Assembly (NCBI RefSeq): GCF_016722925.1 | Contig: NZ_JAEQNC010000009.1 | Location: forward strand, 186,001-250,000 | Length of the DNA stretch: 64,000 bases | Direction: 5' to 3' | Source of the DNA: Phytoamicus setariae | GTDB lineage: Bacteria > Pseudomonadota > Alphaproteobacteria > Rhizobiales > Rhizobiaceae | Part shown: positions 1-64,000 of the stretch, in pieces | Layout of the letters: each line of letters starts with the position of its first letter | How positions within the stretch are numbered: position 1 is the stretch's first letter | The notes under the pieces: generated by a model | Databases searched by the model: none | What the model was told of the DNA's origin: nothing | The model's input: the letters and a program-made list of their open reading frames with translations, nothing else | Made by a program: the position numbers and the translations under genes

Positions 1-214
1 GCCGGACGAAAACGTGGTAGTCCTGCTCGTTGAAGGTCGAATAGAGATCGATGGGACGTTCGTCCCCGCGATAGGCAAACGTCACCGAGTAATCGAAGTC
101 GACGAGGGAGCGCAGCATTTCCACACATGACTGGCCGAATGCCTCGTCGGTGGGTTGCTCCTGCCCGACCAGTTTAGCAGCGGCATGAAACAGGCCTTCA
201 AAATCAACCCGCAA
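1..214 (-). CDS. LuxR-type transcriptional regulator, N-terminal part (partial)
   Basis: The gene runs off the left edge, so only the first 71 codons are visible. I place the start at a TTG (214-212) because an in-frame stop lies two codons upstream and GGAGGG sits 8 bases before the TTG. The visible part (LRVDFEGLFHAAAKLV and onward) resembles the ligand-sensing N-terminal domain of LuxR-family regulators found beside amine transport operons; the C-terminal HTH would lie outside the window. It diverges from the polyamine-type ABC operon that starts at 385, with a strong palindrome between them, so control of that operon is likely. The family call is by resemblance only. Confidence 0.5.
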   Translation of the reverse strand, partial: MRVDFEGLFHAAAKLVGQEQPTDEAFGQSCVEMLRSLVDFDYSVTFAYRGDERPIDLYSTFNEQDYHVFVR

Positions 215-271
215 TGCTCATTCCCTCCGCAACAGATCTCTACTCCCTAAAACTCGCAATTATTAGATCAG

Positions 272-305
272 TACCACCTTCGGGGTATATACCCCAAAGG
301 CGGTA
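272..305. promoter_or_regulatory. Long palindromic operator in divergent promoter region
   Basis: A perfect 14-base palindrome, GGGGTATATACCCC (282-295), forms the centre of a longer inverted repeat running from TACC at 272 to GGTA at 305, with 15 of 17 positions paired. It lies midway between the leftward LuxR-type gene and the rightward ABC operon. Dyads of this size are typical of dimeric regulator sites. The most likely binder is the adjacent LuxR-type protein; that is inference from position. Confidence 0.6.
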
Positions 306-384
306 TTTGAGTAATCTGGCTCTAGACGGGGCATAGAATGGCATCGAACGATGCCGATAAAGAACAAGCCACGGGGAACTCTGA

Positions 385-1485
385 GTGAACGCAATGTCCG
401 AATTCGATGTGGAATTCCGGGCAGTTACAAAGCTGTATGGCAATGTGACCGCCGTATCCGATATCGACCTCAAACTTGAACGCGGCGCTTTCGTCGCTCT
501 TCTCGGCCCATCCGGTTGCGGCAAGACAACCTGCCTGCGGATGATCGGAGGCTTCGAGCAGCCAACATCGGGCGAACTGCTGATCGGCGGCGCACCGATG
601 CAAGGCGTGCCGGCCTATCGCCGCCCGGTCAACATGGTCTTCCAGCAATATGCGCTGTTTCCGCATTTCGATGTCGAGACCAACGTCGCCTACGGCCTGC
701 GCCAGATCCGCCCCAAGCTTTCGGATACAGAGGTCATGCGCCGGGTCGGCGAAGTGCTGGAGCAGGTGCACCTGGAGAAATTCAGAAAGCGCCGCATCCA
801 TGAAATGTCCGGTGGTCAGCAGCAGCGCGTGGCGCTGGCACGCGCCATTGTCAACAAGCCGCGCGTGCTGTTGCTCGACGAGCCATTGGCCGCACTCGAC
901 AAGAAGCTGCGGACTGCCATGCAGATGGAGCTGCAGAACCTGCACCGCGACCTCGGCATCACCTTCCTGCTCGTCACCCATGACCAGGAGGAAGCGCTGT
1001 CGATGAGCGACCGCGTCTGCGTGATGAATGCCGGCAAGATCGTCCAGTTCGCCAGCCCCCAGGAAATCTACGACAATCCCGCCGATATCTTCGTGGCTGA
1101 TTTCGTCGGCAAGACCAACAAGCTCAACGCCACCATCGACACCGCCGACGGCCGCAAGGGTCTGGCACGTCTCGACAACGGCTCAGTGCTTCCGGTCGTG
1201 AAACATTCAGGCCTTGCCGGCGGCAAGTCCGTGCTTTCGGTCCGACCGGAAGCGATCGCGCTCGGCGCGGTCGGGTCAAACGTCGTCTCCGGCGCCATCG
1301 CCGGCAAGGTAACTCACCGCATATTCCTCGGCTCGTCCGTTGAATATTCCATCGCTGTGCCTGGCGTCGGCGGCATCCTGGTCACCACTGACCGGAATGC
1401 GGGCGGACCCGCCGACCTTTTCGAGCCGGGCACAGCGGTGGAATTACGCATCAAACCCGATGCGCCGCATGTCTTTCAGTCGTGA
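385..1485 (+). CDS. ABC transporter ATP-binding protein, spermidine/putrescine (PotA) type
   Basis: This 366-residue ATPase energises uptake of a polyamine or related cationic compound at the inner membrane. It has Walker A GPSGCGKTT (41-49), signature MSGGQ (about 141-145) and Walker B VLLLDEP (about 161-167). A C-terminal TOBE-like domain begins near residue 280, as in PotA/FbpC proteins. The start is GTG at 385 with GGGGA about 8 bases upstream; ATG at 394 is an in-frame alternative. It is the first gene of a five-gene operon with binding protein, two permeases and a dehydrogenase. The substrate cannot be fixed from sequence, and putrescine, spermidine and related compounds are all possible. 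Confidence 0.9.
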   Translation: MNAMSEFDVEFRAVTKLYGNVTAVSDIDLKLERGAFVALLGPSGCGKTTCLRMIGGFEQPTSGELLIGGAPMQGVPAYRRPVNMVFQQYALFPHFDVETNVAYGLRQIRPKLSDTEVMRRVGEVLEQVHLEKFRKRRIHEMSGGQQQRVALARAIVNKPRVLLLDEPLAALDKKLRTAMQMELQNLHRDLGITFLLVTHDQEEALSMSDRVCVMNAGKIVQFASPQEIYDNPADIFVADFVGKTNKLNATIDTADGRKGLARLDNGSVLPVVKHSGLAGGKSVLSVRPEAIALGAVGSNVVSGAIAGKVTHRIFLGSSVEYSIAVPGVGGILVTTDRNAGGPADLFEPGTAVELRIKPDAPHVFQS

Positions 1486-1516
1486 AGCACCAAAAAATTA
1501 CAAAGGGAACAGAACG

Positions 1517-2674
1517 ATGAACAACGGAAATGACAGCAAGGCTATGACCCAGCGCCAGTTCGCCGACGAACTGATGCGTTTCAAGAAAGGCTCGGTGACA
1601 CGCCGCCACTTCCTCGGCGTGACCGGGCTTGGCCTGGCGGCCGCTGTGCTCGGCGGCAGGACGGGCGTCTTCGGCTCTCCGGCCTATGCCGGCGATCTCG
1701 GCACGCAAATGTCGATCGCCACTTGGCCGAATTATCACGACCCCGCAACCTTCGACGCCTTTACCGCCAAGACCGGCGTTGCCGTCGCGGTCAACGTCTT
1801 CGGCTCGAACGAGGAAATGCTCGCCAAGCTGCAGGCCGGTGCCTCCGGCTGGGACTTGTTCGTTCCGACCAACTACACGATCTCGACCTACCACAAGCTC
1901 GGCCTGATCGATGAACTGGATCTCTCCAAGGTGCCGAATTTTTCGCCGGCAACCCAGAACCAGCGTTTCACCCACGAAGGCGCGATCGACGGCAAGACCT
2001 ATGCCCTGCCGAAAAACTGGGGCACGACCGGCATCGCCTTCAACTCCGCCAAGATCAAGAGCCCGGTTACGAGCTGGAAGGATTTCTTCGATCTGGCGCA
2101 AGGCGAGGCTGACGGCCGAGTGATGGTTCACGACTACCAGCTGACGACGATCGGCAATGCGCTCGTCGCACTTGGCTACGGCTTCAACTCGATCAAGACC
2201 GACGAACTCGCCAAGGCCGAAGAGCTGCTGATCAAGGTCAAGCCGAACCTGTTCGCCATCAATTCCGACTATCAGCCCTCGATGCGCTCGGGCGATGCCT
2301 GGATGACGATGTGCTGGACCAATGACGGCGCACAGCTCAATCGCGACCTTCCTGATATCAAGTTCGTGCTCGGCAAGGACGGCGGCGAGATCTGGTGCGA
2401 TTTCTTCGCGATCCCCAAGGATGCGCCCAACAAGGCCGCCGCTTACGCGCTGCTCGACTTCCTGATGACGCCTGATGTTGCCGTGAAGGAACACATCTTC
2501 AATGGCGCACCGACCACCGATTCCCGCGTCATGGCACTGTTGCCCAAGGACGTGACGTCGAACCTGATCGTCTATCCGGACGAAGCCGCGCTGACGCCGC
2601 TGGAATTTGGCGCAGCGGTCACGCTGACCGATCCGAACCGCGCCGAGGTCATGGCGAGATTCAAGTCGGCATGA
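1517..2674 (+). CDS. ABC transporter substrate-binding protein, PotD type (Tat signal)
   Basis: This 385-residue periplasmic binding protein has a twin-arginine leader (TRRHFLG followed by a hydrophobic stretch and an SPAYAGD cleavage region). The mature part begins with MSIATWPNYHDP, close to the TWxxY opening of PotD/PotF proteins. The start is ATG 1517, with AAAGGGAACAG just upstream; an in-frame upstream extension into the ATPase gene is not a real N-terminus. It follows the ATPase by 31 bases and should deliver substrate to the permeases at 2834-4527. Export by Tat suggests folding before secretion, a feature shared with some rhizobial polyamine-type binding proteins. Confidence 0.88.
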   Translation: MNNGNDSKAMTQRQFADELMRFKKGSVTRRHFLGVTGLGLAAAVLGGRTGVFGSPAYAGDLGTQMSIATWPNYHDPATFDAFTAKTGVAVAVNVFGSNEEMLAKLQAGASGWDLFVPTNYTISTYHKLGLIDELDLSKVPNFSPATQNQRFTHEGAIDGKTYALPKNWGTTGIAFNSAKIKSPVTSWKDFFDLAQGEADGRVMVHDYQLTTIGNALVALGYGFNSIKTDELAKAEELLIKVKPNLFAINSDYQPSMRSGDAWMTMCWTNDGAQLNRDLPDIKFVLGKDGGEIWCDFFAIPKDAPNKAAAYALLDFLMTPDVAVKEHIFNGAPTTDSRVMALLPKDVTSNLIVYPDEAALTPLEFGAAVTLTDPNRAEVMARFKSA

Positions 2675-2687
2675 TGTGATTGGCGTC

Positions 2688-2806
2688 TGCCCCTCACCCT
2701 AGCCCTCTCCCCGCTTGCGGGGAGAGGGAACCTGCTCCGAGCTTGCCTGCGAGTCCCTTCTCCCCGTCCTTGCAGGGAGAAGGCGGCGGCAGCCGGATGA
2801 GGGGCA
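2688..2806. repeat. Rhizobial intergenic palindromic element (RIME/REP-like)
   Basis: The element is bounded by TGCCCCTCACCC and, inverted, GGATGAGGGGCA. Inside are a perfect 12-bp hairpin with a 2-base loop (CCCTCTCCCCGC/GCGGGGAGAGGG, 2703-2728) and a second imperfect hairpin around 2755-2783. This architecture matches the short palindromic mosaic elements common between genes in Rhizobium and Agrobacterium. It sits between the binding-protein and permease genes of one operon, where an mRNA hairpin could lower expression of the downstream genes relative to the binding protein. Confidence 0.8.
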
Positions 2807-2833
2807 ATCAAACAGAAGAAACAGACGGCAAGA

Positions 2834-3703
2834 ATGACAACAGCACAACAAGACAGACGCAAGAACCTGACAACCGCTGCGCTGATGGCGCCGGCGGCAT
2901 TGTGGCTGCTTGTGTTCCTGGTATTGCCGTTTATCGCGATCATCGTGTTCGCCTTCGGGGAACGGGCGCCCGAAGGCGGTTATCAGGCTGCATTCACGTT
3001 TGCCCAGTTTGCCAACCTGCCCTCGCGGGCCACGGCGTTCTGGAACACCATGATTCTTGCGCCAGCCGGCGCCTTCATCTGCCTGGTGGTCGCCTATCCC
3101 GTCGCCTACTATCTGGCGCTCAAGGCCGACCGGCGCTACCGCCTGCTGCTGGTATCGCTGGTGGTCGTGCCGTTCTGGACCAGCCTGCTCGTCCGCACCT
3201 ATGCCTGGATGTATATTCTCGGTTCGCGCGGCATCCCGAACCTGCTGTCGATCATCGGGCTTGAAGATGTCAGGCTGATCAACACGCCGTTCGCGGTCAT
3301 GGTCGGCATTGTCTACGGCTATCTGCCGCTGATGATCATGCCCCTCTATGTCAGCCTCGAAAAACTCGACAGACGCCTGATCGACGCCTCCAACGACCTG
3401 GGCGCTCACCCCGTCACGACATTCTTCAAGATCACGCTGCCGTTGTCGATGCCCGGTGTGATGACCGGTATCGCGCTGGTGACGATCCTGCTGCTCGGCG
3501 AATACCTGATCCCGCAGCTTCTGGGCGGCGGCAAGGTGTTCTTCATCGGCAATGCGCTGGTGGATCTCTTCCTGCAGTCACGCAACTGGCCGTTCGGCTC
3601 GGCCATCGCGGTCACGCTTGTCGCCGTCGTCGTTCTCGTGCTGCTGATCTCGATGCGGCTTGCCTGGCGGATTGCCGGCACCAGACAGGTGGACTTGATC
3701 TGA
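2834..3703 (+). CDS. ABC transporter permease, PotB type
   Basis: This is a 289-residue integral membrane permease with about six hydrophobic segments; the first lies at residues 15-38. It carries the EAA-type loop (around DASNDLGAHPVTTFFKITLP) that docks on the ATPase. That loop and the overall length fit the PotB/PotH family. The ATG at 2834 directly follows the palindromic element. The stop overlaps the next start as TGATG, which implies translational coupling with the second permease. Confidence 0.88.
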   Translation: MTTAQQDRRKNLTTAALMAPAALWLLVFLVLPFIAIIVFAFGERAPEGGYQAAFTFAQFANLPSRATAFWNTMILAPAGAFICLVVAYPVAYYLALKADRRYRLLLVSLVVVPFWTSLLVRTYAWMYILGSRGIPNLLSIIGLEDVRLINTPFAVMVGIVYGYLPLMIMPLYVSLEKLDRRLIDASNDLGAHPVTTFFKITLPLSMPGVMTGIALVTILLLGEYLIPQLLGGGKVFFIGNALVDLFLQSRNWPFGSAIAVTLVAVVVLVLLISMRLAWRIAGTRQVDLI

Positions 3704-4527
3704 TGCGCGCACTCGTCACGGCAGTCTACCTCTTCCTCTACGCCCCGATCGCGCTCGTCGTGCTGTTCTCGTTCAATGCGGGCCGCAACGCCAGCGAGTT
3801 CACCGGCTTTTCCGTTGCCTGGTATGGCAAGGCCTTTGCCAACCGTTTCCTCATCGAAGCGCTGCAGAACAGCCTGATCATCGCCATCACTTCGGCGACG
3901 CTGGCAGCGGTCTTCGGCACCATGGCGGCGCTCGGCATGGAGCGCATGAGCCCGAAGGCGCGCACCGTGTTCGACGGACTGTTTGCTGCGGCCATCGTCG
4001 TGCCGGGCGTGGTGATCGGCATCTCGACGCTTGTCGCGCTTGTCGCGGTCTTCGGCGTCATCAATCCGGCGCTGGCAAGCCTCTGGCCGATGGAGAACGC
4101 GCCCAAGCTCGGCCTCGGCTATGGCTCGATCATCGCCGCGCATGGACTGTTTTCGTTGGCGCTCGTCACCATGATCGTCAAGGCGCGGGTCGCGAGCCTG
4201 GGCCGCGATATCGTCGAGGCATCCAGCGACCTCAATGCCACGCCGCTGACCACGTTCCGCCAGATCGTGCTGCCGCAGATCATGCCGTCGATACTCGCCG
4301 GCTTCCTGCTGGCCTTCACCTTCTCCTTCGACGACTTCATCATCGCCTTCTTCGTGGCCGGATCGCAGACGACCCTGCCGATCTACGTCTTCGCCTCGAT
4401 CCGGCGCGGTGTGACGCCGGAAATCAATGCCATCGCCACGTCAGTGCTGGTGGCCTCCCTCTTCCTGATCGGCCTTGCGCGCTTCCTGATGCGCGAAAAG
4501 ACCGCGCGCACCGCCGATGGTGAATGA
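3703..4527 (+). CDS. ABC transporter permease, PotC type
   Basis: This is a 274-residue membrane permease, partner of the preceding one. The N-terminal segment LYAPIALVVLFSFN and the EAA-type loop EASSDLNATPLTTFRQIVLP are typical of PotC/PotI proteins, with about six membrane spans. The ATG shares bases with the TGA of the upstream gene. The following dehydrogenase gene starts inside its last codons (4517), so the operon is tightly packed. Confidence 0.88.
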   Translation: MRALVTAVYLFLYAPIALVVLFSFNAGRNASEFTGFSVAWYGKAFANRFLIEALQNSLIIAITSATLAAVFGTMAALGMERMSPKARTVFDGLFAAAIVVPGVVIGISTLVALVAVFGVINPALASLWPMENAPKLGLGYGSIIAAHGLFSLALVTMIVKARVASLGRDIVEASSDLNATPLTTFRQIVLPQIMPSILAGFLLAFTFSFDDFIIAFFVAGSQTTLPIYVFASIRRGVTPEINAIATSVLVASLFLIGLARFLMREKTARTADGE

Positions 4528-5290
4528 AATGATCCTCAAAGACAAAGTGGCAATCATCACCGGCGCCGGCTCCGGTATCGGCAGGGCGAGCGCAGAGATC
4601 ATGGCACGCGAAGGCGCCACCGTGGTCGTGCTCGACCGGGATGAAAGCGCGGGGCAACAAACCGTCGACCGGATCGCTTCCGATGGCGGCAAAGCAGACT
4701 GCATCGCCCTCGACGTCACCGACGACGAGGCACTGACGAAATCCATTCGCGACGTTCATGCTCGCTACGGGCGCATCGACATCTTGCACAATCATGCCGG
4801 CGCGCAGGTCGAAGGCAATCTCGAAGAGGTCAGCATCGAAGGTTTCGACCGCTCCTGGGACCTGAACGTCCGGTCGCATTTTCTCGCTGCCCGCACCGTC
4901 ATGCCGTATATGCGGCAAGCGCGATGCGGCGTCATCCTCAATACGTCTTCGAGTTCGGGCGTTCTCTACGACCGAGAAATGATCGCCTATACCACGACAA
5001 AGCACGCCGTGATCGCCATGACCCGGCAGATGGCCGGCGACTATGCCAGACACGGCATCCGGGTAAATGCATTGTGCCCGGGCTGGGTGGATACGCCCTT
5101 CAACGAACCGTTCATCCGCCAGATCGGCGGCCGCCAGGCGATCGAAGCCTATATCAACACCAAAGTGCCGATGGGCCGATGGGCGGATGTGCAAGAGATC
5201 GCGGAACCTATCCTGTTTCTTGTCTCAGATCGCTCGTCCTACATCACCGGCCAGATTCTGGTCGCCGATGGCGGCGAGACGATTTCCTGA
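4517..5290 (+). CDS. Short-chain dehydrogenase/reductase (SDR)
   Basis: This is a 257-residue classical SDR oxidoreductase. The NAD(P)-binding motif TGAGSGIG is at 15-22, the structural motif NNAG appears as NHAG (92-95), the catalytic serine lies in NTSSSSG (142-148), and the YxxxK pair is Tyr158/Lys162. The C-terminal VADGG is standard. The ATG at 4517 overlaps the permease stop, though ATG 4529 is possible. Encoded last in the transport operon, it probably oxidises or reduces a catabolic intermediate of the imported compound; the substrate is unknown. Confidence 0.85.
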   Translation: MVNEMILKDKVAIITGAGSGIGRASAEIMAREGATVVVLDRDESAGQQTVDRIASDGGKADCIALDVTDDEALTKSIRDVHARYGRIDILHNHAGAQVEGNLEEVSIEGFDRSWDLNVRSHFLAARTVMPYMRQARCGVILNTSSSSGVLYDREMIAYTTTKHAVIAMTRQMAGDYARHGIRVNALCPGWVDTPFNEPFIRQIGGRQAIEAYINTKVPMGRWADVQEIAEPILFLVSDRSSYITGQILVADGGETIS

Positions 5291-5302
5291 CGGCGATGCG
5301 TT

Positions 5303-6451
5303 TCAGATAACGCCCCATGCCCGGAAGCGGCCGCGCCCGGTCATCTCGCGCAGCCCCAGTTCCTCGGCAAGAACGACCGCACCCTGCTGCGTGACCTTCA
5401 GCTGCTTGGCGATCATGCCCGCCGAAACCATCGGCCTCGACAGCACGAAATCGATCAGTTGCGGCAGCTTGCTGTTTGAGCGCCGCCCCACCACCTTGCG
5501 TTCGAGAGAGCGACGCGCATTGTCCAGCCGCTCGTGCTCGCCAAGCCCAGCAAGCCCGGTGCGCTCGATGCCTTCGAGCAGCGCCAGCAACCGGGTCTTG
5601 CGATCGCGGGAGCGGCGGCGCTCGAAACGCACAGCACGCAGGCCGACATTGATGGCTGGAAGGTGCGCCCTAGCAAGCCCGCTTTCCCTGAGAATGGCGG
5701 CGGCAAACAGCCGACCAATCCAACTATCATGCTGGACGACCTCGATCTCGTTCCAGGCATCCAGCGCCAGTACGGCGCGCAGCACGGCCGGCAATCGCTC
5801 CGTCTCCGCAACGACGCGACGCCAGGCCGCCAAACGTTCGTCCTCGTCCCAATCCTGATCATAGATCAGGTCTTCGGACGACGTTGCTTTCGGATGAGAC
5901 GAGGGTCGCGCCGCACCATCCAGAACAGCCTGGCTCCTGGCAATCACCGCATCGATGGCAGCCAGTTCCGCATCGAGGGCATCAACAATGTCGTTGCCTT
6001 CAGGCGACTGAACGGCGGCCCGCTTCAGTCCTGATACATCCTTCTGCTCGGGTGCGGACATTTCCTCCGACCGCCTGCCCCGCAATTCCGCAAGGCCGCT
6101 CGAGCTCAGGGCCCATGCCGGTTCGCGGGCAGCAATCTGGCGACGCGTCCTGAGCACTGCATGGGCAATGACCAGTTCATGCGTCGGCGCCCTAACATCC
6201 ATGTGGACGTCGTGAAGCACGAGGTCCTCGAGATTCACCAGTTCGCCATCGAGCCAGAGGCAACCGGCCGCGTCGGCAAAATGCGCACGCTCGATCCATC
6301 CGTCGCGAATCGGCGAATGCGCCAGGCATTCATCAAGGCGGGCAATCGCCTCACTTGCCCGTGTCACGGGAAGCAGCAGGTCATGAAGCGGCAGTTTTCC
6401 GATACTGTATGGCATTGGTTCTTGGCTATCATACCTGTCTGCGATTGGCAT
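5303..6451 (-). CDS. RHE_PE00001/DUF1612-type protein with C-terminal helix-turn-helix
   Basis: This protein of up to 382 residues resembles a family widespread in Rhizobiaceae and often plasmid-borne. The N-terminal part (SIGKLPLHDLLLPV, then EAIARLDE and WIERAHFADAAG) and the middle DUF1612-like region are recognisable. The last 60 residues (PQLIDFVLSRPMVSAGMIAK and onward) look like a winged-helix or HTH segment, so DNA binding is plausible. The start may be ATG 6451 or ATG 6415; homologues as I recall them begin near the second, and neither has a strong ribosome site. It is transcribed against both neighbours. The function is unknown, possibly regulatory or related to Fic/filamentation-type proteins. 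Confidence 0.7.
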   Translation of the reverse strand: MPIADRYDSQEPMPYSIGKLPLHDLLLPVTRASEAIARLDECLAHSPIRDGWIERAHFADAAGCLWLDGELVNLEDLVLHDVHMDVRAPTHELVIAHAVLRTRRQIAAREPAWALSSSGLAELRGRRSEEMSAPEQKDVSGLKRAAVQSPEGNDIVDALDAELAAIDAVIARSQAVLDGAARPSSHPKATSSEDLIYDQDWDEDERLAAWRRVVAETERLPAVLRAVLALDAWNEIEVVQHDSWIGRLFAAAILRESGLARAHLPAINVGLRAVRFERRRSRDRKTRLLALLEGIERTGLAGLGEHERLDNARRSLERKVVGRRSNSKLPQLIDFVLSRPMVSAGMIAKQLKVTQQGAVVLAEELGLREMTGRGRFRAWGVI

Positions 6452-6531
6452 CCAGTATTCTTACTCACCGGCGTGGCCAAAGTCCGAGCCGGCACTTGTC
6501 ACACGTGCAGCGGGCATGCGAATGATCCGTC

Positions 6532-7797
6532 ATGGCATTTCGTTTCGTTCACACCGCCGATATTCATCTCGATTCGCCGCTCCGCTCGCTTTCCCTCCGG
6601 GATCCCGACCTCGCGGCCCTGATCGGAAACGCTACGCGGCAGGCGTTCGTCGGCATCGTCGATCTCTGTATCGAGGAAGCGGTGGACGCGCTGATCATTG
6701 CTGGCGATCTCTATGACGGCGACCAGACGTCGATGAAGACTGCCCGTTTCCTCGCCTCGCAGATGGAACGGCTGCATCAGGCAGGCATCGATGTCTTCAC
6801 CATTCGCGGCAATCACGACGCGCTGTCTCGGATCACCCAGGAACTGATCCTGCCGCCATCCGTCAAAGTGTTCGGCGGCCGCGCCGAAACGGTGCTATTT
6901 GCCAAGGGCGGCCTCGATATCGCCATTCATGGCCTGAGCTTTTCCAAGCCACAGGCTCCCGAAAGCCTGCTGCCAAAATACAAGCCACCCGTACCACAGG
7001 CGATCAACATCGGCATCATGCATACAAGCCTCGCGGGCGCGCCGGGCCACGATGCCTATGCGCCGTGCAACGTGGCGGATCTGCATGCCTCCGGATTCGA
7101 CTACTGGGCGCTCGGCCACATTCATGCGCGAACCAACCACAAGGGCAGTGCCACCGTCATCATGCCGGGAATGCCGCAGGGGCGCGACATCAACGAGGCC
7201 GGCGAAAAGACCGCGACGCTGGTGACTGTTGGTGACGACCGCTCGGTCACCGTGGAGGAACGCCTGACCGGCATTGCGCAATTCGGCAGGGTAAGTGTCG
7301 ACCTGTCAGGCATTTCCGAATGGCGCGATGCCATCGGCGCGATCGAAACAAAGCTCAATTCCGAGCGAGAACGGACCCGCTCCGACCATCTGGTCGCGCG
7401 GATCAGCCTGAGCGGCTCGACACCGCTCTCGTGGCGGCTACGGCGCGATGGAGACCTGTTGCAGGCCGAAGCCGAACAACGCGCCGAAAGCATCGGCCGC
7501 ACATGGATCGAGAAGATCGAGCTTGCCGTCAGTTCGGGAGAAGCCGTGACATCGGCAAATGCCGACCCGGTGGCCGAACTCGGCGAGCTGATGCGCGGCG
7601 ATATCATCACCCGTCAAGGTTTTCGCGAGGATGTGCGCCAGCTGGTCAAAGACCTGCTGGACGACATTCCGCAGGAAAGCCGGGGCTTTGCCGGGAGCGA
7701 CGAAACCCAATTCGAGGCGTTCGTCAACACGCTCCTCGGCGAGAGCGTCGAGGACATCACCGCCCGCCTCAAGGCGACCGACCGGGAGCAATCGTAA
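6532..7797 (+). CDS. SbcD/YhaO-like DNA repair exonuclease (metallophosphoesterase)
   Basis: This 421-residue calcineurin-like phosphoesterase has all metal-binding motifs: Asp10-x-His12, GDLYD (58-62), GNHD (93-96), GIMH (161-164) and GHIH (195-198). The length and the TADIHLDSPL opening fit the YhaO subfamily of Mre11/SbcD nucleases. The stop overlaps the next ATG (TAATG), so it is coupled to the large ATPase at 7797, as nuclease and SMC-like partner are in SbcCD. It probably acts on DNA ends or structured DNA; the precise substrate is not known for this subfamily. Confidence 0.88.
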   Translation: MAFRFVHTADIHLDSPLRSLSLRDPDLAALIGNATRQAFVGIVDLCIEEAVDALIIAGDLYDGDQTSMKTARFLASQMERLHQAGIDVFTIRGNHDALSRITQELILPPSVKVFGGRAETVLFAKGGLDIAIHGLSFSKPQAPESLLPKYKPPVPQAINIGIMHTSLAGAPGHDAYAPCNVADLHASGFDYWALGHIHARTNHKGSATVIMPGMPQGRDINEAGEKTATLVTVGDDRSVTVEERLTGIAQFGRVSVDLSGISEWRDAIGAIETKLNSERERTRSDHLVARISLSGSTPLSWRLRRDGDLLQAEAEQRAESIGRTWIEKIELAVSSGEAVTSANADPVAELGELMRGDIITRQGFREDVRQLVKDLLDDIPQESRGFAGSDETQFEAFVNTLLGESVEDITARLKATDREQS

Positions 7798-10700
7798 TGC
7801 GCCTGCGTCGCCTCGATCTTACCCGCTACGGCAAATTCACCGATTTTACGATCGATTTTGGTGAGGCGACCGCCGGATCGCCGGATCTGCACATCGTCTA
7901 CGGATTGAACGAGGCCGGAAAATCCACCACGTTCTCGGCGTTCCTCGATCTTCTCTTCGGCATCCCCGAGCGCAGCCAGTACAATTTCCTGCACCAGTAC
8001 AGCACGATGCAGATCGGCGCACGGCTGCAGTTCAACAGCGGCGACCATGAACTGGTCAGGCTCAAGCAGCGCACCGGCAGCCTGCTCGACGAACGCGGCC
8101 AGCCGGTCAACGAAGCCCTGCTGGCATCGGCGCTCGGCGGCATCAACCGCGACGCCTACCGGACGATGTTCTCGCTCGACGACCAGTCCCTCAAGGAGGG
8201 CGGCAACGCCATCATCCAGAGCAAGGGCGATCTCGGCGAATTGCTATTTTCGGCGAGCGCCGGCCTTGCTGGCCTGAGCCGCTCGCTTGCGGCTGCGGGC
8301 GACGATGCCGGCGCGATCTACAAGAAGCGCTCATCGAGCACCCGGGTTGCCGAACTCAAGCGCACCCTCGCCGCCCTGAAATCCCGTCGTGACGAAATCG
8401 ATACGTTCGCCAACGCCTATGCGGCGCTGGTCGGTGCCCACGGCCAGGCTCAGGGCTCGTATGACAAGGCAATGGGCGAACTTGCCGAAGCCCGCAGCAA
8501 ACATGGCGAAATCTCGCGCCTGCTCAATGCGCTGCCGCTGACAGCGGAAGCAGCCCGGCTTGAAACACAGCTTGCCGATTTTGCCGACCTGCCGCGCCCG
8601 CCATCGGACTGGTTCGCGCTGCTGCCCCAACTTTCCCGTGACGAGACGCGCCTTCTGACGCTGGTCGACACTGCCGACCGCACGATCGATACGTTGAAAG
8701 ACGAGATAGAAGCAATTCAGCTTGATGACGGCCTGCTTGCGCTTGCCGGGCGCATCGAGGCTCTGGAGGATGGCCGCGCGCGATACCGTACGGCCGAGAG
8801 CGACCTTCCCAAGCGCAAGGCCGCTCTTGCCGAACAACAGGCATTGCTTTCATCCATTCTCACCACGCTCGAACGCGCGGGCGATCCTGAGCCGAGCCAA
8901 TTGCTCGTACCTGCCTCGTTGACAGGCGCGATCCGCGAACTGATCGAAGCGAGATCCGGAATAGAAGCGCAACTGGCCAGCGCCGAGCGCGAAGTCCTGC
9001 GGGCAAATGACAGTCTGGAGCGCCATCTTGATGAGGAAAAGCACCTCTGCGCCTCTACAAAGGCGCCAGCGCCGGAACTTCTGGCCCGAATTGGTCGTGC
9101 GCTCGCCCAATGGAACCTGCCGCTCGTTCAGTCCCGCCTGGCGGTCGAGGAACGGACGCGCCAGCAGCTCATGCGGGCCTGCGAGGCCCACTTCGCAGCG
9201 CTGAAACCATGGACAGGGGACGCCGCCGCACTGCGCGGGTCGAAAACCGCCGAACCCCGTCAGATCGAGACTTGGCGCATCGCGACGGCGGCCATCGACA
9301 AGCGCGTCGCAGACCATCAGAACCGTTTGCGCGACCTGGCGACGGAAAGACGGGCTTCCGAAACGAAAATTGGGCTGCTCGAGGAAGCCGGGCCGATCGA
9401 CGACACGGAAGCCCTGCAGATACGCCAGGCACGCGATACAGCGTGGCAAGACCATCGCAAGAGGCTCGATGATGAAAGCGCTGGCGCTTTTGAAGTGCAG
9501 ATGCGGCGCGACGATGTGCTTGCGGAACGACGTCTGAGCTGTTCGCGGGATCTGGCCGAGCTGCGCCAGTACAGGCAAGCAGCGACAATGGCCGCCGATT
9601 CGATGGATCGCCATCAGGAACTGCTGGACGAAGCGCGCGCCGAATTGACCTGCTTGACCGACACAATGCGCGGCCATCTGCCGACGCCCGACTTTACCGG
9701 TGCTGACAAAACGGCCGGCGAGATCCTCACGAACTTGGAAAGCTGGGCCAGTCGCCGCAATCAGGCGCTTGACGCCTCGCATGCCTTGCAGCAGTCCGAA
9801 GACGAGACCACGCAGATCCGGCAGGATATCGCGACCCACCGCATCGTCCTCGAAACAGCGATGACAGACGCTGGATCATCTGATGCGACCCAGCTTCAGG
9901 ACATTGAGCTGGCCGAGGCGGCCGCAGCTCTGCTGGCCGAGGCGGAAAAGGTGAATAATGCACAAGGCGCCTTTGCAAAGACGCTGGCGAATCTTGAGCG
10001 TGACCTGATGGAGCGTCAGCGCGACAATGCACAAGCACGCGATGCGATGGATAAATGGCAGGGCGCGTGGAACGCTTCGCTCGGGCAGACATGGTTCAGC
10101 GACAAGGCCGGGTCCGTCGCTTCGATCCGCGAAATCCTGAATGTGCTTGCCGATCTTCCCGGCGCGATCCGCGAGCGCGACCAGCTGGCGCAACGCGTCA
10201 CGACGATGGAGCGCGACCAGGCGGCTTTTCAGGCCGATGTCGAAGCCATCGTCGCCGAACTCGGTCGCCTCGCTTTGCCGACAGATCCCCGGTCCGCCGC
10301 CGACGCGTTGCTGGCCGACCTGGAGGCCAGCCTGCGCGCCCGCCAGATGCGCACGGACAAGGGCGCCGAGCTGGGCCGACAGATTGAGAAAAGGCGCACG
10401 CTCGAATCCGAGCGCGCCCTTCATGAAGCCAGGAAGGCGGAGCTGACGGATTTCTTCGGCACAGACACGTTGACCGCAGTCAATACCTGTCTCGAACAGG
10501 TGCGCAGCAGGCAACAGCTCGAGGATCGGCTATCGACGTTGAAAGACCAGATCGTCAGCGGGCTGCGTGTCGAGACATACCAGCGGGCACAAGACCACCT
10601 CGCTGCAATGGATGCCGCTGCCGCCGAAAGAGACGCGATCGAGCTGGAGCAGCGTATCGATGACCTGACCGAACGCACCAAGCTCCTCTATGCCGAGGTG

Positions 10701-11288
10701 ACGCGAACTGCTGACAAGCTGGAGGCCGTGGGCGGAGACAACTCGGTGGCGGCAATCGAGGCCGAGCGCCGGACGATTTTCCTCGAGATCGAGGACCTTG
10801 CGATCCGCTATCTCAGGCTGAGGACCGGCACGCTGGCAGCCGAGCAGGCACTGTTTGCCTATCGCGAGAAACACCGCAGCTCGATGATGGTGCGGGCCTC
10901 CGAAGCATTTCGCCAGATCACCCGAGGCGAATATACAGGCCTTGCCGCTCGGCCGGACAAGGACAAGGACAAGGAAATCCTGATCGGCATGGCCCGCGAC
11001 GGCGGCTCCAAGCTTGCCGAGGCGATGTCAACGGGAACGCAGTTCCAGCTCTATCTGGCCTTGCGCCTCGCCGGTTACGAGGAATTTGCCGCCGTGCGGC
11101 CCGCAGTACCGTTCATCGCAGACGACATCATGGAAAGCTTTGATGACCCGCGCTCGGAAGAAGTGTTCCGTCTGCTTGGCGAAATGGCGAAAGTCGGTCA
11201 GGTCATCTACCTCACGCACCACCGGCATCTCTGCGACATTGCCAGCGAAGTCGTGCCGGGCGTGAAAATTCACGACATCAACGGATAA
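7797..11288 (+). CDS. YhaN-like AAA ATPase with coiled coils (SMC/Rad50-type partner)
   Basis: This is a 1163-residue ATPase. Walker A GLNEAGKST is at 36-44. Long charged, heptad-rich stretches occupy about residues 200-1000, and the C-terminal part holds an ABC-like signature (AEAMSTGTQFQLYLALRLA), Walker B (VPFIADDIMESFDD) and an H-loop region (IYLTHHRH). This is the split ATPase head plus coiled-coil layout of Rad50/SbcC. The true start is the ATG at 7797 overlapping the nuclease stop; the longer open frame to 7320 is only antecedent sequence. Together with YhaO it should form a DNA-end processing complex. Confidence 0.87.
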   Translation: MRLRRLDLTRYGKFTDFTIDFGEATAGSPDLHIVYGLNEAGKSTTFSAFLDLLFGIPERSQYNFLHQYSTMQIGARLQFNSGDHELVRLKQRTGSLLDERGQPVNEALLASALGGINRDAYRTMFSLDDQSLKEGGNAIIQSKGDLGELLFSASAGLAGLSRSLAAAGDDAGAIYKKRSSSTRVAELKRTLAALKSRRDEIDTFANAYAALVGAHGQAQGSYDKAMGELAEARSKHGEISRLLNALPLTAEAARLETQLADFADLPRPPSDWFALLPQLSRDETRLLTLVDTADRTIDTLKDEIEAIQLDDGLLALAGRIEALEDGRARYRTAESDLPKRKAALAEQQALLSSILTTLERAGDPEPSQLLVPASLTGAIRELIEARSGIEAQLASAEREVLRANDSLERHLDEEKHLCASTKAPAPELLARIGRALAQWNLPLVQSRLAVEERTRQQLMRACEAHFAALKPWTGDAAALRGSKTAEPRQIETWRIATAAIDKRVADHQNRLRDLATERRASETKIGLLEEAGPIDDTEALQIRQARDTAWQDHRKRLDDESAGAFEVQMRRDDVLAERRLSCSRDLAELRQYRQAATMAADSMDRHQELLDEARAELTCLTDTMRGHLPTPDFTGADKTAGEILTNLESWASRRNQALDASHALQQSEDETTQIRQDIATHRIVLETAMTDAGSSDATQLQDIELAEAAAALLAEAEKVNNAQGAFAKTLANLERDLMERQRDNAQARDAMDKWQGAWNASLGQTWFSDKAGSVASIREILNVLADLPGAIRERDQLAQRVTTMERDQAAFQADVEAIVAELGRLALPTDPRSAADALLADLEASLRARQMRTDKGAELGRQIEKRRTLESERALHEARKAELTDFFGTDTLTAVNTCLEQVRSRQQLEDRLSTLKDQIVSGLRVETYQRAQDHLAAMDAAAAERDAIELEQRIDDLTERTKLLYAEVTRTADKLEAVGGDNSVAAIEAERRTIFLEIEDLAIRYLRLRTGTLAAEQALFAYREKHRSSMMVRASEAFRQITRGEYTGLAARPDKDKDKEILIGMARDGGSKLAEAMSTGTQFQLYLALRLAGYEEFAAVRPAVPFIADDIMESFDDPRSEEVFRLLGEMAKVGQVIYLTHHRHLCDIASEVVPGVKIHDING

Positions 11289-11387
11289 CGAGGCCACCGA
11301 CGGCCTCATTTGTCTCCGTCTGCAAATTTCCACTTGAGAGAACCTGCCGAAATCGATTGAAAGGCCTGAAATAAGGACTTGGATTCG

Positions 11388-12161
11388 ATGACGACAGAAA
11401 CGTGGATAGAGATTCAGCAAGGACGGCTGTTTGCCAAGTGCTGGGGAACCGGCATCGAAACCGGCGCCCGCGCTCCAATCCTGCTGTTCCACGACTCTCT
11501 GGGTAGCGTTCAGCTCTGGCGCGATTTTCCCAGGCATCTTGCCCATGCGACAAGTCGGCAGGTGATTGCCTACGACCGGCTGGGTTTTGGCAAGTCCGAC
11601 CCGCGTTCCGACAGACTCACCCTCGATTTTATCCAGGAAGAGGCGAAGGCGATTATTCCGGCATTGCAGGACCAGTTGGGTTTCGACCGGTTTGTGGCCT
11701 TTGGGCACAGTGTCGGTGGCGGAATGGCGATCGCTGCGGCAAGTTCCCATCCTGCGTCGTGTCAGGCGCTGGTGACGGAATCAGGGCAAGCCTTTGTAGA
11801 GGATCGTACGCTCGAAGGCATCCGCGAGGCAAAGCGGGCGTTTGCCATGCCCGGCCAGATCGATCGCCTGAAAAAGTATCACGGCGACAAGGCCGAGTGG
11901 GTGCTGAACGCGTGGACCGAGACCTGGCTCTCCCCGCAATTTGCGGACTGGAGCCTTGATGCTGAACTATCTGCAGTGCTGTGCCCTGTGCTTGCAATCC
12001 ACGGCGACAAGGACGAATTCGGCTCGATAGAACATCCGCGTCGCATCGCAGCGGCGGTCGCCGGGCCTGCGACGGTGGAAATCCTGGCGGATTGCGGACA
12101 CGTGCCGCATCGAGAGAAGGAAAACGATGTCCTCGACAAAGTCGCGGCGTTTCTCAGCTAG
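11388..12161 (+). CDS. Alpha/beta hydrolase
   Basis: This 257-residue protein has the alpha/beta-hydrolase fold. The nucleophile elbow GHSVGGG centres on Ser near residue 109. A candidate acidic residue lies in the HGDKDEFGS region, and the catalytic His is in ADCGHVPHREK near the C-terminus. The oxyanion region appears as LFHDSLGSVQLW. The ATG at 11388 has AAGGA about 9 bases upstream; an in-frame TTG at 11379 is less likely. The substrate is unknown. It follows yhaN by 99 bases on the same strand and may or may not share its transcript. Confidence 0.82.
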   Translation: MTTETWIEIQQGRLFAKCWGTGIETGARAPILLFHDSLGSVQLWRDFPRHLAHATSRQVIAYDRLGFGKSDPRSDRLTLDFIQEEAKAIIPALQDQLGFDRFVAFGHSVGGGMAIAAASSHPASCQALVTESGQAFVEDRTLEGIREAKRAFAMPGQIDRLKKYHGDKAEWVLNAWTETWLSPQFADWSLDAELSAVLCPVLAIHGDKDEFGSIEHPRRIAAAVAGPATVEILADCGHVPHREKENDVLDKVAAFLS

Positions 12162-12181
12162 ATAGGGCTGCCGTTTCGGCC

Positions 12182-12661
12182 TTATCTGGAAGATACCGAG
12201 CGCCCGCTTTCCTTGACCGACTCCATCGCCACCGATGTCGAGGTGCTGGCGACATGCGGCAGGCTGGAGATCTTTTCGCCGAGCACCTGCCGGTACTTGC
12301 GGATATCCGACGTCCGGACCTTGAGGAGATAATCGAAGCGGCCGGCGATCATGTGGCACTCCTCGACTTCCTTGATCTTCTTGACCGCAGTATTAAACTC
12401 GTTGAGCGCCTTCTCCTTGGTATCGGAGAGTTTGACTTCGGCGTAGGCGACGTGATCGACGCCAAGCTTGCGCGGGTTGAGCACGGCGCGAAAACCTTCG
12501 ATATAGCCTTCTTCGATCAGCCTGTTCATGCGCAGCTTGCACGGCGTCTGGGACAATCCGACAGCCCTGGAAATGTCGGTGATGGACATCCGCCCGTCCT
12601 CGACCAGCAGATCAAGAATCTTCTGATCGAAGTAGTCTATTTCACCATCCACAGCGCCCAT
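12182..12661 (-). CDS. putR: Lrp/AsnC-family regulator of proline catabolism (PutR-like)
   Basis: This 159-residue regulator has an N-terminal winged HTH (DYFDQKILDLLVEDGRMS, then GLSQTPCKLRMNRL) and a C-terminal RAM/AsnC effector domain (VKKIKEVEECHMIAGRFDYL). I choose ATG 12661 because Lrp proteins begin about here; the open frame extends upstream without family resemblance. It is divergent from putA, as PutR is in Agrobacterium and Rhizobium, where it activates putA in the presence of proline. The symbol rests on this arrangement and on family membership. Confidence 0.8.
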   Translation of the reverse strand: MGAVDGEIDYFDQKILDLLVEDGRMSITDISRAVGLSQTPCKLRMNRLIEEGYIEGFRAVLNPRKLGVDHVAYAEVKLSDTKEKALNEFNTAVKKIKEVEECHMIAGRFDYLLKVRTSDIRKYRQVLGEKISSLPHVASTSTSVAMESVKESGRSVSSR

Positions 12662-12894
12662 ACCGACGAATTCCACCTTAGTATCTCTACATTTCTGCAA
12701 AGTACGAATGTTTTCATCCCATTTCAAGTGAGAAACACCAAAAGCGTTCTGGTAGGTTCCCCGCGACTGCATATTGGAAGGCGCAACCGGCATCGATCTG
12801 GTAGGATTGAACCCGCGTGGCCGCATGCCAACTGCCTTCGAAAGCTCGGATTTACAGCAACAGTTCTGAAATCGCCGCACAGAGGTCAATTGAG
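12662..12894. promoter_or_regulatory. Divergent putR/putA promoter region
   Basis: This is a 233-base gap between the divergent putR and putA starts. It is more AT-rich than the genes around it, as expected of a promoter, but I could not define an individual Lrp-type half-site with confidence. AGAGG about 10 bases before the putA ATG is the probable ribosome site. Confidence 0.5.
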
Positions 12895-15800
12895 ATGAAC
12901 ACACAAGCCAACAAAACCCGGACCGACCTTTTTGCAGCGTTCGCGCCTGCAGTCCAGGCGCAGAGCGCGCTGCGCCAAACGATCACGGCAGCCTACCGAC
13001 GCGACGAGGCGGAATGCCTCAAGCCGCTGATCGAGGCTGCCACCGTCTCGCCGCGCCTGAGAGAAACCTCGGCAAGCACGGCCCGCAAGCTGATCGAGGC
13101 GCTGCGCGCCAAGCACAAGGGCTCGGGCGTCGAAGGACTGGTTCACGAATACTCCCTGTCGAGCCAGGAAGGCGTGGCGCTGATGTGTCTGGCTGAGGCG
13201 CTGCTGCGCATTCCCGACACCGAAACCCGCGACGCGCTGATCCGCGACAAGATCGCCGAAGGTGACTGGAAGTCCCATATCGGCGGCGGCAAGTCTCTGT
13301 TCGTCAATGCGGCGACCTGGGGTCTCGTGGTCACCGGCAAGTTGACCTCGACCGTCAACGACCGCAGCCTGTCGGCCGCGCTGACACGCCTGATCGCGCG
13401 GGCCGGCGAACCGGTCATCCGTCGCGGCGTCGACATGGCCATGCGCATGATGGGCGAGCAATTCGTCACCGGCGAGACCATCGACGAAGCGCTCCGCCGC
13501 TCCAAGGCCCTTGAGCAGAAGGGATTCCGCTATTCATACGACATGCTCGGCGAAGCCGCCACCACGGCCGCCGACGCCGAACGCTATTTCAAGGACTACG
13601 AGAACGCCATCCATGCCATCGGCAAGGCATCGGCCGGACGCGGCATCTATGAAGGACCGGGCATTTCCATCAAGCTTTCGGCGCTGCATCCCCGCTACGC
13701 GCGCTCGCAGGCCGATCGGGTGATGGGCGAATTGCTGCCGAAGGTCAAAGCACTCGCTCAGATCGCCAAGAGCTACGACATCGGCCTCAACATCGATGCC
13801 GAAGAAGCCGACCGTCTGGAAATCTCGCTCGATATCCTTGAAAGCCTGTGCCTCGACCGCGATCTGGCTGGTTGGAACGGTGTCGGCTTCGTCGTTCAGG
13901 CCTATGGCAAGCGCTGCCCCTTCGTGCTGGATTTTATCATCGATCTGGCGCGCCGGGCTAACCGCCGCATCATGGTCCGCCTGGTCAAGGGCGCCTATTG
14001 GGATGCGGAGATCAAGCGCGCCCAGCTCGACGGTCTGGAAAGCTTCCCGGTCTTCACCCGCAAGATCCATACCGACATTTCCTACATAGCCTGCGCCCGG
14101 AAGCTGCTCGCCGCGACCGACTTCGTCTTCCCGCAGTTCGCCACCCACAATGCCCAGACGCTCGCCTCAATCTACCATCTGGCCGGGAACGATTTCCAGG
14201 TCGGCAAGTACGAGTTCCAATGCCTGCATGGCATGGGCGAACCGCTCTATGACGAGGTCGTCGGCAAGGAAAATCTCGATCGCCCTTGCCGCATCTATGC
14301 GCCGGTCGGCACGCATGAAACGTTGCTCGCCTATCTCGTCCGCCGCCTGCTGGAAAACGGCGCGAACTCGTCCTTCGTCAATCGTATCGCCGATCCCAAG
14401 GTGTCGATCGACGAACTGGTGGCCGATCCCGTCGATCTGGCGCGCGCGCTGCCGGTGGTGGGTGCTGGCCATGACCAGATCGCGCTTCCGGCCAATATCT
14501 TCGGCGCCAACCGGACCAATTCGGCGGGCCTCGACCTGTCGAACGAAGTCACCCTCGAGGATCTTGCCGCGGCGTTGAGGGCCTCGACAACCATCGACTG
14601 GCATGCACGCACACAGTTGGCGACCGGACCCGTCACCCGCGCCGCGCGACCCGTGCTCAATCCGGGCGACCGCCGCGACACAGTCGGGATCGTCGAGGAG
14701 GCTTCCGACGACGATGCCAAGCAGGCCGTGCGGTTGGCCGCAGAAGCGACCGCAGGATGGGCCGGTGTCCAGCCATGGGACAGGGCCGCATGCCTCGATC
14801 GTGCAGCCGACATCATGCAGGGCCGCATCCAGACGCTGCTCGGGCTGATCATGCGCGAAGCCGGCAAGTCCGCTCCGAATGCAATCGCTGAAGTCCGCGA
14901 AGCGGTGGATTTCCTGCGCTATTATGCCGAACAGACCCGCCGCACGCTCGGCCCGGCTCACAAGCCGCTCGGCCCGGTGGTCTGCATCAGCCCGTGGAAC
15001 TTCCCGCTGGCGATCTTCACCGGACAGGTTGCGGCAGCGCTCGTCGCGGGCAACCCAGTCTTGGCCAAGCCCGCCGAAGAGACCCCGCTGATCGCCGCGG
15101 AAGCTGTGCGCATCCTGCATGAAGCCGGCATCCCGGCAAGCGCCCTGCAGTTCCTGCCTGGCGACGGCCGGGTTGGCGCAGCGCTGGTGGGTGCTGCGGA
15201 AACGGCCGGCGTGATGTTTACCGGCTCCACGGAAGTGGCGCGCCTCATCCAGGCGCAGCTCTCAGATCGGCTTTCCGCTACGGGCCGGCCGATCCCGCTG
15301 ATTGCCGAAACCGGCGGGCAAAATGCGATGATCGTCGATTCCTCTGCGCTTGCCGAACAGGTCGTCGGCGACGTGATCGCCTCGGCCTTCGACAGCGCCG
15401 GCCAGCGCTGCTCGGCGCTGCGCGTCCTCTGCCTACAGGACGATGTTGCCGACCGGACGCTGACCATGCTCAAGGGCGCTCTCAAGGAATTAAGCATCGG
15501 CCGCACCGACCGTCTGGCTGTTGACGTCGGCCCCGTCATCACCGACGAGGCCAAGGGCATCATCGAAAAGCACATCGATGCAATGCGCGGCCTCGGCCGC
15601 ACCGTCGAGCAGGTCGTCCTCGCCGGCGAAACGCAGGAGGGCACCTTCGTGCCGCCGACGATCATCGAACTCGACAAGCTTTCCGACCTGAAGCGCGAAG
15701 TCTTCGGCCCGGTCCTGCATGTGATCCGCTACAAGCGCGAAAACGTCGACCGCCTGATCGATGACATCAACGCGACCGGCTACGGACTGACCTTCGGCCT

Positions 15801-16578
15801 GCACACGCGCCTTGACGATACGATTGCGCATGTGACCAGCCGCATCAAGGCGGGCAACCTCTATGTCAACCGCAACGTCATCGGCGCCGTCGTCGGCGTC
15901 CAGCCATTCGGTGGCCGTGGCCTGTCCGGCACAGGACCAAAGGCGGGCGGTCCGCTCTATCTCGGCCGTCTGGTGCAGGTGCCGCCGGTGCCGCCGCATC
16001 ACAGCTCGGTCCATACCGATGCCGCACTTCTGGATTTCGCTCTGTGGCTCGACGGCAAGGGCGCCAAGGCTGCAGCAGAGGTCGCCCGCGACTACGGCAG
16101 CAGCTCGGCTCTCGGCCTGATCTCGGAGCTTCCCGGCCCTGTCGGCGAAAGAAACCTCTACGCGCTTCATCCGCGCGGCCGCATCCTGCTGGTTCCGCAA
16201 ACAGAGGGCGGCCTTCACCAGCAACTCGCAGCAGCACTGGCCACCGGCAACAGCGTCGTCATCGATGCCGCATCCGGTCTGGAACCGTCGTTGAAGGGTC
16301 TGCCGCAGACAGTGGCGGCGCGCCTCTCCTGGGCGAAGGACTGGTCAGTTGCCGGTCCATTTGCGGGCGCCCTCGTCGAAGGCGATGCAGAACGGGTACG
16401 CGCGGTCAACAAGCAGATCGCCGGGCTGCCCGGCCCGCTGGTTCTGGTGCAATCTGCATCGTCAGCCGAAATCGCCGGTGGTCAGGCCTATTGCCTGAAC
16501 TGGCTTCTCGAGGAAGTCTCGACCTCGATCAACACGGCAGCGGCCGGCGGCAATGCCAGCCTGATGTCGATTGGCTGA
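12895..16578 (+). CDS. putA: Bifunctional proline dehydrogenase / P5C dehydrogenase PutA
   Basis: This 1227-residue enzyme oxidises proline to glutamate in two steps. The N-terminal half is a FAD-dependent proline dehydrogenase barrel (for example GPGISIKLSALHPRY near 255 and LVKGAYWDAEIK near 365). The C-terminal half is an NAD-dependent aldehyde dehydrogenase, with PWNFPLAI near 700, catalytic Glu in LIAETGGQNA and catalytic Cys in SAGQRCSALR. There is no N-terminal ribbon-helix-helix DNA-binding domain, so it cannot repress itself like enterobacterial PutA, in line with a separate PutR. Start ATG 12895. Confidence 0.95.
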   Translation: MNTQANKTRTDLFAAFAPAVQAQSALRQTITAAYRRDEAECLKPLIEAATVSPRLRETSASTARKLIEALRAKHKGSGVEGLVHEYSLSSQEGVALMCLAEALLRIPDTETRDALIRDKIAEGDWKSHIGGGKSLFVNAATWGLVVTGKLTSTVNDRSLSAALTRLIARAGEPVIRRGVDMAMRMMGEQFVTGETIDEALRRSKALEQKGFRYSYDMLGEAATTAADAERYFKDYENAIHAIGKASAGRGIYEGPGISIKLSALHPRYARSQADRVMGELLPKVKALAQIAKSYDIGLNIDAEEADRLEISLDILESLCLDRDLAGWNGVGFVVQAYGKRCPFVLDFIIDLARRANRRIMVRLVKGAYWDAEIKRAQLDGLESFPVFTRKIHTDISYIACARKLLAATDFVFPQFATHNAQTLASIYHLAGNDFQVGKYEFQCLHGMGEPLYDEVVGKENLDRPCRIYAPVGTHETLLAYLVRRLLENGANSSFVNRIADPKVSIDELVADPVDLARALPVVGAGHDQIALPANIFGANRTNSAGLDLSNEVTLEDLAAALRASTTIDWHARTQLATGPVTRAARPVLNPGDRRDTVGIVEEASDDDAKQAVRLAAEATAGWAGVQPWDRAACLDRAADIMQGRIQTLLGLIMREAGKSAPNAIAEVREAVDFLRYYAEQTRRTLGPAHKPLGPVVCISPWNFPLAIFTGQVAAALVAGNPVLAKPAEETPLIAAEAVRILHEAGIPASALQFLPGDGRVGAALVGAAETAGVMFTGSTEVARLIQAQLSDRLSATGRPIPLIAETGGQNAMIVDSSALAEQVVGDVIASAFDSAGQRCSALRVLCLQDDVADRTLTMLKGALKELSIGRTDRLAVDVGPVITDEAKGIIEKHIDAMRGLGRTVEQVVLAGETQEGTFVPPTIIELDKLSDLKREVFGPVLHVIRYKRENVDRLIDDINATGYGLTFGLHTRLDDTIAHVTSRIKAGNLYVNRNVIGAVVGVQPFGGRGLSGTGPKAGGPLYLGRLVQVPPVPPHHSSVHTDAALLDFALWLDGKGAKAAAEVARDYGSSSALGLISELPGPVGERNLYALHPRGRILLVPQTEGGLHQQLAAALATGNSVVIDAASGLEPSLKGLPQTVAARLSWAKDWSVAGPFAGALVEGDAERVRAVNKQIAGLPGPLVLVQSASSAEIAGGQAYCLNWLLEEVSTSINTAAAGGNASLMSIG

Positions 16579-16592
16579 TACGGCCAGTCTTG

Positions 16593-16637
16593 AAAAACCA
16601 CCCGGCGGATATGTCCGCCGGGTGGTTCTCAGTTTTT
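16593..16637. terminator. Bidirectional terminator between putA and the amidohydrolase gene
   Basis: A perfect 14-bp stem (AACCACCCGGCGGA, loop TATG, TCCGCCGGGTGGTT; 16596-16627) is flanked by AAAAA on the left and a GTTTTT run on the right. It lies between converging genes, so it can stop transcription from both sides. Confidence 0.9.
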
Positions 16638-18155
16638 ACCCGGCCAGGCCGGCAGATCGCCCTGATAACGATTGAGCCCGATATCCTGCAGCATCGAACG
16701 CCGATGGATTTCCGCCATCACAGGCTCGAAAACGGCATTGCGCTTTTCAAGCTCGGCATGCTCGGCCAGATGGACCGGCACAAGTTCGGCAATCTCATCG
16801 AAGATCGCATCCTCATCGACCGTCGTCAGCTTGCCGGCCTGCATAACGATCCTGCCTGCCACCATCACCGTCTCGATCGACGAGCCGTTCTCCGAATAGA
16901 CCAGGTGCTTCGCGACATTGTTGAGCGGCATGAACGGATAGTTCCTCAGATTGAGGATCAACAGATCCGCCGCCTTACCGACCTCGAGCGAACCGGTGAC
17001 CTGCTCCAGCATGGCGCTGCGCGCGCCACCAATCGTTGCCATGCGGACGATCTCGTCGGCCGTCACCCATTTGCTATAGTCCGGGCCGGAAACGCTGTGG
17101 ATCAGGCCGGCCACGCGCATGACGTCGAAGATCCGCGAGGTATCGTTGGAACAAACGCCATCCGTGCCAAGGCCGACGGTGACGCCGGCATCGAGCAGTC
17201 GGCGGATCGGCGAAATGCCCGCGCCGAGCTTCTGGTTGGAGACGGCGTTGTGGGCGATGGAGACGCCCGCCTCGCCCATCAGGCGCATATCGTCGTCGCT
17301 GACCCAGACGGAATGGGCAATGGTGGTGTTGCGGCCGAGCACGCCGAGATCAGCCATGTAGGCGATCAGGCTCTTGCCGTAGATTTCATGGCCGGTGACG
17401 GCTTGCGTCTTGGTCTCCAGCACATGGGTGTGGAACGGCACCGCCTTGTCGCGGGCAAGATCGTAGCAGGCAAGCAGCAGATCGCGGGTGCAGCGCTGCG
17501 GCGCCGAAGGGGCGATCATGAAATTCAGCCGCCCGGCTTTTCCGTGCAGGCTGGAGAATGCCGACTTGCAGTAATCCATATAGGCGTCTGCCGTGATCGG
17601 CGGGCCGAAATCCAGCTGGTCCTGCAGGTTCTGCGGCATCACCTCGCGGGCAAACGGCAGTGCATCCAGCGTGTGAATGTTCATCACCGCACTTGAGACA
17701 TTGGCGCGGATGCCGACGTCGTCATAGGCGCGAAACACGGTGCCGAGGCGATCGAGATCATGCTTGGGAGGATCGAAGAAATCGTCGCAGAAAGTGGTGA
17801 CGCCGTTCTTCAGCGACTCCATCGCCAGAAGCAGGCTACGGAGATAGAGGAGCCGCTCGCCGATCGCACCGTTCATCAGCAGCGGATAGGCATAGAGCAA
17901 CCAGATTTCCAGCGGCATGCCCTGATAGCGGCCGCGGAAGAAGGTTTCGCTCGAATGGGTGTGGGAATTCACCAGACCCGGCATCACCAGCTTGCCACGT
18001 CCCTCGATGATTTGAGCGTCGGGACCGGCCGAGAGCTGTGGGCCAATGGCCCTGATCGTGGCGCCTTCGATCAGGATATCGCCATCGAAGGGCTCGGTAC
18101 CGTGGGCGGCATCGACGGCGAGAATCTTGGCGCCCCGGATCAGGATTTCGGTCAT
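16629..18155 (-). CDS. Amidohydrolase-family deaminase/aminohydrolase
   Basis: This is a 508-residue metal-dependent hydrolase of the TIM-barrel amidohydrolase superfamily. PGLVNSHTHSSETFFRG near residue 60 carries the HxH metal motif. Further metal and catalytic residues fall in TTIAHSVWVSDDD and VGLGTDGVCSND. The layout matches the S-adenosylhomocysteine/methylthioadenosine, guanine or s-triazine aminohydrolase branch. The start overlaps the stop of the nucleoside hydrolase gene by 4 bases. In a nucleoside uptake operon, deamination of a purine or pyrimidine base is a natural role; the exact base is unknown. Confidence 0.85.
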   Translation of the reverse strand: MTEILIRGAKILAVDAAHGTEPFDGDILIEGATIRAIGPQLSAGPDAQIIEGRGKLVMPGLVNSHTHSSETFFRGRYQGMPLEIWLLYAYPLLMNGAIGERLLYLRSLLLAMESLKNGVTTFCDDFFDPPKHDLDRLGTVFRAYDDVGIRANVSSAVMNIHTLDALPFAREVMPQNLQDQLDFGPPITADAYMDYCKSAFSSLHGKAGRLNFMIAPSAPQRCTRDLLLACYDLARDKAVPFHTHVLETKTQAVTGHEIYGKSLIAYMADLGVLGRNTTIAHSVWVSDDDMRLMGEAGVSIAHNAVSNQKLGAGISPIRRLLDAGVTVGLGTDGVCSNDTSRIFDVMRVAGLIHSVSGPDYSKWVTADEIVRMATIGGARSAMLEQVTGSLEVGKAADLLILNLRNYPFMPLNNVAKHLVYSENGSSIETVMVAGRIVMQAGKLTTVDEDAIFDEIAELVPVHLAEHAELEKRNAVFEPVMAEIHRRSMLQDIGLNRYQGDLPAWPGKN

Positions 18156-19093
18156 GGCAGGTTCCCCAGCGAGCGGATCAGCAGGTCGTAGTAGGCAGCC
18201 GGGTCACCGTCCTTGACATAGAAGACGTTCTTCGGCCGGTCGGTGATCTGCCACCAGTCGGCCACGGTCATGCCTGCGGTCAGCGTGCCGTTCAGTTCCA
18301 CCGAGACGTTGATCTGCCGCCCGGAGAACATTTCCGGTGCCATCATGAAGGCCGGCACACAGGGGCCGTGCAACGGTGCACCTTCCCAACCATACTTCTT
18401 CAGGTCGAACGCCTCGGAAAATTCCAGCATCTCCGCAGTGGCGATACCGCATTTATTGCCAAGTGCGCGCATGGCCTGAAGCCGCGCCGGCGTCGAGCGC
18501 ATCTGATGGGTCACGTCGAGCGGCAGCATCGTGGTCTTAATCCCCGCCTTGAGCACGATATCGGCGGCTTCCGGATCGACATAGCAATTGAACTCGGCGG
18601 TTGACGTGATGTTGCCGACCTCGAAATAGGCTCCCAGCATGGCGACGACTTCGGCGATTTTCTCAGCGATGTCGGGCGCCTTGCGTAGCGCGACCGCCAG
18701 ATTGGTGATGGGCGACAGCGAACAGATGGTGATCTCGCCGGGATGGGCACGGACGGTATCGATGATGAAATCGACACCGTGCTTCTCCTGCAGCCTGATC
18801 TTCGGCTGGGGCAAATCCGGGCCGTCCAGACCGGTCGGGCCATGCACATGTTCGGCCATCACAAGCGGCCGGACGATCGGGTGCGGGCAACCGGCAAAAA
18901 CGGGGATATCCGGCCGGCCTGCCAGTTCCATCAGCTTCAGGCAATTGTTGATCGTGTGATCGAGATTGATGTTGCCGGCGGTAGCCACCAACCCCAGCAC
19001 CTCGAAAGCCTGGGGCTGTCCAAGGATCATCAGGATGGCGGCCGCCTGATCCTGGCCTGGATCGGTTAGAATTATCAGCTTGCGTTGGGTCAT
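18152..19093 (-). CDS. Nucleoside hydrolase (IunH family) with altered calcium motif
   Basis: This 313-residue protein belongs to the family that splits ribonucleosides into base and ribose. The family opening DxDPGxDD appears as LTDPGQDQ at about 9-16, so the first Asp is Leu and the last Asp, normally a calcium ligand, is Gln. The later family segments are present (ELAGRPDIPVFAGCPHPI, EITICSLSPITNLAVAL and EFNCYVDPEAADIVL). It overlaps both neighbours by 4 bases. It may be an active variant with different metal binding, or a divergent enzyme; the base sequence is unambiguous. Confidence 0.82.
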   Translation of the reverse strand: MTQRKLIILTDPGQDQAAAILMILGQPQAFEVLGLVATAGNINLDHTINNCLKLMELAGRPDIPVFAGCPHPIVRPLVMAEHVHGPTGLDGPDLPQPKIRLQEKHGVDFIIDTVRAHPGEITICSLSPITNLAVALRKAPDIAEKIAEVVAMLGAYFEVGNITSTAEFNCYVDPEAADIVLKAGIKTTMLPLDVTHQMRSTPARLQAMRALGNKCGIATAEMLEFSEAFDLKKYGWEGAPLHGPCVPAFMMAPEMFSGRQINVSVELNGTLTAGMTVADWWQITDRPKNVFYVKDGDPAAYYDLLIRSLGNLP

Positions 19094-19524
19094 GCCGATG
19101 TTCCTTCAACTTTGCCCGGCGCGCCACCTTCGAGCCAGGCATAAAGTTCCCAGGTCTCGCCATCGGGGCCGTAAAAATACAGACAGCGTGAATTCCAGGG
19201 GTAGTCGGCAGGTGGATTGACGAAAGTCACGCCTTCCTTGCGTAGCGCGTCATAGCTCGCGTCGATGGCGGCCGGCGTGTCGAGCTTGACGGCGATCAGT
19301 ACCGCCGAGGCAGAGCCGGGCTTCACCCTGACATCGGCATGCTTTTCGATATGCTCACGCTCCCAAAGCGCCAGTGTCAGGCCCGCACCGGTGAAATCGG
19401 CAAATCCCGGTGCACGATGCTTGAGTTCGAAGCCGAGCTTATCCGTATAGAAGCGGATCGAGGCCTCAAGATCGGTCACGAGGATACAGACGTCCTGGAT
19501 CGGATGGACTTGAGCAAATTTCAT
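19090..19524 (-). CDS. VOC-superfamily (glyoxalase-like) protein
   Basis: This is a small 144-residue protein of the vicinal oxygen chelate fold, starting with VHPIQDVCILVTDLEASIRF. It has the paired beta-alpha-beta-beta-beta modules: FYTDKLGFEL in the first, and ALRKEGVTFVNPP then FYGPDGETWELY in the second. Likely metal ligands are His near the N-terminus and Glu in GETWELY. It sits between permease and hydrolase genes and overlaps the latter by 4 bases, so it is part of the scavenging operon. The reaction is unknown. Confidence 0.82.
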   Translation of the reverse strand: MKFAQVHPIQDVCILVTDLEASIRFYTDKLGFELKHRAPGFADFTGAGLTLALWEREHIEKHADVRVKPGSASAVLIAVKLDTPAAIDASYDALRKEGVTFVNPPADYPWNSRCLYFYGPDGETWELYAWLEGGAPGKVEGTSA

Positions 19525-19542
19525 GATGTCTCTTCCCTGAAC

Positions 19543-20436
19543 TTACTGGTCTTTCAGCTCGGCGAACGTGCCGGCTGCTTTCGCCCCGCCGCGCAGCTTG
19601 CCGCTCAGCCAGACACCGAAAATTGTCGCGAGATAGGGCAGCGCCTGCAGCAGATCGTGCGGCACCTTGTCGCCGAACATCAGCTGCGCGCGAATGCCAA
19701 GGGCGCCGACGACCGCGAAGAACAACGCTGCGAATGTCGCGCCGACCGGATGCGCAGCACCGAAGATGACGGCGGCAAAAGCCATGAAGCCGCGTCCCGA
19801 GGTCATGCCCTGGGCGAAGAACTGCAGGCTGCCACCTGCCAGCTCCGCCCCGCCGATGGCGCAAAGCACGCCGCCTATGGCCAGCGCGATCAATCGCATG
19901 CGCGCCGGATTGGCGCCAACGCTGCGGGCCGCGAAGGGGTGCTCACCGCAGGCCGCAAGCTGCAATCCGAAACGGGTGCGCCGCAGCAGTACCCACATGC
20001 CGAAGACGACAAAGGGCATGGCAACGACAAAGATCGACAGCACACCGTAGGAGCCGAAAGCCGGCCCCAGTTTCGGCACGCCGAATGGCGCACTAACCGT
20101 TGCCTGACTGCCGAAGATTGCTTCTACGGCCAGCGCGGTGCCGCCGATGCCAAGGCCGGTCAGCCCGAGGCCGGCAATGATCGGATTGGCCTTGAGCTTT
20201 TCGATGACGAACCACAACAGCACGGAGGCGAGCACACAGAGCGCCATGGCGATCACGATCGCCATCACGAAGGAATTGGTCATCATGATGCCGAGGATGG
20301 TGGCGCAGGCGCCAATGATCATGATGCCCTCGAGGCCGAGGTTCCACACCCCTGCCCGCTGGGCGATGACGCCTGCAAGCGTCACATAGATCAGTGGCGT
20401 GCCGGAGCGGAGGATGGCGATGATGATGTCGTTCAT
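19543..20436 (-). CDS. ABC transporter permease, nucleoside (NupQ/BmpC) type
   Basis: This is a 297-residue membrane protein with many hydrophobic segments. The opening IIIAILRSGTPLIYVTLAG and the sequence WNLGLEGIMIIGACATILG match the second permease of BMP-type nucleoside or simple-sugar ABC importers. ATG 20436 overlaps the stop of the first permease by 4 bases. It works with the permease at 20433, the double ATPase at 21467 and the binding protein at 23234. Confidence 0.88.
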   Translation of the reverse strand: MNDIIIAILRSGTPLIYVTLAGVIAQRAGVWNLGLEGIMIIGACATILGIMMTNSFVMAIVIAMALCVLASVLLWFVIEKLKANPIIAGLGLTGLGIGGTALAVEAIFGSQATVSAPFGVPKLGPAFGSYGVLSIFVVAMPFVVFGMWVLLRRTRFGLQLAACGEHPFAARSVGANPARMRLIALAIGGVLCAIGGAELAGGSLQFFAQGMTSGRGFMAFAAVIFGAAHPVGATFAALFFAVVGALGIRAQLMFGDKVPHDLLQALPYLATIFGVWLSGKLRGGAKAAGTFAELKDQ

Positions 20437-21470
20437 TGAGAACGCCCTCCGAGGCGCAGGAATTTTTCGACGAAATTGGAGCGCGCGGTAATAAACAGCG
20501 CGATCGCCGCATTGATGATGTCGATCGCCGCTGCCGGCAGCCCGGCCATGATCGGCAGGTAGAGCGCAGCCGAGGCCAGCCCGCCGAAGAAGATCGCGAC
20601 GACAGCTGTGCCGACAACCGAGAGATTGGCGACCAGCGCGATCAGGATGGCGGTAAAACCATGCGTCGGCAGGAAGCCCGAGGCGATGCGGCCATTCGGT
20701 CCCATCAGTTCGATGGTGCCCGCGAGACCCGCAAGCGCGCCGGAGATGATGAAGCTCGAAAGCCCAAGCTGCCAGAGTTTTGCGCCCTGCCACTGCACCA
20801 TCGTGCCGTTGCGGCCGGCGAGACTTGCGAGGACCCCGAATGCGGTGCGGTTGACGAGTAGCCACATGACGATGCCGACGACCACGGCAATGGCGATGAT
20901 GGTTGGCGACAGTCCGAGCGAATTAGAGATGCGGTAGGCGGCGTCGAGCGGCCGGCTCGATGCCTGCTGGCCGGAACCGGATGGATCCTTGAGAGGCCCA
21001 GAGGTTACATAGACGAGTAGCAGGCTGGCCAGAAAATTGCCCATAAGCGTGGTGATGACTTCATCCGTACCTGACCGCAGCTTCAGCAGACCTGGCCACA
21101 AGGCCCAGAGCGCGCCGCCGATCATGCCGGCGATAAAGCAGGCCGGAATGACCACGAATGCCGGTCCGCCCTTCAGCCATTCGGCGGCGAAGGCGGCGAA
21201 AATCGCACCGACATAGAACTGTCCCTGCGCGCCGATATTGAAGAAGCCGGCCCGGAAGGAAATGCCGACGCCGACAGCGGTGATAAACAGCGGCAGCGCC
21301 CAGCGCAGGCTCTGTTCCATGGCACCCGGCCTGAGGAATGCGCCATCGGCAATCGAGCCCAGCATCAGCGGCGCGTTATATCCGGCGAATTGGAAGACTG
21401 CGGCGCAGAGCACCAGCGCGAAAGCCACGAAGATCAGGCTGCGGATGATGGAAAGGATACGGTCTTTCAT
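20433..21470 (-). CDS. ABC transporter permease, nucleoside (NupP) type
   Basis: This is a 345-residue membrane permease of the branched-chain/ribose-type superfamily. FRAGFFNIGAQGQFYVGAI and DEVITTLMGNFLASLLLVY are hallmark segments of BMP-linked permeases. It overlaps the ATPase gene at 21467-21470 and the next permease at 20433-20436. The pair should form the membrane channel for nucleoside uptake. Confidence 0.88.
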   Translation of the reverse strand: MKDRILSIIRSLIFVAFALVLCAAVFQFAGYNAPLMLGSIADGAFLRPGAMEQSLRWALPLFITAVGVGISFRAGFFNIGAQGQFYVGAIFAAFAAEWLKGGPAFVVIPACFIAGMIGGALWALWPGLLKLRSGTDEVITTLMGNFLASLLLVYVTSGPLKDPSGSGQQASSRPLDAAYRISNSLGLSPTIIAIAVVVGIVMWLLVNRTAFGVLASLAGRNGTMVQWQGAKLWQLGLSSFIISGALAGLAGTIELMGPNGRIASGFLPTHGFTAILIALVANLSVVGTAVVAIFFGGLASAALYLPIMAGLPAAAIDIINAAIALFITARSNFVEKFLRLGGRSQ

Positions 21471-23074
21471 TGTCTGGCTCCCGTCATGGCCGGCATGACC
21501 GGGGTCATATCTGCTCTGGCTCCGGTCATCGCCGCGCCTACGGATTGGATGTCATAGGGGGCGGAGAATTCGCCCGCCACTTTGCCCGATAGCATGACGA
21601 CGACCCGGTCGGAGATATCGAAAAGTTCATCCAGGTCCGACGAAATCAGCAGGATCGCGGCACCCCGGTCACGTGCTGCGCGCAAGGATTGCCAGACGAA
21701 GGCGGTTGCCCCGATGTCGAGGCCGCGTGTCGGCTGGGCGGCGATGATAACCTTGGCGTCCGGATCGACCTCGCGAGCGAGGATGACCTTCTGGGCGTTC
21801 CCGCCGGAAAGCGATCCGGCTTTCTGGGCCGAGGAGTGGTAATGCACGCTCCAGTTCTTCAGCGCCTTGTCGCAGAATTCACGAATTTTCGCCGGATTGA
21901 CGATCTTGAGGAGCGGTCCCTGCAGCAGTTCGCGGGCGCTCCAGTTTTCCCAAAGTGAGCTGGTCAGGCTAAGCCCTTCGACATTGCGCTCGAAGGGAAT
22001 GATGCGCAGGCCAAGCGCCCGGCGGGCGGCAAGCGGCTTGCCGCTGACTTCTTGCCCAGCAAGTGTCACCGTTCCCGCGGAAAGGTCCGCAAGGCTGGCA
22101 ATTGCACGCACCAGCGTCTTCTGGCCGTTGCCCTCGACACCGGCGACACCGAGGATTTCACCGGGGCGCAGCAGCAGGTCGACGTCTTCGAGCGGTGCAC
22201 CCTCGCTATCCGGTCGGGTGGAAACAGACTTCAGAGTCAGCACCGGCGGCAGGCCGTTGCGGGCTGCATTGGCGGCGTCATCCCCATGCGCGGCGCGTGC
22301 ACCGACCAACGCGTCCCTGTCCTCCTGGCTGAGGTTTCTGGCCGCTTCGCCGACGATCATGCCGGCCAGCTTGTCGGCGGAAATATCGGCACATGAAATC
22401 GGCCCGTCGATCAGCTTTCCGCCACGCAGCACGGTCACGGTATCGGCAATGCCGAGCACTTCGCGGATCTTGTGAAGGATAAGGATAACGGTAACGCCGC
22501 GTTCCTTCAGCCGGCGGACGCGGGCAAACAGCATCTCGATGCCGCTCGGCGACAAGACCGCTGTCGGCTCGTCCAGGATCAGCACCCTGGCATCGGTCAC
22601 CAGCGCGCGGGCAATCTCGATGCCCTGCTGCGTTTCGACTGGCAAGTCGCGAATGCGTCGTGAAATATCGACCTGAACGTCGAGGCTCCTGAGATGTTCA
22701 TTCCATTTGGCGAGCAAGCTCTTGCGCGAATATATCCCGCCTTTGCCGGGCGCACCGAACTCCATAGCCTCGGCGACCGTGAACGACGGCGGCAGGGCAA
22801 AGCTCTGGTGTACCAGTTCGACTCCGGCTTCACGGCTGTCGTTGACATGCCCGGTACGAATTTCGCGGCCCTGAATCTCGACCGCGCCTGTTGTCGGCTG
22901 GACGAGCCCGGATGCAACGCGGGCAAAGGTGGTTTTTCCGGCGCCATTCTGGCCGACCACGGCATGGATGAGACCGGGCGTGAAGGATACCGACACGCCA
23001 GACAACGCTGTCACCTCACCATATTTGACGGTGACGTCCTGGCAGGTCAGGGCGGGCGTTTGGATATTGGACAT
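21467..23074 (-). CDS. ABC transporter double ATP-binding protein, nucleoside (NupO/RbsA) type
   Basis: This 535-residue protein carries two ATPase domains in tandem. The first has Walker A GQNGAGKTT near residue 40 and Walker B ARVLILDEPTAVLS. The second has the usual degenerate Walker A (GVEGNGQKT) with signature SLSGGNAQKV and a DLDELF-type tail. Domain order and length match NupO, RbsA and BmpA-linked ATPases. I place the start at ATG 23074 with GGGAA upstream; the frame remains open further but has no family sequence. It is separated from the binding protein by a hairpin-rich spacer. Confidence 0.88.
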   Translation of the reverse strand: MSNIQTPALTCQDVTVKYGEVTALSGVSVSFTPGLIHAVVGQNGAGKTTFARVASGLVQPTTGAVEIQGREIRTGHVNDSREAGVELVHQSFALPPSFTVAEAMEFGAPGKGGIYSRKSLLAKWNEHLRSLDVQVDISRRIRDLPVETQQGIEIARALVTDARVLILDEPTAVLSPSGIEMLFARVRRLKERGVTVILILHKIREVLGIADTVTVLRGGKLIDGPISCADISADKLAGMIVGEAARNLSQEDRDALVGARAAHGDDAANAARNGLPPVLTLKSVSTRPDSEGAPLEDVDLLLRPGEILGVAGVEGNGQKTLVRAIASLADLSAGTVTLAGQEVSGKPLAARRALGLRIIPFERNVEGLSLTSSLWENWSARELLQGPLLKIVNPAKIREFCDKALKNWSVHYHSSAQKAGSLSGGNAQKVILAREVDPDAKVIIAAQPTRGLDIGATAFVWQSLRAARDRGAAILLISSDLDELFDISDRVVVMLSGKVAGEFSAPYDIQSVGAAMTGARADMTPVMPAMTGARQ

Positions 23075-23099
23075 GAATTGGTTCCCAACCGAAATCAGT

Positions 23100-23227
23100 G
23101 GTTCGCGGCTTCGAACAGGGCTAGTGACGAAGCCGCGAACCGACGACAATCCTCCCTGCAAGGGAGGATCGCAACTCGTTCTGGTGGCGCATCGCTAGCT
23201 CCCCGGATCATTTGGTCCGGGGAGCTA
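23100..23227 (-). promoter_or_regulatory. Three consecutive intergenic RNA hairpins
   Basis: Within the gap between the binding-protein and ATPase genes are three inverted repeats: a 14-bp stem (23100-23113 with 23128-23141), a tight stem CCTCCCT/AGGGAGG (23151-23167), and a 12-bp stem TAGCTCCCCGGA/TCCGGGGAGCTA (23196-23227). None has a long T tract on the transcribed strand. They probably protect the binding-protein mRNA 3' end or partly attenuate transcription, raising binding protein over membrane parts. Confidence 0.7.
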
Positions 23228-23233
23228 CACAAC

Positions 23234-24295
23234 TTAGAGGGTCGTATTGAAGGGAACCTTGACCGAGCCGTCAAGAATGCCCTTCTTGGCAGCTTCGATG
23301 TCGGCCCAGACTTCCTTGGCCTTGCCGGAAAGATCGGCCGGGCCCTGCTCGGCAAATGTCGGCGACGAGACGAACTCGATGACGCCTGTGCCGAGGCCGG
23401 TGTTGAAGTGGCCGCCCTTCCAGTCGGCGGCAAGCGCCTTGGTGACTTCGTTGTAGAGCGACTGGCCGAAATCCAGCGCAACAAGCGCGATCACCGATTT
23501 CGGGCCGAGCTTGTACTGGGCCGGCGAGATGGCGCTGACCATGCGGCCTTCCTTCTCGTTGGCGGCGGCGATGATGCCGCCGTCGGTAGCAGCCGAGTCC
23601 GTCTGGATGTAGTCGATGCCGTCATTGTACATCTGCGTGGCGATTTCCTGGCCCTTTGCCGGGTCCTGGAAGGATCCTGCAAAAGCTGCCGTAACAGTGG
23701 CGTTCGGATTGACCGCCAGCGCGCCAGCCTTCAGCGCATTGAAATCGGCGTTCAGCGGCGGCAGCGACACGCCACCGATGTAGCCGATCTTGCCTGTTTT
23801 CGACACCTTGGCCGCGAACATGCCGGAGAGGTAGCAGCCGAGATAGTAGTCATAGGACACGGTGACGACGTTCGGCAGGGTCGGTTCGATCGGGTCGCCG
23901 AACAGCTGGATCCACTTGGTGTTGGGATAGGACGGAGCGAGCGCCTTGAAGGGCTCGGCGACTTCGTTGAAAGTCGAGACGATGATGGTGGCGCCGGCAT
24001 CACCAAGCGTGCGGAACACGGTCTCATAGGTCGCGGGGTCCTGCGCGTAGACGGCGCGGTACTCGAAGCCCTGCTCGCCGGCAAGCTGCTTGAGCTTGGA
24101 GATCATGGAATCGACCGGACCATTGTCGCCGGCAGCCTGGGTGTGAACCAGTGCCACGAGGCCGCCTGCTGCATGGGCAAGTTTCGGCATCAGGTTGGCA
24201 GCCAAGCCCAGCGCGGCAGCACCCGCGCTTACCTGCAGGAACGAGCGGCGGTCGATACCGGAATTTATGGTCTTCCCAGTCTTGATGTCAGTCAT
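23234..24295 (-). CDS. BMP-family nucleoside-binding protein (Tat signal)
   Basis: This is a 353-residue periplasmic binding protein of the BMP/PnrA lipoprotein family. The leader has a twin-arginine motif (DRRSFLQVSAGAAALGLAA) and ends near KLAHA. The mature part opens with GLVALVHTQAAGDNGPVDSM, and KVSKTGKIGYIGGVSLPPLN is a family hallmark. Family members bind nucleosides or related heterocycles. Its place next to NupOPQ-type genes and a nucleoside hydrolase supports a nucleoside substrate. Confidence 0.88.
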   Translation of the reverse strand: MTDIKTGKTINSGIDRRSFLQVSAGAAALGLAANLMPKLAHAAGGLVALVHTQAAGDNGPVDSMISKLKQLAGEQGFEYRAVYAQDPATYETVFRTLGDAGATIIVSTFNEVAEPFKALAPSYPNTKWIQLFGDPIEPTLPNVVTVSYDYYLGCYLSGMFAAKVSKTGKIGYIGGVSLPPLNADFNALKAGALAVNPNATVTAAFAGSFQDPAKGQEIATQMYNDGIDYIQTDSAATDGGIIAAANEKEGRMVSAISPAQYKLGPKSVIALVALDFGQSLYNEVTKALAADWKGGHFNTGLGTGVIEFVSSPTFAEQGPADLSGKAKEVWADIEAAKKGILDGSVKVPFNTTL

Positions 24296-24384
24296 GGTTT
24301 TGTTCCCTTGTTGCTGGTTGTTTGCAATCTGTCATCATTGTCCGGCGGCGGCCTGGCGGCCACCGCAAGCGTGTTGCCCGTCGC

Positions 24385-24705
24385 TCAGAGCGGCGGAGAA
24401 TAGGGTGCCGGGTTCATGATCATCACCTCCTGCTTCTGGATCGCGTCGAGCGACCAAACCTCGGAGATGAATTTCTGCCAATCCGGATCGGCATACATGG
24501 CCTGCCGCCGCGCTTCGCGATCGGCAAGGCTGTCATAGGCCCACATCAGCACCGTGGTGTGCAAGGTACCGATCTCCGAAATATAAAGGCCGACAAACTT
24601 GTTGAGATGGCGTTTCTGCACCGGCAGGCCGTCAGCCTCGTATTTCTTCATCCATTTGTCGACGGTTCCGGGCTTGAACGTGTAAGTGCGGTGCTCGAGG
24701 ATCAT
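24385..24705 (-). CDS. NIPSNAP-family protein
   Basis: This is a small 106-residue protein starting MILEHRTYTFKPGTVDKW, the typical NIPSNAP opening, with the closing VWSLDAIQKQEVMIMNP. The fold is a ferredoxin-like alpha-beta barrel module. Bacterial members are often encoded beside catabolic operons, but their function is not established. It is co-oriented with the surrounding operon, 12 bases after the GMC oxidoreductase gene. Confidence 0.82.
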   Translation of the reverse strand: MILEHRTYTFKPGTVDKWMKKYEADGLPVQKRHLNKFVGLYISEIGTLHTTVLMWAYDSLADREARRQAMYADPDWQKFISEVWSLDAIQKQEVMIMNPAPYSPPL

Positions 24706-24717
24706 CGGATTTGTCCT

Positions 24718-26349
24718 TTATGCGTTCAGGATGAATTCGGCGCATTTTTCACCGATCATGATGGCGGGGGCATTGGTATTGCCGCTGGATATGATCGGCA
24801 TGATCGAGGCATCCGCGACGCGCAGGCCATCAATGCCGTGCACCTTGAGCCTGGCATCAACGACCGCCATGGGATCATTGCCCATTTTCGCGGTTCCAAC
24901 CGGATGGAACGTGGTCATCGCCGTGGCTCTCAGCCACTTGGTGAGGTCCGCGTCGCTCATCGCTGTCGGTCCGGGCGCAAGCTCCTGGCCGCGATACTTG
25001 TCGAACGCCTTCTGGTTGATGATATCACGCGTTAGCCGGATGCCGTCGATCATGGTGCGAACGTCAAAATCGGCCTGTAGATAGTTGGCCTGGATCTTGG
25101 GCTTGTCGGTCGGATTGCTGGACCGCAGGGTGATCTCGCCACGGCTGACCGGGTTGACCGGACCGACGCGAAGGGTAAAGCCGTGATTGGCCTCGACCGC
25201 CTGCTTCCTGAACGGATTGGGAAAATGCAGGTTGGCGGTCTTTTCCAGCGCCGGCATGAAATGCAGCTGGATATCGGGCGCGATCAGGCCGTCATTGGAG
25301 CGAATGAAAGCCCCCGCCTCATAGGGGAATGTGGTGGTGATGCCTTCGCCGAACAACAGACCCTGCACCATCGACACTGTCAGCTTATCGGCGCGCAGAT
25401 CTGAATAGAGCGTGATCGGCTCCTTGCATTCCCAGCTCATGACGCAATCGACATGGTCCTGCAGGTTCTTGCCGACACCGGGAAGATCATGCGCCACATC
25501 GATGCCGAGCGCCCTCAACTCGGCGGCCGGACCGATGCCCGAAAGCAGCAGCGTCTTGGGAGAATTGACCACGCCCGAGGAGAGGATGATGTCGCTGGTG
25601 GCGTTGGCCGTGGAAAGCACACCGCCTTTCAGATATTCGACGCCGGTGGCGCGGCCCTTGTCGATGACCACCCGGGTGGTTTCGGCGGCCGTGATCACCG
25701 TCAGGTTCTTGCGAGCCATAATCGGCCGCAAGAAGGCCCAGGAGGTCGACCAGCGCTTGCCATTCTTGATGGTGAAATCGTAGCGGCCGAAGCCTTCCTG
25801 CGTGGCGCCGTTGAAATCGTCGTTAAGGGGATAGCCAGCCTCGGCGCCCGCCTGGCAGAACACATCCATCAGCGGATTGTGGCCACGCGCCCGGCAGACG
25901 GTCAGCTCGCCACCTGCATTGTGAAATTCGCTGTCGCGCTGGACATGCGCTTCCGAGCGACGGAACGCCGGCAACACTTCGTCATAGGACCAGCCCGGCA
26001 GGCCCAACTGCGACCAGCGGTCATAGTCGTGCTTGTTGCCACGGACATAGATCATGCCGTTAATGGTCGATGTGCCGCCCAGCACCTTGCCGCGCGGCCA
26101 ATAGAGCGACCGGTCGTTCAGATAGGGCTCGGGCTCGGTGTGATAGTGCCAGTTGTAGATGCCGGAATGAAACAGCTTGCCCATCAGCATCGGCAGGCGG
26201 AACAGCGGGTTGCGGTCCTTGCCACCGGCTTCGAGCAGCAGAACCTTTTTGGCAGGATCGGCCGACAGCCGGTTGGCCAGCACGCAACCGGCGGAACCGG
26301 CGCCGACGATGATGAAATCGTACGTATCGTTCGCGGCCATTTTCACCAT
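24718..26349 (-). CDS. GMC-family FAD oxidoreductase (choline dehydrogenase-like)
   Basis: This is a FAD-dependent alcohol dehydrogenase or oxidase of about 540 residues. FIIVGAGSAGCVLANRLS near the N-terminus is the FAD-binding GxGxxG motif. YWPRGKVLGGTSTINGMIYVRG is the GMC signature 1 region and SSGVVNSPKTLLLSGIG the signature 2 region. The C-terminal His/Asn pair lies in FHPVGTAKMG and GNTNAPAIMIG. ATG 26349 overlaps the preceding stop as ATGGTGA; ATG 26340 is also possible. It may oxidise a sugar or alcohol moiety released from imported nucleosides, but that is inference. Confidence 0.85.
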   Translation of the reverse strand: MVKMAANDTYDFIIVGAGSAGCVLANRLSADPAKKVLLLEAGGKDRNPLFRLPMLMGKLFHSGIYNWHYHTEPEPYLNDRSLYWPRGKVLGGTSTINGMIYVRGNKHDYDRWSQLGLPGWSYDEVLPAFRRSEAHVQRDSEFHNAGGELTVCRARGHNPLMDVFCQAGAEAGYPLNDDFNGATQEGFGRYDFTIKNGKRWSTSWAFLRPIMARKNLTVITAAETTRVVIDKGRATGVEYLKGGVLSTANATSDIILSSGVVNSPKTLLLSGIGPAAELRALGIDVAHDLPGVGKNLQDHVDCVMSWECKEPITLYSDLRADKLTVSMVQGLLFGEGITTTFPYEAGAFIRSNDGLIAPDIQLHFMPALEKTANLHFPNPFRKQAVEANHGFTLRVGPVNPVSRGEITLRSSNPTDKPKIQANYLQADFDVRTMIDGIRLTRDIINQKAFDKYRGQELAPGPTAMSDADLTKWLRATAMTTFHPVGTAKMGNDPMAVVDARLKVHGIDGLRVADASIMPIISSGNTNAPAIMIGEKCAEFILNA

Positions 26350-27194
26350 GCGACGGGCATGCCGCCCATCGCCTCCAGATATGAGTTGCAGAGAAGAAAC
26401 GGGTTGGGCTTGCCGAGCACGGCATCGGCAAAGGCCGGGTGTTCGCGCAAGATGCAGGCACTGCGGCCTGAAACGCCCTCGGAAAGACCCATTTCATTGA
26501 AAATATCGGCCGCCGCCGCGCCAAAGCCGATGAAAACTAGCGGCGCATCGCGCTCAAGTAGCGTCTCGATCACCCTGAGCATCAGCGGCCGCCAGAATGG
26601 CAGATGGCCGCGCGACTGGTGCGGATCGATATCGACCTTGAAGCGCGAAAGCGTCAGAGACGCATTCAGCAGCAAGGCGCCTTCGCGCACCCAGCGATCA
26701 GCGATCGCATCGGGCTTTTCGAAATGCCTGGAAGGGTCATTCAGGAGCGACCGTACGTCGGGCCACTTGTCGAAGCTCGCCCCCAGCCGATCGTCGCCCA
26801 GCCGTGCAGCGACAATGAGCTGCATATAGGCGCGCACACTTTTCGAAAACATCTTGTCGAGTTCGTCCCACGAGGCCACATTGCCAGCCTCGAAAGCACG
26901 CCCCGTGGCAAAGCCGGGTTCCGGATACGGGTCCTGACCGAGGATCATGCAGCGAACACCATCCGGCGCGATGCCGTCGAAGGCGGAAAGCGCGTGCATG
27001 CCCTTGGGCTGTCCGGGAAAATGCCTGCCGCGGCGAACCGGGAAGATCGGCTCCCAGGCTTCGAATTCCAGATCGGCATCGACGCGATCGAAATGATCGC
27101 CGACCGGACCAAGGAATGCCCGCCATACATCAGGCAGATCGGCCTCCCAGCCGGCGAGCGTTTCCGCCATCGCCTCTTTCAACCTCATCGGCAT
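26343..27194 (-). CDS. Uracil-DNA glycosylase-like protein
   Basis: This 283-residue protein carries the family-1 uracil-DNA glycosylase motifs. The water-activating motif is MILGQDPYPEPGFATGRAF, with Pro where Escherichia coli Ung has His. The beta strand is WVREGALLLNASLTL. The DNA-intercalation region is REHPAFADAVLGKPNPF, with HPA replacing HPS. ATG 27194 follows GGGGA by 7 bases; an earlier in-frame TTG at 27236 is less likely. It is the first gene of a nucleoside-scavenging operon behind RutR-like sites, an unusual place for a repair enzyme. Confidence 0.82.
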   Translation of the reverse strand: MPMRLKEAMAETLAGWEADLPDVWRAFLGPVGDHFDRVDADLEFEAWEPIFPVRRGRHFPGQPKGMHALSAFDGIAPDGVRCMILGQDPYPEPGFATGRAFEAGNVASWDELDKMFSKSVRAYMQLIVAARLGDDRLGASFDKWPDVRSLLNDPSRHFEKPDAIADRWVREGALLLNASLTLSRFKVDIDPHQSRGHLPFWRPLMLRVIETLLERDAPLVFIGFGAAAADIFNEMGLSEGVSGRSACILREHPAFADAVLGKPNPFLLCNSYLEAMGGMPVAW

Positions 27195-27240
27195 TGTGCC
27201 GTCCCCGTTTTCATTTATTGAGAAGAGACTAGACAAAACC

Positions 27241-27310
27241 TGACCAAAGTGTCAACTTCTGAAAATAGAAAAATGACCATTTGGTCAAAATTTTTCTGAC
27301 CAAAGCGTCA
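27241..27310. promoter_or_regulatory. Three RutR-box-like operators
   Basis: The perfect dyad TGACCATTTGGTCA (27274-27287) matches the core of the known Escherichia coli RutR box, TTGACCAnnTGGTCAA. Two weaker copies flank it: TGACCAAAGTGTCA (27241-27254) and TGACCAAAGCGTCA (27297-27310). All three lie between the leftward nucleoside operon and the rightward RutR-like gene. Binding would allow control of both directions, with uracil or thymine the likely effectors by analogy. Confidence 0.85.
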
Positions 27311-27429
27311 ACTTCCTGATGGCGGATTTGCGCTTGCATTCGCAAATGAAACGCGCAATTGCATGAGAGCGAATTTGCGCCGCTGAATTGTTATTGAAAA
27401 CCAAAAAACGACCGAGAACGAGGCATCGC

Positions 27430-28056
27430 ATGGCAAAGGCGACGAAAGATCCGGAAGGGAAAATTCGCGAACGCAACATGCGGCTGATCATCAAGGCTGG
27501 CATAGAGATTTTCGCGCGCAAGGGCTTCGACGGCACCCGGATTGCCGAGATTGCCGAAGCCTCCGGTTTGCCGAAAGCCAATGTCTACTACTACTTCTCC
27601 TCCAAGGAAGAGATCTACACCGCCGTTATCGCCCACCTGATCGCCGGCTGGGATGATGCGCTCAAGCACATATCCCCCGATAGCGAGCCCGCCGATGCCT
27701 TCCGCGCCTATATCAGGGCGAAACTCGACTACACCAGGAAGAACGTCGCTGAGGCACGCCTGTTCGCAAGCGAGATTATCCAGGGCGCGCGCTTCCTGAA
27801 GAAGAAGGATCGCGAGCACATGCGGGAAGTTACCGATGTGCGCGTCAAAGTCGTCGAGAACTGGATCGCCGCCGGCAAAATGATAGCAGTCGACCCGCGC
27901 CACCTGTTCATTATGCTCTGGGCTGCGACCCAGTACTACGCCCAGTTCGAGCCGCTCGCGGCCGATGCGCTTGGCAAGACCCGGCTGAAACTTGAAGATT
28001 ACGACAAAGCAGCCACAACGATCGCTGACACGGTGCTGCGCGGCATTCTTGTCTAG
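27430..28056 (+). CDS. RutR-like TetR-family regulator
   Basis: This 208-residue regulator has an N-terminal TetR HTH (GFDGTRIAEIAEASGLPKAN, then VYYYFSSKEEIY). Its C-terminal domain aligns by eye with E. coli RutR: AEARLFASEIIQGARF matches RutR's ASRLFCMEMLAGA region, and DPRHLFIMLWAATQYYAQFE matches DPQHLIFMIWASTQHYADF. The start is ATG 27430; the frame is open back to a TTG at 27388. RutR senses uracil and thymine and controls pyrimidine and purine degradation. The RutR-like boxes next to this gene support the same specificity here. Confidence 0.85.
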   Translation: MAKATKDPEGKIRERNMRLIIKAGIEIFARKGFDGTRIAEIAEASGLPKANVYYYFSSKEEIYTAVIAHLIAGWDDALKHISPDSEPADAFRAYIRAKLDYTRKNVAEARLFASEIIQGARFLKKKDREHMREVTDVRVKVVENWIAAGKMIAVDPRHLFIMLWAATQYYAQFEPLAADALGKTRLKLEDYDKAATTIADTVLRGILV

Positions 28057-28439
28057 GCTGCCACCGTCCATCCTTCGACAACAGGACAAATGGATCAGCC
28101 GGCCACAACCTCGGCAGCCACCTTTTTGCGATAGCCATTGCGCCGGCCTAATTTGGCATCGCCCCCCTACACTCCTCCTGCATCAGTAATAGCGAAATCT
28201 TCACGCTTCGGAGCTCTCCGATGATCGAATTCCATCAACAGCCAGTAAAATCGACTGAACTATTGCGCCTATGAGCGCAATTTCGCATCAATCGCTGCGG
28301 AATTGCCGCTTTTTCCTCGTGATATCGATCTTTTTTTGCCCAAATGCCTTCGCGCAATTGCAATTGCTGCGCCTTGTGGCTGGATTACGTCGAATATCGT
28401 CAGCAGTCAGCGTCGCAATGCGAATTCTTTGGGAGCAGG
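28057..28439. other. Intergenic region upstream of PAS regulator pair
   Basis: About 380 bases without a convincing gene. The right half is more AT-rich and probably holds the promoter for the PAS/activator operon. I found no clear sigma-54 -24/-12 element, terminator or repeat. Confidence 0.4.
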
Positions 28440-29630
28440 ATGCGGGGAATGAATTCATCGATGGCCGACACATTGACCGATTTGCTGACGACCGGCCCCC
28501 TGCTCGTCGACTGGATCGACGCCGACGGGCGGATCCTCAAGGTGAACGATCAGGAAGCACGAGAACTTGGCCTGGATCGGGACAGGATCGTCGGACAGGC
28601 ACTGGAACGTATCTATGGTGGCAACTCCGCGCAGTTCATCCGTGCTCTGCTGAAAGGCGAGCAGCCGGCGACTCCACATTTCCCCGTCTGGATGAACACG
28701 TCTTCCTATGAGGAAATCCCCATGGTTGCCGCAGCAGTCGCCGAAAGCGGAGGCGGATTGGCAATCCTCAAGCTCTCGCTTAGCGCCGCCACGCTCGGGA
28801 TAAGCCACGAGCTGATCGAACGAGTGGAAATCCTCTCCCAGATGATCGGCGCCGCCACCGAGGCTTGCTGGTGCATCGAATTCCTTGAGCCGGTCGATGT
28901 GTCGCTGAGCGAAGACGAGATCGTCGAACGAATTTTTTCCAACCAGTCCAGATGGCGGGCCTGCAACGAGGCCATGGCGCGGCTCTACGATGTCCCGGAG
29001 GGGCTGGATTTCAACACCCAGCCGGTATCGCGCTATTTTCCCGCAACCCCGGTCAACAAGGCGATGGTGCGCAACCTCGTCCGCTCCAACTACCGGCTCG
29101 ACCATGCCGCCGCCGTCGATCAGCGGCACGACGGCAGCGAGATGCTGGTGGAAAACGATTTCAGGGCCGCGATCCATGACGGCCTGTTGATCCGGCTTTG
29201 GGGAACCACGCGCGACATCGGTCCGCACCGCCGCAGGGAACAACAGCTGACCGACCGCGCCGCCTCGATGCAAGATATCCTCAGCGCTGCGCCCGATCCT
29301 ATCCTCGTGCTGTCCGAAGAGGGATTGCTGCTCGCGGCAAATCCCGCATCCGAACTCGCCTGGGGCCGGACCGCCGACCAGATCCTCGGCCGGTCGATCC
29401 AACAATTCGTGGAAAGCCGCAATGCGTTGACCCGCTTGCGGCAGGCGGCCATCGCCGAGGACGATGCGGAGAGCGAATGTGACCTGATCGTCATTGCCGC
29501 CGATGACATCCGGGAAAGCTGGCGTTTCAGGGTGGCCCATATTGAAGGCGAGTTTCGCCGCTACGTGCTGACCGCACGGCGGAAAACGAAGCGCCGCGCC
29601 CGCGGCCAAATGGCGGAGGCACTGTCATGA
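28440..29630 (+). CDS. PAS-domain sensory protein without output domain
   Basis: This is a protein of about 396 residues with three PAS-like regions. The first, near the N-terminus, includes LLVDWIDADGRILKVNDQEARELG. The second covers about residues 150-260. The third includes ILSAAPDPILVLSEEGLLLAAN with GRTADQILGRSIQQFV. No kinase, HTH or cyclase domain follows; the chain ends in a basic tail (RRKTKRRARG). I prefer ATG 28440, preceded by GGGAGCAGG; ATG 28449 or 28464 is possible. The stop overlaps the next start (ATGA), so this sensor is probably a partner of the activator-like protein downstream. Confidence 0.7.
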   Translation: MRGMNSSMADTLTDLLTTGPLLVDWIDADGRILKVNDQEARELGLDRDRIVGQALERIYGGNSAQFIRALLKGEQPATPHFPVWMNTSSYEEIPMVAAAVAESGGGLAILKLSLSAATLGISHELIERVEILSQMIGAATEACWCIEFLEPVDVSLSEDEIVERIFSNQSRWRACNEAMARLYDVPEGLDFNTQPVSRYFPATPVNKAMVRNLVRSNYRLDHAAAVDQRHDGSEMLVENDFRAAIHDGLLIRLWGTTRDIGPHRRREQQLTDRAASMQDILSAAPDPILVLSEEGLLLAANPASELAWGRTADQILGRSIQQFVESRNALTRLRQAAIAEDDAESECDLIVIAADDIRESWRFRVAHIEGEFRRYVLTARRKTKRRARGQMAEALS

Positions 29631-31039
29631 AATTCTATGGCAACGACATCGCCAACCTTGCCCACCGGCGGCTGCGTCCGACCTTCATCGACGATCCGAT
29701 GTTCTCCACATTTCTGGAAGCCCTGCCCGATGGCGCGGCGCTCTTGGAAACCGACGGCACAATCAAGCTCGTCAACAGCAAGCTCGAACTGCTGCTGAAC
29801 CTGAACAAAGGCGATCTCGTCGGCAAGGAACTCGCCCGCCACGCCAAGACGGCGGGACCGATCATCCACAAGGTATCGACGGCGCTACAGCAGTTGAAGC
29901 GGCTGGAAATATCCGGTGCGCTTAACTCGCAGCGCCAGGTCGCTGCCAGCCTCAGCATTCTTCGCACCGGCGACGGCGGCGCCTATGGCGCACTGCTGGT
30001 CATGCGAGAGCCCAATCGCGCCGCGCGCACCGCCGACGCCGGTCTTGAACGCTTCCGCTTCCAGGAAGAGGGTGGCGCTCCGGTCACGGCAAGCTATGCA
30101 CAGACGCCAGCCCTGCGCGCGCTCAGCAAACAGGGCACGGTAGCACTGGAACGCGGCAGCGCCATCCTGCTCTCCGGGGAGAGCGGAACCGGCAAAACCG
30201 AGCTTGCCCGCCGCATCGGCAAAATGAACGAGCCGGGCGCGGCCCCCTTCGTACATGTCAATTGCGGCATGCTGGGCGACGCCCAGTTCGACGCGGAGAT
30301 GTTCGGCATCGAGCCGGGCTCGACGATGGATGCGTCCACGCGCGGCAAGCTCGGCTATATCGAGGCAGCCGACGGTGGCACCCTGTTTCTGGATCATGTG
30401 ACAGACCTGTCGCTGGCCTGCCAGATGAAGCTGGTGGCGTTTTTCGAGGCGCAGACCTTCAACCGCGTCGGCTCGGCGCAACGGCGGCAAGTGCAGGTCA
30501 AGGTGATAGCCGCCGCCAACCGAACCTTGCCGGACATGCTGGCCGACGGGCGCTTCCGCGAAGACCTCTATTATCGCCTCGCTGTCGTTTCGCTGATACT
30601 GCCACCGCTTCGCGGCCAGAGCGACCTCATCAGAGCCGTAGCGGAAGCCCAGTTGCAACGGATCAACTATGGACGACGACCGACGCTGAAACTGTCCGAA
30701 GAGTTCTGGGAAAAGCTGCTCGGATATGATTACCCCGGCAACATCCGCGAGCTCTCCAACATCCTCGAGCATGCCGCTGCATGCGCCGACGATCTGGCTA
30801 TGGCTGAACATTTCGTAACGCCGATCAAGCCGGCAACGGCCAGCCCGAAGGCCGGGCCTGCAATCCTCAACACAGACGAGACCCCGGCAACGCCGGCTAG
30901 TTTCCGGGACCTCGTTCAGGAATTCGAGACCTGGGTTCTCGAAAAATCCATCGCCGAGAATGGAAGCAAACGAAGCGCCGCCAAGGCGCTCGGCATCGAC
31001 ATAGCAACACTTGTCCGCAAGACAAACCGCAAGCGATGA
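29627..31039 (+). CDS. PAS - AAA (sigma-54 activator-like) - Fis HTH regulator, degenerate
   Basis: This is a 470-residue regulator. The N-terminal PAS domain (residues about 20-130) includes ALPDGAALLETDGTIKLVN. The central AAA domain has Walker A GESGTGKTE and the R-finger region GRFREDLYYRLAVVSLILPPLRG. The Fis-type HTH at the C-terminus includes GSKRSAAKALGIDIATLVRK. The sigma-54-contacting GAFTGA loop is absent: GSTMDA stands in its place after EMFGIEP. Walker B reads GGTLFLDHV instead of LDEV/LDEI, losing the catalytic glutamate. It is therefore unlikely to act as a standard sigma-54 activator. It lies directly upstream of the second polyamine-type ABC operon. Confidence 0.85.
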   Translation: MKFYGNDIANLAHRRLRPTFIDDPMFSTFLEALPDGAALLETDGTIKLVNSKLELLLNLNKGDLVGKELARHAKTAGPIIHKVSTALQQLKRLEISGALNSQRQVAASLSILRTGDGGAYGALLVMREPNRAARTADAGLERFRFQEEGGAPVTASYAQTPALRALSKQGTVALERGSAILLSGESGTGKTELARRIGKMNEPGAAPFVHVNCGMLGDAQFDAEMFGIEPGSTMDASTRGKLGYIEAADGGTLFLDHVTDLSLACQMKLVAFFEAQTFNRVGSAQRRQVQVKVIAAANRTLPDMLADGRFREDLYYRLAVVSLILPPLRGQSDLIRAVAEAQLQRINYGRRPTLKLSEEFWEKLLGYDYPGNIRELSNILEHAAACADDLAMAEHFVTPIKPATASPKAGPAILNTDETPATPASFRDLVQEFETWVLEKSIAENGSKRSAAKALGIDIATLVRKTNRKR

Positions 31040-31068
31040 ACCACCAAAACCAAAAGGGGAACAACAAC

Positions 31069-32127
31069 ATGAAAATACTCAGGAAACTGGCGGTCTGCGC
31101 CTTGGCGACCGTCGCCATACTGCCGCAGACCGTGGCGGCATCCGCCGGAGAACTCAATGTCCTCACCTGGGAGGGCTATTCCACGAAGGGCTTCATTCCC
31201 AAGTTCGAGGAAGCGTCGGGCTGCAAGGTCACGGCTTCCTATGTCGGCTCCAACGACGACTTCGCCGCCAAACTCGCTGCCGGAGGCGGTGTCTACGACA
31301 TCATCACGCCTTCGCTCGACACCGTGCCGATGATGCGGCTGGCCGGATTCGTCGCACCGATCGACACCGCCAAGGTCGCGGGCTTCGACGGGATTTATCC
31401 CGAATTCTCCAAAGCCGCCGACGTGGTCGCCGATGACGCTACCTGGGCGGTTCCGCTGATCTGGGGTTCCGTGTCGCTGATCTATCGCCCCGACAAGTTC
31501 GCCACCAAGCCGGATTCGATCGCCGTGCTGTTCGACCCGGCCAACAAGGGCAAGATCTCGCTCTGGGACGACAAATCGGCGCTTTACTGGACGGCGCGCT
31601 ATCTCGGCTATGACAATGTGTTCGATCTCACCGACGAACAGCTGGAGGCCGTCAAAGCCAAGCTGATCGAGCAGAAGCCGCTGATCCGCAAATATTGGGC
31701 ATCGGCCGGTGAACTGACCGAACTGATGGCCAACCAGGAAGTCTTCGTTTCCAATGCCTGGACCGGCCTTACCAGCAAGGATGTCAACAACCTCAAGAAA
31801 GGCTTCGAGGTCGTCGAATTCACCCCCAAGGAAAAGGCCGAAGGGTGGATGGACTCGATGATGCTGGTCAAGGACACGCCCAACGAGGACTGCGCCTACA
31901 AGTACATGTCCTTCATGCAGTCCGCCGAGGGCCAGTGCGGCATCGCCGAATCGACCGGCTATTTCCCGGTCAATCCGAAAGCGGTCGCCGGCTGCATGAG
32001 CGACGAGATGAAGAAGGACCGCCAGGTCGACAACGTCGAGTTCGTCAAGAGCCTCGTCATGTGGCAGCAGCCGAAGCGCCTCGACAAGTATCTGGAAGTC
32101 TGGAACGCGGTCAAAGCCGCGCCCTGA
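31069..32127 (+). CDS. ABC transporter substrate-binding protein, PotD type (Sec signal)
   Basis: This 352-residue periplasmic binding protein has a Sec leader (MKILRKLAVCALATVAILPQ, ending near AASAGE). The mature opening ELNVLTWEGYSTKGFIPKFE is characteristic of PotD-like proteins. ATG 31069 has AAAAGGGGA 8 bases upstream, better than an ATG 33 bases earlier that overlaps the regulator stop. In this operon the binding protein comes before the ATPase, the reverse of the first operon at 385-5290. The substrate is probably a polyamine or related amine. Confidence 0.88.
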   Translation: MKILRKLAVCALATVAILPQTVAASAGELNVLTWEGYSTKGFIPKFEEASGCKVTASYVGSNDDFAAKLAAGGGVYDIITPSLDTVPMMRLAGFVAPIDTAKVAGFDGIYPEFSKAADVVADDATWAVPLIWGSVSLIYRPDKFATKPDSIAVLFDPANKGKISLWDDKSALYWTARYLGYDNVFDLTDEQLEAVKAKLIEQKPLIRKYWASAGELTELMANQEVFVSNAWTGLTSKDVNNLKKGFEVVEFTPKEKAEGWMDSMMLVKDTPNEDCAYKYMSFMQSAEGQCGIAESTGYFPVNPKAVAGCMSDEMKKDRQVDNVEFVKSLVMWQQPKRLDKYLEVWNAVKAAP

Positions 32128-32135
32128 CACGCATT

Positions 32136-32171
32136 GCGGGACGAGCGGCCATCCGGCCGTTCGTGCCCCGC
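32136..32171 (+). promoter_or_regulatory. Intergenic hairpin after binding-protein gene
   Basis: An inverted repeat (GCGGG, ACGA, CGGCC pairing with GGCCG, TCGT, CCCGC) lies just after the binding-protein stop, with no T tract. It is likely an mRNA-stabilising or attenuating hairpin that keeps binding-protein transcripts more abundant than those of the ATPase and permeases. Confidence 0.55.
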
Positions 32172-32206
32172 CGACATTCGAAATCAAAAACAAGCGTGGG
32201 GAACGC

Positions 32207-33319
32207 ATGACATCGCGACCAATCGTGACGCTCGACGGCGTCGCAAAGACCTATGGTACGTTTACGGCCCTCGACACAACCGACCTCGCGCTCGGCGAAG
32301 GCGAGTTCGTCACCCTGCTTGGCCCTTCCGGCTGCGGCAAGACGACGACGCTGAGGCTGATCGGCGGCTTCGAGTTTGCCAATCGCGGCCGCATCCAGAT
32401 TGCCGGCCAGGATGTGACGGACAGGCCGCCCTATCAGCGGCCGGTCAACACGGTCTTCCAGGACTATGCGCTGTTTCCCCATATGAGCGTCGCCGACAAT
32501 ATCGGCTATGGCCTCTCGGTCAAAGCCAACAACGTGCCGCGCGCCGAACGCAACAAGCGGGTCGCCGATACCCTCTCAATGGTTGGCCTCACCGGCATGA
32601 GCGACCGGCGCCCGGGTGAGCTTTCGGGCGGCCAGCGCCAGCGTGTCGCCATGGCGCGCGCCATCGTCCGCCGCCCTCGCGTGCTGTTGCTTGACGAGCC
32701 GCTCTCGGCACTCGATGTCAAACTGCGGGAGGGCATGCAGGTGGAACTGAAACGGCTGCACCGTGAACTCGGCATCACCTTCCTGATGGTCACCCACGAC
32801 CAGACCGAGGCGCTGGCGCTTTCGGACCGGATCGTAGTGATGAACCAGGGACGGATCGTCCAGATCGGCTCTCCGACCGAGCTCTATGACGCACCGGCGA
32901 CGCCCTACGTCGCCGACTTCATCGGCGCGAGCAATCTCGTCGAGGCTCAATTTGCCGGCATTGACAACGATTTCGACCTGCTGAAACTCGCCGATGGCAC
33001 GATACTTCGCCGCAAGCGCAAATCCAATGACCGGGCATTTGCCGCCGGGCAGGCCGTTCTTGCCGGCATCAGGCCGGAACGCTTGCAGACCAGACCATTC
33101 GAGGGCGCAAACACCCTGCAAGGATGCGTCGTGGAAACGCTGTTTCACGGCGACCGGGTCCGCATGGAACTTGGCTTGGCAGGCGCGGCCAAGCCGATCT
33201 TCACCGAGGTGACGCGCACGGCTGCATCAGCAGCCGCATCGCTGCTGCCCGGCTCGACACTCTCCCTTCATGTCGACCCGGCCGACATCATGATCTTTCC
33301 GGCGGAGGCAGGCCGATGA
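32207..33319 (+). CDS. ABC transporter ATP-binding protein, PotA type
   Basis: This is a 370-residue ATPase. Walker A GPSGCGKTT is at 39-47, signature LSGGQ at about 139-143 and Walker B VLLLDEPLSALD at about 159-170. A TOBE-like C-terminal domain starts near 280. GGGGAA lies just upstream of the ATG. It overlaps the first permease gene by 4 bases. It energises the second polyamine-type importer of the window. Confidence 0.9.
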   Translation: MTSRPIVTLDGVAKTYGTFTALDTTDLALGEGEFVTLLGPSGCGKTTTLRLIGGFEFANRGRIQIAGQDVTDRPPYQRPVNTVFQDYALFPHMSVADNIGYGLSVKANNVPRAERNKRVADTLSMVGLTGMSDRRPGELSGGQRQRVAMARAIVRRPRVLLLDEPLSALDVKLREGMQVELKRLHRELGITFLMVTHDQTEALALSDRIVVMNQGRIVQIGSPTELYDAPATPYVADFIGASNLVEAQFAGIDNDFDLLKLADGTILRRKRKSNDRAFAAGQAVLAGIRPERLQTRPFEGANTLQGCVVETLFHGDRVRMELGLAGAAKPIFTEVTRTAASAAASLLPGSTLSLHVDPADIMIFPAEAGR

Positions 33320-34185
33320 TGCTCAGCCGGCGGAATTTTGGATCTTTCGTGGCACTCTTCTCGATGCCCTTTGCCTGGGCACTGGTGTTCATGATCGTGC
33401 CCTATCTGATCATGATTTCAGTCGGCTTCTGGACGCGGCAATTCCCGCTCTTCTACCCGGATTTCCAGTTCGGGAATTTCGCGCTGGTCTTTTCCGATCC
33501 GCAATACACGACTGTGATTCTGCGGACGCTGAAGATCGCCGCAATCGTCACGCTCGGCGCTCTCGTGCTTGGCTATCCGCTGGCCTATTTCCTGGTCTTC
33601 ACCGTCAAGTCGGACCGCATGCGCAATCTGCTTTACATGTCAGTGATCGTGCCGCTGTGGGTGTCCTATCTGCTACGCGCCTATACCTGGAAAATCATCC
33701 TCGGCACCGACGGCGCCCTGAATTCCCTGCTGATAAACGCCGGTCTGATCGACGAGCCGTTGACGATGTTCCTCTACAATCAGACCTCGATGGTGATCAC
33801 GCTGATCTACATCTTCGTGCCGTTCATGGTCATGCCGATCTTCACCGTACTAGACAACATCCCCAAGCGCTTCATCGAAGCCTCGGAAGATCTGGGTGTC
33901 GGACCGTTCATGACCTTCTGGAAAGTGATCTTCCCGCTGTCGCTCGGCGGGGTGGTCGCTGGTGCGACGATGACATTCTGCTTGTCTTTCGGCGACTTCG
34001 TCGCCCCTGTGCTCGTCGGCGGGCCGGATGGCACAATGGTTGCCAATCTGCTGCAGACCCAGTTCGGTGCGGCCCTCAACTGGCCGCTCGGCTCGGCACT
34101 GGCCACGCTGGTCCTGATACTGGTGCTGGTGCTGCTGCAAATTTCCAGTCGGCTCGACCGTGCCGGCCGTGTCGATCTGGGCTGA
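33316..34185 (+). CDS. ABC transporter permease, PotB type
   Basis: This is a 289-residue permease with about six membrane spans; the first is ALFSMPFAWALVFMIVPYLI. The docking loop is EASEDLGVGPFMTFWKVIFP. The ATG at 33316 overlaps the ATPase stop (ATGA); the frame is open further upstream but has no family sequence there. It pairs with the next gene to form the channel. Confidence 0.88.
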   Translation: MMLSRRNFGSFVALFSMPFAWALVFMIVPYLIMISVGFWTRQFPLFYPDFQFGNFALVFSDPQYTTVILRTLKIAAIVTLGALVLGYPLAYFLVFTVKSDRMRNLLYMSVIVPLWVSYLLRAYTWKIILGTDGALNSLLINAGLIDEPLTMFLYNQTSMVITLIYIFVPFMVMPIFTVLDNIPKRFIEASEDLGVGPFMTFWKVIFPLSLGGVVAGATMTFCLSFGDFVAPVLVGGPDGTMVANLLQTQFGAALNWPLGSALATLVLILVLVLLQISSRLDRAGRVDLG

Positions 34186-34197
34186 GGAGGAAACATC

Positions 34198-34983
34198 ATG
34201 CACGCACTCCGATGGTGGCAGAAAGGCATGGTCGGCGTCAGCCTCGCCGTGCTCGCCTTCCTCTATATCCCGATCGTCATCCTGGTGATCTTCTCGTTCA
34301 ACGACAGCGCGGTCACCTCCTTTCCGCTCGCTGGCTTCACTTGGCGCTGGTACCAAGCCTTCCTGTCGAACGAGCAGATGCTGAGAGCACTGGCCAACAG
34401 CCTGATCGTCGCGGTGTTTGCGACGATGGTCAGCGTTATCGTCGGCGTGACGGCGGCGCTCGCGCTCGACAAGTACCATTTCCCCGGCAAGCACCTCTTC
34501 CAGAATGTCATCCTGTTGCCGCTCAGCCTGCCGGGCATCGTCACCGGCATTGCAATGCTGAACTTTTACAAGCAGATCGGCATTCCGCAGAGTCTGACGG
34601 CGGTGGTAATCGGCCATTCCACGGCGCTGCTCGGCGTCGTCGTCTCACAGGTGATGGCGCGGCTTTCGAAGCTCAACCGGCGGCAGCTCGAAGCCTCGGT
34701 GGACCTTGGTGCAACGCCATTCGAAACCTTCCGGCGTGTGACACTGCCGAATATCCGCACATCCATCCTCGGCTCGGCGCTGCTGTGCTTCACGCTATCC
34801 TTCGACGAAATCCCCGTGACCTATTTCCTCACGGGCCGCGAAGTGACACTGCCGATCTACATCTATTCCACTCTCCGGCGCGGGATCACGCCTGAGATCA
34901 ATGCCATCGGCAGCGTCATCGTTGCGGTGTCCTTCATCCTCATCGTCCTGTCGGTCACGCTGCTGCGCGACCGCAAGCAATAA
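34198..34983 (+). CDS. ABC transporter permease, PotC type
   Basis: This is a 261-residue membrane permease. FLYIPIVILVIFSFN at the N-terminus and the docking loop EASVDLGATPFETFRRVTLP are family hallmarks. GAGGA lies 7 bases before the ATG. It is followed 18 bases later by the aldehyde dehydrogenase gene and clearly belongs to the same operon. Confidence 0.88.
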   Translation: MHALRWWQKGMVGVSLAVLAFLYIPIVILVIFSFNDSAVTSFPLAGFTWRWYQAFLSNEQMLRALANSLIVAVFATMVSVIVGVTAALALDKYHFPGKHLFQNVILLPLSLPGIVTGIAMLNFYKQIGIPQSLTAVVIGHSTALLGVVVSQVMARLSKLNRRQLEASVDLGATPFETFRRVTLPNIRTSILGSALLCFTLSFDEIPVTYFLTGREVTLPIYIYSTLRRGITPEINAIGSVIVAVSFILIVLSVTLLRDRKQ

Positions 34984-35001
34984 TCCACTAGGGAGAACAG
35001 C

Positions 35002-36507
35002 ATGGATAGTCAGACCTACACCCGCGATTTCTGGCACACAAAAGCCGGTAAGCTGGAGTTTCGCGTCAACCATTTCATCGATGGCGCCTATTTGCCATCC
35101 GCCGATGGCAGGACCTTTCCGTCGATCAACCCGGCCACGGGCGCGACGATCGTCGAGGTCGCACGCGGCGGCGAAGCCGAAGTCAACCGAGCCGTCGCCG
35201 TCGCCCGCAAGACATTCAAGTCCGGAGTCTGGTCGCGCATGGATCCGCGCGCCCGTATGGCGGTGCTCGAGAAGTTCTCGGCGCTGATCGAGGCCAATGC
35301 CGAGGAGTTTGCCATCCTCGACAGTCTCGACATGGGCAAGCCGGTGATGGATATGATGAACATCGACATCCCGGGCTCCGTCACCAGCCTTAAGTTCTTC
35401 GCCGAAACCATCGACAAGATCGAAGGCGCCGTCACATCCACCGCAGCCAATGCCCTGCACTACATCCTGCGCCAGCCGCTCGGCGTGGTCGGCATTATTG
35501 TTCCCTGGAATTATCCGCTGATGATGGCCGCCTGGAAGCTCGGCCCCGCGCTCGCCACCGGCAATTCGGTCGTGCTCAAGCCGGCCGAGCAATCGCCGCT
35601 TTCAGCCGGCCTGCTGGCGGAGCTGTTCATCGAAGCGGGCGGCCCGTCGGGCGTGCTCAATGTCGTGCATGGCCTCGGCGAGGAGGTCGGCAAGGCACTG
35701 GCGCTGCACAACGACGTCGACAAGATCGCGTTTACCGGCTCGACCGAAGTCGGCAAGCTGTTGATGATCTATGCCGGCCAGTCGAACATGAAGCGCGTCA
35801 CCACCGAATGCGGTGGCAAGACCCCGCAGATCGTGCTCGGCGACTGGGACGACCTCGACACAGCGGTGACCTACGCGGTCAACGGCATCTACGGCAACCA
35901 GGGCGAAGTCTGCAACGCCGGGTCGCGCATTCTCGTCGACAAGAAGATCCACGACGATTTCGTCGAACGCTTCACCGCCCGGACCGCGGAAAACTTCGTG
36001 CTCGGCGATCCGCTCGATCCTTCCACCACCATCGGACCGCTGGTGACTGCCTCGCACCAGAAGCGCGTGCTGAGCTTCATCGATATCGGCCGCAAGGAAG
36101 GCGCGTCGCTGAAATTCGGCGGAGGCACACTGCCATCCGCGCCGGCGGGCGCCTATGTCGAGCCGACGCTGTTTACCGGCGTCAACAACTCCATGCAGAT
36201 CGCCCGTGAAGAAATCTTCGGGCCGGTGGCAACGATCATCCCGGTCGACGGCATGGACGACGCGATCGAGATCGCCAACGACACGATCTACGGCCTCGCC
36301 GCCTCGATCTGGACGCGCGATATCAGCAAGGCGCATCTGTTTGCCCGCGACATCGAGGCGGGCGTGGTCTGGGTCAATTGCTTCGACCACGGCGATATGA
36401 CCTCGATCTGGGGCGGCTACAAGCAGACCGGCAACGGCCGCGACAAGTGCCTTGAGGCCCTCACCCAGTACACGCAGACAAAATCAGTCTGGGTCAATCT
36501 CGGATAA
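35002..36507 (+). CDS. Aldehyde dehydrogenase (aminoaldehyde/betaine-aldehyde type)
   Basis: This is a 501-residue NAD(P)-dependent aldehyde dehydrogenase. The cofactor region is GIIVPWNYPLMMAAWK, the catalytic Glu is in TTECGGKTPQI (near 270), and the catalytic Cys is in NQGEVCNAGSRI (near 304). The motif FDHGDMTSIWGGYKQTGNGR near the end resembles PuuC and betaine-aldehyde dehydrogenases. GGGAGA precedes the ATG. In a polyamine-type transport operon it probably oxidises an aminoaldehyde derived from the imported amine; the exact aldehyde is inference. Confidence 0.88.
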   Translation: MDSQTYTRDFWHTKAGKLEFRVNHFIDGAYLPSADGRTFPSINPATGATIVEVARGGEAEVNRAVAVARKTFKSGVWSRMDPRARMAVLEKFSALIEANAEEFAILDSLDMGKPVMDMMNIDIPGSVTSLKFFAETIDKIEGAVTSTAANALHYILRQPLGVVGIIVPWNYPLMMAAWKLGPALATGNSVVLKPAEQSPLSAGLLAELFIEAGGPSGVLNVVHGLGEEVGKALALHNDVDKIAFTGSTEVGKLLMIYAGQSNMKRVTTECGGKTPQIVLGDWDDLDTAVTYAVNGIYGNQGEVCNAGSRILVDKKIHDDFVERFTARTAENFVLGDPLDPSTTIGPLVTASHQKRVLSFIDIGRKEGASLKFGGGTLPSAPAGAYVEPTLFTGVNNSMQIAREEIFGPVATIIPVDGMDDAIEIANDTIYGLAASIWTRDISKAHLFARDIEAGVVWVNCFDHGDMTSIWGGYKQTGNGRDKCLEALTQYTQTKSVWVNLG

Positions 36508-36530
36508 CAGGAGAGTTTGTCTTAGCCGGC

Positions 36531-36556
36531 GCGCATGGGCTTTCCGGCCCATGCGC
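36531..36556 (+). terminator. Hairpin terminator-like repeat after aldehyde dehydrogenase gene
   Basis: A perfect 10-bp stem GCGCATGGGC/GCCCATGCGC with a 6-base loop lies 24 bases past the stop. The following run is weak (TTTCCGTT), so termination may be inefficient or Rho-assisted. Confidence 0.65.
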
Positions 36557-37167
36557 TTTCCGTTGTCGGAAGGCCAATCCGGATCAAACTCAACCAAAGT
36601 ACAACTTTAAATATCAAGGCGCTCTACGCGGCATAATCAAAGGTAAGACAAATAGAGATGCTAATATGAGTGTAAAAACGACACAGATCCCCTTGATAGG
36701 GTAATATTCTGGCACACGAAGCGATTTAAATTTGCGCGATTTAAGTAAAATCATTTAATTCGTATTCATCTTTTGGAGGATGGCTATTTCTTAGCTTAGA
36801 AGGCCCGAAAGGACCCGCTTTTTGCATCTTTCCGCGCTCACACCGGTGGAAGAGATGGTTCAGCGCAAACGCTTACGTCCAAAGAAGTAGACCGAATTAC
36901 AACTGAGTAGGTACAACCAAACCTTTCGGCGGCAGGAGGCTATCGCGCGCAAAATTAAGCATGCGACAATCGTACCGACAATAACGCTAGGCAAGATGGT
37001 TATTTTCCGGTAAATAATACATCTCTTATGTAGCTTTACCTTCTAAACATTCATGAATTCACGCCAAGTTTTGGCCGCTGAACCTAGCATATGGGGCATC
37101 GCCCGTACAAATTGTCTTCGGCATCGCGACACAAAACCTGCGCGTCTTGGTGGGGAGTAAATGTGCC
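36557..37167. other. AT-rich intergenic region
   Basis: About 610 bases of clearly lower GC than the flanking genes, with no credible coding frame. It contains a direct repeat GCGATTTAA (36721-36729 and 36736-36744) and several AT-rich stretches. It marks the border between the transport genes and the polysaccharide locus and should hold the promoter of the regulator at 37168. A small RNA is possible but not shown. Confidence 0.5.
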
Positions 37168-37968
37168 ATGAATTCAACTATGATAACTAACAATGCAGGC
37201 ATACCAAACAGCCTTATTTCTCCAATAACAATCGATTCGTCAGGATCGTTGAACAGAAAAAACTATTCAGAGCAGCCATCGGCTCGGGAACGCTCCCTGC
37301 TAATCATCGACAACCGGGCACTCGATCGCCAATGTCTTGCTCAATGCCTTTCGGCCTTGAAATTGGATATGGATGTACTTGCGCTTGGCTCGATGGAAGA
37401 GTGGAAACGCAAGCGAGACGGCTATCCTCCGCTCGCAGCCATATTGCTGAATGTCGGGGGCAGGAAGGTGGCTGATCCCGCAGTCTGCGAGGAGATCAGG
37501 AAACTTTCATCCGAGTTTGTTGAACCAGTCATTGTACTTGCCGATAACGACGAGCTTCATCAAATCATGAAAGCGCTCGAATGTGGCGCCAAGGGCTACA
37601 TACCCTCTTCTGTCAGCATCGACGTTTGCATCGAGGCAATCGCACTCTCATTGGCAGGCGGTATATTTGTACCGGCCAGTTCCGTATTTGCCATGCGCCA
37701 GGTCCTTGAAACCGGTACCCAGCCGGTTCGCCCGCTCGCGAGCATGTTCACGGCTCGGCAGGCGGAAGTGGTCGAAGCCTTGCGACGCGGCAAAGCCAAC
37801 AAGATTATCGCCTATGAACTCAATCTGCGCGAAAGCACGGTGAAGGTTCATATCCGGAACATCATGAAGAAGGTCAAGGCAACCAACCGGACCGAGGTCG
37901 CCTATAAGATAAATGATCTCTTCCCGCCTGATTTCTCGACCGACAACCACGCCAGACTTCCCCAGTGA
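37168..37968 (+). CDS. LuxR-family response regulator with pseudo-receiver domain
   Basis: This is a 266-residue regulator. The N-terminal receiver-like domain starts with SLLIIDNRALDRQCL. Its usual phosphorylation site reads AAILLNVGG, with Asn where Asp is expected, while the conserved Lys is kept in CGAKGYIPSS. The C-terminal LuxR HTH (FTARQAEVVEALRRGKANKI, then ESTVKVHIRNIMKK) is intact. The start at ATG 37168 has GGGGAG upstream; a TTG at 37147 is an alternative. Its place at the edge of the polysaccharide locus suggests it controls those genes without classical phosphorylation. Confidence 0.8.
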   Translation: MNSTMITNNAGIPNSLISPITIDSSGSLNRKNYSEQPSARERSLLIIDNRALDRQCLAQCLSALKLDMDVLALGSMEEWKRKRDGYPPLAAILLNVGGRKVADPAVCEEIRKLSSEFVEPVIVLADNDELHQIMKALECGAKGYIPSSVSIDVCIEAIALSLAGGIFVPASSVFAMRQVLETGTQPVRPLASMFTARQAEVVEALRRGKANKIIAYELNLRESTVKVHIRNIMKKVKATNRTEVAYKINDLFPPDFSTDNHARLPQ

Positions 37969-38005
37969 TCGGGATAGATTCTGCGACTAAAAATAGACAT
38001 ACTTG

Positions 38006-38037
38006 CGCACCGGCCCCCACCGGTGCGTTATTTTTTT
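38006..38037 (+). terminator. Rho-independent terminator
   Basis: A perfect 8-bp stem CGCACCGG/CCGGTGCG with a 6-base loop is followed directly by TTATTTTTTT. It lies 37 bases after the regulator stop. Confidence 0.92.
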
Positions 38038-38507
38038 CACCTTCCAATTGGAACTTCCGGCCATCCACATTCGCGGCAACGCAGAACAGAGAGCCCGATA
38101 CACAAGCGAAGAAAAGCTCAGAGGGAGTTCATCGCCCTACTTTGCAATAGCTTGATTTAAAATGTCTATTTTCCATCCCCCCGCGTGCCGATCGTCGCAC
38201 ACGGGTTGTCGAGGGGGTGGTAGATGCTCCCGACAGGCTCAGCACTTCTCCCGGTTCCAATTTTCGACCAACAGGGCGGAAGGTCCATGCAGCGCCAGAT
38301 CAACCAGAAGGGATGGCGCAAGGGACAGGCGAGGTCGCTTATCAACGCAGTCACTCGCCAAGCAGTTCGAATGCAATTTTGCGAGGAAACCGTTCGAACT
38401 GGTAGTCCGTCCTCGCGTGCGGTGCCGGCAATTTAAAGTCACTCAATTTTGCATTGCCAGATACAGTTTCCGCCAATACAAAGTTAATTTTTCTGAAATC
38501 TTCAGAT
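38038..38507. other. Intergenic region without recognised gene
   Basis: About 470 bases between the regulator terminator and the end of the leftward polymerase-kinase gene. Short open frames exist on both strands, but none resembles a known protein or has a good ribosome site. Nothing else was identified. Confidence 0.4.
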
Positions 38508-41500
38508 TCATGCTTTAAGGTCGCTGTACTTCATCATTGACCTCGAAAACAGTTCAGAGTCGCTGAAGCTATATTTGGCGTGTCTTTTCGGTTTAACATT
38601 ATTGATAGCGATCGGAATTTCCGCGCTGCGTGCGCTTTTCAGATGCTGCAGGCTGAGTTCGACGGCACGGCGGCTCGTCTTTGCCCATTGTACGACCATC
38701 AGCGTTCGTTCTGCCAGCGCAGTCAGATGCATCGTATCCGCCGAGGCGAGCACAGGCGCGCTGTCGAAGATAACGATTTGGCCCCTGGCGCGGGCCATCT
38801 CGATGATGTCAGCCACATCAGTCAAACGGGCGCGCCGATGGAGACTGGGATTGCCGGCCGGGATGAAATCGATACCGCTCGGATGGTGATGGATGACGTC
38901 CTCGATGCCAACCTGTCCACCCAGCACTTCGTTCAACCCATGCTTCAGCCCGGACTTGAAAAGCAAGTCGAGATGTCCGCGCCGAAGGTCGCCATCGACA
39001 AGCAGCACCGGGCTTCCGTTGGCAGCGAGTTCGATGGCCAGCGATCCGGCGACAAGCGACTTGCCTTCTCCGCAGTGCGCCGACGTGACGACAATACTGG
39101 TGGGCAACTTTCCGCCATTGGATTGCTTGAGCGAAATCATGACGGTGCGTATCGCTTCCTCAAACATCCCGCCTTGACTGCGCCCGAAGAGCAGCGACGG
39201 ATTTCTCCGGTCTTTTCTTCTCAGGCGCGGGATGAACCCGGCGGGCACGATGCGTGCTATTCCCGCCATCTGGTCGAAGCTACGGATCGTCTTGTCAAAC
39301 ATCTCAACCACGAAAGCGGCCGTTACCGCGATCGCAATCGAGCCCACCAGCGCACCAATCAGATAGAAAAGCCGTCCGCGCCCCTGTGGTCCGAGCGGCA
39401 CCGCAGCCGGGGACAGAACCTCCACTTCCGCTCCCGGCAGCAGGGCTTGCCCAGCCAGCGTCCGGCGCTGCGCCTCGAGCTTGTCCAGCGCCGTTTGCTC
39501 TTTGTCAACGATGCGCTGTAGTCGCGCCAACTCGATTTTTGCCAGCGCAGAGCGAGAACGCTGCTCATAGGCGGCCGACAGCGCGGAGCGGACTGTGCCG
39601 TCTTCACGATCAAGCGCCGCAAACCTGGCACGCATTGATTGGAGATATCGATCGACCGCAAGGCCGAGATCGGTGCGGGACTTATCGATCTTTGCGCGCA
39701 AGTCGACCACTGCTTCGGCGTCGTTGCCGTAGATCTCAAGAAGACGGTCGAGATCTTGCTGCTGGACACGAAGGTCGCGTTCCATCGCGCCAATGCTGTC
39801 GGGAATGAACTTGCTCTGAGCGGCAAGCGAAGCGTCATCCGCCGCTTCCAGAGCAGAAATCGTTTCCTTGACGTCAGCCCGGCTTTGTTCGATTTTTGTT
39901 TGCCGGTCGTTCAGCTCCGTGATCGACTTGATCTGTTTGCCCTGAGCGTCATCATCTGGGACGACGCGCATTGTTTCCTGATAGGTGTCGGCAGCATCGC
40001 GCGCGGCATTCGTGCGATCCTGCTGTTCGGCGATGCGCTGCCTGATCCATGCTTCCGCTGCGTCCACACTGCCACGGATACTGTCCTTGCGCTCTTCAAG
40101 GTAGATGTCGAGCAGCCGGTTCGGGACCGCCGCTGCCAGTTCGGGATCACTTGCATCGAATCCTATCTGAATGACGCCACCCTGGCCGTCGCGCCACACG
40201 CTAAGCGCCTTGTAATACTCCGGGAATATCGGCTCGACGCTGCTTCGGATCGGCGAGGACGGCTTTTGACCGCTGATCAGGCCGCGCAGCATGTCTCGGG
40301 CCTTGTCGACAAGCGAGGCTTTCCGCAGTGCCGGATTGAATTCCGGCCGTTCATCGAACCGCAGGTCGCGGATTACCCGCTCTGCGACGCTTCTGGAACG
40401 AAGCCGCTCAATCTCCGATCCGATGTCCAGCGAACCATTGCCGCCGGGATCCTCCGCGCTGAGCGTGGTCGCCAGAGGCCTGTGGATCATCAGCCGCGAC
40501 GCGGCATGATAGGTCGGCTTGAATCCCGAAATCACCGCAATCGCAGGCGCCATAAGCAGCATAGTGAGAACCACGATCATGCCGATCCTTCGCCAGATCA
40601 AGCGCAAGCCGGATGACAGATCTTCAGTTTCGGTGGGGAACCGGATCGCGAACATAATCACGGCAGTGGCGAACAACACGAATAGAAGACTATTCTGAAC
40701 CAGGATGATCGTTTCCGTGAGGTTCATCACCAGGAACATAATGACCAGCACGTTCGGCCACAGCCAACCTTCCTCAGGAGCTGCACACAGCAACATTGCG
40801 CCCTGACGCAGCGCACGGACAATGGTCCAGACCAGGAATACGAAGCCCACGAGGCCGAGGCCCAGCAATATGTCGCGAAATCCATTGTGGGCGTGCGGCG
40901 CCGGCCATCCCGCCGCCGCTCGGACGCCCCAGCCGGCGACGCTGGCGTCGGCCCAGAACGCCTGGTAGCCGTAACCGAGCAACAAGCGGCTTTCGATCGC
41001 GCGATCCACCTCGCGCCAGAGCGGAACACGACCGCTCAGCGTCGCGTCCTTGCCCATCGCTTCGAGCAGCGGTACGAGCAGTTCACTGAGACCGACAAGG
41101 ACCAGCGCCACTAATAGCAGACAAACCAACACGAGAGTCGCCCGTCCAAGGCCGCGGGCCTTTGATAGAGCCTGGAAGAACACAGTGGCCACTACAGCGC
41201 TGGCTGCAGATGTCATGGCGGTCATCGATTGGGAAGCGACGAGGCAGACGAGACTAGCGCACAGCAGCGGTATGCTGACGATTCTCAACCTGGATCGCCG
41301 ATCCGCTGCCATCACGCCGCAAGCGTAAGCGGCGATTGCAGCGTTCCACCCGAGCGCGTTCTTGTTGTCAAAGACACCCTTGAGGGCGCTATCGCCCACG
41401 CTGAAAGCACGACCGGGCAACGCCGCGGCCATCAGAAGGCTGAACAGCATGCCGGACCCGAGAACCAAAACCGTCAGCAACAGGAATTGCCGCGGCGTGA

Positions 41501-41885
41501 ACAGGATGGCTAGAAGGTATGCAAGCGATATTGTGAGAAGCAGCGCTACCGCCCGCTGGAGAGTGAGGGGGGGACTGGACGACCACAGCACCGAGACAAA
41601 CGGTAGAAGGAGGAGCACAACGAGCGGGAAGCTCCGGCGGATGGCGATCAGCAACTGCGACGGACGCCGGGCCAATAGTCCGAGCGAAATCGAGTAGATT
41701 GGTATGCCAAGCAGACGAAGGATCGCCATCTCCCTGGCATCCAAAGAGCCATCGGCATCGATCAGGGGAAAAACGCAACCGCTCAGAAGGAGCAATGCGA
41801 CAATGACACCGATGCACTCCAGCGACCGCCAAGGCAAGGCTATTTTGGGACCGCAGACTGCCGGATAGCAAGCCTTCTCGATCAT
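38508..41885 (-). CDS. Fusion: O-antigen polymerase/ligase-like membrane protein with Wzc/ExoP-type tyrosine autokinase
   Basis: This is a 1125-residue fused protein. Residues 1 to about 420 are a polytopic membrane protein of the Wzy/ExoQ/O-antigen-ligase type; the periplasmic loop segment PAPHAHNGFRDILLGLGLVG is the family hallmark. From about 425 (LSSGLRLIWRR) it continues as a complete polysaccharide co-polymerase. That part has a Wzz domain with two membrane spans, a coiled-coil region, and a bacterial tyrosine kinase with Walker A CGEGKS, Walker A' VLLVDGDLRRG and Walker B IVIFDSAP. Tyrosines lie near the C-terminus. These activities are normally separate proteins. The kinase half is nearly identical in DNA to the gene at 47054-49264. 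Confidence 0.85.
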   Translation of the reverse strand: MIEKACYPAVCGPKIALPWRSLECIGVIVALLLLSGCVFPLIDADGSLDAREMAILRLLGIPIYSISLGLLARRPSQLLIAIRRSFPLVVLLLLPFVSVLWSSSPPLTLQRAVALLLTISLAYLLAILFTPRQFLLLTVLVLGSGMLFSLLMAAALPGRAFSVGDSALKGVFDNKNALGWNAAIAAYACGVMAADRRSRLRIVSIPLLCASLVCLVASQSMTAMTSAASAVVATVFFQALSKARGLGRATLVLVCLLLVALVLVGLSELLVPLLEAMGKDATLSGRVPLWREVDRAIESRLLLGYGYQAFWADASVAGWGVRAAAGWPAPHAHNGFRDILLGLGLVGFVFLVWTIVRALRQGAMLLCAAPEEGWLWPNVLVIMFLVMNLTETIILVQNSLLFVLFATAVIMFAIRFPTETEDLSSGLRLIWRRIGMIVVLTMLLMAPAIAVISGFKPTYHAASRLMIHRPLATTLSAEDPGGNGSLDIGSEIERLRSRSVAERVIRDLRFDERPEFNPALRKASLVDKARDMLRGLISGQKPSSPIRSSVEPIFPEYYKALSVWRDGQGGVIQIGFDASDPELAAAVPNRLLDIYLEERKDSIRGSVDAAEAWIRQRIAEQQDRTNAARDAADTYQETMRVVPDDDAQGKQIKSITELNDRQTKIEQSRADVKETISALEAADDASLAAQSKFIPDSIGAMERDLRVQQQDLDRLLEIYGNDAEAVVDLRAKIDKSRTDLGLAVDRYLQSMRARFAALDREDGTVRSALSAAYEQRSRSALAKIELARLQRIVDKEQTALDKLEAQRRTLAGQALLPGAEVEVLSPAAVPLGPQGRGRLFYLIGALVGSIAIAVTAAFVVEMFDKTIRSFDQMAGIARIVPAGFIPRLRRKDRRNPSLLFGRSQGGMFEEAIRTVMISLKQSNGGKLPTSIVVTSAHCGEGKSLVAGSLAIELAANGSPVLLVDGDLRRGHLDLLFKSGLKHGLNEVLGGQVGIEDVIHHHPSGIDFIPAGNPSLHRRARLTDVADIIEMARARGQIVIFDSAPVLASADTMHLTALAERTLMVVQWAKTSRRAVELSLQHLKSARSAEIPIAINNVKPKRHAKYSFSDSELFSRSMMKYSDLKA
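38526..40622. repeat. Long direct repeat, copy 1 (autokinase coding block)
   Basis: This 2097-base block matches 47072-49168 at a constant offset of 8546. I saw only isolated substitutions (for example at 40563, and two near the left end at 38541-38552). Outside the edges the sequences diverge sharply, although the last codons still encode similar residues. This fits recent duplication or gene conversion. Confidence 0.93.
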
Positions 41886-41886
41886 T

Positions 41887-43074
41887 TCACTCTGCCGGAT
41901 ATTGGCTGCTCAACTGGTTTTCCGGAGCTCGTGCGCTCGTGACCGCTGAACTCGAGACGAGGCCGGCCCTACGCAGAGAGCTCGCGCTGGCGGGCGCGTC
42001 ACGCCGCACCCGATCGGCAACGACGTCGCCGGCCGCCCCTGCCGCGGGTCGGCCAGTTATACGCTCCACCAGGTACAACGGCCGTTGCCGGACCTCGATC
42101 GCGATGCGGCCAACATACTCGCCGAGAAGCCCCACGGAGATCATATTGAACGCGCCGAACACTAAGATAACGACCATCATTGACGCGTAGCCGGGCGCAT
42201 CGATTCCGAATATCAGGGTACGCCCAATGATGATGGCTGCATAGAGCTGGGCCAGAAAGACGACAACAAGGCCGACATAAGTCCAGATCCGCAGCGGCAT
42301 CGTCGTCGATCCAGTGATCCCGTCCAAGGCGAAGTTCCACAATCGCCAGTATACCCACTTCGAGGTACCCGCCATGCGTTTTGGCCGGTCGTACTCTACC
42401 GTCGCCTGAGTGAAGCCAACCCAGGAGAACAGCCCCTTCATAAAGCGGATACGCTCTGGCATGCCGTTCAGAACGTCAACGACGCTCCGATCCAGCAGCC
42501 GGAAATCGCCGACATTGTCTTGAATGGGATAGTCGGCGAGCCGGTTGTAGAGACCGTAGAAGGCTGTGGCCGTCCAGCGCTTGAGCCAATTGTCACTGCG
42601 ACGCATCTTCCGGCGAGCATTGACCACCTTTGCGCCGCGCAGCCAGGCGCTCACCATATCCGGAACGATCTCCGGCGGATCCTGCAGGTCAACGTCCATC
42701 GGTATGATTGCGTCGCCGCAAGCATGGGCTAAACCAGCTGCCAGCGCCGCGTCTTTGCCAAAGTTCCGCGACAGACAAATCAGGCCGATATCCGATCGCT
42801 CCGCCACGAGGCTTCCGATGATCGCCACAGTGCGATCACTGCTGCCGTCGTCGACGAACAGAACCTCTAACCGCCCGCCTGGTCCCAGAGCGGTGTGGAT
42901 CGCTGCGGTCTGTGCATCCAGAGCCTCCAGAAAGAGCACGATCGTCTCCTCCTCATTGAACACCGGCACAACGATACTCAACGCTAAGCCTTCCGTTCCG
43001 GGTATGCAGCGGGGCGACAGGTCAGCAGTGGCAAGTGGCCAAGTGTGAGGGAACTCAGTGCTACGGGTCAACAT
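41887..43074 (-). CDS. GtrB/DPM1-like family 2 glycosyltransferase
   Basis: This 395-residue enzyme transfers a sugar to polyprenyl phosphate at the membrane. The GT2 domain has LSIVVPVFNEEETI, VLFVDDGSSDRT and the DxD-like motif MDVDLQDPPE. Two membrane segments (IWTYVGLVVVFLAQLYAAII and MMVVILVFGAFNMISVGLLG) follow, as in GtrB and YfdG/YfdH systems. A GtrA-like remnant lies upstream on the same strand. The stop is 1 base before the fusion gene start, so the two are co-transcribed. The C-terminal 60 residues are not part of the usual family length. Confidence 0.85.
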   Translation of the reverse strand: MLTRSTEFPHTWPLATADLSPRCIPGTEGLALSIVVPVFNEEETIVLFLEALDAQTAAIHTALGPGGRLEVLFVDDGSSDRTVAIIGSLVAERSDIGLICLSRNFGKDAALAAGLAHACGDAIIPMDVDLQDPPEIVPDMVSAWLRGAKVVNARRKMRRSDNWLKRWTATAFYGLYNRLADYPIQDNVGDFRLLDRSVVDVLNGMPERIRFMKGLFSWVGFTQATVEYDRPKRMAGTSKWVYWRLWNFALDGITGSTTMPLRIWTYVGLVVVFLAQLYAAIIIGRTLIFGIDAPGYASMMVVILVFGAFNMISVGLLGEYVGRIAIEVRQRPLYLVERITGRPAAGAAGDVVADRVRRDAPASASSLRRAGLVSSSAVTSARAPENQLSSQYPAE

Positions 43075-43123
43075 GTTATGTCCCCAATGCGACGAAACAA
43101 GCTGGACCGCGCGCCAGCTACCG

Positions 43124-43351
43124 CTAAACGGGCTGTCCCTGCGAGTGTGCGAGCATGTAGTCCCGACAGAACACGAAGAAGACGGTGGAGTATACGATCG
43201 TTGCCATGGTCTGGGTCGCTACTGCGCCGACCCATTCGAGCCCGACGAGCGTCTGCGGAACCGGAATAGCACCAAATCCGATTAGCGTATTTGCCGCAGC
43301 AACCAGGCCACCGTGCGTACGTTGTTTGAGGAAGCCGCCCGATCTGATCAC
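43124..43351 (-). pseudogene. Possible truncated GtrA-like flippase
   Basis: This is a 75-codon frame with two hydrophobic segments (GGLVAAANTLIGFGAIPV and ATQTMATIVYSTVFFVF) that resembles the first half of GtrA. GtrA proteins are about 120 residues with four spans, so this would be truncated. It lies 49 bases upstream of the GtrB-like gene, the usual gtrA-gtrB order. Identification rests on weak similarity and position. The rest of the interval 43075-43647 shows no gene. Confidence 0.3.
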
Positions 43352-43647
43352 TGCTTACAATAGTTTTACTCTTGACCATCCCCGGCTCCATCCAACCTGC
43401 CGAACTGGCAAGCCCCAAGGCGAAACGAGCTTCCCCGACATCTCCGTCAGCTATGACACGCAAACCTCTGTAGAGACGAACTTTATTCTTTATGCTGGCC
43501 GCTCGAAAGCGAGCCATAAGACGTACGCATACCGCTTTGTGCTGGTTGTTGCTCGAACGGAGAACACGCTAGTCTTAGCGCTGGTCGATGCCGGGATAGG
43601 CTAGTCACCGGCCAGGCGTTGGGCACGGTTTTGGGACTTGTACGCGG

Positions 43648-45240
43648 ATGGGTATATCTAACCTCAAGCTAGCACTCGGCGCGGAGATGCCAGGGCCCTT
43701 GGGTCCGGGCAAGGAACCAGGATCGTCCTGGCGGGCGTCACGCCCGTTGTTGCGGCATTTCTCTCTGTGGCTCACGATGGTCGCTACTTTGGTGGCCCTT
43801 TGCACAGCGATCAGCGGGCAGAGCTACTGGATAGACGAGGCCAATTCAGCATGGCGCGCGGCGGAGCCGCGCTTCGGACTGTTCGTGAGCCGTATGGTAT
43901 CGGAGACTGGCTCTGATGCGCAAATGCCGTTGTTCCTCATAGCGATCTGGGCCTGGGAAAAAGTCGTAGGTGCCGGCGAGGTTGCGCTCAGAGCGATGAA
44001 CCTGCTTTGGCTCATTCCGGGCCTCTACATCTTCGCCAACGGTCGCGTGGACCGCCTTCTTGTGGCCGGCACCAGTGCCTTCCTGTGGTACTATCTTGAT
44101 GAGGCACGGCCGTACGGCATGCAGATCGGGGCGAGCCTGATGGTTTTTGGCCTACTAGAGCGTGCAGTCGTTGCGGCGCGTGATCCCGGCGGAGAGTATA
44201 CGCTCCTTCGCCCCTACCAGGTCTGGCTCCTCGCGTTTGGACTCATTGCCCTTGCGGGAAGCAGCCTGCTCGGAGCGATATGGGCTGGCGCGGCGATTGC
44301 GGCCGCAGCGTTAGCCGTGCCCTGGCGCGCTCGCCTACTCGCCGCCAGCCACGTCATCGGGCCGGCGATTCTACTCGTGGCCGTGTTGGCCCCGCTCGGG
44401 CTCTACTATCTCTGGACAGTGCTCGCGGGGGCCGGCGGCACCAAAGTGGCGGCAACCGACGCACAGAACCTGGTGTTCTCGGCCTACGAACTGCTGGGTT
44501 TCGCTGGCCTCGGCCCGGGCCGCATAGATCTGCGCGCACTGGAGAGCGCGGTCTTCTCGCCCTACCTATTCGCGCTGGCCAGCTACGCCGTCTTAGTCGG
44601 GACCGTGACGCTGGCCGGCACGATCCACACAGTGCGCAATGTTACGCCTCGGACGCTGACAGCTTGCGCGATCGCGTTCACGGCTGCCGCTGCATTGATC
44701 CTGATCGCCGGACACCTGATGCACTGGCGGGTGGTCGGTCGCCACCTCGCGCCTGCACTTGCCCCCGTGCTGGCGGTGCAGGCGGCTGGTGTGACGCTGC
44801 TCTGGCGTCAGCCTATCGGCAAGTTCCTGGTGCTTGGCTTTCTGGTGATGGCATTGGCCTCTGCCGCGAGCATCAGATTTGCGCCACGACACGCGAAGGA
44901 CGACTACCGCTCAGCGGCCGCCGTCGTACGGTCGGCCCTCGCTGAGGGTGACCGCGTCTGGTGGAGCGCAGACGCCCTTAGCGCGCTCGTTTACCAAGTG
45001 CCGCTGGGACAAGGGTGCACCGGTGCCCTGTACGTTTACGAGCCGCAGCCGGGCTTCGCTTCGGCGCTTGAGGCTCCAACCCTTGTCGTCACCAGCAAGC
45101 CGGACATCTACGATCCGGGCGGGGTACTGGCCGCGTTCCTGTCCGACCAGCATTTTCGCATCACCGAAACCTTCCAGGCCTTCCAGATCTGGCGGCGCAC
45201 GCCACCGGCGGGCCCTGTACCCTGCAGCCCGGGTAAGTGA
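43648..45240 (+). CDS. GT39/ArnT-like polytopic glycosyltransferase
   Basis: This is a 530-residue membrane protein with about ten hydrophobic segments. Near residue 60 is YWIDEANSAWRA, with the acidic pair typical of the first periplasmic loop of GT-C enzymes (GT39/GT83). DEARPYGMQ near residue 150 is also usual in this group. A soluble C-terminal domain (about 430-530) follows. It probably transfers a sugar from a polyprenyl-phosphate donor. It reads opposite to the flanking kinase genes and is followed by a methyltransferase and GtrA. Confidence 0.75.
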   Translation: MGISNLKLALGAEMPGPLGPGKEPGSSWRASRPLLRHFSLWLTMVATLVALCTAISGQSYWIDEANSAWRAAEPRFGLFVSRMVSETGSDAQMPLFLIAIWAWEKVVGAGEVALRAMNLLWLIPGLYIFANGRVDRLLVAGTSAFLWYYLDEARPYGMQIGASLMVFGLLERAVVAARDPGGEYTLLRPYQVWLLAFGLIALAGSSLLGAIWAGAAIAAAALAVPWRARLLAASHVIGPAILLVAVLAPLGLYYLWTVLAGAGGTKVAATDAQNLVFSAYELLGFAGLGPGRIDLRALESAVFSPYLFALASYAVLVGTVTLAGTIHTVRNVTPRTLTACAIAFTAAAALILIAGHLMHWRVVGRHLAPALAPVLAVQAAGVTLLWRQPIGKFLVLGFLVMALASAASIRFAPRHAKDDYRSAAAVVRSALAEGDRVWWSADALSALVYQVPLGQGCTGALYVYEPQPGFASALEAPTLVVTSKPDIYDPGGVLAAFLSDQHFRITETFQAFQIWRRTPPAGPVPCSPGK

Positions 45241-45310
45241 ATGGATGCGTCTACAACGAGTCGAAGTGACTCATCTACATCGTACGCAAATTTTACACGG
45301 ATCAGAGACA

Positions 45311-46042
45311 ATGGAACAAACCGCTTACCGAGAAATGGCCGCCACAGAGCAGGCCCACTGGTGGTTTCTGGCGCGCAGGAAGATTATCGCGGACACTATC
45401 AAGAGCTTTAATTTGCCGCCCCACTCCAAGATCCTCGAAGTTGGCGCCGGTACTGGCGGGAATCTCAAGCTGCTTCAGCGATTTGGTGATCTCAGCGCTG
45501 TTGAGATGGATGACTATGCGAGAGCCTATGCGACCCAAGTCAGTGGCGTTGGCGTCGAGTACGGCTTGTTGCCGAACTCGCTTCCTACTTTTCCTCATAA
45601 TTTCCAATTGATCTGCATGTTTGATGTTCTTGAGCATGTAGAGAAGGATTTCGAGTCTTTGAAGGTGCTTGCCACACGATTGAATCCCGGCGGTCGCATT
45701 CTGATTACAGTTCCCGCATATCCGTGGATGTGGACTGATCATGATGCCGTTTTACACCATCACCGGCGTTATACGAGAACAACCCTCTCCAACGTTATAA
45801 ATCGCGCGGGGCTTCAGCTGGATCGGCTGACCAATTTCAATACATTGCTGTTCCCTGCTGCGATAGCTGCGAGGTTGGTCGGGAACGCACTCGGAAAAAA
45901 GGGATCGCCAGGAAGCAGCTTACCGCCACGATTTGTTAATTCCGCCTTCGAAACCATTTTTAAGTCAGAAGCACCGATGCTGCGCAGGCTTAATCTCCCC
46001 TTTGGACTTTCGTTGATGGCGGTTGCTTCAAACTATGCCTAA
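45311..46042 (+). CDS. Class I SAM-dependent methyltransferase
   Basis: This is a 243-residue enzyme with the SAM-binding motif ILEVGAGTGGNLKLL near residue 40, the acidic motif SAVEMDD, and motif LICMFDVLEHVEKD. The pattern MEQTAYREMAATEQAHWWF is common in methyltransferases encoded with polyprenyl-glycan genes. Start ATG 45311. The next gene begins inside its last codons. The substrate may be a lipid-linked sugar; this is inference from neighbours. Confidence 0.82.
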   Translation: MEQTAYREMAATEQAHWWFLARRKIIADTIKSFNLPPHSKILEVGAGTGGNLKLLQRFGDLSAVEMDDYARAYATQVSGVGVEYGLLPNSLPTFPHNFQLICMFDVLEHVEKDFESLKVLATRLNPGGRILITVPAYPWMWTDHDAVLHHHRRYTRTTLSNVINRAGLQLDRLTNFNTLLFPAAIAARLVGNALGKKGSPGSSLPPRFVNSAFETIFKSEAPMLRRLNLPFGLSLMAVASNYA

Positions 46043-46397
46043 GCGTCTGATAAAGTTTACAATTTCTGGCGCTTGTGCGACTGGTATTCATGTCGTAATA
46101 GCTTGGGTGTTGATCGAACACTACGCCACAGATCCGGCATTTGCCAACGGTATCGCATTTTTGATAGCCACGTCCTTCTCCTGGGTCGCAAACACACTCT
46201 GGACATTCGATGCTTCCTTGGGGTGGGCCAATGTTAAGCGTTTTGCCATAGCAACGAGTTTCATGCTTTTGATTAGTATGTCCATTGCAAAATCAATAGA
46301 TTTAGCGGGTTTTCCTGGGTATCTCGGAATATTCTGTGTCGTCATTGCTCTGCCAGCAATTACCTTCGTTGTGCACAATAACTGGACTTACAAATAA
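46035..46397 (+). CDS. GtrA-family membrane protein
   Basis: This is a 120-residue protein with four membrane spans (IKFTISGACATGIHVVIAWV; ANGIAFLIATSFSWVANTLW; FAIATSFMLLISMSIAKSI; YLGIFCVVIALPAITFVV). Length and the N-terminal PKRLIKFTISG match GtrA, the flippase for polyprenyl-phosphate-linked glucose-type donors. ATG 46035 overlaps the methyltransferase stop. It may serve the GtrB-like enzyme at 41887 or the GT39-like enzyme upstream. Confidence 0.85.
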   Translation: MPKRLIKFTISGACATGIHVVIAWVLIEHYATDPAFANGIAFLIATSFSWVANTLWTFDASLGWANVKRFAIATSFMLLISMSIAKSIDLAGFPGYLGIFCVVIALPAITFVVHNNWTYK

Positions 46398-46399
46398 GG

Positions 46400-46921
46400 A
46401 GTTGCACCCATCGCTCGGAATGAAGACCACGTCGCCTTCGCCGATCTTCAAGATGCCGCCAGCAGCGCGCCACCGAGCTCAGCCGTAAACCTGGTTGCCT
46501 TCGATCGTCAGCCAATCCGACTTCATGGTGAAAATACCCGAGCCGCCGCTGTCGTGCGCAATGTTGCCCTTGATCGTGACGTGGTGTGAGCCGTCAATGT
46601 CGATCGCATGTCAGTCGCCGCCAACGACTTCGAAGCCTTCGATTTTGACGTAGTCCGCTCGCACATTAAGCGTACTGTAGGTGTCCGAAGAAGCCGGCCG
46701 GAGCATCGCGCCACCTGACAATTCGGAACGGATCGTGATGTAGTTGTCCGCGGCCCAGTCCTTGCTCACCACGATCTGCTCGCGGTACGTTCCCGACTTC
46801 ACCACGACCTCATCGCCGGGCTGAGTTGCACTTGCATGGCGCGGCTGATCGTCTTCCAGGGCGTCGACGAGCTACCATTGGCGATGTCGCTCCCGTCGAT
46901 GGCAACATAGTACTCGGCCAT
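46400..46921 (-). pseudogene. Broken right-handed beta-helix protein gene (polysaccharide-modifying type)
   Basis: Reading leftwards from ATG 46921, the frame encodes EYYVAIDGSDIANGSSSTPW and ISRAMQ. A frameshift near 46830 is needed to reach EVVVKSGTYREQIVVSKDW and the following YVKIEGFEVVGGD. An in-frame TGA near 46612 then breaks HAIDIDGSHHVTIKGNIAHD, and another stop follows near 46480. The repeats are typical of pectate-lyase-like beta-helix proteins that act on or bind polysaccharide. With at least one frameshift and two stops, the gene is clearly inactive. Confidence 0.75.
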
Positions 46922-47053
46922 CACTCTTTTCCTGCCATGCAGTCTACTAATCCGTCGCGTGTACCGGTTTCAATGATGGATCAGGCTCAACGCTATCTAA
47001 TAATAGCAGCAATAAGCCGATCAAAAGTATCAAATCTCTCGTATTCTTCAGTA

Positions 47054-49264
47054 TCATTTTTTAATATCGTGGTACTTCATCATTGACTTCGAAAATAGTT
47101 CAGAGTCGCTGAAGCTATATTTGGCGTGTCTTTTCGGTTTAACATTATTGATAGCGATCGGAATTTCCGCGCTGCGTGCGCTTTTCAGATGCTGCAGGCT
47201 GAGTTCGACGGCACGGCGGCTCGTCTTTGCCCATTGTACGACCATCAGCGTTCGTTCTGCCAGCGCAGTCAGATGCATCGTATCCGCCGAGGCGAGCACA
47301 GGCGCGCTGTCGAAGATAACGATTTGGCCCCTGGCGCGGGCCATCTCGATGATGTCAGCCACATCAGTCAAACGGGCGCGCCGATGGAGACTGGGATTGC
47401 CGGCCGGGATGAAATCGATACCGCTCGGATGGTGATGGATGACGTCCTCGATGCCAACCTGTCCACCCAGCACTTCGTTCAACCCATGCTTCAGCCCGGA
47501 CTTGAAAAGCAAGTCGAGATGTCCGCGCCGAAGGTCGCCATCGACAAGCAGCACCGGGCTTCCGTTGGCAGCGAGTTCGATGGCCAGCGATCCGGCGACA
47601 AGCGACTTGCCTTCTCCGCAGTGCGCCGACGTGACGACAATACTGGTGGGCAACTTTCCGCCATTGGATTGCTTGAGCGAAATCATGACGGTGCGTATCG
47701 CTTCCTCAAACATCCCGCCTTGACTGCGCCCGAAGAGCAGCGACGGATTTCTCCGGTCTTTTCTTCTCAGGCGCGGGATGAACCCGGCGGGCACGATGCG
47801 TGCTATTCCCGCCATCTGGTCGAAGCTACGGATCGTCTTGTCAAACATCTCAACCACGAAAGCGGCCGTTACCGCGATCGCAATCGAGCCCACCAGCGCA
47901 CCAATCAGATAGAAAAGCCGTCCGCGCCCCTGTGGTCCGAGCGGCACCGCAGCCGGGGACAGAACCTCCACTTCCGCTCCCGGCAGCAGGGCTTGCCCAG
48001 CCAGCGTCCGGCGCTGCGCCTCGAGCTTGTCCAGCGCCGTTTGCTCTTTGTCAACGATGCGCTGTAGTCGCGCCAACTCGATTTTTGCCAGCGCAGAGCG
48101 AGAACGCTGCTCATAGGCGGCCGACAGCGCGGAGCGGACTGTGCCGTCTTCACGATCAAGCGCCGCAAACCTGGCACGCATTGATTGGAGATATCGATCG
48201 ACCGCAAGGCCGAGATCGGTGCGGGACTTATCGATCTTTGCGCGCAAGTCGACCACTGCTTCGGCGTCGTTGCCGTAGATCTCAAGAAGACGGTCGAGAT
48301 CTTGCTGCTGGACACGAAGGTCGCGTTCCATCGCGCCAATGCTGTCGGGAATGAACTTGCTCTGAGCGGCAAGCGAAGCGTCATCCGCCGCTTCCAGAGC
48401 AGAAATCGTTTCCTTGACGTCAGCCCGGCTTTGTTCGATTTTTGTTTGCCGGTCGTTCAGCTCCGTGATCGACTTGATCTGTTTGCCCTGAGCGTCATCA
48501 TCTGGGACGACGCGCATTGTTTCCTGATAGGTGTCGGCAGCATCGCGCGCGGCATTCGTGCGATCCTGCTGTTCGGCGATGCGCTGCCTGATCCATGCTT
48601 CCGCTGCGTCCACACTGCCACGGATACTGTCCTTGCGCTCTTCAAGGTAGATGTCGAGCAGCCGGTTCGGGACCGCCGCTGCCAGTTCGGGATCACTTGC
48701 ATCGAATCCTATCTGAATGACGCCACCCTGGCCGTCGCGCCACACGCTAAGCGCCTTGTAATACTCCGGGAATATCGGCTCGACGCTGCTTCGGATCGGC
48801 GAGGACGGCTTTTGACCGCTGATCAGGCCGCGCAGCATGTCTCGGGCCTTGTCGACAAGCGAGGCTTTCCGCAGTGCCGGATTGAATTCCGGCCGTTCAT
48901 CGAACCGCAGGTCGCGGATTACCCGCTCTGCGACGCTTCTGGAACGAAGCCGCTCAATCTCCGATCCGATGTCCAGCGAACCATTGCCGCCGGGATCCTC
49001 CGCGCTGAGCGTGGTCGCCAGAGGCCTGTGGATCATCAGCCGCGACGCGGCATGATAGGTCGGCTTGAATCCCGAAATCACCGCAATCGCAGGCGCCATA
49101 AGCAGCATGGTGAGAACCACGATCATGCCGATCCTTCGCCAGATGAGGCGCAAGCCGGATGACAGATCAAGGTCGTCCGATTTAGCCTCTATCTGAAACC
49201 GTGGTTCATAGCGTATCGGCGAGAGCGAGACGTTGCGGTCTGGAGGAACAGTTGAAATTGTCAT
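47054..49264 (-). CDS. Wzc/ExoP-type polysaccharide co-polymerase and tyrosine autokinase
   Basis: This 736-residue inner-membrane protein controls polymer length and export. After a short cytoplasmic lead (residues 1-35) come the first membrane span (RIGMIVVLTMLLMAPAIAVI), a periplasmic Wzz region with coiled coils, a second span (LIGALVGSIAIAVTAAFVV) and the cytoplasmic kinase. The kinase has Walker A CGEGKS, A' VLLVDGDLRRG and B IVIFDSAPV. Tyrosines lie near the end (KYSFSDSE and KYHDIKK). The stop lies at 47054-47056, and ATG 49264 overlaps the downstream glycosyltransferase context by 4 bases. From about residue 35 on it duplicates the kinase half of the fusion gene at 38508. Confidence 0.92.
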   Translation of the reverse strand: MTISTVPPDRNVSLSPIRYEPRFQIEAKSDDLDLSSGLRLIWRRIGMIVVLTMLLMAPAIAVISGFKPTYHAASRLMIHRPLATTLSAEDPGGNGSLDIGSEIERLRSRSVAERVIRDLRFDERPEFNPALRKASLVDKARDMLRGLISGQKPSSPIRSSVEPIFPEYYKALSVWRDGQGGVIQIGFDASDPELAAAVPNRLLDIYLEERKDSIRGSVDAAEAWIRQRIAEQQDRTNAARDAADTYQETMRVVPDDDAQGKQIKSITELNDRQTKIEQSRADVKETISALEAADDASLAAQSKFIPDSIGAMERDLRVQQQDLDRLLEIYGNDAEAVVDLRAKIDKSRTDLGLAVDRYLQSMRARFAALDREDGTVRSALSAAYEQRSRSALAKIELARLQRIVDKEQTALDKLEAQRRTLAGQALLPGAEVEVLSPAAVPLGPQGRGRLFYLIGALVGSIAIAVTAAFVVEMFDKTIRSFDQMAGIARIVPAGFIPRLRRKDRRNPSLLFGRSQGGMFEEAIRTVMISLKQSNGGKLPTSIVVTSAHCGEGKSLVAGSLAIELAANGSPVLLVDGDLRRGHLDLLFKSGLKHGLNEVLGGQVGIEDVIHHHPSGIDFIPAGNPSLHRRARLTDVADIIEMARARGQIVIFDSAPVLASADTMHLTALAERTLMVVQWAKTSRRAVELSLQHLKSARSAEIPIAINNVKPKRHAKYSFSDSELFSKSMMKYHDIKK
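47072..49168. repeat. Long direct repeat, copy 2 (autokinase coding block)
   Basis: This is the partner of 38526-40622, with offset 8546 throughout and only a few substitutions seen. Recombination between the copies would delete or duplicate the intervening 6.4 kb, which carries the polymerase-like half, GtrB and the GT39/methyltransferase/GtrA genes. Confidence 0.93.
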
Positions 49265-50403
49265 GGTGTACTCTCCGTCGCTTGAGGTTGCGCGGAGACG
49301 GCTTCGTAGAGCTTTTCCAGCGATCGCATGTATGCCTTCATACTGAAATGGTTGAGATAGTGGGCGCGGCCTTTGGCCGAGAGGCGGTTCCGGATTTCCG
49401 GATCGCTGACCAGTTTCGCCAACGCTGCCGCCAGAGCATCTTTGTCTCCGACTGGTACGAAGAGACCGGTTTCGCCGTCGGAAATGGCTTCCTCATGCGC
49501 GCCAACGCGGGTGGTAACGACCGCGAGTCCATGGGAAAGACCTTCGATCACCGCCATTGCCATGCCTTCGGCATGTGAAGGCAAGACCAGGATATCTGCG
49601 CTAGCACACAAGGCTCGCGCCGCATCCGCGTCGAGCCAGCCCGGCATCTCCACCAGATCGGAAAGAGCCATGGCTGCAGCCTGGCGTTGGTAATCCTCTA
49701 CAGGTCCGTCGCCCGCCAGTACGGCGCGCCACTGGAGCACTTTCATGATCGGATGGCTTAGCGCGAGCAGAAGTTCTGTTACGCCTTTGCGTTCGCTCAG
49801 ACGACCGAGAAAGACGATCAACGGCGTCCCGCCGGCAGGAACGTCGCGCAAACCGGGATCGGGCACGCAATTGTGGACGACGACGATCCGACGCTCGTCC
49901 ACGCCCAGAAGCGTCGTTAGCGTCGTGCGATCGCGCTGACCCAGCGCCACGACGCAGTCGGCATGCTGAAACATCCGGCGTATAAGCATTTGTTGACGTG
50001 GCGAGCGTGCAGCAAAGTCGCTTGCATAGTCATAATCGTGCAGGTGCAAGATGTGGTGGCAGCCAAGGACGCGGGCAACCTTCGTCAAGATCAGCTTTCG
50101 TGCGGTGCTGCCGCGACCCGCGATATGGATATGGTGAATGCGTTCGGGCGCAACGATCCGATCCATTGCCATTGCCAAAACGGATCCCAGCAGGCGCACA
50201 AGGGATGTCGGCACGAACCATCGAGGTCCTCTGGTGTCGGTGACGAGGTGTTTCCGGCCAGCCGCCTTTGCCGTGCTTGTTATATAGCCGACCAACCTGC
50301 CAATACCGCCACCATTCTCACAACCGCCCGGGACATAGTGGCGGACGGTTGCTACGTTCTGCGTCGCTATCCGATCTCCATCCATGAACGCCTTTATGCG
50401 CAT
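49261..50403 (-). CDS. Family 4 glycosyltransferase
   Basis: This is a 380-residue GT-B fold enzyme. The C-terminal nucleotide-sugar site has VFLGRLSERKGVTELLLAL, and the EX7E motif is in SHAEGMAMAVIEGLSHG. The N-terminal acceptor domain has YVPGGCENGGGIGRLVGY. It overlaps the autokinase start by 4 bases and the upstream glycosyltransferase stop by 10 bases, so these genes are one transcript. It adds a sugar to the lipid-linked repeat unit; donor and linkage are unknown. Confidence 0.88.
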   Translation of the reverse strand: MRIKAFMDGDRIATQNVATVRHYVPGGCENGGGIGRLVGYITSTAKAAGRKHLVTDTRGPRWFVPTSLVRLLGSVLAMAMDRIVAPERIHHIHIAGRGSTARKLILTKVARVLGCHHILHLHDYDYASDFAARSPRQQMLIRRMFQHADCVVALGQRDRTTLTTLLGVDERRIVVVHNCVPDPGLRDVPAGGTPLIVFLGRLSERKGVTELLLALSHPIMKVLQWRAVLAGDGPVEDYQRQAAAMALSDLVEMPGWLDADAARALCASADILVLPSHAEGMAMAVIEGLSHGLAVVTTRVGAHEEAISDGETGLFVPVGDKDALAAALAKLVSDPEIRNRLSAKGRAHYLNHFSMKAYMRSLEKLYEAVSAQPQATESTP

Positions 50404-51497
50404 GCCCGGACCACCTCTCGATAAACAGCTGCGGCCTGTGCTCCGACCTTTTCAGGCGAATTCGGTCCCGTCGCCCATGCGAACGCGTTGGTTCCAAATT
50501 CTGTTCTGAGCGCGCTGCTTTCCGCCAACATCCGAATGGCTGTCGCAAGCTCCTCGACATCGCGGGGCGGAACCACCATTCCCAGTCCGTTGGATTGAAC
50601 GGTGGATCGCAATTCGCCGACATCAGTCACGATAACTGGTTTGCCAAACGCTACGGCAAGGTTGAGCACACCGCTCTGGGAAGCTTCCGTATAGGGAAGG
50701 ACAACAATATCAGCGTCCAGGAAAAGCTGGGCGACCTCCGCATCTTCGATAAAACGGTTGCGAATATCATAGCGACCGGCATCTCCCATAAGAGGCTGAA
50801 ACACCCCTGGATCGTCGCCGCGACCTGCGACCGTGATGCGTAGATTGGGGAGCGCATCCTTGAGCATCGCCTCAGCACGAACGAGATATTCCAACCCCTT
50901 GTAGGCAAAAATCCGCCCGAAGAGCAGCACGCGGAATGTTCCATCTTCTCGGCGCCTCGCCATTTTCTGCCGCCGAGCAAGTTCCGCGTAGCGGTGAATA
51001 GCGGGATGCGACAGGACATGAACGCAATCGGGCGACTTTGAATATTGGCCGAGGGCTATCCGTTTCAGCCCCTCGCCATGCACGACCACATGCCGTGATT
51101 GCCTTACCATCAATTCAGTGGCCCAGGTGGGCAGAACGCGGGTTTCGACATCGCCGGGATGCAATTCCACATCATGGATGGTTGTCAAAAGCGGGATCGG
51201 GCGCCAAAACGGCGCGGCAAAATTCAACCACAGGGTGTTGTTGCTCAGAAGGTGAATGATGGTCGGCTGCTCGTGCCGGATGAGCCGCGTGAGCTGATAC
51301 AGGAACCAAGGATTATAAAGCGAGCGGTGCCGTGGCCAGTCTAGGAGGTGCAGATCGACTGCCGGATCGACGTAGGAAGCAAGGTGCCCGTAGCGCCGGC
51401 GCGGAACGCCAAGAACGACCTGCATGTGTTGAGCAACGCCGCTGGCGAATGAAATGGTGTAGTCTTCCAGATCGGAAACCAGCAGCAGCGCCTTCAT
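50394..51497 (-). CDS. Family 4 glycosyltransferase
   Basis: This is a 367-residue GT-B enzyme. FRVLLFGRIFAYKGLEYLVR marks the donor domain; the EX7E region reads PYTEASQSGVLNLAVAFGKP, where the second Glu is not seen. The N-terminal domain has TIIHLLSNNTLWLNF. The stop overlaps the next gene's start by 10 bases and its own start overlaps the upstream gene's stop. Loss of the second Glu occurs in some active GT4 proteins, so function is likely retained. Confidence 0.85.
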   Translation of the reverse strand: MKALLLVSDLEDYTISFASGVAQHMQVVLGVPRRRYGHLASYVDPAVDLHLLDWPRHRSLYNPWFLYQLTRLIRHEQPTIIHLLSNNTLWLNFAAPFWRPIPLLTTIHDVELHPGDVETRVLPTWATELMVRQSRHVVVHGEGLKRIALGQYSKSPDCVHVLSHPAIHRYAELARRQKMARRREDGTFRVLLFGRIFAYKGLEYLVRAEAMLKDALPNLRITVAGRGDDPGVFQPLMGDAGRYDIRNRFIEDAEVAQLFLDADIVVLPYTEASQSGVLNLAVAFGKPVIVTDVGELRSTVQSNGLGMVVPPRDVEELATAIRMLAESSALRTEFGTNAFAWATGPNSPEKVGAQAAAVYREVVRACA

Positions 51498-52444
51498 TTC
51501 GCTGGCCCCGACAAGACGCCATCCAGACCGTGGCGCGGGAGGTCGCGGGCCGAACGCAACGCATCGCGCGTACGCCTTAGCAGGTTTGGCTCTCCGGCAA
51601 AGAAGAGCCCTTCGACCGCAAGTTTGAGTCGGGTGCGGGTATCAGCTCCGTCTAACCTTGCTGATGCTACCCGGTAAGGATAGTGATCAGCCAGACGCAG
51701 CCTTCCCGGCATATCGTGGTCTGAAAGAAACCGGTTCGTTACTTCAACCGTGGCCTGCCAATGAGCCATCCGCTTTCGCAACATGGGGGCGTCATCGACC
51801 GGGCGATACCAGTTGTTGTTGTGGATCCGGTAGTAGCCGAGCGCATCCGGCAAAGCGGCAACGCCCCCCAGAAACGGATATATCCCGGCGAGCCACACAT
51901 CGGCGGATATTCGGAATTGCTCGGGAATATCCCCCGCCGCGTCCCACGCACTGCGTCTTACCGCGATGGCGGACGTCAACGGGAAAGGCCACCACCCTGC
52001 CGATTTCGTGAGCCGCTGCGACAAATCTCCGGAACATAGGGTTCGAGGGATAGGCTTGAGGGTTGGAGACCTATCGACCAGTGTTGGCTGAAGCCGGTGG
52101 TAGACAAGCGAAACTTGAAGGTTCGAGCGGAAAGCCGTTGCCATTGCCGATAGTTTGCCCGGCGCCCACCAGTCATCGGCATCCAGGAAACAGAGGATGT
52201 CTCCGCTGCTCATTCGCACAGCGGCATTTATCGCGGCGGCCTGTCCCTGGTTGTCCTGGAAGTGCGCCTTCACCCGGTTGCCGTAGGCCTCCAGAACAGC
52301 GCGCGAATGGTCGCTGGAGCCGTCGTCGACGACAATTATCTCGACGTCCGGTGTCTTCTGGCTCAGGACGCTGTCAATCGCATGACCGACGAAATGGCCG
52401 TAATTGTGATTGTTGATAAGGACGCTGATGGCGGGTCGCTCCAT
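51494..52444 (-). CDS. Family 2 glycosyltransferase
   Basis: This is a 316-residue GT-A enzyme. AISVLINNHNYGHFVGHAID opens the fold, IIVVDDGSSDHS is the nucleotide-binding motif and ILCFLDADDWWAPGKL carries the DxD. I start it at ATG 52444, where the GT2 domain begins; the frame is open for a further 46 codons without similarity. Its stop overlaps the next glycosyltransferase start by 4 bases. Confidence 0.87.
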   Translation of the reverse strand: MERPAISVLINNHNYGHFVGHAIDSVLSQKTPDVEIIVVDDGSSDHSRAVLEAYGNRVKAHFQDNQGQAAAINAAVRMSSGDILCFLDADDWWAPGKLSAMATAFRSNLQVSLVYHRLQPTLVDRSPTLKPIPRTLCSGDLSQRLTKSAGWWPFPLTSAIAVRRSAWDAAGDIPEQFRISADVWLAGIYPFLGGVAALPDALGYYRIHNNNWYRPVDDAPMLRKRMAHWQATVEVTNRFLSDHDMPGRLRLADHYPYRVASARLDGADTRTRLKLAVEGLFFAGEPNLLRRTRDALRSARDLPRHGLDGVLSGPAK

Positions 52445-52550
52445 GACACCTCTCAAGTGGGGCGTTGCGCTATACTTTTGGTGCGGCCGCATTGCCCAAC
52501 GCGCGCACGTTCGGTGCGAAATGCCGAGGGGAACCCGATGCAGACTGGCA

Positions 52551-53147
52551 TCAACCTGCGGGGTCGATGAAGAGCGAAACATCGAGGATATCTCCGGGCA
52601 GAATTTCCGTTTTCATGTTCGGTTTTGTCGTCTCTTCGCGGCCAGCCACCGATCGGTAGATCACGGCGACCGGCTCAGCCAACTTGCCGACCGCCTGGAC
52701 AGAAGCACCAGCATTCGGAATCTCCGCCGACAGAGCACCCAGTTCCTCGGCCAGGCCAGCGCCTCCGGCGAGCAGAAGTGCATGGCGAACGGTGAGGCCA
52801 GGCTCATATTCGACCACGCCCGGCCGGTACTTGGCGATTTGGACCAGAACTGTCGGCGACTTGAGGATATCGTGTTTGATGAGTTTTTCCTGGACGCGCG
52901 CGCGCACCGTATCGAGCTGCAGTCCGGCAACCCGGATGCTGCTAAGGTGCGGCAACACGATATTGCCCGCCAGATCGACCTTGCTGTCGCCACCGAGCTT
53001 TGGAGCCTCCGTGATGGCGTTATGCAATGTATCCCCTCGCTCGATCAGCGTCTCCCCTAGCGCTGGTGTGGTCACAGCCAACCAGGCCACAACCAGTGAC
53101 GTCCCCGTCATGATGCGTGCGGAACCCGCACGATGAAGTGGAACCAT
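52551..53147 (-). CDS. Compact polysaccharide export protein (Wza/ExoF-like)
   Basis: This 198-residue protein has a signal-like N-terminus (MTGTSLVVAWLAVTTPALGE). It holds a shortened export domain (SKVDLAGNIVLPHLSSIRVA, then LQLDTVRARVQEKL) and an SLBB-like part (GVVEYEPGLTVRHALLLAGG). It ends in MKTEILPGDILDVSLF. ExoF-type proteins are about 400 residues, so this is about half length. A gap seems to lie between YRP and GVVEYEPG, where family members have the first SLBB strand. Start ATG 53147 has AAGGGGTAGGA upstream. It may be functional in reduced form, or in decay. Confidence 0.65.
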   Translation of the reverse strand: MVPLHRAGSARIMTGTSLVVAWLAVTTPALGETLIERGDTLHNAITEAPKLGGDSKVDLAGNIVLPHLSSIRVAGLQLDTVRARVQEKLIKHDILKSPTVLVQIAKYRPGVVEYEPGLTVRHALLLAGGAGLAEELGALSAEIPNAGASVQAVGKLAEPVAVIYRSVAGREETTKPNMKTEILPGDILDVSLFIDPAG

Positions 53148-53510
53148 AGAAATCCTACCCCTTCCAAGCGTCAACTACGGACAATCAGCCTGCGCTGGAG
53201 CCATTATCAATTTCAGCGGAAAGCACCTACGGTCAGCGTGACGTCCTTCGCGGTGTGCATTCCACGCGGCATACAATTCACGTTACTTTACCGCCTAACG
53301 GACACGCGAAATACCTGCTCTTATGGGCAATCCTGTAGACCCGACTACCCGCTCTTTGGGGGGGCGCCCCCAACGACTTAGATACGACAACGTCATTTGA
53401 TGGTGGTAGGCGCGTTAGAAGTAACCCCGCCTTCTATTGCTTGTTGTACTGCGGATGTCCGGATAATCGTTTCTCGGCACAACTGCGCCCCCTTGATCCT
53501 GCCATGGCGC
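53134..53510. repeat. Promoter-region repeat, copy A
   Basis: This segment, the upstream region and first codons of the export gene, is clearly related to 54513-54985. Shared stretches include GAACCAT around both start codons, GGACACGCGAAATACCTGCT versus GGACACGCGCAACACCTGCT, a CTTTGGGGG run, GCGCGTTAGAAGTA, and GGATAATCGTTTCTCGGCAC. Identity is patchy with small insertions, so the repeat is older than the kinase duplication. Confidence 0.8.
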
Positions 53511-53600
53511 AAGCCATCGACGACGATCGAGTTTCCGCCGCCGCCAGCGACGTCGATGCCCTCGATCTGTGATAACGGACCTTGCTGTCGCGCAACCCAA
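53400..53600 (-). pseudogene. Possible beta-helix-like fragment
   Basis: On the minus strand an open stretch reads QIEGIDVAGGGGNSIVVDGL and then GRIKGAQLCRE, with no start or family-length continuation. Its glycine- and hydrophobic-rich repeats recall the beta-helix pseudogene at 46400-46921. It overlaps the promoter repeat, and its origin is uncertain. Confidence 0.25.
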
Positions 53601-53631
53601 ACTGGATAAGGTCACACGCTACCTACATTAT

Positions 53632-54525
53632 TCACGTGTATGGATTTAAGGGCGAAATATCGATCCGAAAGCCATGCCGCTTGAGGTCGCGCAGAAGTTC
53701 GGGAGTAGGCGGTTTTTTCAGGCAGACCATGGTCACAAGTCCTGGAGACAGCAACCGCATGCGACAAGCGAAGTCCTGTGCGTACACACCGAACCAATAC
53801 GACGCGAGTTGCAGGGAAATTTTCGTTCTATTTGCCCTGATAAGTGGCCCCCACGAGAACCCATTCATAGGCCTCCATGCAATTCCATAGTATCCGAGAG
53901 CAGTCATGGCTTTAGACGTTTCTGTTCTCGACAGCCGGAAGATGAAATTCCCAACGGGCTCGAATTGATCGTAAGCATGCTCACCACGTAAGGTGCGTTT
54001 AACAATTCTCTTGATACTGCCAAGTGGCGACCATGGGCTGTCAAATGGCTCGATGAGAACGACGCCTACACGAGCAACGCGCAGCATCTCATATAAGCCG
54101 ACAGCCGGTCTTGGGAAGTGATGATAGGCCTCCTTGCACAATACAAAGTCAAATTGCTCGTCACCGAAGGATATCCTCTCGGCGTTCTCCTCGGAGTACT
54201 CGTCAATCCAATTCCGATGCTTTGCAATTTTAAGCGTTGACGAAGATATGCTGGTCGCAAGAACGGACCGAACGTGCGGTCTTAGGAAATTTGCATCAGT
54301 CCCGAAGCGACCATCGCCGACCGTCATCCACGTTGAGTTCGCGGCGTGTCGAAGGAGCGCATGCAGCGAAGAATACATTCGATCATGATGCAGGCAGTCG
54401 ATTGTGTCCGGGGCAGCGTAGCGAGAAGGGAGATGGCTTTCGGATGCGTAGTTATCCTCGTCGTCTCGATGCCGGAGGTAGGTCTCGCTTATGCGAGCAG
54501 AACCAGGATGGTGAAGTTGAACCAT
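53632..54525 (-). CDS. SAM-dependent methyltransferase with captured N-terminus
   Basis: This is a 297-residue protein. The class I methyltransferase core begins near residue 65 with WMTVGDGRFGTDANFLRPHV. Motifs ISFGDEQFDFVLCKEAYHHF and LYEMLRVARVGVVLIEPFDS follow. The first residues, MVQLHHPGSARI, match MVPLHRAGSARI of the export protein at 53147, and the upstream DNA matches too. So the start and promoter appear to have been copied from that gene onto this one. The ribosome site is AAGGGTAAGG. The likely substrate is a sugar of the polysaccharide. Confidence 0.75.
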   Translation of the reverse strand: MVQLHHPGSARISETYLRHRDDEDNYASESHLPSRYAAPDTIDCLHHDRMYSSLHALLRHAANSTWMTVGDGRFGTDANFLRPHVRSVLATSISSSTLKIAKHRNWIDEYSEENAERISFGDEQFDFVLCKEAYHHFPRPAVGLYEMLRVARVGVVLIEPFDSPWSPLGSIKRIVKRTLRGEHAYDQFEPVGNFIFRLSRTETSKAMTALGYYGIAWRPMNGFSWGPLIRANRTKISLQLASYWFGVYAQDFACRMRLLSPGLVTMVCLKKPPTPELLRDLKRHGFRIDISPLNPYT

Positions 54526-54985
54526 GCGAAACCTTACCCTTCAAGGTGCCAATTGCGGCCCAGCGCGATGTCCTTTGCGGACTGCATCCATCGCCAAGCT
54601 ACCGGTGAATGGACACGCGCAACACCTGCTCTTACGGGCAATCCCTGAGACCCTAGCACCAATCCTTTGGGGGAAGTGTCTCCCGAGTGCTTAAACGTCC
54701 TTGGATGGTGCGTACGCGCGTTAGAAGTAGCCCCCACCTTCATTTGTGTTAGAGCGGACTTGCCTCCCGCGTCGAGAGGCCCGCTTCAATCGCCGAAATC
54801 ACTCCACCACGAAGGTCCGAACTCAAGCTGTGCGACATCTCACCCTCCTGGCAAATCATCAGGACAGTGAATCCGACCCCGACCTCGCGGGGAATCCTTT
54901 CGACTCAGAATTCAATGAAAATGCTCTAGTTGACTGCGGATGTGCGGATAATCGTTTCTCGGCACAACAGCGCAGCCACGAAAGG
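54513..54985. repeat. Promoter-region repeat, copy B
   Basis: This is the partner of 53134-53510, placed in front of the methyltransferase gene and in the same orientation relative to its start codon. The shared tail TGCGGATGTGCGGATAATCG (54937 onward) continues with TTTCTCGGCACAACAGCGC and is the best conserved portion. Beyond it the two copies diverge. Confidence 0.8.
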
Positions 54986-55086
54986 GGACATATGTCTTTC
55001 CAAATTGGCGCGATCAACACGCTCTTATCTGCCCAAGCCAGTCGGGACCGACAAGGAGAGCATATAGGCTGACACAAGTATATGCA
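54986..55086. other. Short intergenic stretch
   Basis: Nothing recognisable lies between the promoter repeat and the end of the dioxygenase-like pseudogene. Confidence 0.3.
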
Positions 55087-55717
55087 TCAAAGTCCGGCCC
55101 CATAGGTTTGGTGGGGTAAAGTCGGCGTCCCGATCAGGGGCGGGGCAACGTTGTTGGCAACGAACTGTGTCAGCACCTCCGCACTGAGCGTGCCCCGAAC
55201 TCCAGGATGGCGATTGCGGCCTTCCTCAATATAGGAATAGGTCCATGCTTCAGACGGACCAAAGGTCATGAAAATCGCGGCGCGGTCGGATGTCCTGCCG
55301 AGCCATCGAATGATCGATCGCGTCAAGGTGAAAGTCTTTTGAACGTCCAGGCGAAGACGCGGCCCGATCCGCTCAAAGAGCCTGCGTGCATCCCTATCTA
55401 CCAGTGTCGGCATTTGTCCGGCATGTTCGATACGCACGTCGAAAACGATGGCATCGCCCGCCCGTATGGCAATTTTCTGCTCTGGCATGCTGTGGACCAG
55501 GGCCTTGAGGTGAGATCTTGGTCGAACCTTCAATGTCCCTCGCGAGTTTTCGTCCTGATCCTGCAGGTAGAACGCGATCTTGCAGACCCTGCTCGGGGGG
55601 CAGCACTCCCCTGATGACGATGTAGCCATTGGAGCTCAAATCTCTTTGCAACTGGTTGGTTCTGCCGGTCTCATCTGAAGGCTCGCCAGCCGACGCCGCC
55701 ATCTCGCCGTTCACCAC
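55087..55717 (-). pseudogene. Frameshifted phytanoyl-CoA dioxygenase-like gene
   Basis: The start region at 55717 gives LQRDLSSNGYIVIRGVLPPE, typical of the N-terminus of PhyH-family non-haem iron dioxygenases. The later part, in another frame, gives CKIAFYLQDQDENSRGTLKV followed by RPRSH and GDAIVFDVRIEHAGQMP, the C-terminal metal-binding half. Between them a frameshift and loss of perhaps 60-100 codons removes the HxD region. The gene is therefore a remnant. Family members oxidise lipid or small-molecule substrates with 2-oxoglutarate. Confidence 0.75.
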
Positions 55718-55987
55718 GCCCCTCTCCCCAGCCTAATCAGCGCTAAAGCGACGATTTTCTGCCGCTCTGCAAAAGGTCAAACTGCTTTTTCGGGGTAGCG
55801 CTCATCAATAAGAGCAACGTGCAAGCACTGAGGCACATTGGCTTACTTCAAACATGGTAAGTCATCTCGGTGCGAGAAGTAAAAACATGAAGTCTCTTCT
55901 ACGCCCAATAGCTTGAACGACAAGTATGGAGGCAATTGGCCTGCCGGCATATACTGACAACTTGTTCAGATCGCGAAAGCGCAGGTC
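55718..55987. promoter_or_regulatory. Promoter region of the rightward polysaccharide block
   Basis: This 270-base gap precedes the rightward biosynthesis genes and should contain their promoter. It also lies upstream of the leftward pseudogene. No specific site was defined. Confidence 0.35.
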
Positions 55988-56845
55988 ATGAGAAAGCCAC
56001 CAGCAGACAGCAGCCAAACTTTGGCTCTCCATCCGATAGGCTCCTTGGAATGGACCAATGTCCTTGGTGTACGCGTCTCGGCAGTCAATCTCAAAAGCGC
56101 GACCGGACTTATTCAAGCGGCGATTGAAGGTGGCAAGAGGGGATATGTGTGCGTTCGCGATGCCCATGGCGTCGTCCGATGTCAAAAGGATCCCGAGCTT
56201 CGATCCATACACAACCGCGCCTTCCTCGTGACCCCCGACGGCATGCCGTTGGTATGGGCATTGAAGCATGATGGTCACCCGGAAAGCGACAGGGTCTACG
56301 GACCTGACTTGATGCTGTCTGTTTTCGAGGCTGGCAGATCCAAAGGCTTACGTCACTTCCTTTATGGTGCAACGACCAAGACGCTGGAGTTGTTGCAGGC
56401 CAGACTTCTTGGAAAATTCCCGGAAGCGAAGATAGTCGGATCCTATGCACCGCCCTTTCATGAACTGTCGTCGCAGGAAGAAGCGGATATTGCCGACCGG
56501 ATCAATCGGTCTGGCGCCGATATCGTGTGGGTCGGACTGAGCAGCCCAAAACAGGAGCTCTGGATGGCGCGGATGCGCGATCGTCTGGAGGCTTCGATGC
56601 TCATCGGCGTCGGGGCGGCGGTCGACTTCCATGCCGGCCTCAAGCGCCAGGCTCCGAGGTTAATCCAGAGAAGCGGCTTCGAATGGGCGTTTCGCCTTAT
56701 GTGCGAGCCGCGACGGCTGTGGCGACGATATGCATATGTCGTACCGACCTACATCTCACTGACTGCACTACAGAGACTGGGTCTGCGGAAATTTCCGATC
56801 GAAGACGAGCGTTTTGAATCGAGCGCGTCGAGGCAAAGTCCGTAG
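55988..56845 (+). CDS. WecG/TagA/CpsF-family (GT26) glycosyltransferase
   Basis: This is a 285-residue enzyme that adds a sugar, in known members an N-acetylaminosugar or aminouronate, to a polyprenyl-diphosphate-linked first sugar. Family motifs are VTPDGMPLVWALK, ADIVWVGLSSPKQELWMARM and IGVGAAVDFHAGLKRQAPR. It lies 15 bases before the initiating transferase gene, so it likely adds the second sugar of the repeat unit. The C-terminal region LMCEPRRLWRRY is also typical. Confidence 0.88.
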   Translation: MRKPPADSSQTLALHPIGSLEWTNVLGVRVSAVNLKSATGLIQAAIEGGKRGYVCVRDAHGVVRCQKDPELRSIHNRAFLVTPDGMPLVWALKHDGHPESDRVYGPDLMLSVFEAGRSKGLRHFLYGATTKTLELLQARLLGKFPEAKIVGSYAPPFHELSSQEEADIADRINRSGADIVWVGLSSPKQELWMARMRDRLEASMLIGVGAAVDFHAGLKRQAPRLIQRSGFEWAFRLMCEPRRLWRRYAYVVPTYISLTALQRLGLRKFPIEDERFESSASRQSP

Positions 56846-56860
56846 AGGAGCAAACCCAGC

Positions 56861-58360
56861 ATGGCTTCATTCGCGCCGTCAGCAGTAAAATCCGGCCGGT
56901 CAAAGGCCAGCGCCTCAAATGGTGTGTCGGCGCGGACGATTCCGCCAAACTCGGTCCCACCTTTGACCCCTCCGGAACCAACCGCCAAGCTCAGCGAGCA
57001 GCAGGAACTGAGGATATCGGGCCTACTAAAACGCCACTTCTCGCGGCTGGCTACGTCGTCACTCTTGATTGCCGGCGACATCATTGCCTATTTGGCGGCT
57101 TATTTCCTTCTCCTGCATATTCTTCCGGTCGGAGGGGACAGCACGGTTATGGTGCGTGTTTTCGCCCTCGCGGCAGTGGCTGCCTTGTTTCTTTATGCAT
57201 CGAAAGCGCTCTATCCAGGATACAGGCTTCACAATCACGAGCACTTGCGCCGGCGCACGATAGCTTCCGTCAAAGTGGCGGCCCTTGCAGTGCTTGTTGT
57301 GGTTTTCCTGCCGGAAGCGTCTGGGCTGCTGCTTGCCACTGTTGCCTTCCTTGCCCTGGGACTGATTATTCAGCCCGTCATGCATTGGGTTGCACGGGGC
57401 CTGTGCCGGAAACTTGGAATCTGGGGAGAACGGGCGGTAATCATAGCGCGTCGCAATCGCATCCCCGCGCTCATGACATATTTCACCGAGCACTGGCAGT
57501 ACGGCATTCGGCCAGAACCCTTTTCACCCGATGCTCGGGAAATATCCTCAGAAAACCCGGCATCGATTGCCTTGATAGCCGGGGATACGGGGCCTCTAAG
57601 CGCCGAGTTGGCGACAATGCGTCAAAAGTTCGCCGAAGTCATTCTTCTGTGCGACACGCCGAACTTCAAAATAACCGGATTGCGGCCTGCGGACGTAGGC
57701 GGAGAGATCGGCATTCGCTTGGCCGCAAGCAGGAGCTCGACAAACTCGAACATGGTACGACGGGCCGTCGATCTCGCGATCGCGATCCCTGCGACGCTAC
57801 TGGCTACACCATTTATTCTTGTTGCGGCAGCCGCGATCTATGCCATCGATCCCGGTCCCGTTTTCTTCAGGCATGCCAGGGAAGGTTTGGCGGGCAAGCC
57901 GGTCCACGTCCTGAAACTGAGAACAATGTACAGGGATGCGGAACAGCGCCTCGAAGCGTTGTTCCGGGAAAATCCGGCCATACAGAACGAGTGGACCACG
58001 CACTTCAAGCTTCGGCAGGATCCGCGCGTCCTGCCTGTGATCGGGAATCTTCTTCGTTCGACAAGTTTCGACGAACTCCCGCAATTGGCGAACATCATAG
58101 CGGGGGAAATGGCAATCGTCGGACCGCGCCCTTTTCCGGAATACCACCTCCTGGCGATGGATGGCGAGTTTCGCGACAAGCGGCGTTCGGTGACGCCGGG
58201 ACTTACAGGCCTCTGGCAGATATCCGAACGAAGCGATGCGGATATCTGCCTGCAGCAACAACTTGACGAGTTCTACATCGACAACAGGTCATTGTGGTTC
58301 GACTGGCATATCCTCCTGAGCACAATTCCAGCGGCCTTCAAGCGCAATGGAGCTTACTAG
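56861..58360 (+). CDS. Undecaprenyl-phosphate sugar-1-phosphate transferase (ExoY/WbaP type)
   Basis: This is a 499-residue membrane enzyme that starts the repeat unit by moving a hexose-1-phosphate onto undecaprenyl phosphate. Four membrane spans occupy about residues 65-185. A nucleotide-binding-like domain follows. The catalytic polyprenyl-phosphate transferase domain starts near 295 (VRRAVDLAIAIPATLLATPF) and contains HVLKLRTMYRDAEQRL and GRPFPEYH-like GPRPFPEYH. The end SLWFDWHILLSTIPAAFK is standard. The sugar may be glucose or galactose. Confidence 0.9.
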   Translation: MASFAPSAVKSGRSKASASNGVSARTIPPNSVPPLTPPEPTAKLSEQQELRISGLLKRHFSRLATSSLLIAGDIIAYLAAYFLLLHILPVGGDSTVMVRVFALAAVAALFLYASKALYPGYRLHNHEHLRRRTIASVKVAALAVLVVVFLPEASGLLLATVAFLALGLIIQPVMHWVARGLCRKLGIWGERAVIIARRNRIPALMTYFTEHWQYGIRPEPFSPDAREISSENPASIALIAGDTGPLSAELATMRQKFAEVILLCDTPNFKITGLRPADVGGEIGIRLAASRSSTNSNMVRRAVDLAIAIPATLLATPFILVAAAAIYAIDPGPVFFRHAREGLAGKPVHVLKLRTMYRDAEQRLEALFRENPAIQNEWTTHFKLRQDPRVLPVIGNLLRSTSFDELPQLANIIAGEMAIVGPRPFPEYHLLAMDGEFRDKRRSVTPGLTGLWQISERSDADICLQQQLDEFYIDNRSLWFDWHILLSTIPAAFKRNGAY

Positions 58361-58402
58361 CCTGTTGCGCGTTCTGCGGCAGCATCAACAACGGAGTTCA
58401 TA

Positions 58403-59443
58403 ATGCACGGACATAAGCGAGTTATGGTTACCGGTGGCGCCGGGTTCCTGGGGTCCTTCCTGTGCGAAAGGCTTCTGAGAGAAGGCAATGACGTCCTCTG
58501 CGTGGACAATTACTATACCGGTTCGCGCGACAACGTGATGCAGCTTCTTGACGATCCCCATTTCGAGATCATTCGTCACGACATCACTTTCCCGCTTTAT
58601 GTTGAGATCGACGAGATCTACAATCTCGCCTGCCCGGCATCACCGGTCCACTACCAGGTCGACCCGGTGCAGACCGTGAAGACCAATGTGCACGGGGCCA
58701 TCAACATGCTCGGCTTGGCCAAACGAACCAGGGCGAAGATCTTCCAGGCATCGACGAGCGAAGTCTACGGCGATCCCGCAGTCCATCCTCAACCCGAGGA
58801 GTATCGAGGCAGCGTCAACCCGATTGGCCCGCGGGCGTGCTATGACGAAGGCAAGCGATGCGCCGAAACGCTGTTCTTCGATTACCACCGTCAATATGGC
58901 GTAGACATCCGGGTGGCGCGGATCTTCAACACCTACGGGCCGCGCATGCATCCCAACGACGGCCGGGTCGTCTCCAACTTCATCGTTCAGTCGCTTCGGA
59001 ACGAGCCGATCACCATTTTCGGCAACGGCACGCAAACGCGATCGTTCTGCTACGTGGACGACCTGATCGACGGCTTTATCCGCCTCATGGGTGCACCTTC
59101 TGGCGTTACTGGCCCAATCAACCTCGGCAACCCCGGCGAATTCCAGGTCGGTGAACTGGCCGAAATGGTGATCGAAATGACGGGATCGAGATCGGGCATC
59201 GTCTTCAAGCCCCTCCCGGCCGACGACCCGACACAGCGGAAGCCGGATATCAGCCGTGCAAAACATGAACTGGGCTGGCAGCCGACGGTGGGCCTGCGTG
59301 AAGGGCTCGCGAAAACGATCGCCTATTTCGAGTGGGCGCTTTCCGGCGGCGTCAGGAACTTGATCAACGCCAGGTCCACTCAGGCGCCTTATCCGCATGT
59401 GACGGCGTCGAATCTCGGCCTGGCTCCCAAGATAGGGGCATGA
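58403..59443 (+). CDS. UDP-glucuronate decarboxylase (UDP-xylose synthase)
   Basis: This is a 346-residue extended SDR enzyme. NAD-binding motif [13 protein letters not shown] is at 9-21, the catalytic Thr/Ser region is [18 protein letters not shown], and the YxxxK pair is in [29 protein letters not shown] and [19 protein letters not shown] are hallmark segments of UXS enzymes. It makes UDP-xylose (via the 4-keto intermediate) from UDP-glucuronate, suggesting a pentose or pentose-derived sugar in the polymer. Confidence 0.9.
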
Positions 59444-59573
59444 CTAGCTACATCAACCATCGCGTCTCGAATCTCGCTTTTTCAATGGACCGCAAGCCCA
59501 AATCGAGATTTGCAAAGAAGGCGGCTACCGTGGGACGTGCAGATCACCACCAAAAAAATTGAGGACATGGATC

Positions 59574-60383
59574 ATGCGCGTTGCCGTTATTACACCGTAC
59601 TACAAGGAACCCAGCGAGTTCCTTGAGCAGTGCCACGCGAGCGTTCTCGACCAAACCTTTGCATGCGACCATGTCTTTGTTGCCGACGGGTTTCCGAATG
59701 CTGCCGTCGGTCGCTGGCACGCGAAGCATTTCATCCTGCCTAATGCCCACGGCGACGCGGGCAACATGGCTCGCGTGATCGGCAGCCTCAGCGCCTTTAC
59801 CCAGGGCTATGATGCCGTGGCGTTTCTCGATGCGGACAACTGGTACCGATCCGACCACATCCAGCGCCTGCTTGAGCTTCAAGGCCGTACCGGTGCTGCG
59901 GTTTGCACATCGAGACGCTCGATGCACCGCACGGACGGCAGCTACATGTTCGACGACTCAAAGAGCGACGGCCGCACCCACGTGGATACGAATTGCTTGT
60001 TTCTCACGCGACCGTCCCTGCCGATCATCGCGCGCTGGGCTTACATGCCGCGGGAACTCTATCCGGTGGGAGATTCTGTCTATTGGAGTTCGATACGGGC
60101 CTCTCGGCTATCGTGCTCTCATGAGCCGACAGCGACGGTATGCTACCGTACGACTTGGGAATCCGACTACAAGCGAATGGGGGAACCTGTCCCCGCCGGC
60201 AGCAAGCCCCTCGCGTTCACCGACCAGCCATACTACTGGTTCAAATCGCTCCCGGCTCGGGATCGCTGGCGTATCTGGCAGGATTTCGGCTTTCCGCTCA
60301 GGCGGCGCACGGTGGCAAAGCTGGTCGTCCAATATGCGCTGTCAAGGCTTTCGCCCTACTCTTATCTCAGCGCCAAAACATGA
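59574..60383 (+). CDS. Family 2 glycosyltransferase
   Basis: This is a 269-residue GT-A enzyme. MRVAVITPYYKEPSEFLEQC opens the fold and YDAVAFLDADNWYRSDHI carries the DxD motif. A Trp/Tyr-rich acceptor region follows. ATG 59574 has GAGGAC upstream; an in-frame TTG at 59559 is less likely. Donor and acceptor are unknown. Confidence 0.82.
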   Translation: MRVAVITPYYKEPSEFLEQCHASVLDQTFACDHVFVADGFPNAAVGRWHAKHFILPNAHGDAGNMARVIGSLSAFTQGYDAVAFLDADNWYRSDHIQRLLELQGRTGAAVCTSRRSMHRTDGSYMFDDSKSDGRTHVDTNCLFLTRPSLPIIARWAYMPRELYPVGDSVYWSSIRASRLSCSHEPTATVCYRTTWESDYKRMGEPVPAGSKPLAFTDQPYYWFKSLPARDRWRIWQDFGFPLRRRTVAKLVVQYALSRLSPYSYLSAKT

Positions 60384-60563
60384 ATACCGAAAGCCATGCC
60401 ACAGATACGATTTAACATCCCCATCAATCCGCAGAGACGAAGGATATTTCCTTCACTACTCGGCCGGTTAGCTCGATGGGACGACAGGTAATGCCACGGA
60501 CGGGCAATGCGATGCGGTGTGCGGAAAATGTATGAGGTGCCCCTGAATTGTGCGGTAGCCTGC

Positions 60564-60570
60564 GGAGGAA
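60564..60570 (+). promoter_or_regulatory. Ribosome-binding site deciding a TTG start
   Basis: GGAGGAA ends 5 bases before TTG 60576. It is far stronger than anything ahead of the upstream ATG codons at 60507 or 60528, and the glycosyltransferase fold begins two residues after this TTG. Confidence 0.7.
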
Positions 60571-60575
60571 CAAAC

Positions 60576-61562
60576 TTGCAGCGTATCGATGTCGTGATCC
60601 CCTGCTACAAATATGCTCATTTCCTGCAAGAATGTGTTGAAAGCGTTCTTTCGCAAGCGGATGTCGATGTACGAGTGCTCATTCTGGACGATGCTTCGCC
60701 AGATAATACACCGGAAATCGGAACGGCCTTGGCATCTCGGGATGCGAGAGTCGCGTACCGGCGTCACGAGGCAAACAAGGGCCACATCGCCACCTATAAC
60801 GAGGGTATTGAGTGGGCGAGCGGCGACTTGTTCCTTCTTCTATCCGCGGACGATTATCTTTTGCCGGGCGCGTTAAGTAGGTCGTCGCAGTTGATGCGTA
60901 GAATGCCGAATTTGGGATTCACTTTCGGCAACGCGCTTATAGCTGAGCCGGATGGCACGACCCGGCGCTTCAATCCTCTCGGTGGCAATGTGCCCCATTT
61001 GCAAGTTCTGCCCGGTTCAGAATTCATTCGATTGAGCGGGGCGACCAACATAGTTCCGACACCGACGGCCGTCGTGAGAACGGCGCTACAGAAACAGGTA
61101 GGTGGCTACCATATAGAACTGCCACATGCTGGCGACATGGAAATGTGGCTGCGGCTCGCATCACATGCGGGAGTAGGCTTTATCAGTGAAGATCAAGCTA
61201 TATACCGCCGGCATGCATCGAACATGTCGCTAGACTACTATACAGAAAGCATTCTTCCGGACCTCCAGCAAAGAAAAAAGGCTTTCGAGATTCTGTTTCG
61301 CCACGGCGCGGATAATCTCAAAGAGGATGAGAAGTTACGACGCTTTCTTACAGAAGATCTCGGAAGAGAGGCACTTCGACAGGCCAGCGTGGCGTTCAAC
61401 AAATTCGACATTGCGGCAGCCGAGGCAATTCAGCGCTTTGCGCTGGAGGTCTCCCCCGAAGTACGAAATTCATTGCCTTGGATCAAGTTAGTTTTCAAGC
61501 AAGCCATCGGGCCAAAATGTTGGTATGCCTTGAATTCTATCTGTCGACGATCTGCTGGGTAA
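60576..61562 (+). CDS. Family 2 glycosyltransferase (TTG start)
   Basis: This is a 328-residue GT-A enzyme: QRIDVVIPCYKYAHFLQECV, then LILDDASPDNTPEIG and DLFLLLSADDYLLPGALS with the DxD motif. The C-terminal region has MEMWLRLASHAGVGFISEDQ and the YRRHASNMS segment common in GT2 proteins. I start it at TTG 60576 because of the strong GGAGGAA before it; ATG 60507 is the longer alternative. The stop lies 6 bases before the IS remnant. Confidence 0.83.
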   Translation: MQRIDVVIPCYKYAHFLQECVESVLSQADVDVRVLILDDASPDNTPEIGTALASRDARVAYRRHEANKGHIATYNEGIEWASGDLFLLLSADDYLLPGALSRSSQLMRRMPNLGFTFGNALIAEPDGTTRRFNPLGGNVPHLQVLPGSEFIRLSGATNIVPTPTAVVRTALQKQVGGYHIELPHAGDMEMWLRLASHAGVGFISEDQAIYRRHASNMSLDYYTESILPDLQQRKKAFEILFRHGADNLKEDEKLRRFLTEDLGREALRQASVAFNKFDIAAAEAIQRFALEVSPEVRNSLPWIKLVFKQAIGPKCWYALNSICRRSAG

Positions 61563-61568
61563 AGTGAC

Positions 61569-62002
61569 TGAACCGGCCCGCATTTGCTAGAGGTCGTCTG
61601 GTTTAGGTTATGCTGCCAGGCGGCCGCCCGCCCGGGCGAACGCAGCCTTTCTCGAGTGCACCGATCCGAAGCGCGCTTGTGAACCGTCATTGCAACCTCC
61701 ATTTCTATAGTGTTGCGACGACCGTTTGAAACTGCCTTGACTGCCGCGATCGGAATAATGGACAAGGCCGCCGCCATGGTCGCTATACACTTCGGCCTTC
61801 TTCACCCATTCATTGAGCGTGTGCGCTGAGCAGCCGATCTTGGCGGCTATCGAGGAGACCTAAGCCCAACGAGAGGGATGTTCGGCTTGGTGGTCCAGAA
61901 CCATCCGCATAGCGCGCTCGCTGACTTCTGGGGTGGTCGTCTTGCTCATCTCAGCTCTACTTTCTCACGAGTCGGAGCCTCCGGCAAACCCGGTGCAGTT
62001 CA
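61569..62002 (-). mobile_element. Internally deleted IS3-family element with both ends
   Basis: On the minus strand from ATG 61949 the frame gives SKTTTPEVSERAMRMVLDHQ, then AEHPSRWA, a TAG stop, and IAAKIGCSAHTLNEWVKKAE, the orfA N-terminus of IS3-group transposases. It jumps straight to GLVHYSDRGSQ, a segment from the orfB integrase core (VHHSDRGSQ), and then loses similarity. The ends carry related inverted repeats: TGAACCGGCCCG from 61569 and TGAACTGCACCGG read inward from 62002, matching at about 17 of 23 positions. At 434 bases it is about one third of a full element. Confidence 0.82.
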
Positions 62003-62430
62003 CAGCCGACGCATCGGCGCCCTCGGGGGCACCGGTTGACCAATACGGAAGCTCCGCTCGCGTGTCGATGCGACGACACCGGGATTTGCCCCGGGGCATG
62101 GTGAGGCGGAGCGAAGGTGCGCTGGCTGCACAACTATCGACCCAGCAAAGCCACCAGAAAGCCAGTTGAACAACATCTTTTCCCCGAAGCAATACCGCGA
62201 TCCGCCAACCGGAACGGTATTCGCAGGAGGGAAACATTGATACCGCGCAAGAACATACGCCTTTCGATGCACGCGGTACTACATTTTGTTTCCTTTACGG
62301 AGCGAGCGAAAAGAGTTCCCTTAAGTACTGAAGAATTGCTGTGAAGTCCTGACAGTACAATCAACAGGGATGCGCATAACGACAGGCTGATCCCAAAACT
62401 GCGACGACCAAAAACAGAGGACTTCGCGAC
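62003..62430. other. Intergenic region, nothing recognised
   Basis: About 430 bases between the IS remnant and the acetyltransferase gene. It may contain a GC-rich hairpin around 62060-62100, but short frames on both strands resemble no known protein. GAGGAC just before 62431 is the probable ribosome site. Confidence 0.4.
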
Positions 62431-62937
62431 ATGATCGCAACGAGCGTCAAACTGGATGACGGCGTCGTTATCCACCACCCGGATCTGGTCAATCTGTACG
62501 GTTGCACGGTGGGCGGCGGTACTCGGATCGGCACTTTCGTGGAGATACAGCGAAACGCGATCATCGGGCGGAATTGCAAGATCTCCAGTCATTCGTTCAT
62601 CTGCGAGGGCGTGACGATCGAGGACGGCGTATTCATCGGCCATGGCGTGATGTTCACCAACGACATGTATCCACGCGCCGTCAACGCCGACGGCAGCCTG
62701 CAATCCGACAGCGACTGGCAGATGATGCCGACGCGCGTCAAGCGCCATGCCTCGATCGGCAGCAACGCCACCATACTGCCAGGCGTCATCATCGGCGAAG
62801 GTGCGCAGGTGGGGGCTGGGGCCGTGGTGACACGGGATGTCCCGAACCATGCGGTCGTGGCCGGCGTTCCGGCGCGGATCGTCGGGCGCACCAAGGACAC
62901 GCCTGCTGAACCCTTATTTTCCGGGAGAACGCAATGA
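62431..62937 (+). CDS. Left-handed beta-helix acyltransferase (WbpD-like)
   Basis: This is a 168-residue hexapeptide-repeat enzyme. Repeats begin with VVIHHPDLVNLYGCTVGGGT and run through IGTFVEIQRNAIIGRNCKIS. The active-site His lies in the VFIGHGVMFTNDMYPRAV region, and the C-terminal repeats end at VVTRDVPNHAVVAGVPARI. The length and FTNDxYPR motif match WbpD-type N-acetyltransferases that make UDP-2,3-diacetamido sugars. The next gene overlaps by 4 bases. Confidence 0.87.
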   Translation: MIATSVKLDDGVVIHHPDLVNLYGCTVGGGTRIGTFVEIQRNAIIGRNCKISSHSFICEGVTIEDGVFIGHGVMFTNDMYPRAVNADGSLQSDSDWQMMPTRVKRHASIGSNATILPGVIIGEGAQVGAGAVVTRDVPNHAVVAGVPARIVGRTKDTPAEPLFSGRTQ

Positions 62938-63971
62938 TCGGGATCGCCGTCATCGGGTATGGCTACTGGGGTCCGAACCTGGTTCGAAACATCGCGGAAA
63001 TCTCGGGCGCCAGGCTGGTTTCCGTTTGCGATCTGAAGATGGAAAGGCTGGCCAGCGTCAAGGCGCGCTATCCGGCCGTTGACATCACCGACGACTTTGA
63101 CGAAGTTCTGCGCGACCCAAGGGTCGATGCCATCGCCATAGCGACACCGGTTTCCGCCCATTTCAGTCTCGCAATGAAGGCCATGATGGCCGGCAAGCAC
63201 GTGTTCGTCGAAAAGCCGATGGCGTCAACGGCCGAAGAAGCCCGGCGCATGGTGGACGAAGCCGCACGCCGCCGGCTCGTACTCGCGGTCGATCACACCT
63301 TCATTCACACCGGCGCTGTCCGCAAGATGCGCGAGATCGTCGAAAACGGCCTCGGCGAGATGTATTACTATGACTCAGTGCGGGTCAATCTCGGCCTGTT
63401 CCAGCATGATGTCAGCGTCATCTGGGATCTTGCCGTGCATGATCTGTCGATCATGGATTATGTCCTGCCGGAAAAGCCGGTCGCAGTTTCCGCAACCGGG
63501 ATGAGCCATGTCATGGGTGAACCGGAGAACATCGCCTATCTCACCCTGTTTTTCGAAAGCAAGTTGATCGCGCATATTCATGTCAACTGGCTGGCACCGG
63601 TCAAGGTACGCCGCACGCTGATCGGCGGCAGCAGCAAGATGATCGTCTATGACGATCTGGAACCCAGCGAGAAAATCAAGGTCTACGACAAGGGCATCAC
63701 GCTCAACGGTAATCCGCAAAAGAACGGCGAGAAGGTCTATCAGATGCTGGTCGGCTACCGCACCGGCGACATGTATGCCCCGCAGTTGGACATGACAGAG
63801 GCATTGGGCCGGGAGTTGCGGCAGTTCATCGACTGCGTTGAGTCCAGTACGCAGCCGATCGCCGATGGGCATGCGGGCCTACGGGTCGTGCGAATCCTCG
63901 AAGCCGCAACGCAGTCGCTTGCACAGCGCGGGCGTGTCGTCGAGCTCGAACAGGCAAGGCGGATAGCATGA
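62934..63971 (+). CDS. Gfo/Idh/MocA-family oxidoreductase (WbpB-like)
   Basis: This is a 345-residue NAD(P)-dependent oxidoreductase. The Rossmann motif is VIGYGYWGPNLVRN at 6-19, the catalytic EKP motif is in HVFVEKPMASTAEEARRM, and the second domain includes DSVRVNLGLFQHDVSVIWDL. WbpB-type enzymes oxidise the 3-position of UDP-GlcNAcA before transamination. It overlaps the acetyltransferase stop and the aminotransferase start (ATGA each time), so the three genes are coupled. Confidence 0.87.
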   Translation: MIGIAVIGYGYWGPNLVRNIAEISGARLVSVCDLKMERLASVKARYPAVDITDDFDEVLRDPRVDAIAIATPVSAHFSLAMKAMMAGKHVFVEKPMASTAEEARRMVDEAARRRLVLAVDHTFIHTGAVRKMREIVENGLGEMYYYDSVRVNLGLFQHDVSVIWDLAVHDLSIMDYVLPEKPVAVSATGMSHVMGEPENIAYLTLFFESKLIAHIHVNWLAPVKVRRTLIGGSSKMIVYDDLEPSEKIKVYDKGITLNGNPQKNGEKVYQMLVGYRTGDMYAPQLDMTEALGRELRQFIDCVESSTQPIADGHAGLRVVRILEAATQSLAQRGRVVELEQARRIA

Positions 63972-64000
63972 TCCCGTTTCTCGACCTCAAGGCTCAATAC
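63968..64000 (+). CDS. DegT/DnrJ/EryC1-type sugar aminotransferase, start only (partial)
   Basis: Only the first 11 codons (MIPFLDLKAQY) are in the window. This opening is characteristic of DegT-family PLP aminotransferases such as WbpE. The ATG overlaps the preceding stop. With the neighbouring oxidoreductase and acetyltransferase it completes the wbpB-E-D type amino-sugar set. Everything downstream lies outside the window. Confidence 0.65.
   Translation, partial: MIPFLDLKAQY

Follow-up and report, generated by a model that had tools for sequence, protein, structure and literature searches.

A single gene in which a probable Wzy-type polymerase is joined in frame to a Wzc-type co-polymerase (PCP) was found in the window, the 64,000-nt stretch of Phytoamicus setariae DNA analysed here, and the same junction is present in eight other genomes. 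Comparison of these sequences indicates one old fusion, the PCP half of which has since been repeatedly homogenised with a free twin encoded nearby. How Wzy and PCP cooperate in setting chain length is unsettled, and a natural covalent Wzy-PCP protein constrains the position of the polymerase relative to the ring. The fused and free pair in soil rhizobia moreover provides a ready natural test of stoichiometry and mixed rings, whilst the homogenisation of the PCP within each genome is a clear case of concerted evolution with one copy inside a fused protein.

The fusion gene occupies positions 38508-41885 on the minus strand as a single open frame of 1125 codons. An earlier note on this DNA, which named no strand, had described an in-frame fusion with a polymerase-like half at residues 1-420, and had named a stop between the halves as the observation that would speak against it; we searched the window for such a stop and found none, and the first half was placed at residues 1-421 (40623-41885). 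This half scored 54.5 bits against Wzy_C (PF04932, residues 209-351), over the curated cut-off of 31.7, and in a fold search with an AlphaFold2 model residues 17-417 matched the WaaL-like membrane fold (7tpg, Z 19.1, rmsd 5.5, 358 residues aligned). On our reading the model has 12 membrane helices here, and an APHAHNG signature is retained, as it is in nine relatives. The second half (residues 422-1125, 38508-40622), defined by comparison with the free copy and by fold, matched the Wzc fold (7nhr, Z 31.2, 496 residues aligned) and has hydrophobic segments at 434-452 and 842-860, corresponding to the two Wzc membrane helices. Pfam scores for this half were lower: Wzz (PF02706, residues 422-508) reached 21.3 bits against a cut-off of 25.5, which the free twin passed with 26.5, and AAA_31 (residues 931-1083) reached 25.6 bits, just below its cut-off of 27. 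For the whole fusion, modelled as a monomer, the mean pLDDT was 81 and the pTM 0.57.

As the fold search cannot separate polymerases from ligases, we relied on the locus, with its PCP, export protein and flippase-family gene, to assign the first half, which is likely to be a polymerase rather than a ligase. The second half had been described as a tyrosine autokinase, a label that needs correction. Its translation contains SAHCGEGKS, VLLVDGDLR and IVIFDSAP, which we take to be the Walker A, A' and B motifs, respectively. Absent, however, is the C-terminal tyrosine cluster of BY-kinases, only two tyrosines being present in the last 28 residues. As such, autokinase activity should not be assumed from the sequence, particularly as PCP-2 systems with pseudokinases are described in the accessible part of one report (PMC12004946).

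A free and complete PCP gene of 736 codons lies at 47054-49264 on the minus strand. The fused half corresponds to its codons 33-736, and thus lacks the start and first 32 residues of the free protein. The two copies have 2115 bp in common, with 11 differences, all confined to the outermost 60 bases at one end and 43 at the other. Between these, gapless comparison (offset 8546) reveals a perfectly identical direct repeat of 2012 bp (38551-40562 and 47097-49108, both minus strand), which we regard as a homogenised tract. As claimed in the earlier note, the junction coincides with the edge of the repeated stretch, at the boundary of codons 421 and 422 (40622/40623).

A perfect repeat of this length within a 37-contig assembly is the kind of sequence from which an assembly artefact might be expected, and an artefact or a chance read-through is therefore one explanation of the open frame. 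We regard this as scarcely credible, given that the junction is read through in seven other assemblies as well as in a closed plasmid (CP091033.1), and that DNA identity among the four fusions of full length is 78-96%. The closed plasmid is p1 of Sinorhizobium sp. B11. Among 72,556 plasmid records searched with tblastn, 424 had a match, and this was the one in which at least 80% of the fusion was covered. Its layout is that of the window, with a 737-residue free PCP, later a glycosyltransferase of family GT2 and then the fusion. The latter is annotated as a 923-residue O-antigen ligase, its first part having been split off by a frame break at a run of T near codon 171 (L037 near 15515). L060 has a closely similar Wzy half with an unbroken frame. 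The break in the T-run could be a sequencing slip or could reflect phase variation.

The search for further Wzy-Wzc fusions that had been proposed thus yielded eight genomes with the same junction. Using aligned Wzy halves as the query in a scan of genome contigs, we identified 91 relatives, and of the 80 loci analysed from these, seven carry the fusion (L057-L063). Two are complete, in Rhizobium sp. BK196 (L057) and R. mesosinicum HU56 (L059), each encoding 1145 residues; together with the window and B11, in the last case with the single frame break, this gives four end-to-end fusions. The remaining five, in four AFS isolates (L058, L060, L061 and L062) and in Rhizobium sp. P32RR-XVIII (L063), continue through the junction for 8-103 PCP residues before their contigs end. 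The motif FPTExxxLxSGLRL, or a near-identical form of it, marks the junction in all nine. The other end of each AFS contig also lies inside a PCP, containing the last 42-150 bp of one, and we infer from these paired boundaries that a near-identical repeat broke the short-read assemblies. Complete free twins were seen in the window, BK196, HU56 and B11, the AFS contigs end inside PCP copies, and P32RR-XVIII retains a tail only. In the latter, unrelated sequence precedes the last ~119 bp of a PCP, and the free PCP region looks rearranged; by eye, positions 1-1120 of L063, to the left of the fusion operon, resemble the end of a fucose synthase gene and part of a serine recombinase gene ahead of this tail. 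At the other 73 loci wzy stands alone, its frame ending 2-27 residues after the wzy match; one of these is frame-broken (L115) and one begins inside the gene (L122).

In order to reconstruct the history of the two halves we built two trees, one from the protein sequences of 29 Wzy halves (including 20 of the 73 standalone Wzys, selected by us) and one from the DNA of 18 PCPs (including ten selected from standalone loci). All nine fused Wzy halves formed one clade with support of 100/100. The PCPs followed another pattern, fused and free copies pairing by genome in all four genomes in which both are complete. After removal of the long-branched PCP of L079, a single clade of the four fused PCPs was rejected (p-AU 3.0e-45), whilst a clade of all eight PCPs from these four genomes was not (p-AU 0.283). 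Over the aligned stretch, fused and free PCPs were 99.5% identical in the window, 99.0% in BK196, 99.1% in HU56 and 99.4% in B11; between genomes, DNA identity was 77-95% for the free PCPs. Synonymous distances gave the same picture, with within-genome dS of 0.0077 (window), 0.028 (BK196) and 0.021 (HU56) against 0.12-0.86 between genomes. In three of the broken assemblies, overlapping fused and free 5' ends were 96-98% identical over 136-304 bases.

The shared junction, the single Wzy clade and the pairing of the PCP halves by genome together point to one old fusion followed by repeated homogenisation with the free twin. As near-identity arose separately in four genomes, the present repeat did not create the fusion. 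This runs counter to the proposal in the earlier note that both were products of the same recombination, which the presence of the junction in eight other genomes, the one Wzy clade and the per-genome identity of the PCPs do not bear out. A recent one-off fusion is ruled out by the common junction and the Wzy clade. We also considered that the PCP had been re-duplicated independently in each genome. This is disfavoured by a 3' tail of ~20 residues found on the fused PCPs of BK196 and HU56 (L057 and L059, each at 13373-13438) and of B11 (L037 18377-18442), which neither their free copies nor the window fusion possess. Homogenisation may have proceeded by gene conversion rather than by crossing-over. 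Horizontal replacement of the whole PCP allele in the window lineage is suggested by the tree; with the fusion-genome PCP clade at the p-AU given above, we make no such claim.

Pairwise dN/dS of the Wzy half was 0.09-0.25, indicating purifying selection (28 pairs from eight sequences; as the B11 fusion is frame-broken, its free PCP was the one B11 sequence in these analyses). A search of the eight other fusion genomes as wholes (E-value 1e-12), and of p1 in the case of B11, revealed no standalone wzy that was both close and intact; two of the eight also carry distant Wzys of 28-30% identity. The window genome has three Wzy_C genes, the other two of which (on contigs C12 and C35) are each accompanied, within ~5 kb, by a separate PCP gene. 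Outside the window it also contains a remnant of a wzy 3' end matching residues 355-418 (L005 1438-1728; C37 near 111950-112141), and an ancestral standalone wzy therefore seems to have been lost from this genome. Adjoining the remnant is a gene that resembles, by comparison with annotated neighbours, the right-handed beta-helix gene found beside wzy in Rhizobium standalone loci. P32RR-XVIII has both the fusion and the frame-broken standalone wzy (L115 5476-6731).

We next considered what the fused protein might do. The count of twelve helices would place the C-terminal end of Wzy in the cytoplasm, on the same side as the N-terminal end of the PCP, so that one protein would run from the Wzy C-terminus through a linker of ~16 residues (416-433 in the AlphaFold2 model) into the first PCP membrane helix. 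The fused protein may well act as the polymerase for the exopolysaccharide made by the locus, with its PCP half entering a ring together with free PCP subunits at about one tethered Wzy to several free PCPs. Such a mixed ring would fit a published complex of ~8 WzzE to one WzyE, with Wzy inside the membrane lumen of the ring (according to the part of PMC10030265 available), although that ratio is for a PCP-1 and not for a kinase-bearing PCP. The available text of a study of R. leguminosarum (PMC4182512) adds that PssP and PssP2 form heterocomplexes and, citing earlier work, that the Wzy protein PssT could no longer interact with PssP once its C-terminal part was lost. That Wzy is tethered to one PCP subunit in a mixed ring is the reading towards which we lean slightly, and it is plausible that the covalent link couples chain growth to length control. 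Several points weigh against the tethered-Wzy reading: direct repeats separated by a few kb may evolve in concert without selection, the B11 fusion is frame-broken near codon 171, internal initiation or proteolysis could part the halves, and complete free twins were seen in four of the nine genomes, the PCP tail of P32RR-XVIII following unrelated sequence. Recombination between the repeats, whether by gene conversion or by crossing-over, would keep both PCP halves interchangeable. More tentatively, and with some doubt on our side, the polymerase-to-ring ratio could be encoded covalently in the genome, one PCP gene bearing the polymerase and its twin lacking it, and conversion be a selected device for the compatibility of the subunits, so that mixed rings would form around roughly one polymerase.

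Were the halves made as separate proteins from an internal start, or to end as such through proteolysis, the fusion would be genetic only. Just past the junction the window has an in-frame ATG with an AAGGA 5 bases ahead of it, as might be expected of an internal start. The arrangement is not conserved, however: among the eight fusions that reach this site (L062 ends earlier) the AAGGA recurs in L063 alone, where a TTG follows it. Furthermore, initiation at this position would drop the charged residues ahead of PCP membrane helix 1, and the fused copy lacks the start and N-terminal codons of the PCP itself. Separate products are thus, in our judgement, quite improbable.

Compared with known systems, the fusion resembles PCP-2a proteins of the Wzc type (Wzc, ExoP and PssP) in its Wzc fold and, with Pfam scores below the cut-offs, in its Wzz region and P-loop kinase domain, but has a Wzy polymerase in place of their N-terminal tail and no C-terminal tyrosine cluster; the accessible text of PMC4182512 describes PssP as likewise without this cluster. 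With the Wzy_C family (Wzy, ExoQ and WaaL) it shares PF04932, the WaaL fold (7tpg) and the APHAHNG signature. Members of that family are normally separate proteins, and in the fusion the last ~20 residues of the rhizobial standalone proteins are replaced by the PCP. The non-covalent WzyE-WzzE complex, as presented in the portion of PMC10030265 available, involves the same two types of partner, whereas here the link is covalent and a free PCP twin is present. In the portions of the literature on Wzy, Wzz/Wzc and fusion that were accessible, we found no report of a natural Wzy-PCP fusion, and likewise nothing on this locus in the accessible gene-conversion literature. Among the matches listed for 394 genomes of the family, 385 of the class and 398 of the phylum, none beyond the window genome, which is counted in each sample, showed a further fusion; this is a weak survey, as 2-3 candidates were scored per genome and the other known fusion genomes are missing from the same matches. 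At thirteen loci with long frames, we saw no more than one hydrophobic segment ahead of PCP membrane helix 1 in any long PCP frame, and where the long frame was of the Wzy type it was extended in front rather than behind.

The surrounding genes bear on how the fusion may have arisen. Directly upstream, and likely in one operon with it, is a gene for a GT2 of the PgfS/GtrB-like type (41887-43074, minus strand), which also precedes the fusion in all six further fusion loci taken into the comparison (a set without L061 and L062) and was unmatched in the three standalone-wzy loci compared. On the plus strand there follow a membrane protein (43648-45240), possibly a GT-C glycosyltransferase, that matched nothing in Pfam (E-value 1e-5) or NCBIfam (1e-3), and a GtrA-type flippase (46023-46397). 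The cargo between the two PCP copies is thus the GT2, the possible GT-C protein and wzy, with GtrA in the window and L063. Beyond the free PCP, profile searches identified a GT4 gene overlapping its start by 4 bases (49261-50403, minus strand), a Wza-like polysaccharide export (OPX) protein (52551-53174, minus strand) and an initiating sugar transferase (Bac_transf; 56861-58360, plus strand). A flippase-family gene is found 4.4 kb past the window (C37:254417), and together with the export protein and initiating transferase it appears to fit a Wzx/Wzy pathway.

From this gene order, the fusion most likely originated when a segment with an alternative wzy beside PCP sequence entered the PCP gene by a single crossover, so that one side kept an intact PCP and the other gained wzy joined to a 5'-truncated PCP. 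As the main alternative to a selected mixed ring, the fusion might be a tolerated scar of a polymer-variant cassette, carrying Wzy and side-chain glycosylation genes, with repeats that homogenise passively and between which recombination could excise the cassette to leave one intact PCP. The position of the cargo between the free and fused PCPs is in keeping with this, as is the repeat in the window, identical except towards its two ends; where wzy stands alone in an annotated locus, gmd and fcl (L038) or fcl (L040) come immediately after the PCP. Nevertheless, a cassette alone would leave the open fused frame and the purifying selection on the Wzy half unexplained, and as the full account we consider it rather unlikely, though a fusion that functions would be consistent with it. 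The standalone arrangement closest in order is the pRL9-type locus of Rhizobium johnstonii (standalone wzy plus GT2-GT4-GT4-PCP-gmd-fcl), which matches the window up to the PCP (73% identical) and differs in having one PCP and a separate, divergently oriented wzy of ~45% identity. In B11, gmd and fcl come after the fusion. The GtrA, PgfS/GtrB-like GT2 and large membrane protein at 41887-46397 resemble a three-part side-chain glycosylation module, which recombination between the PCP repeats would excise along with Wzy.
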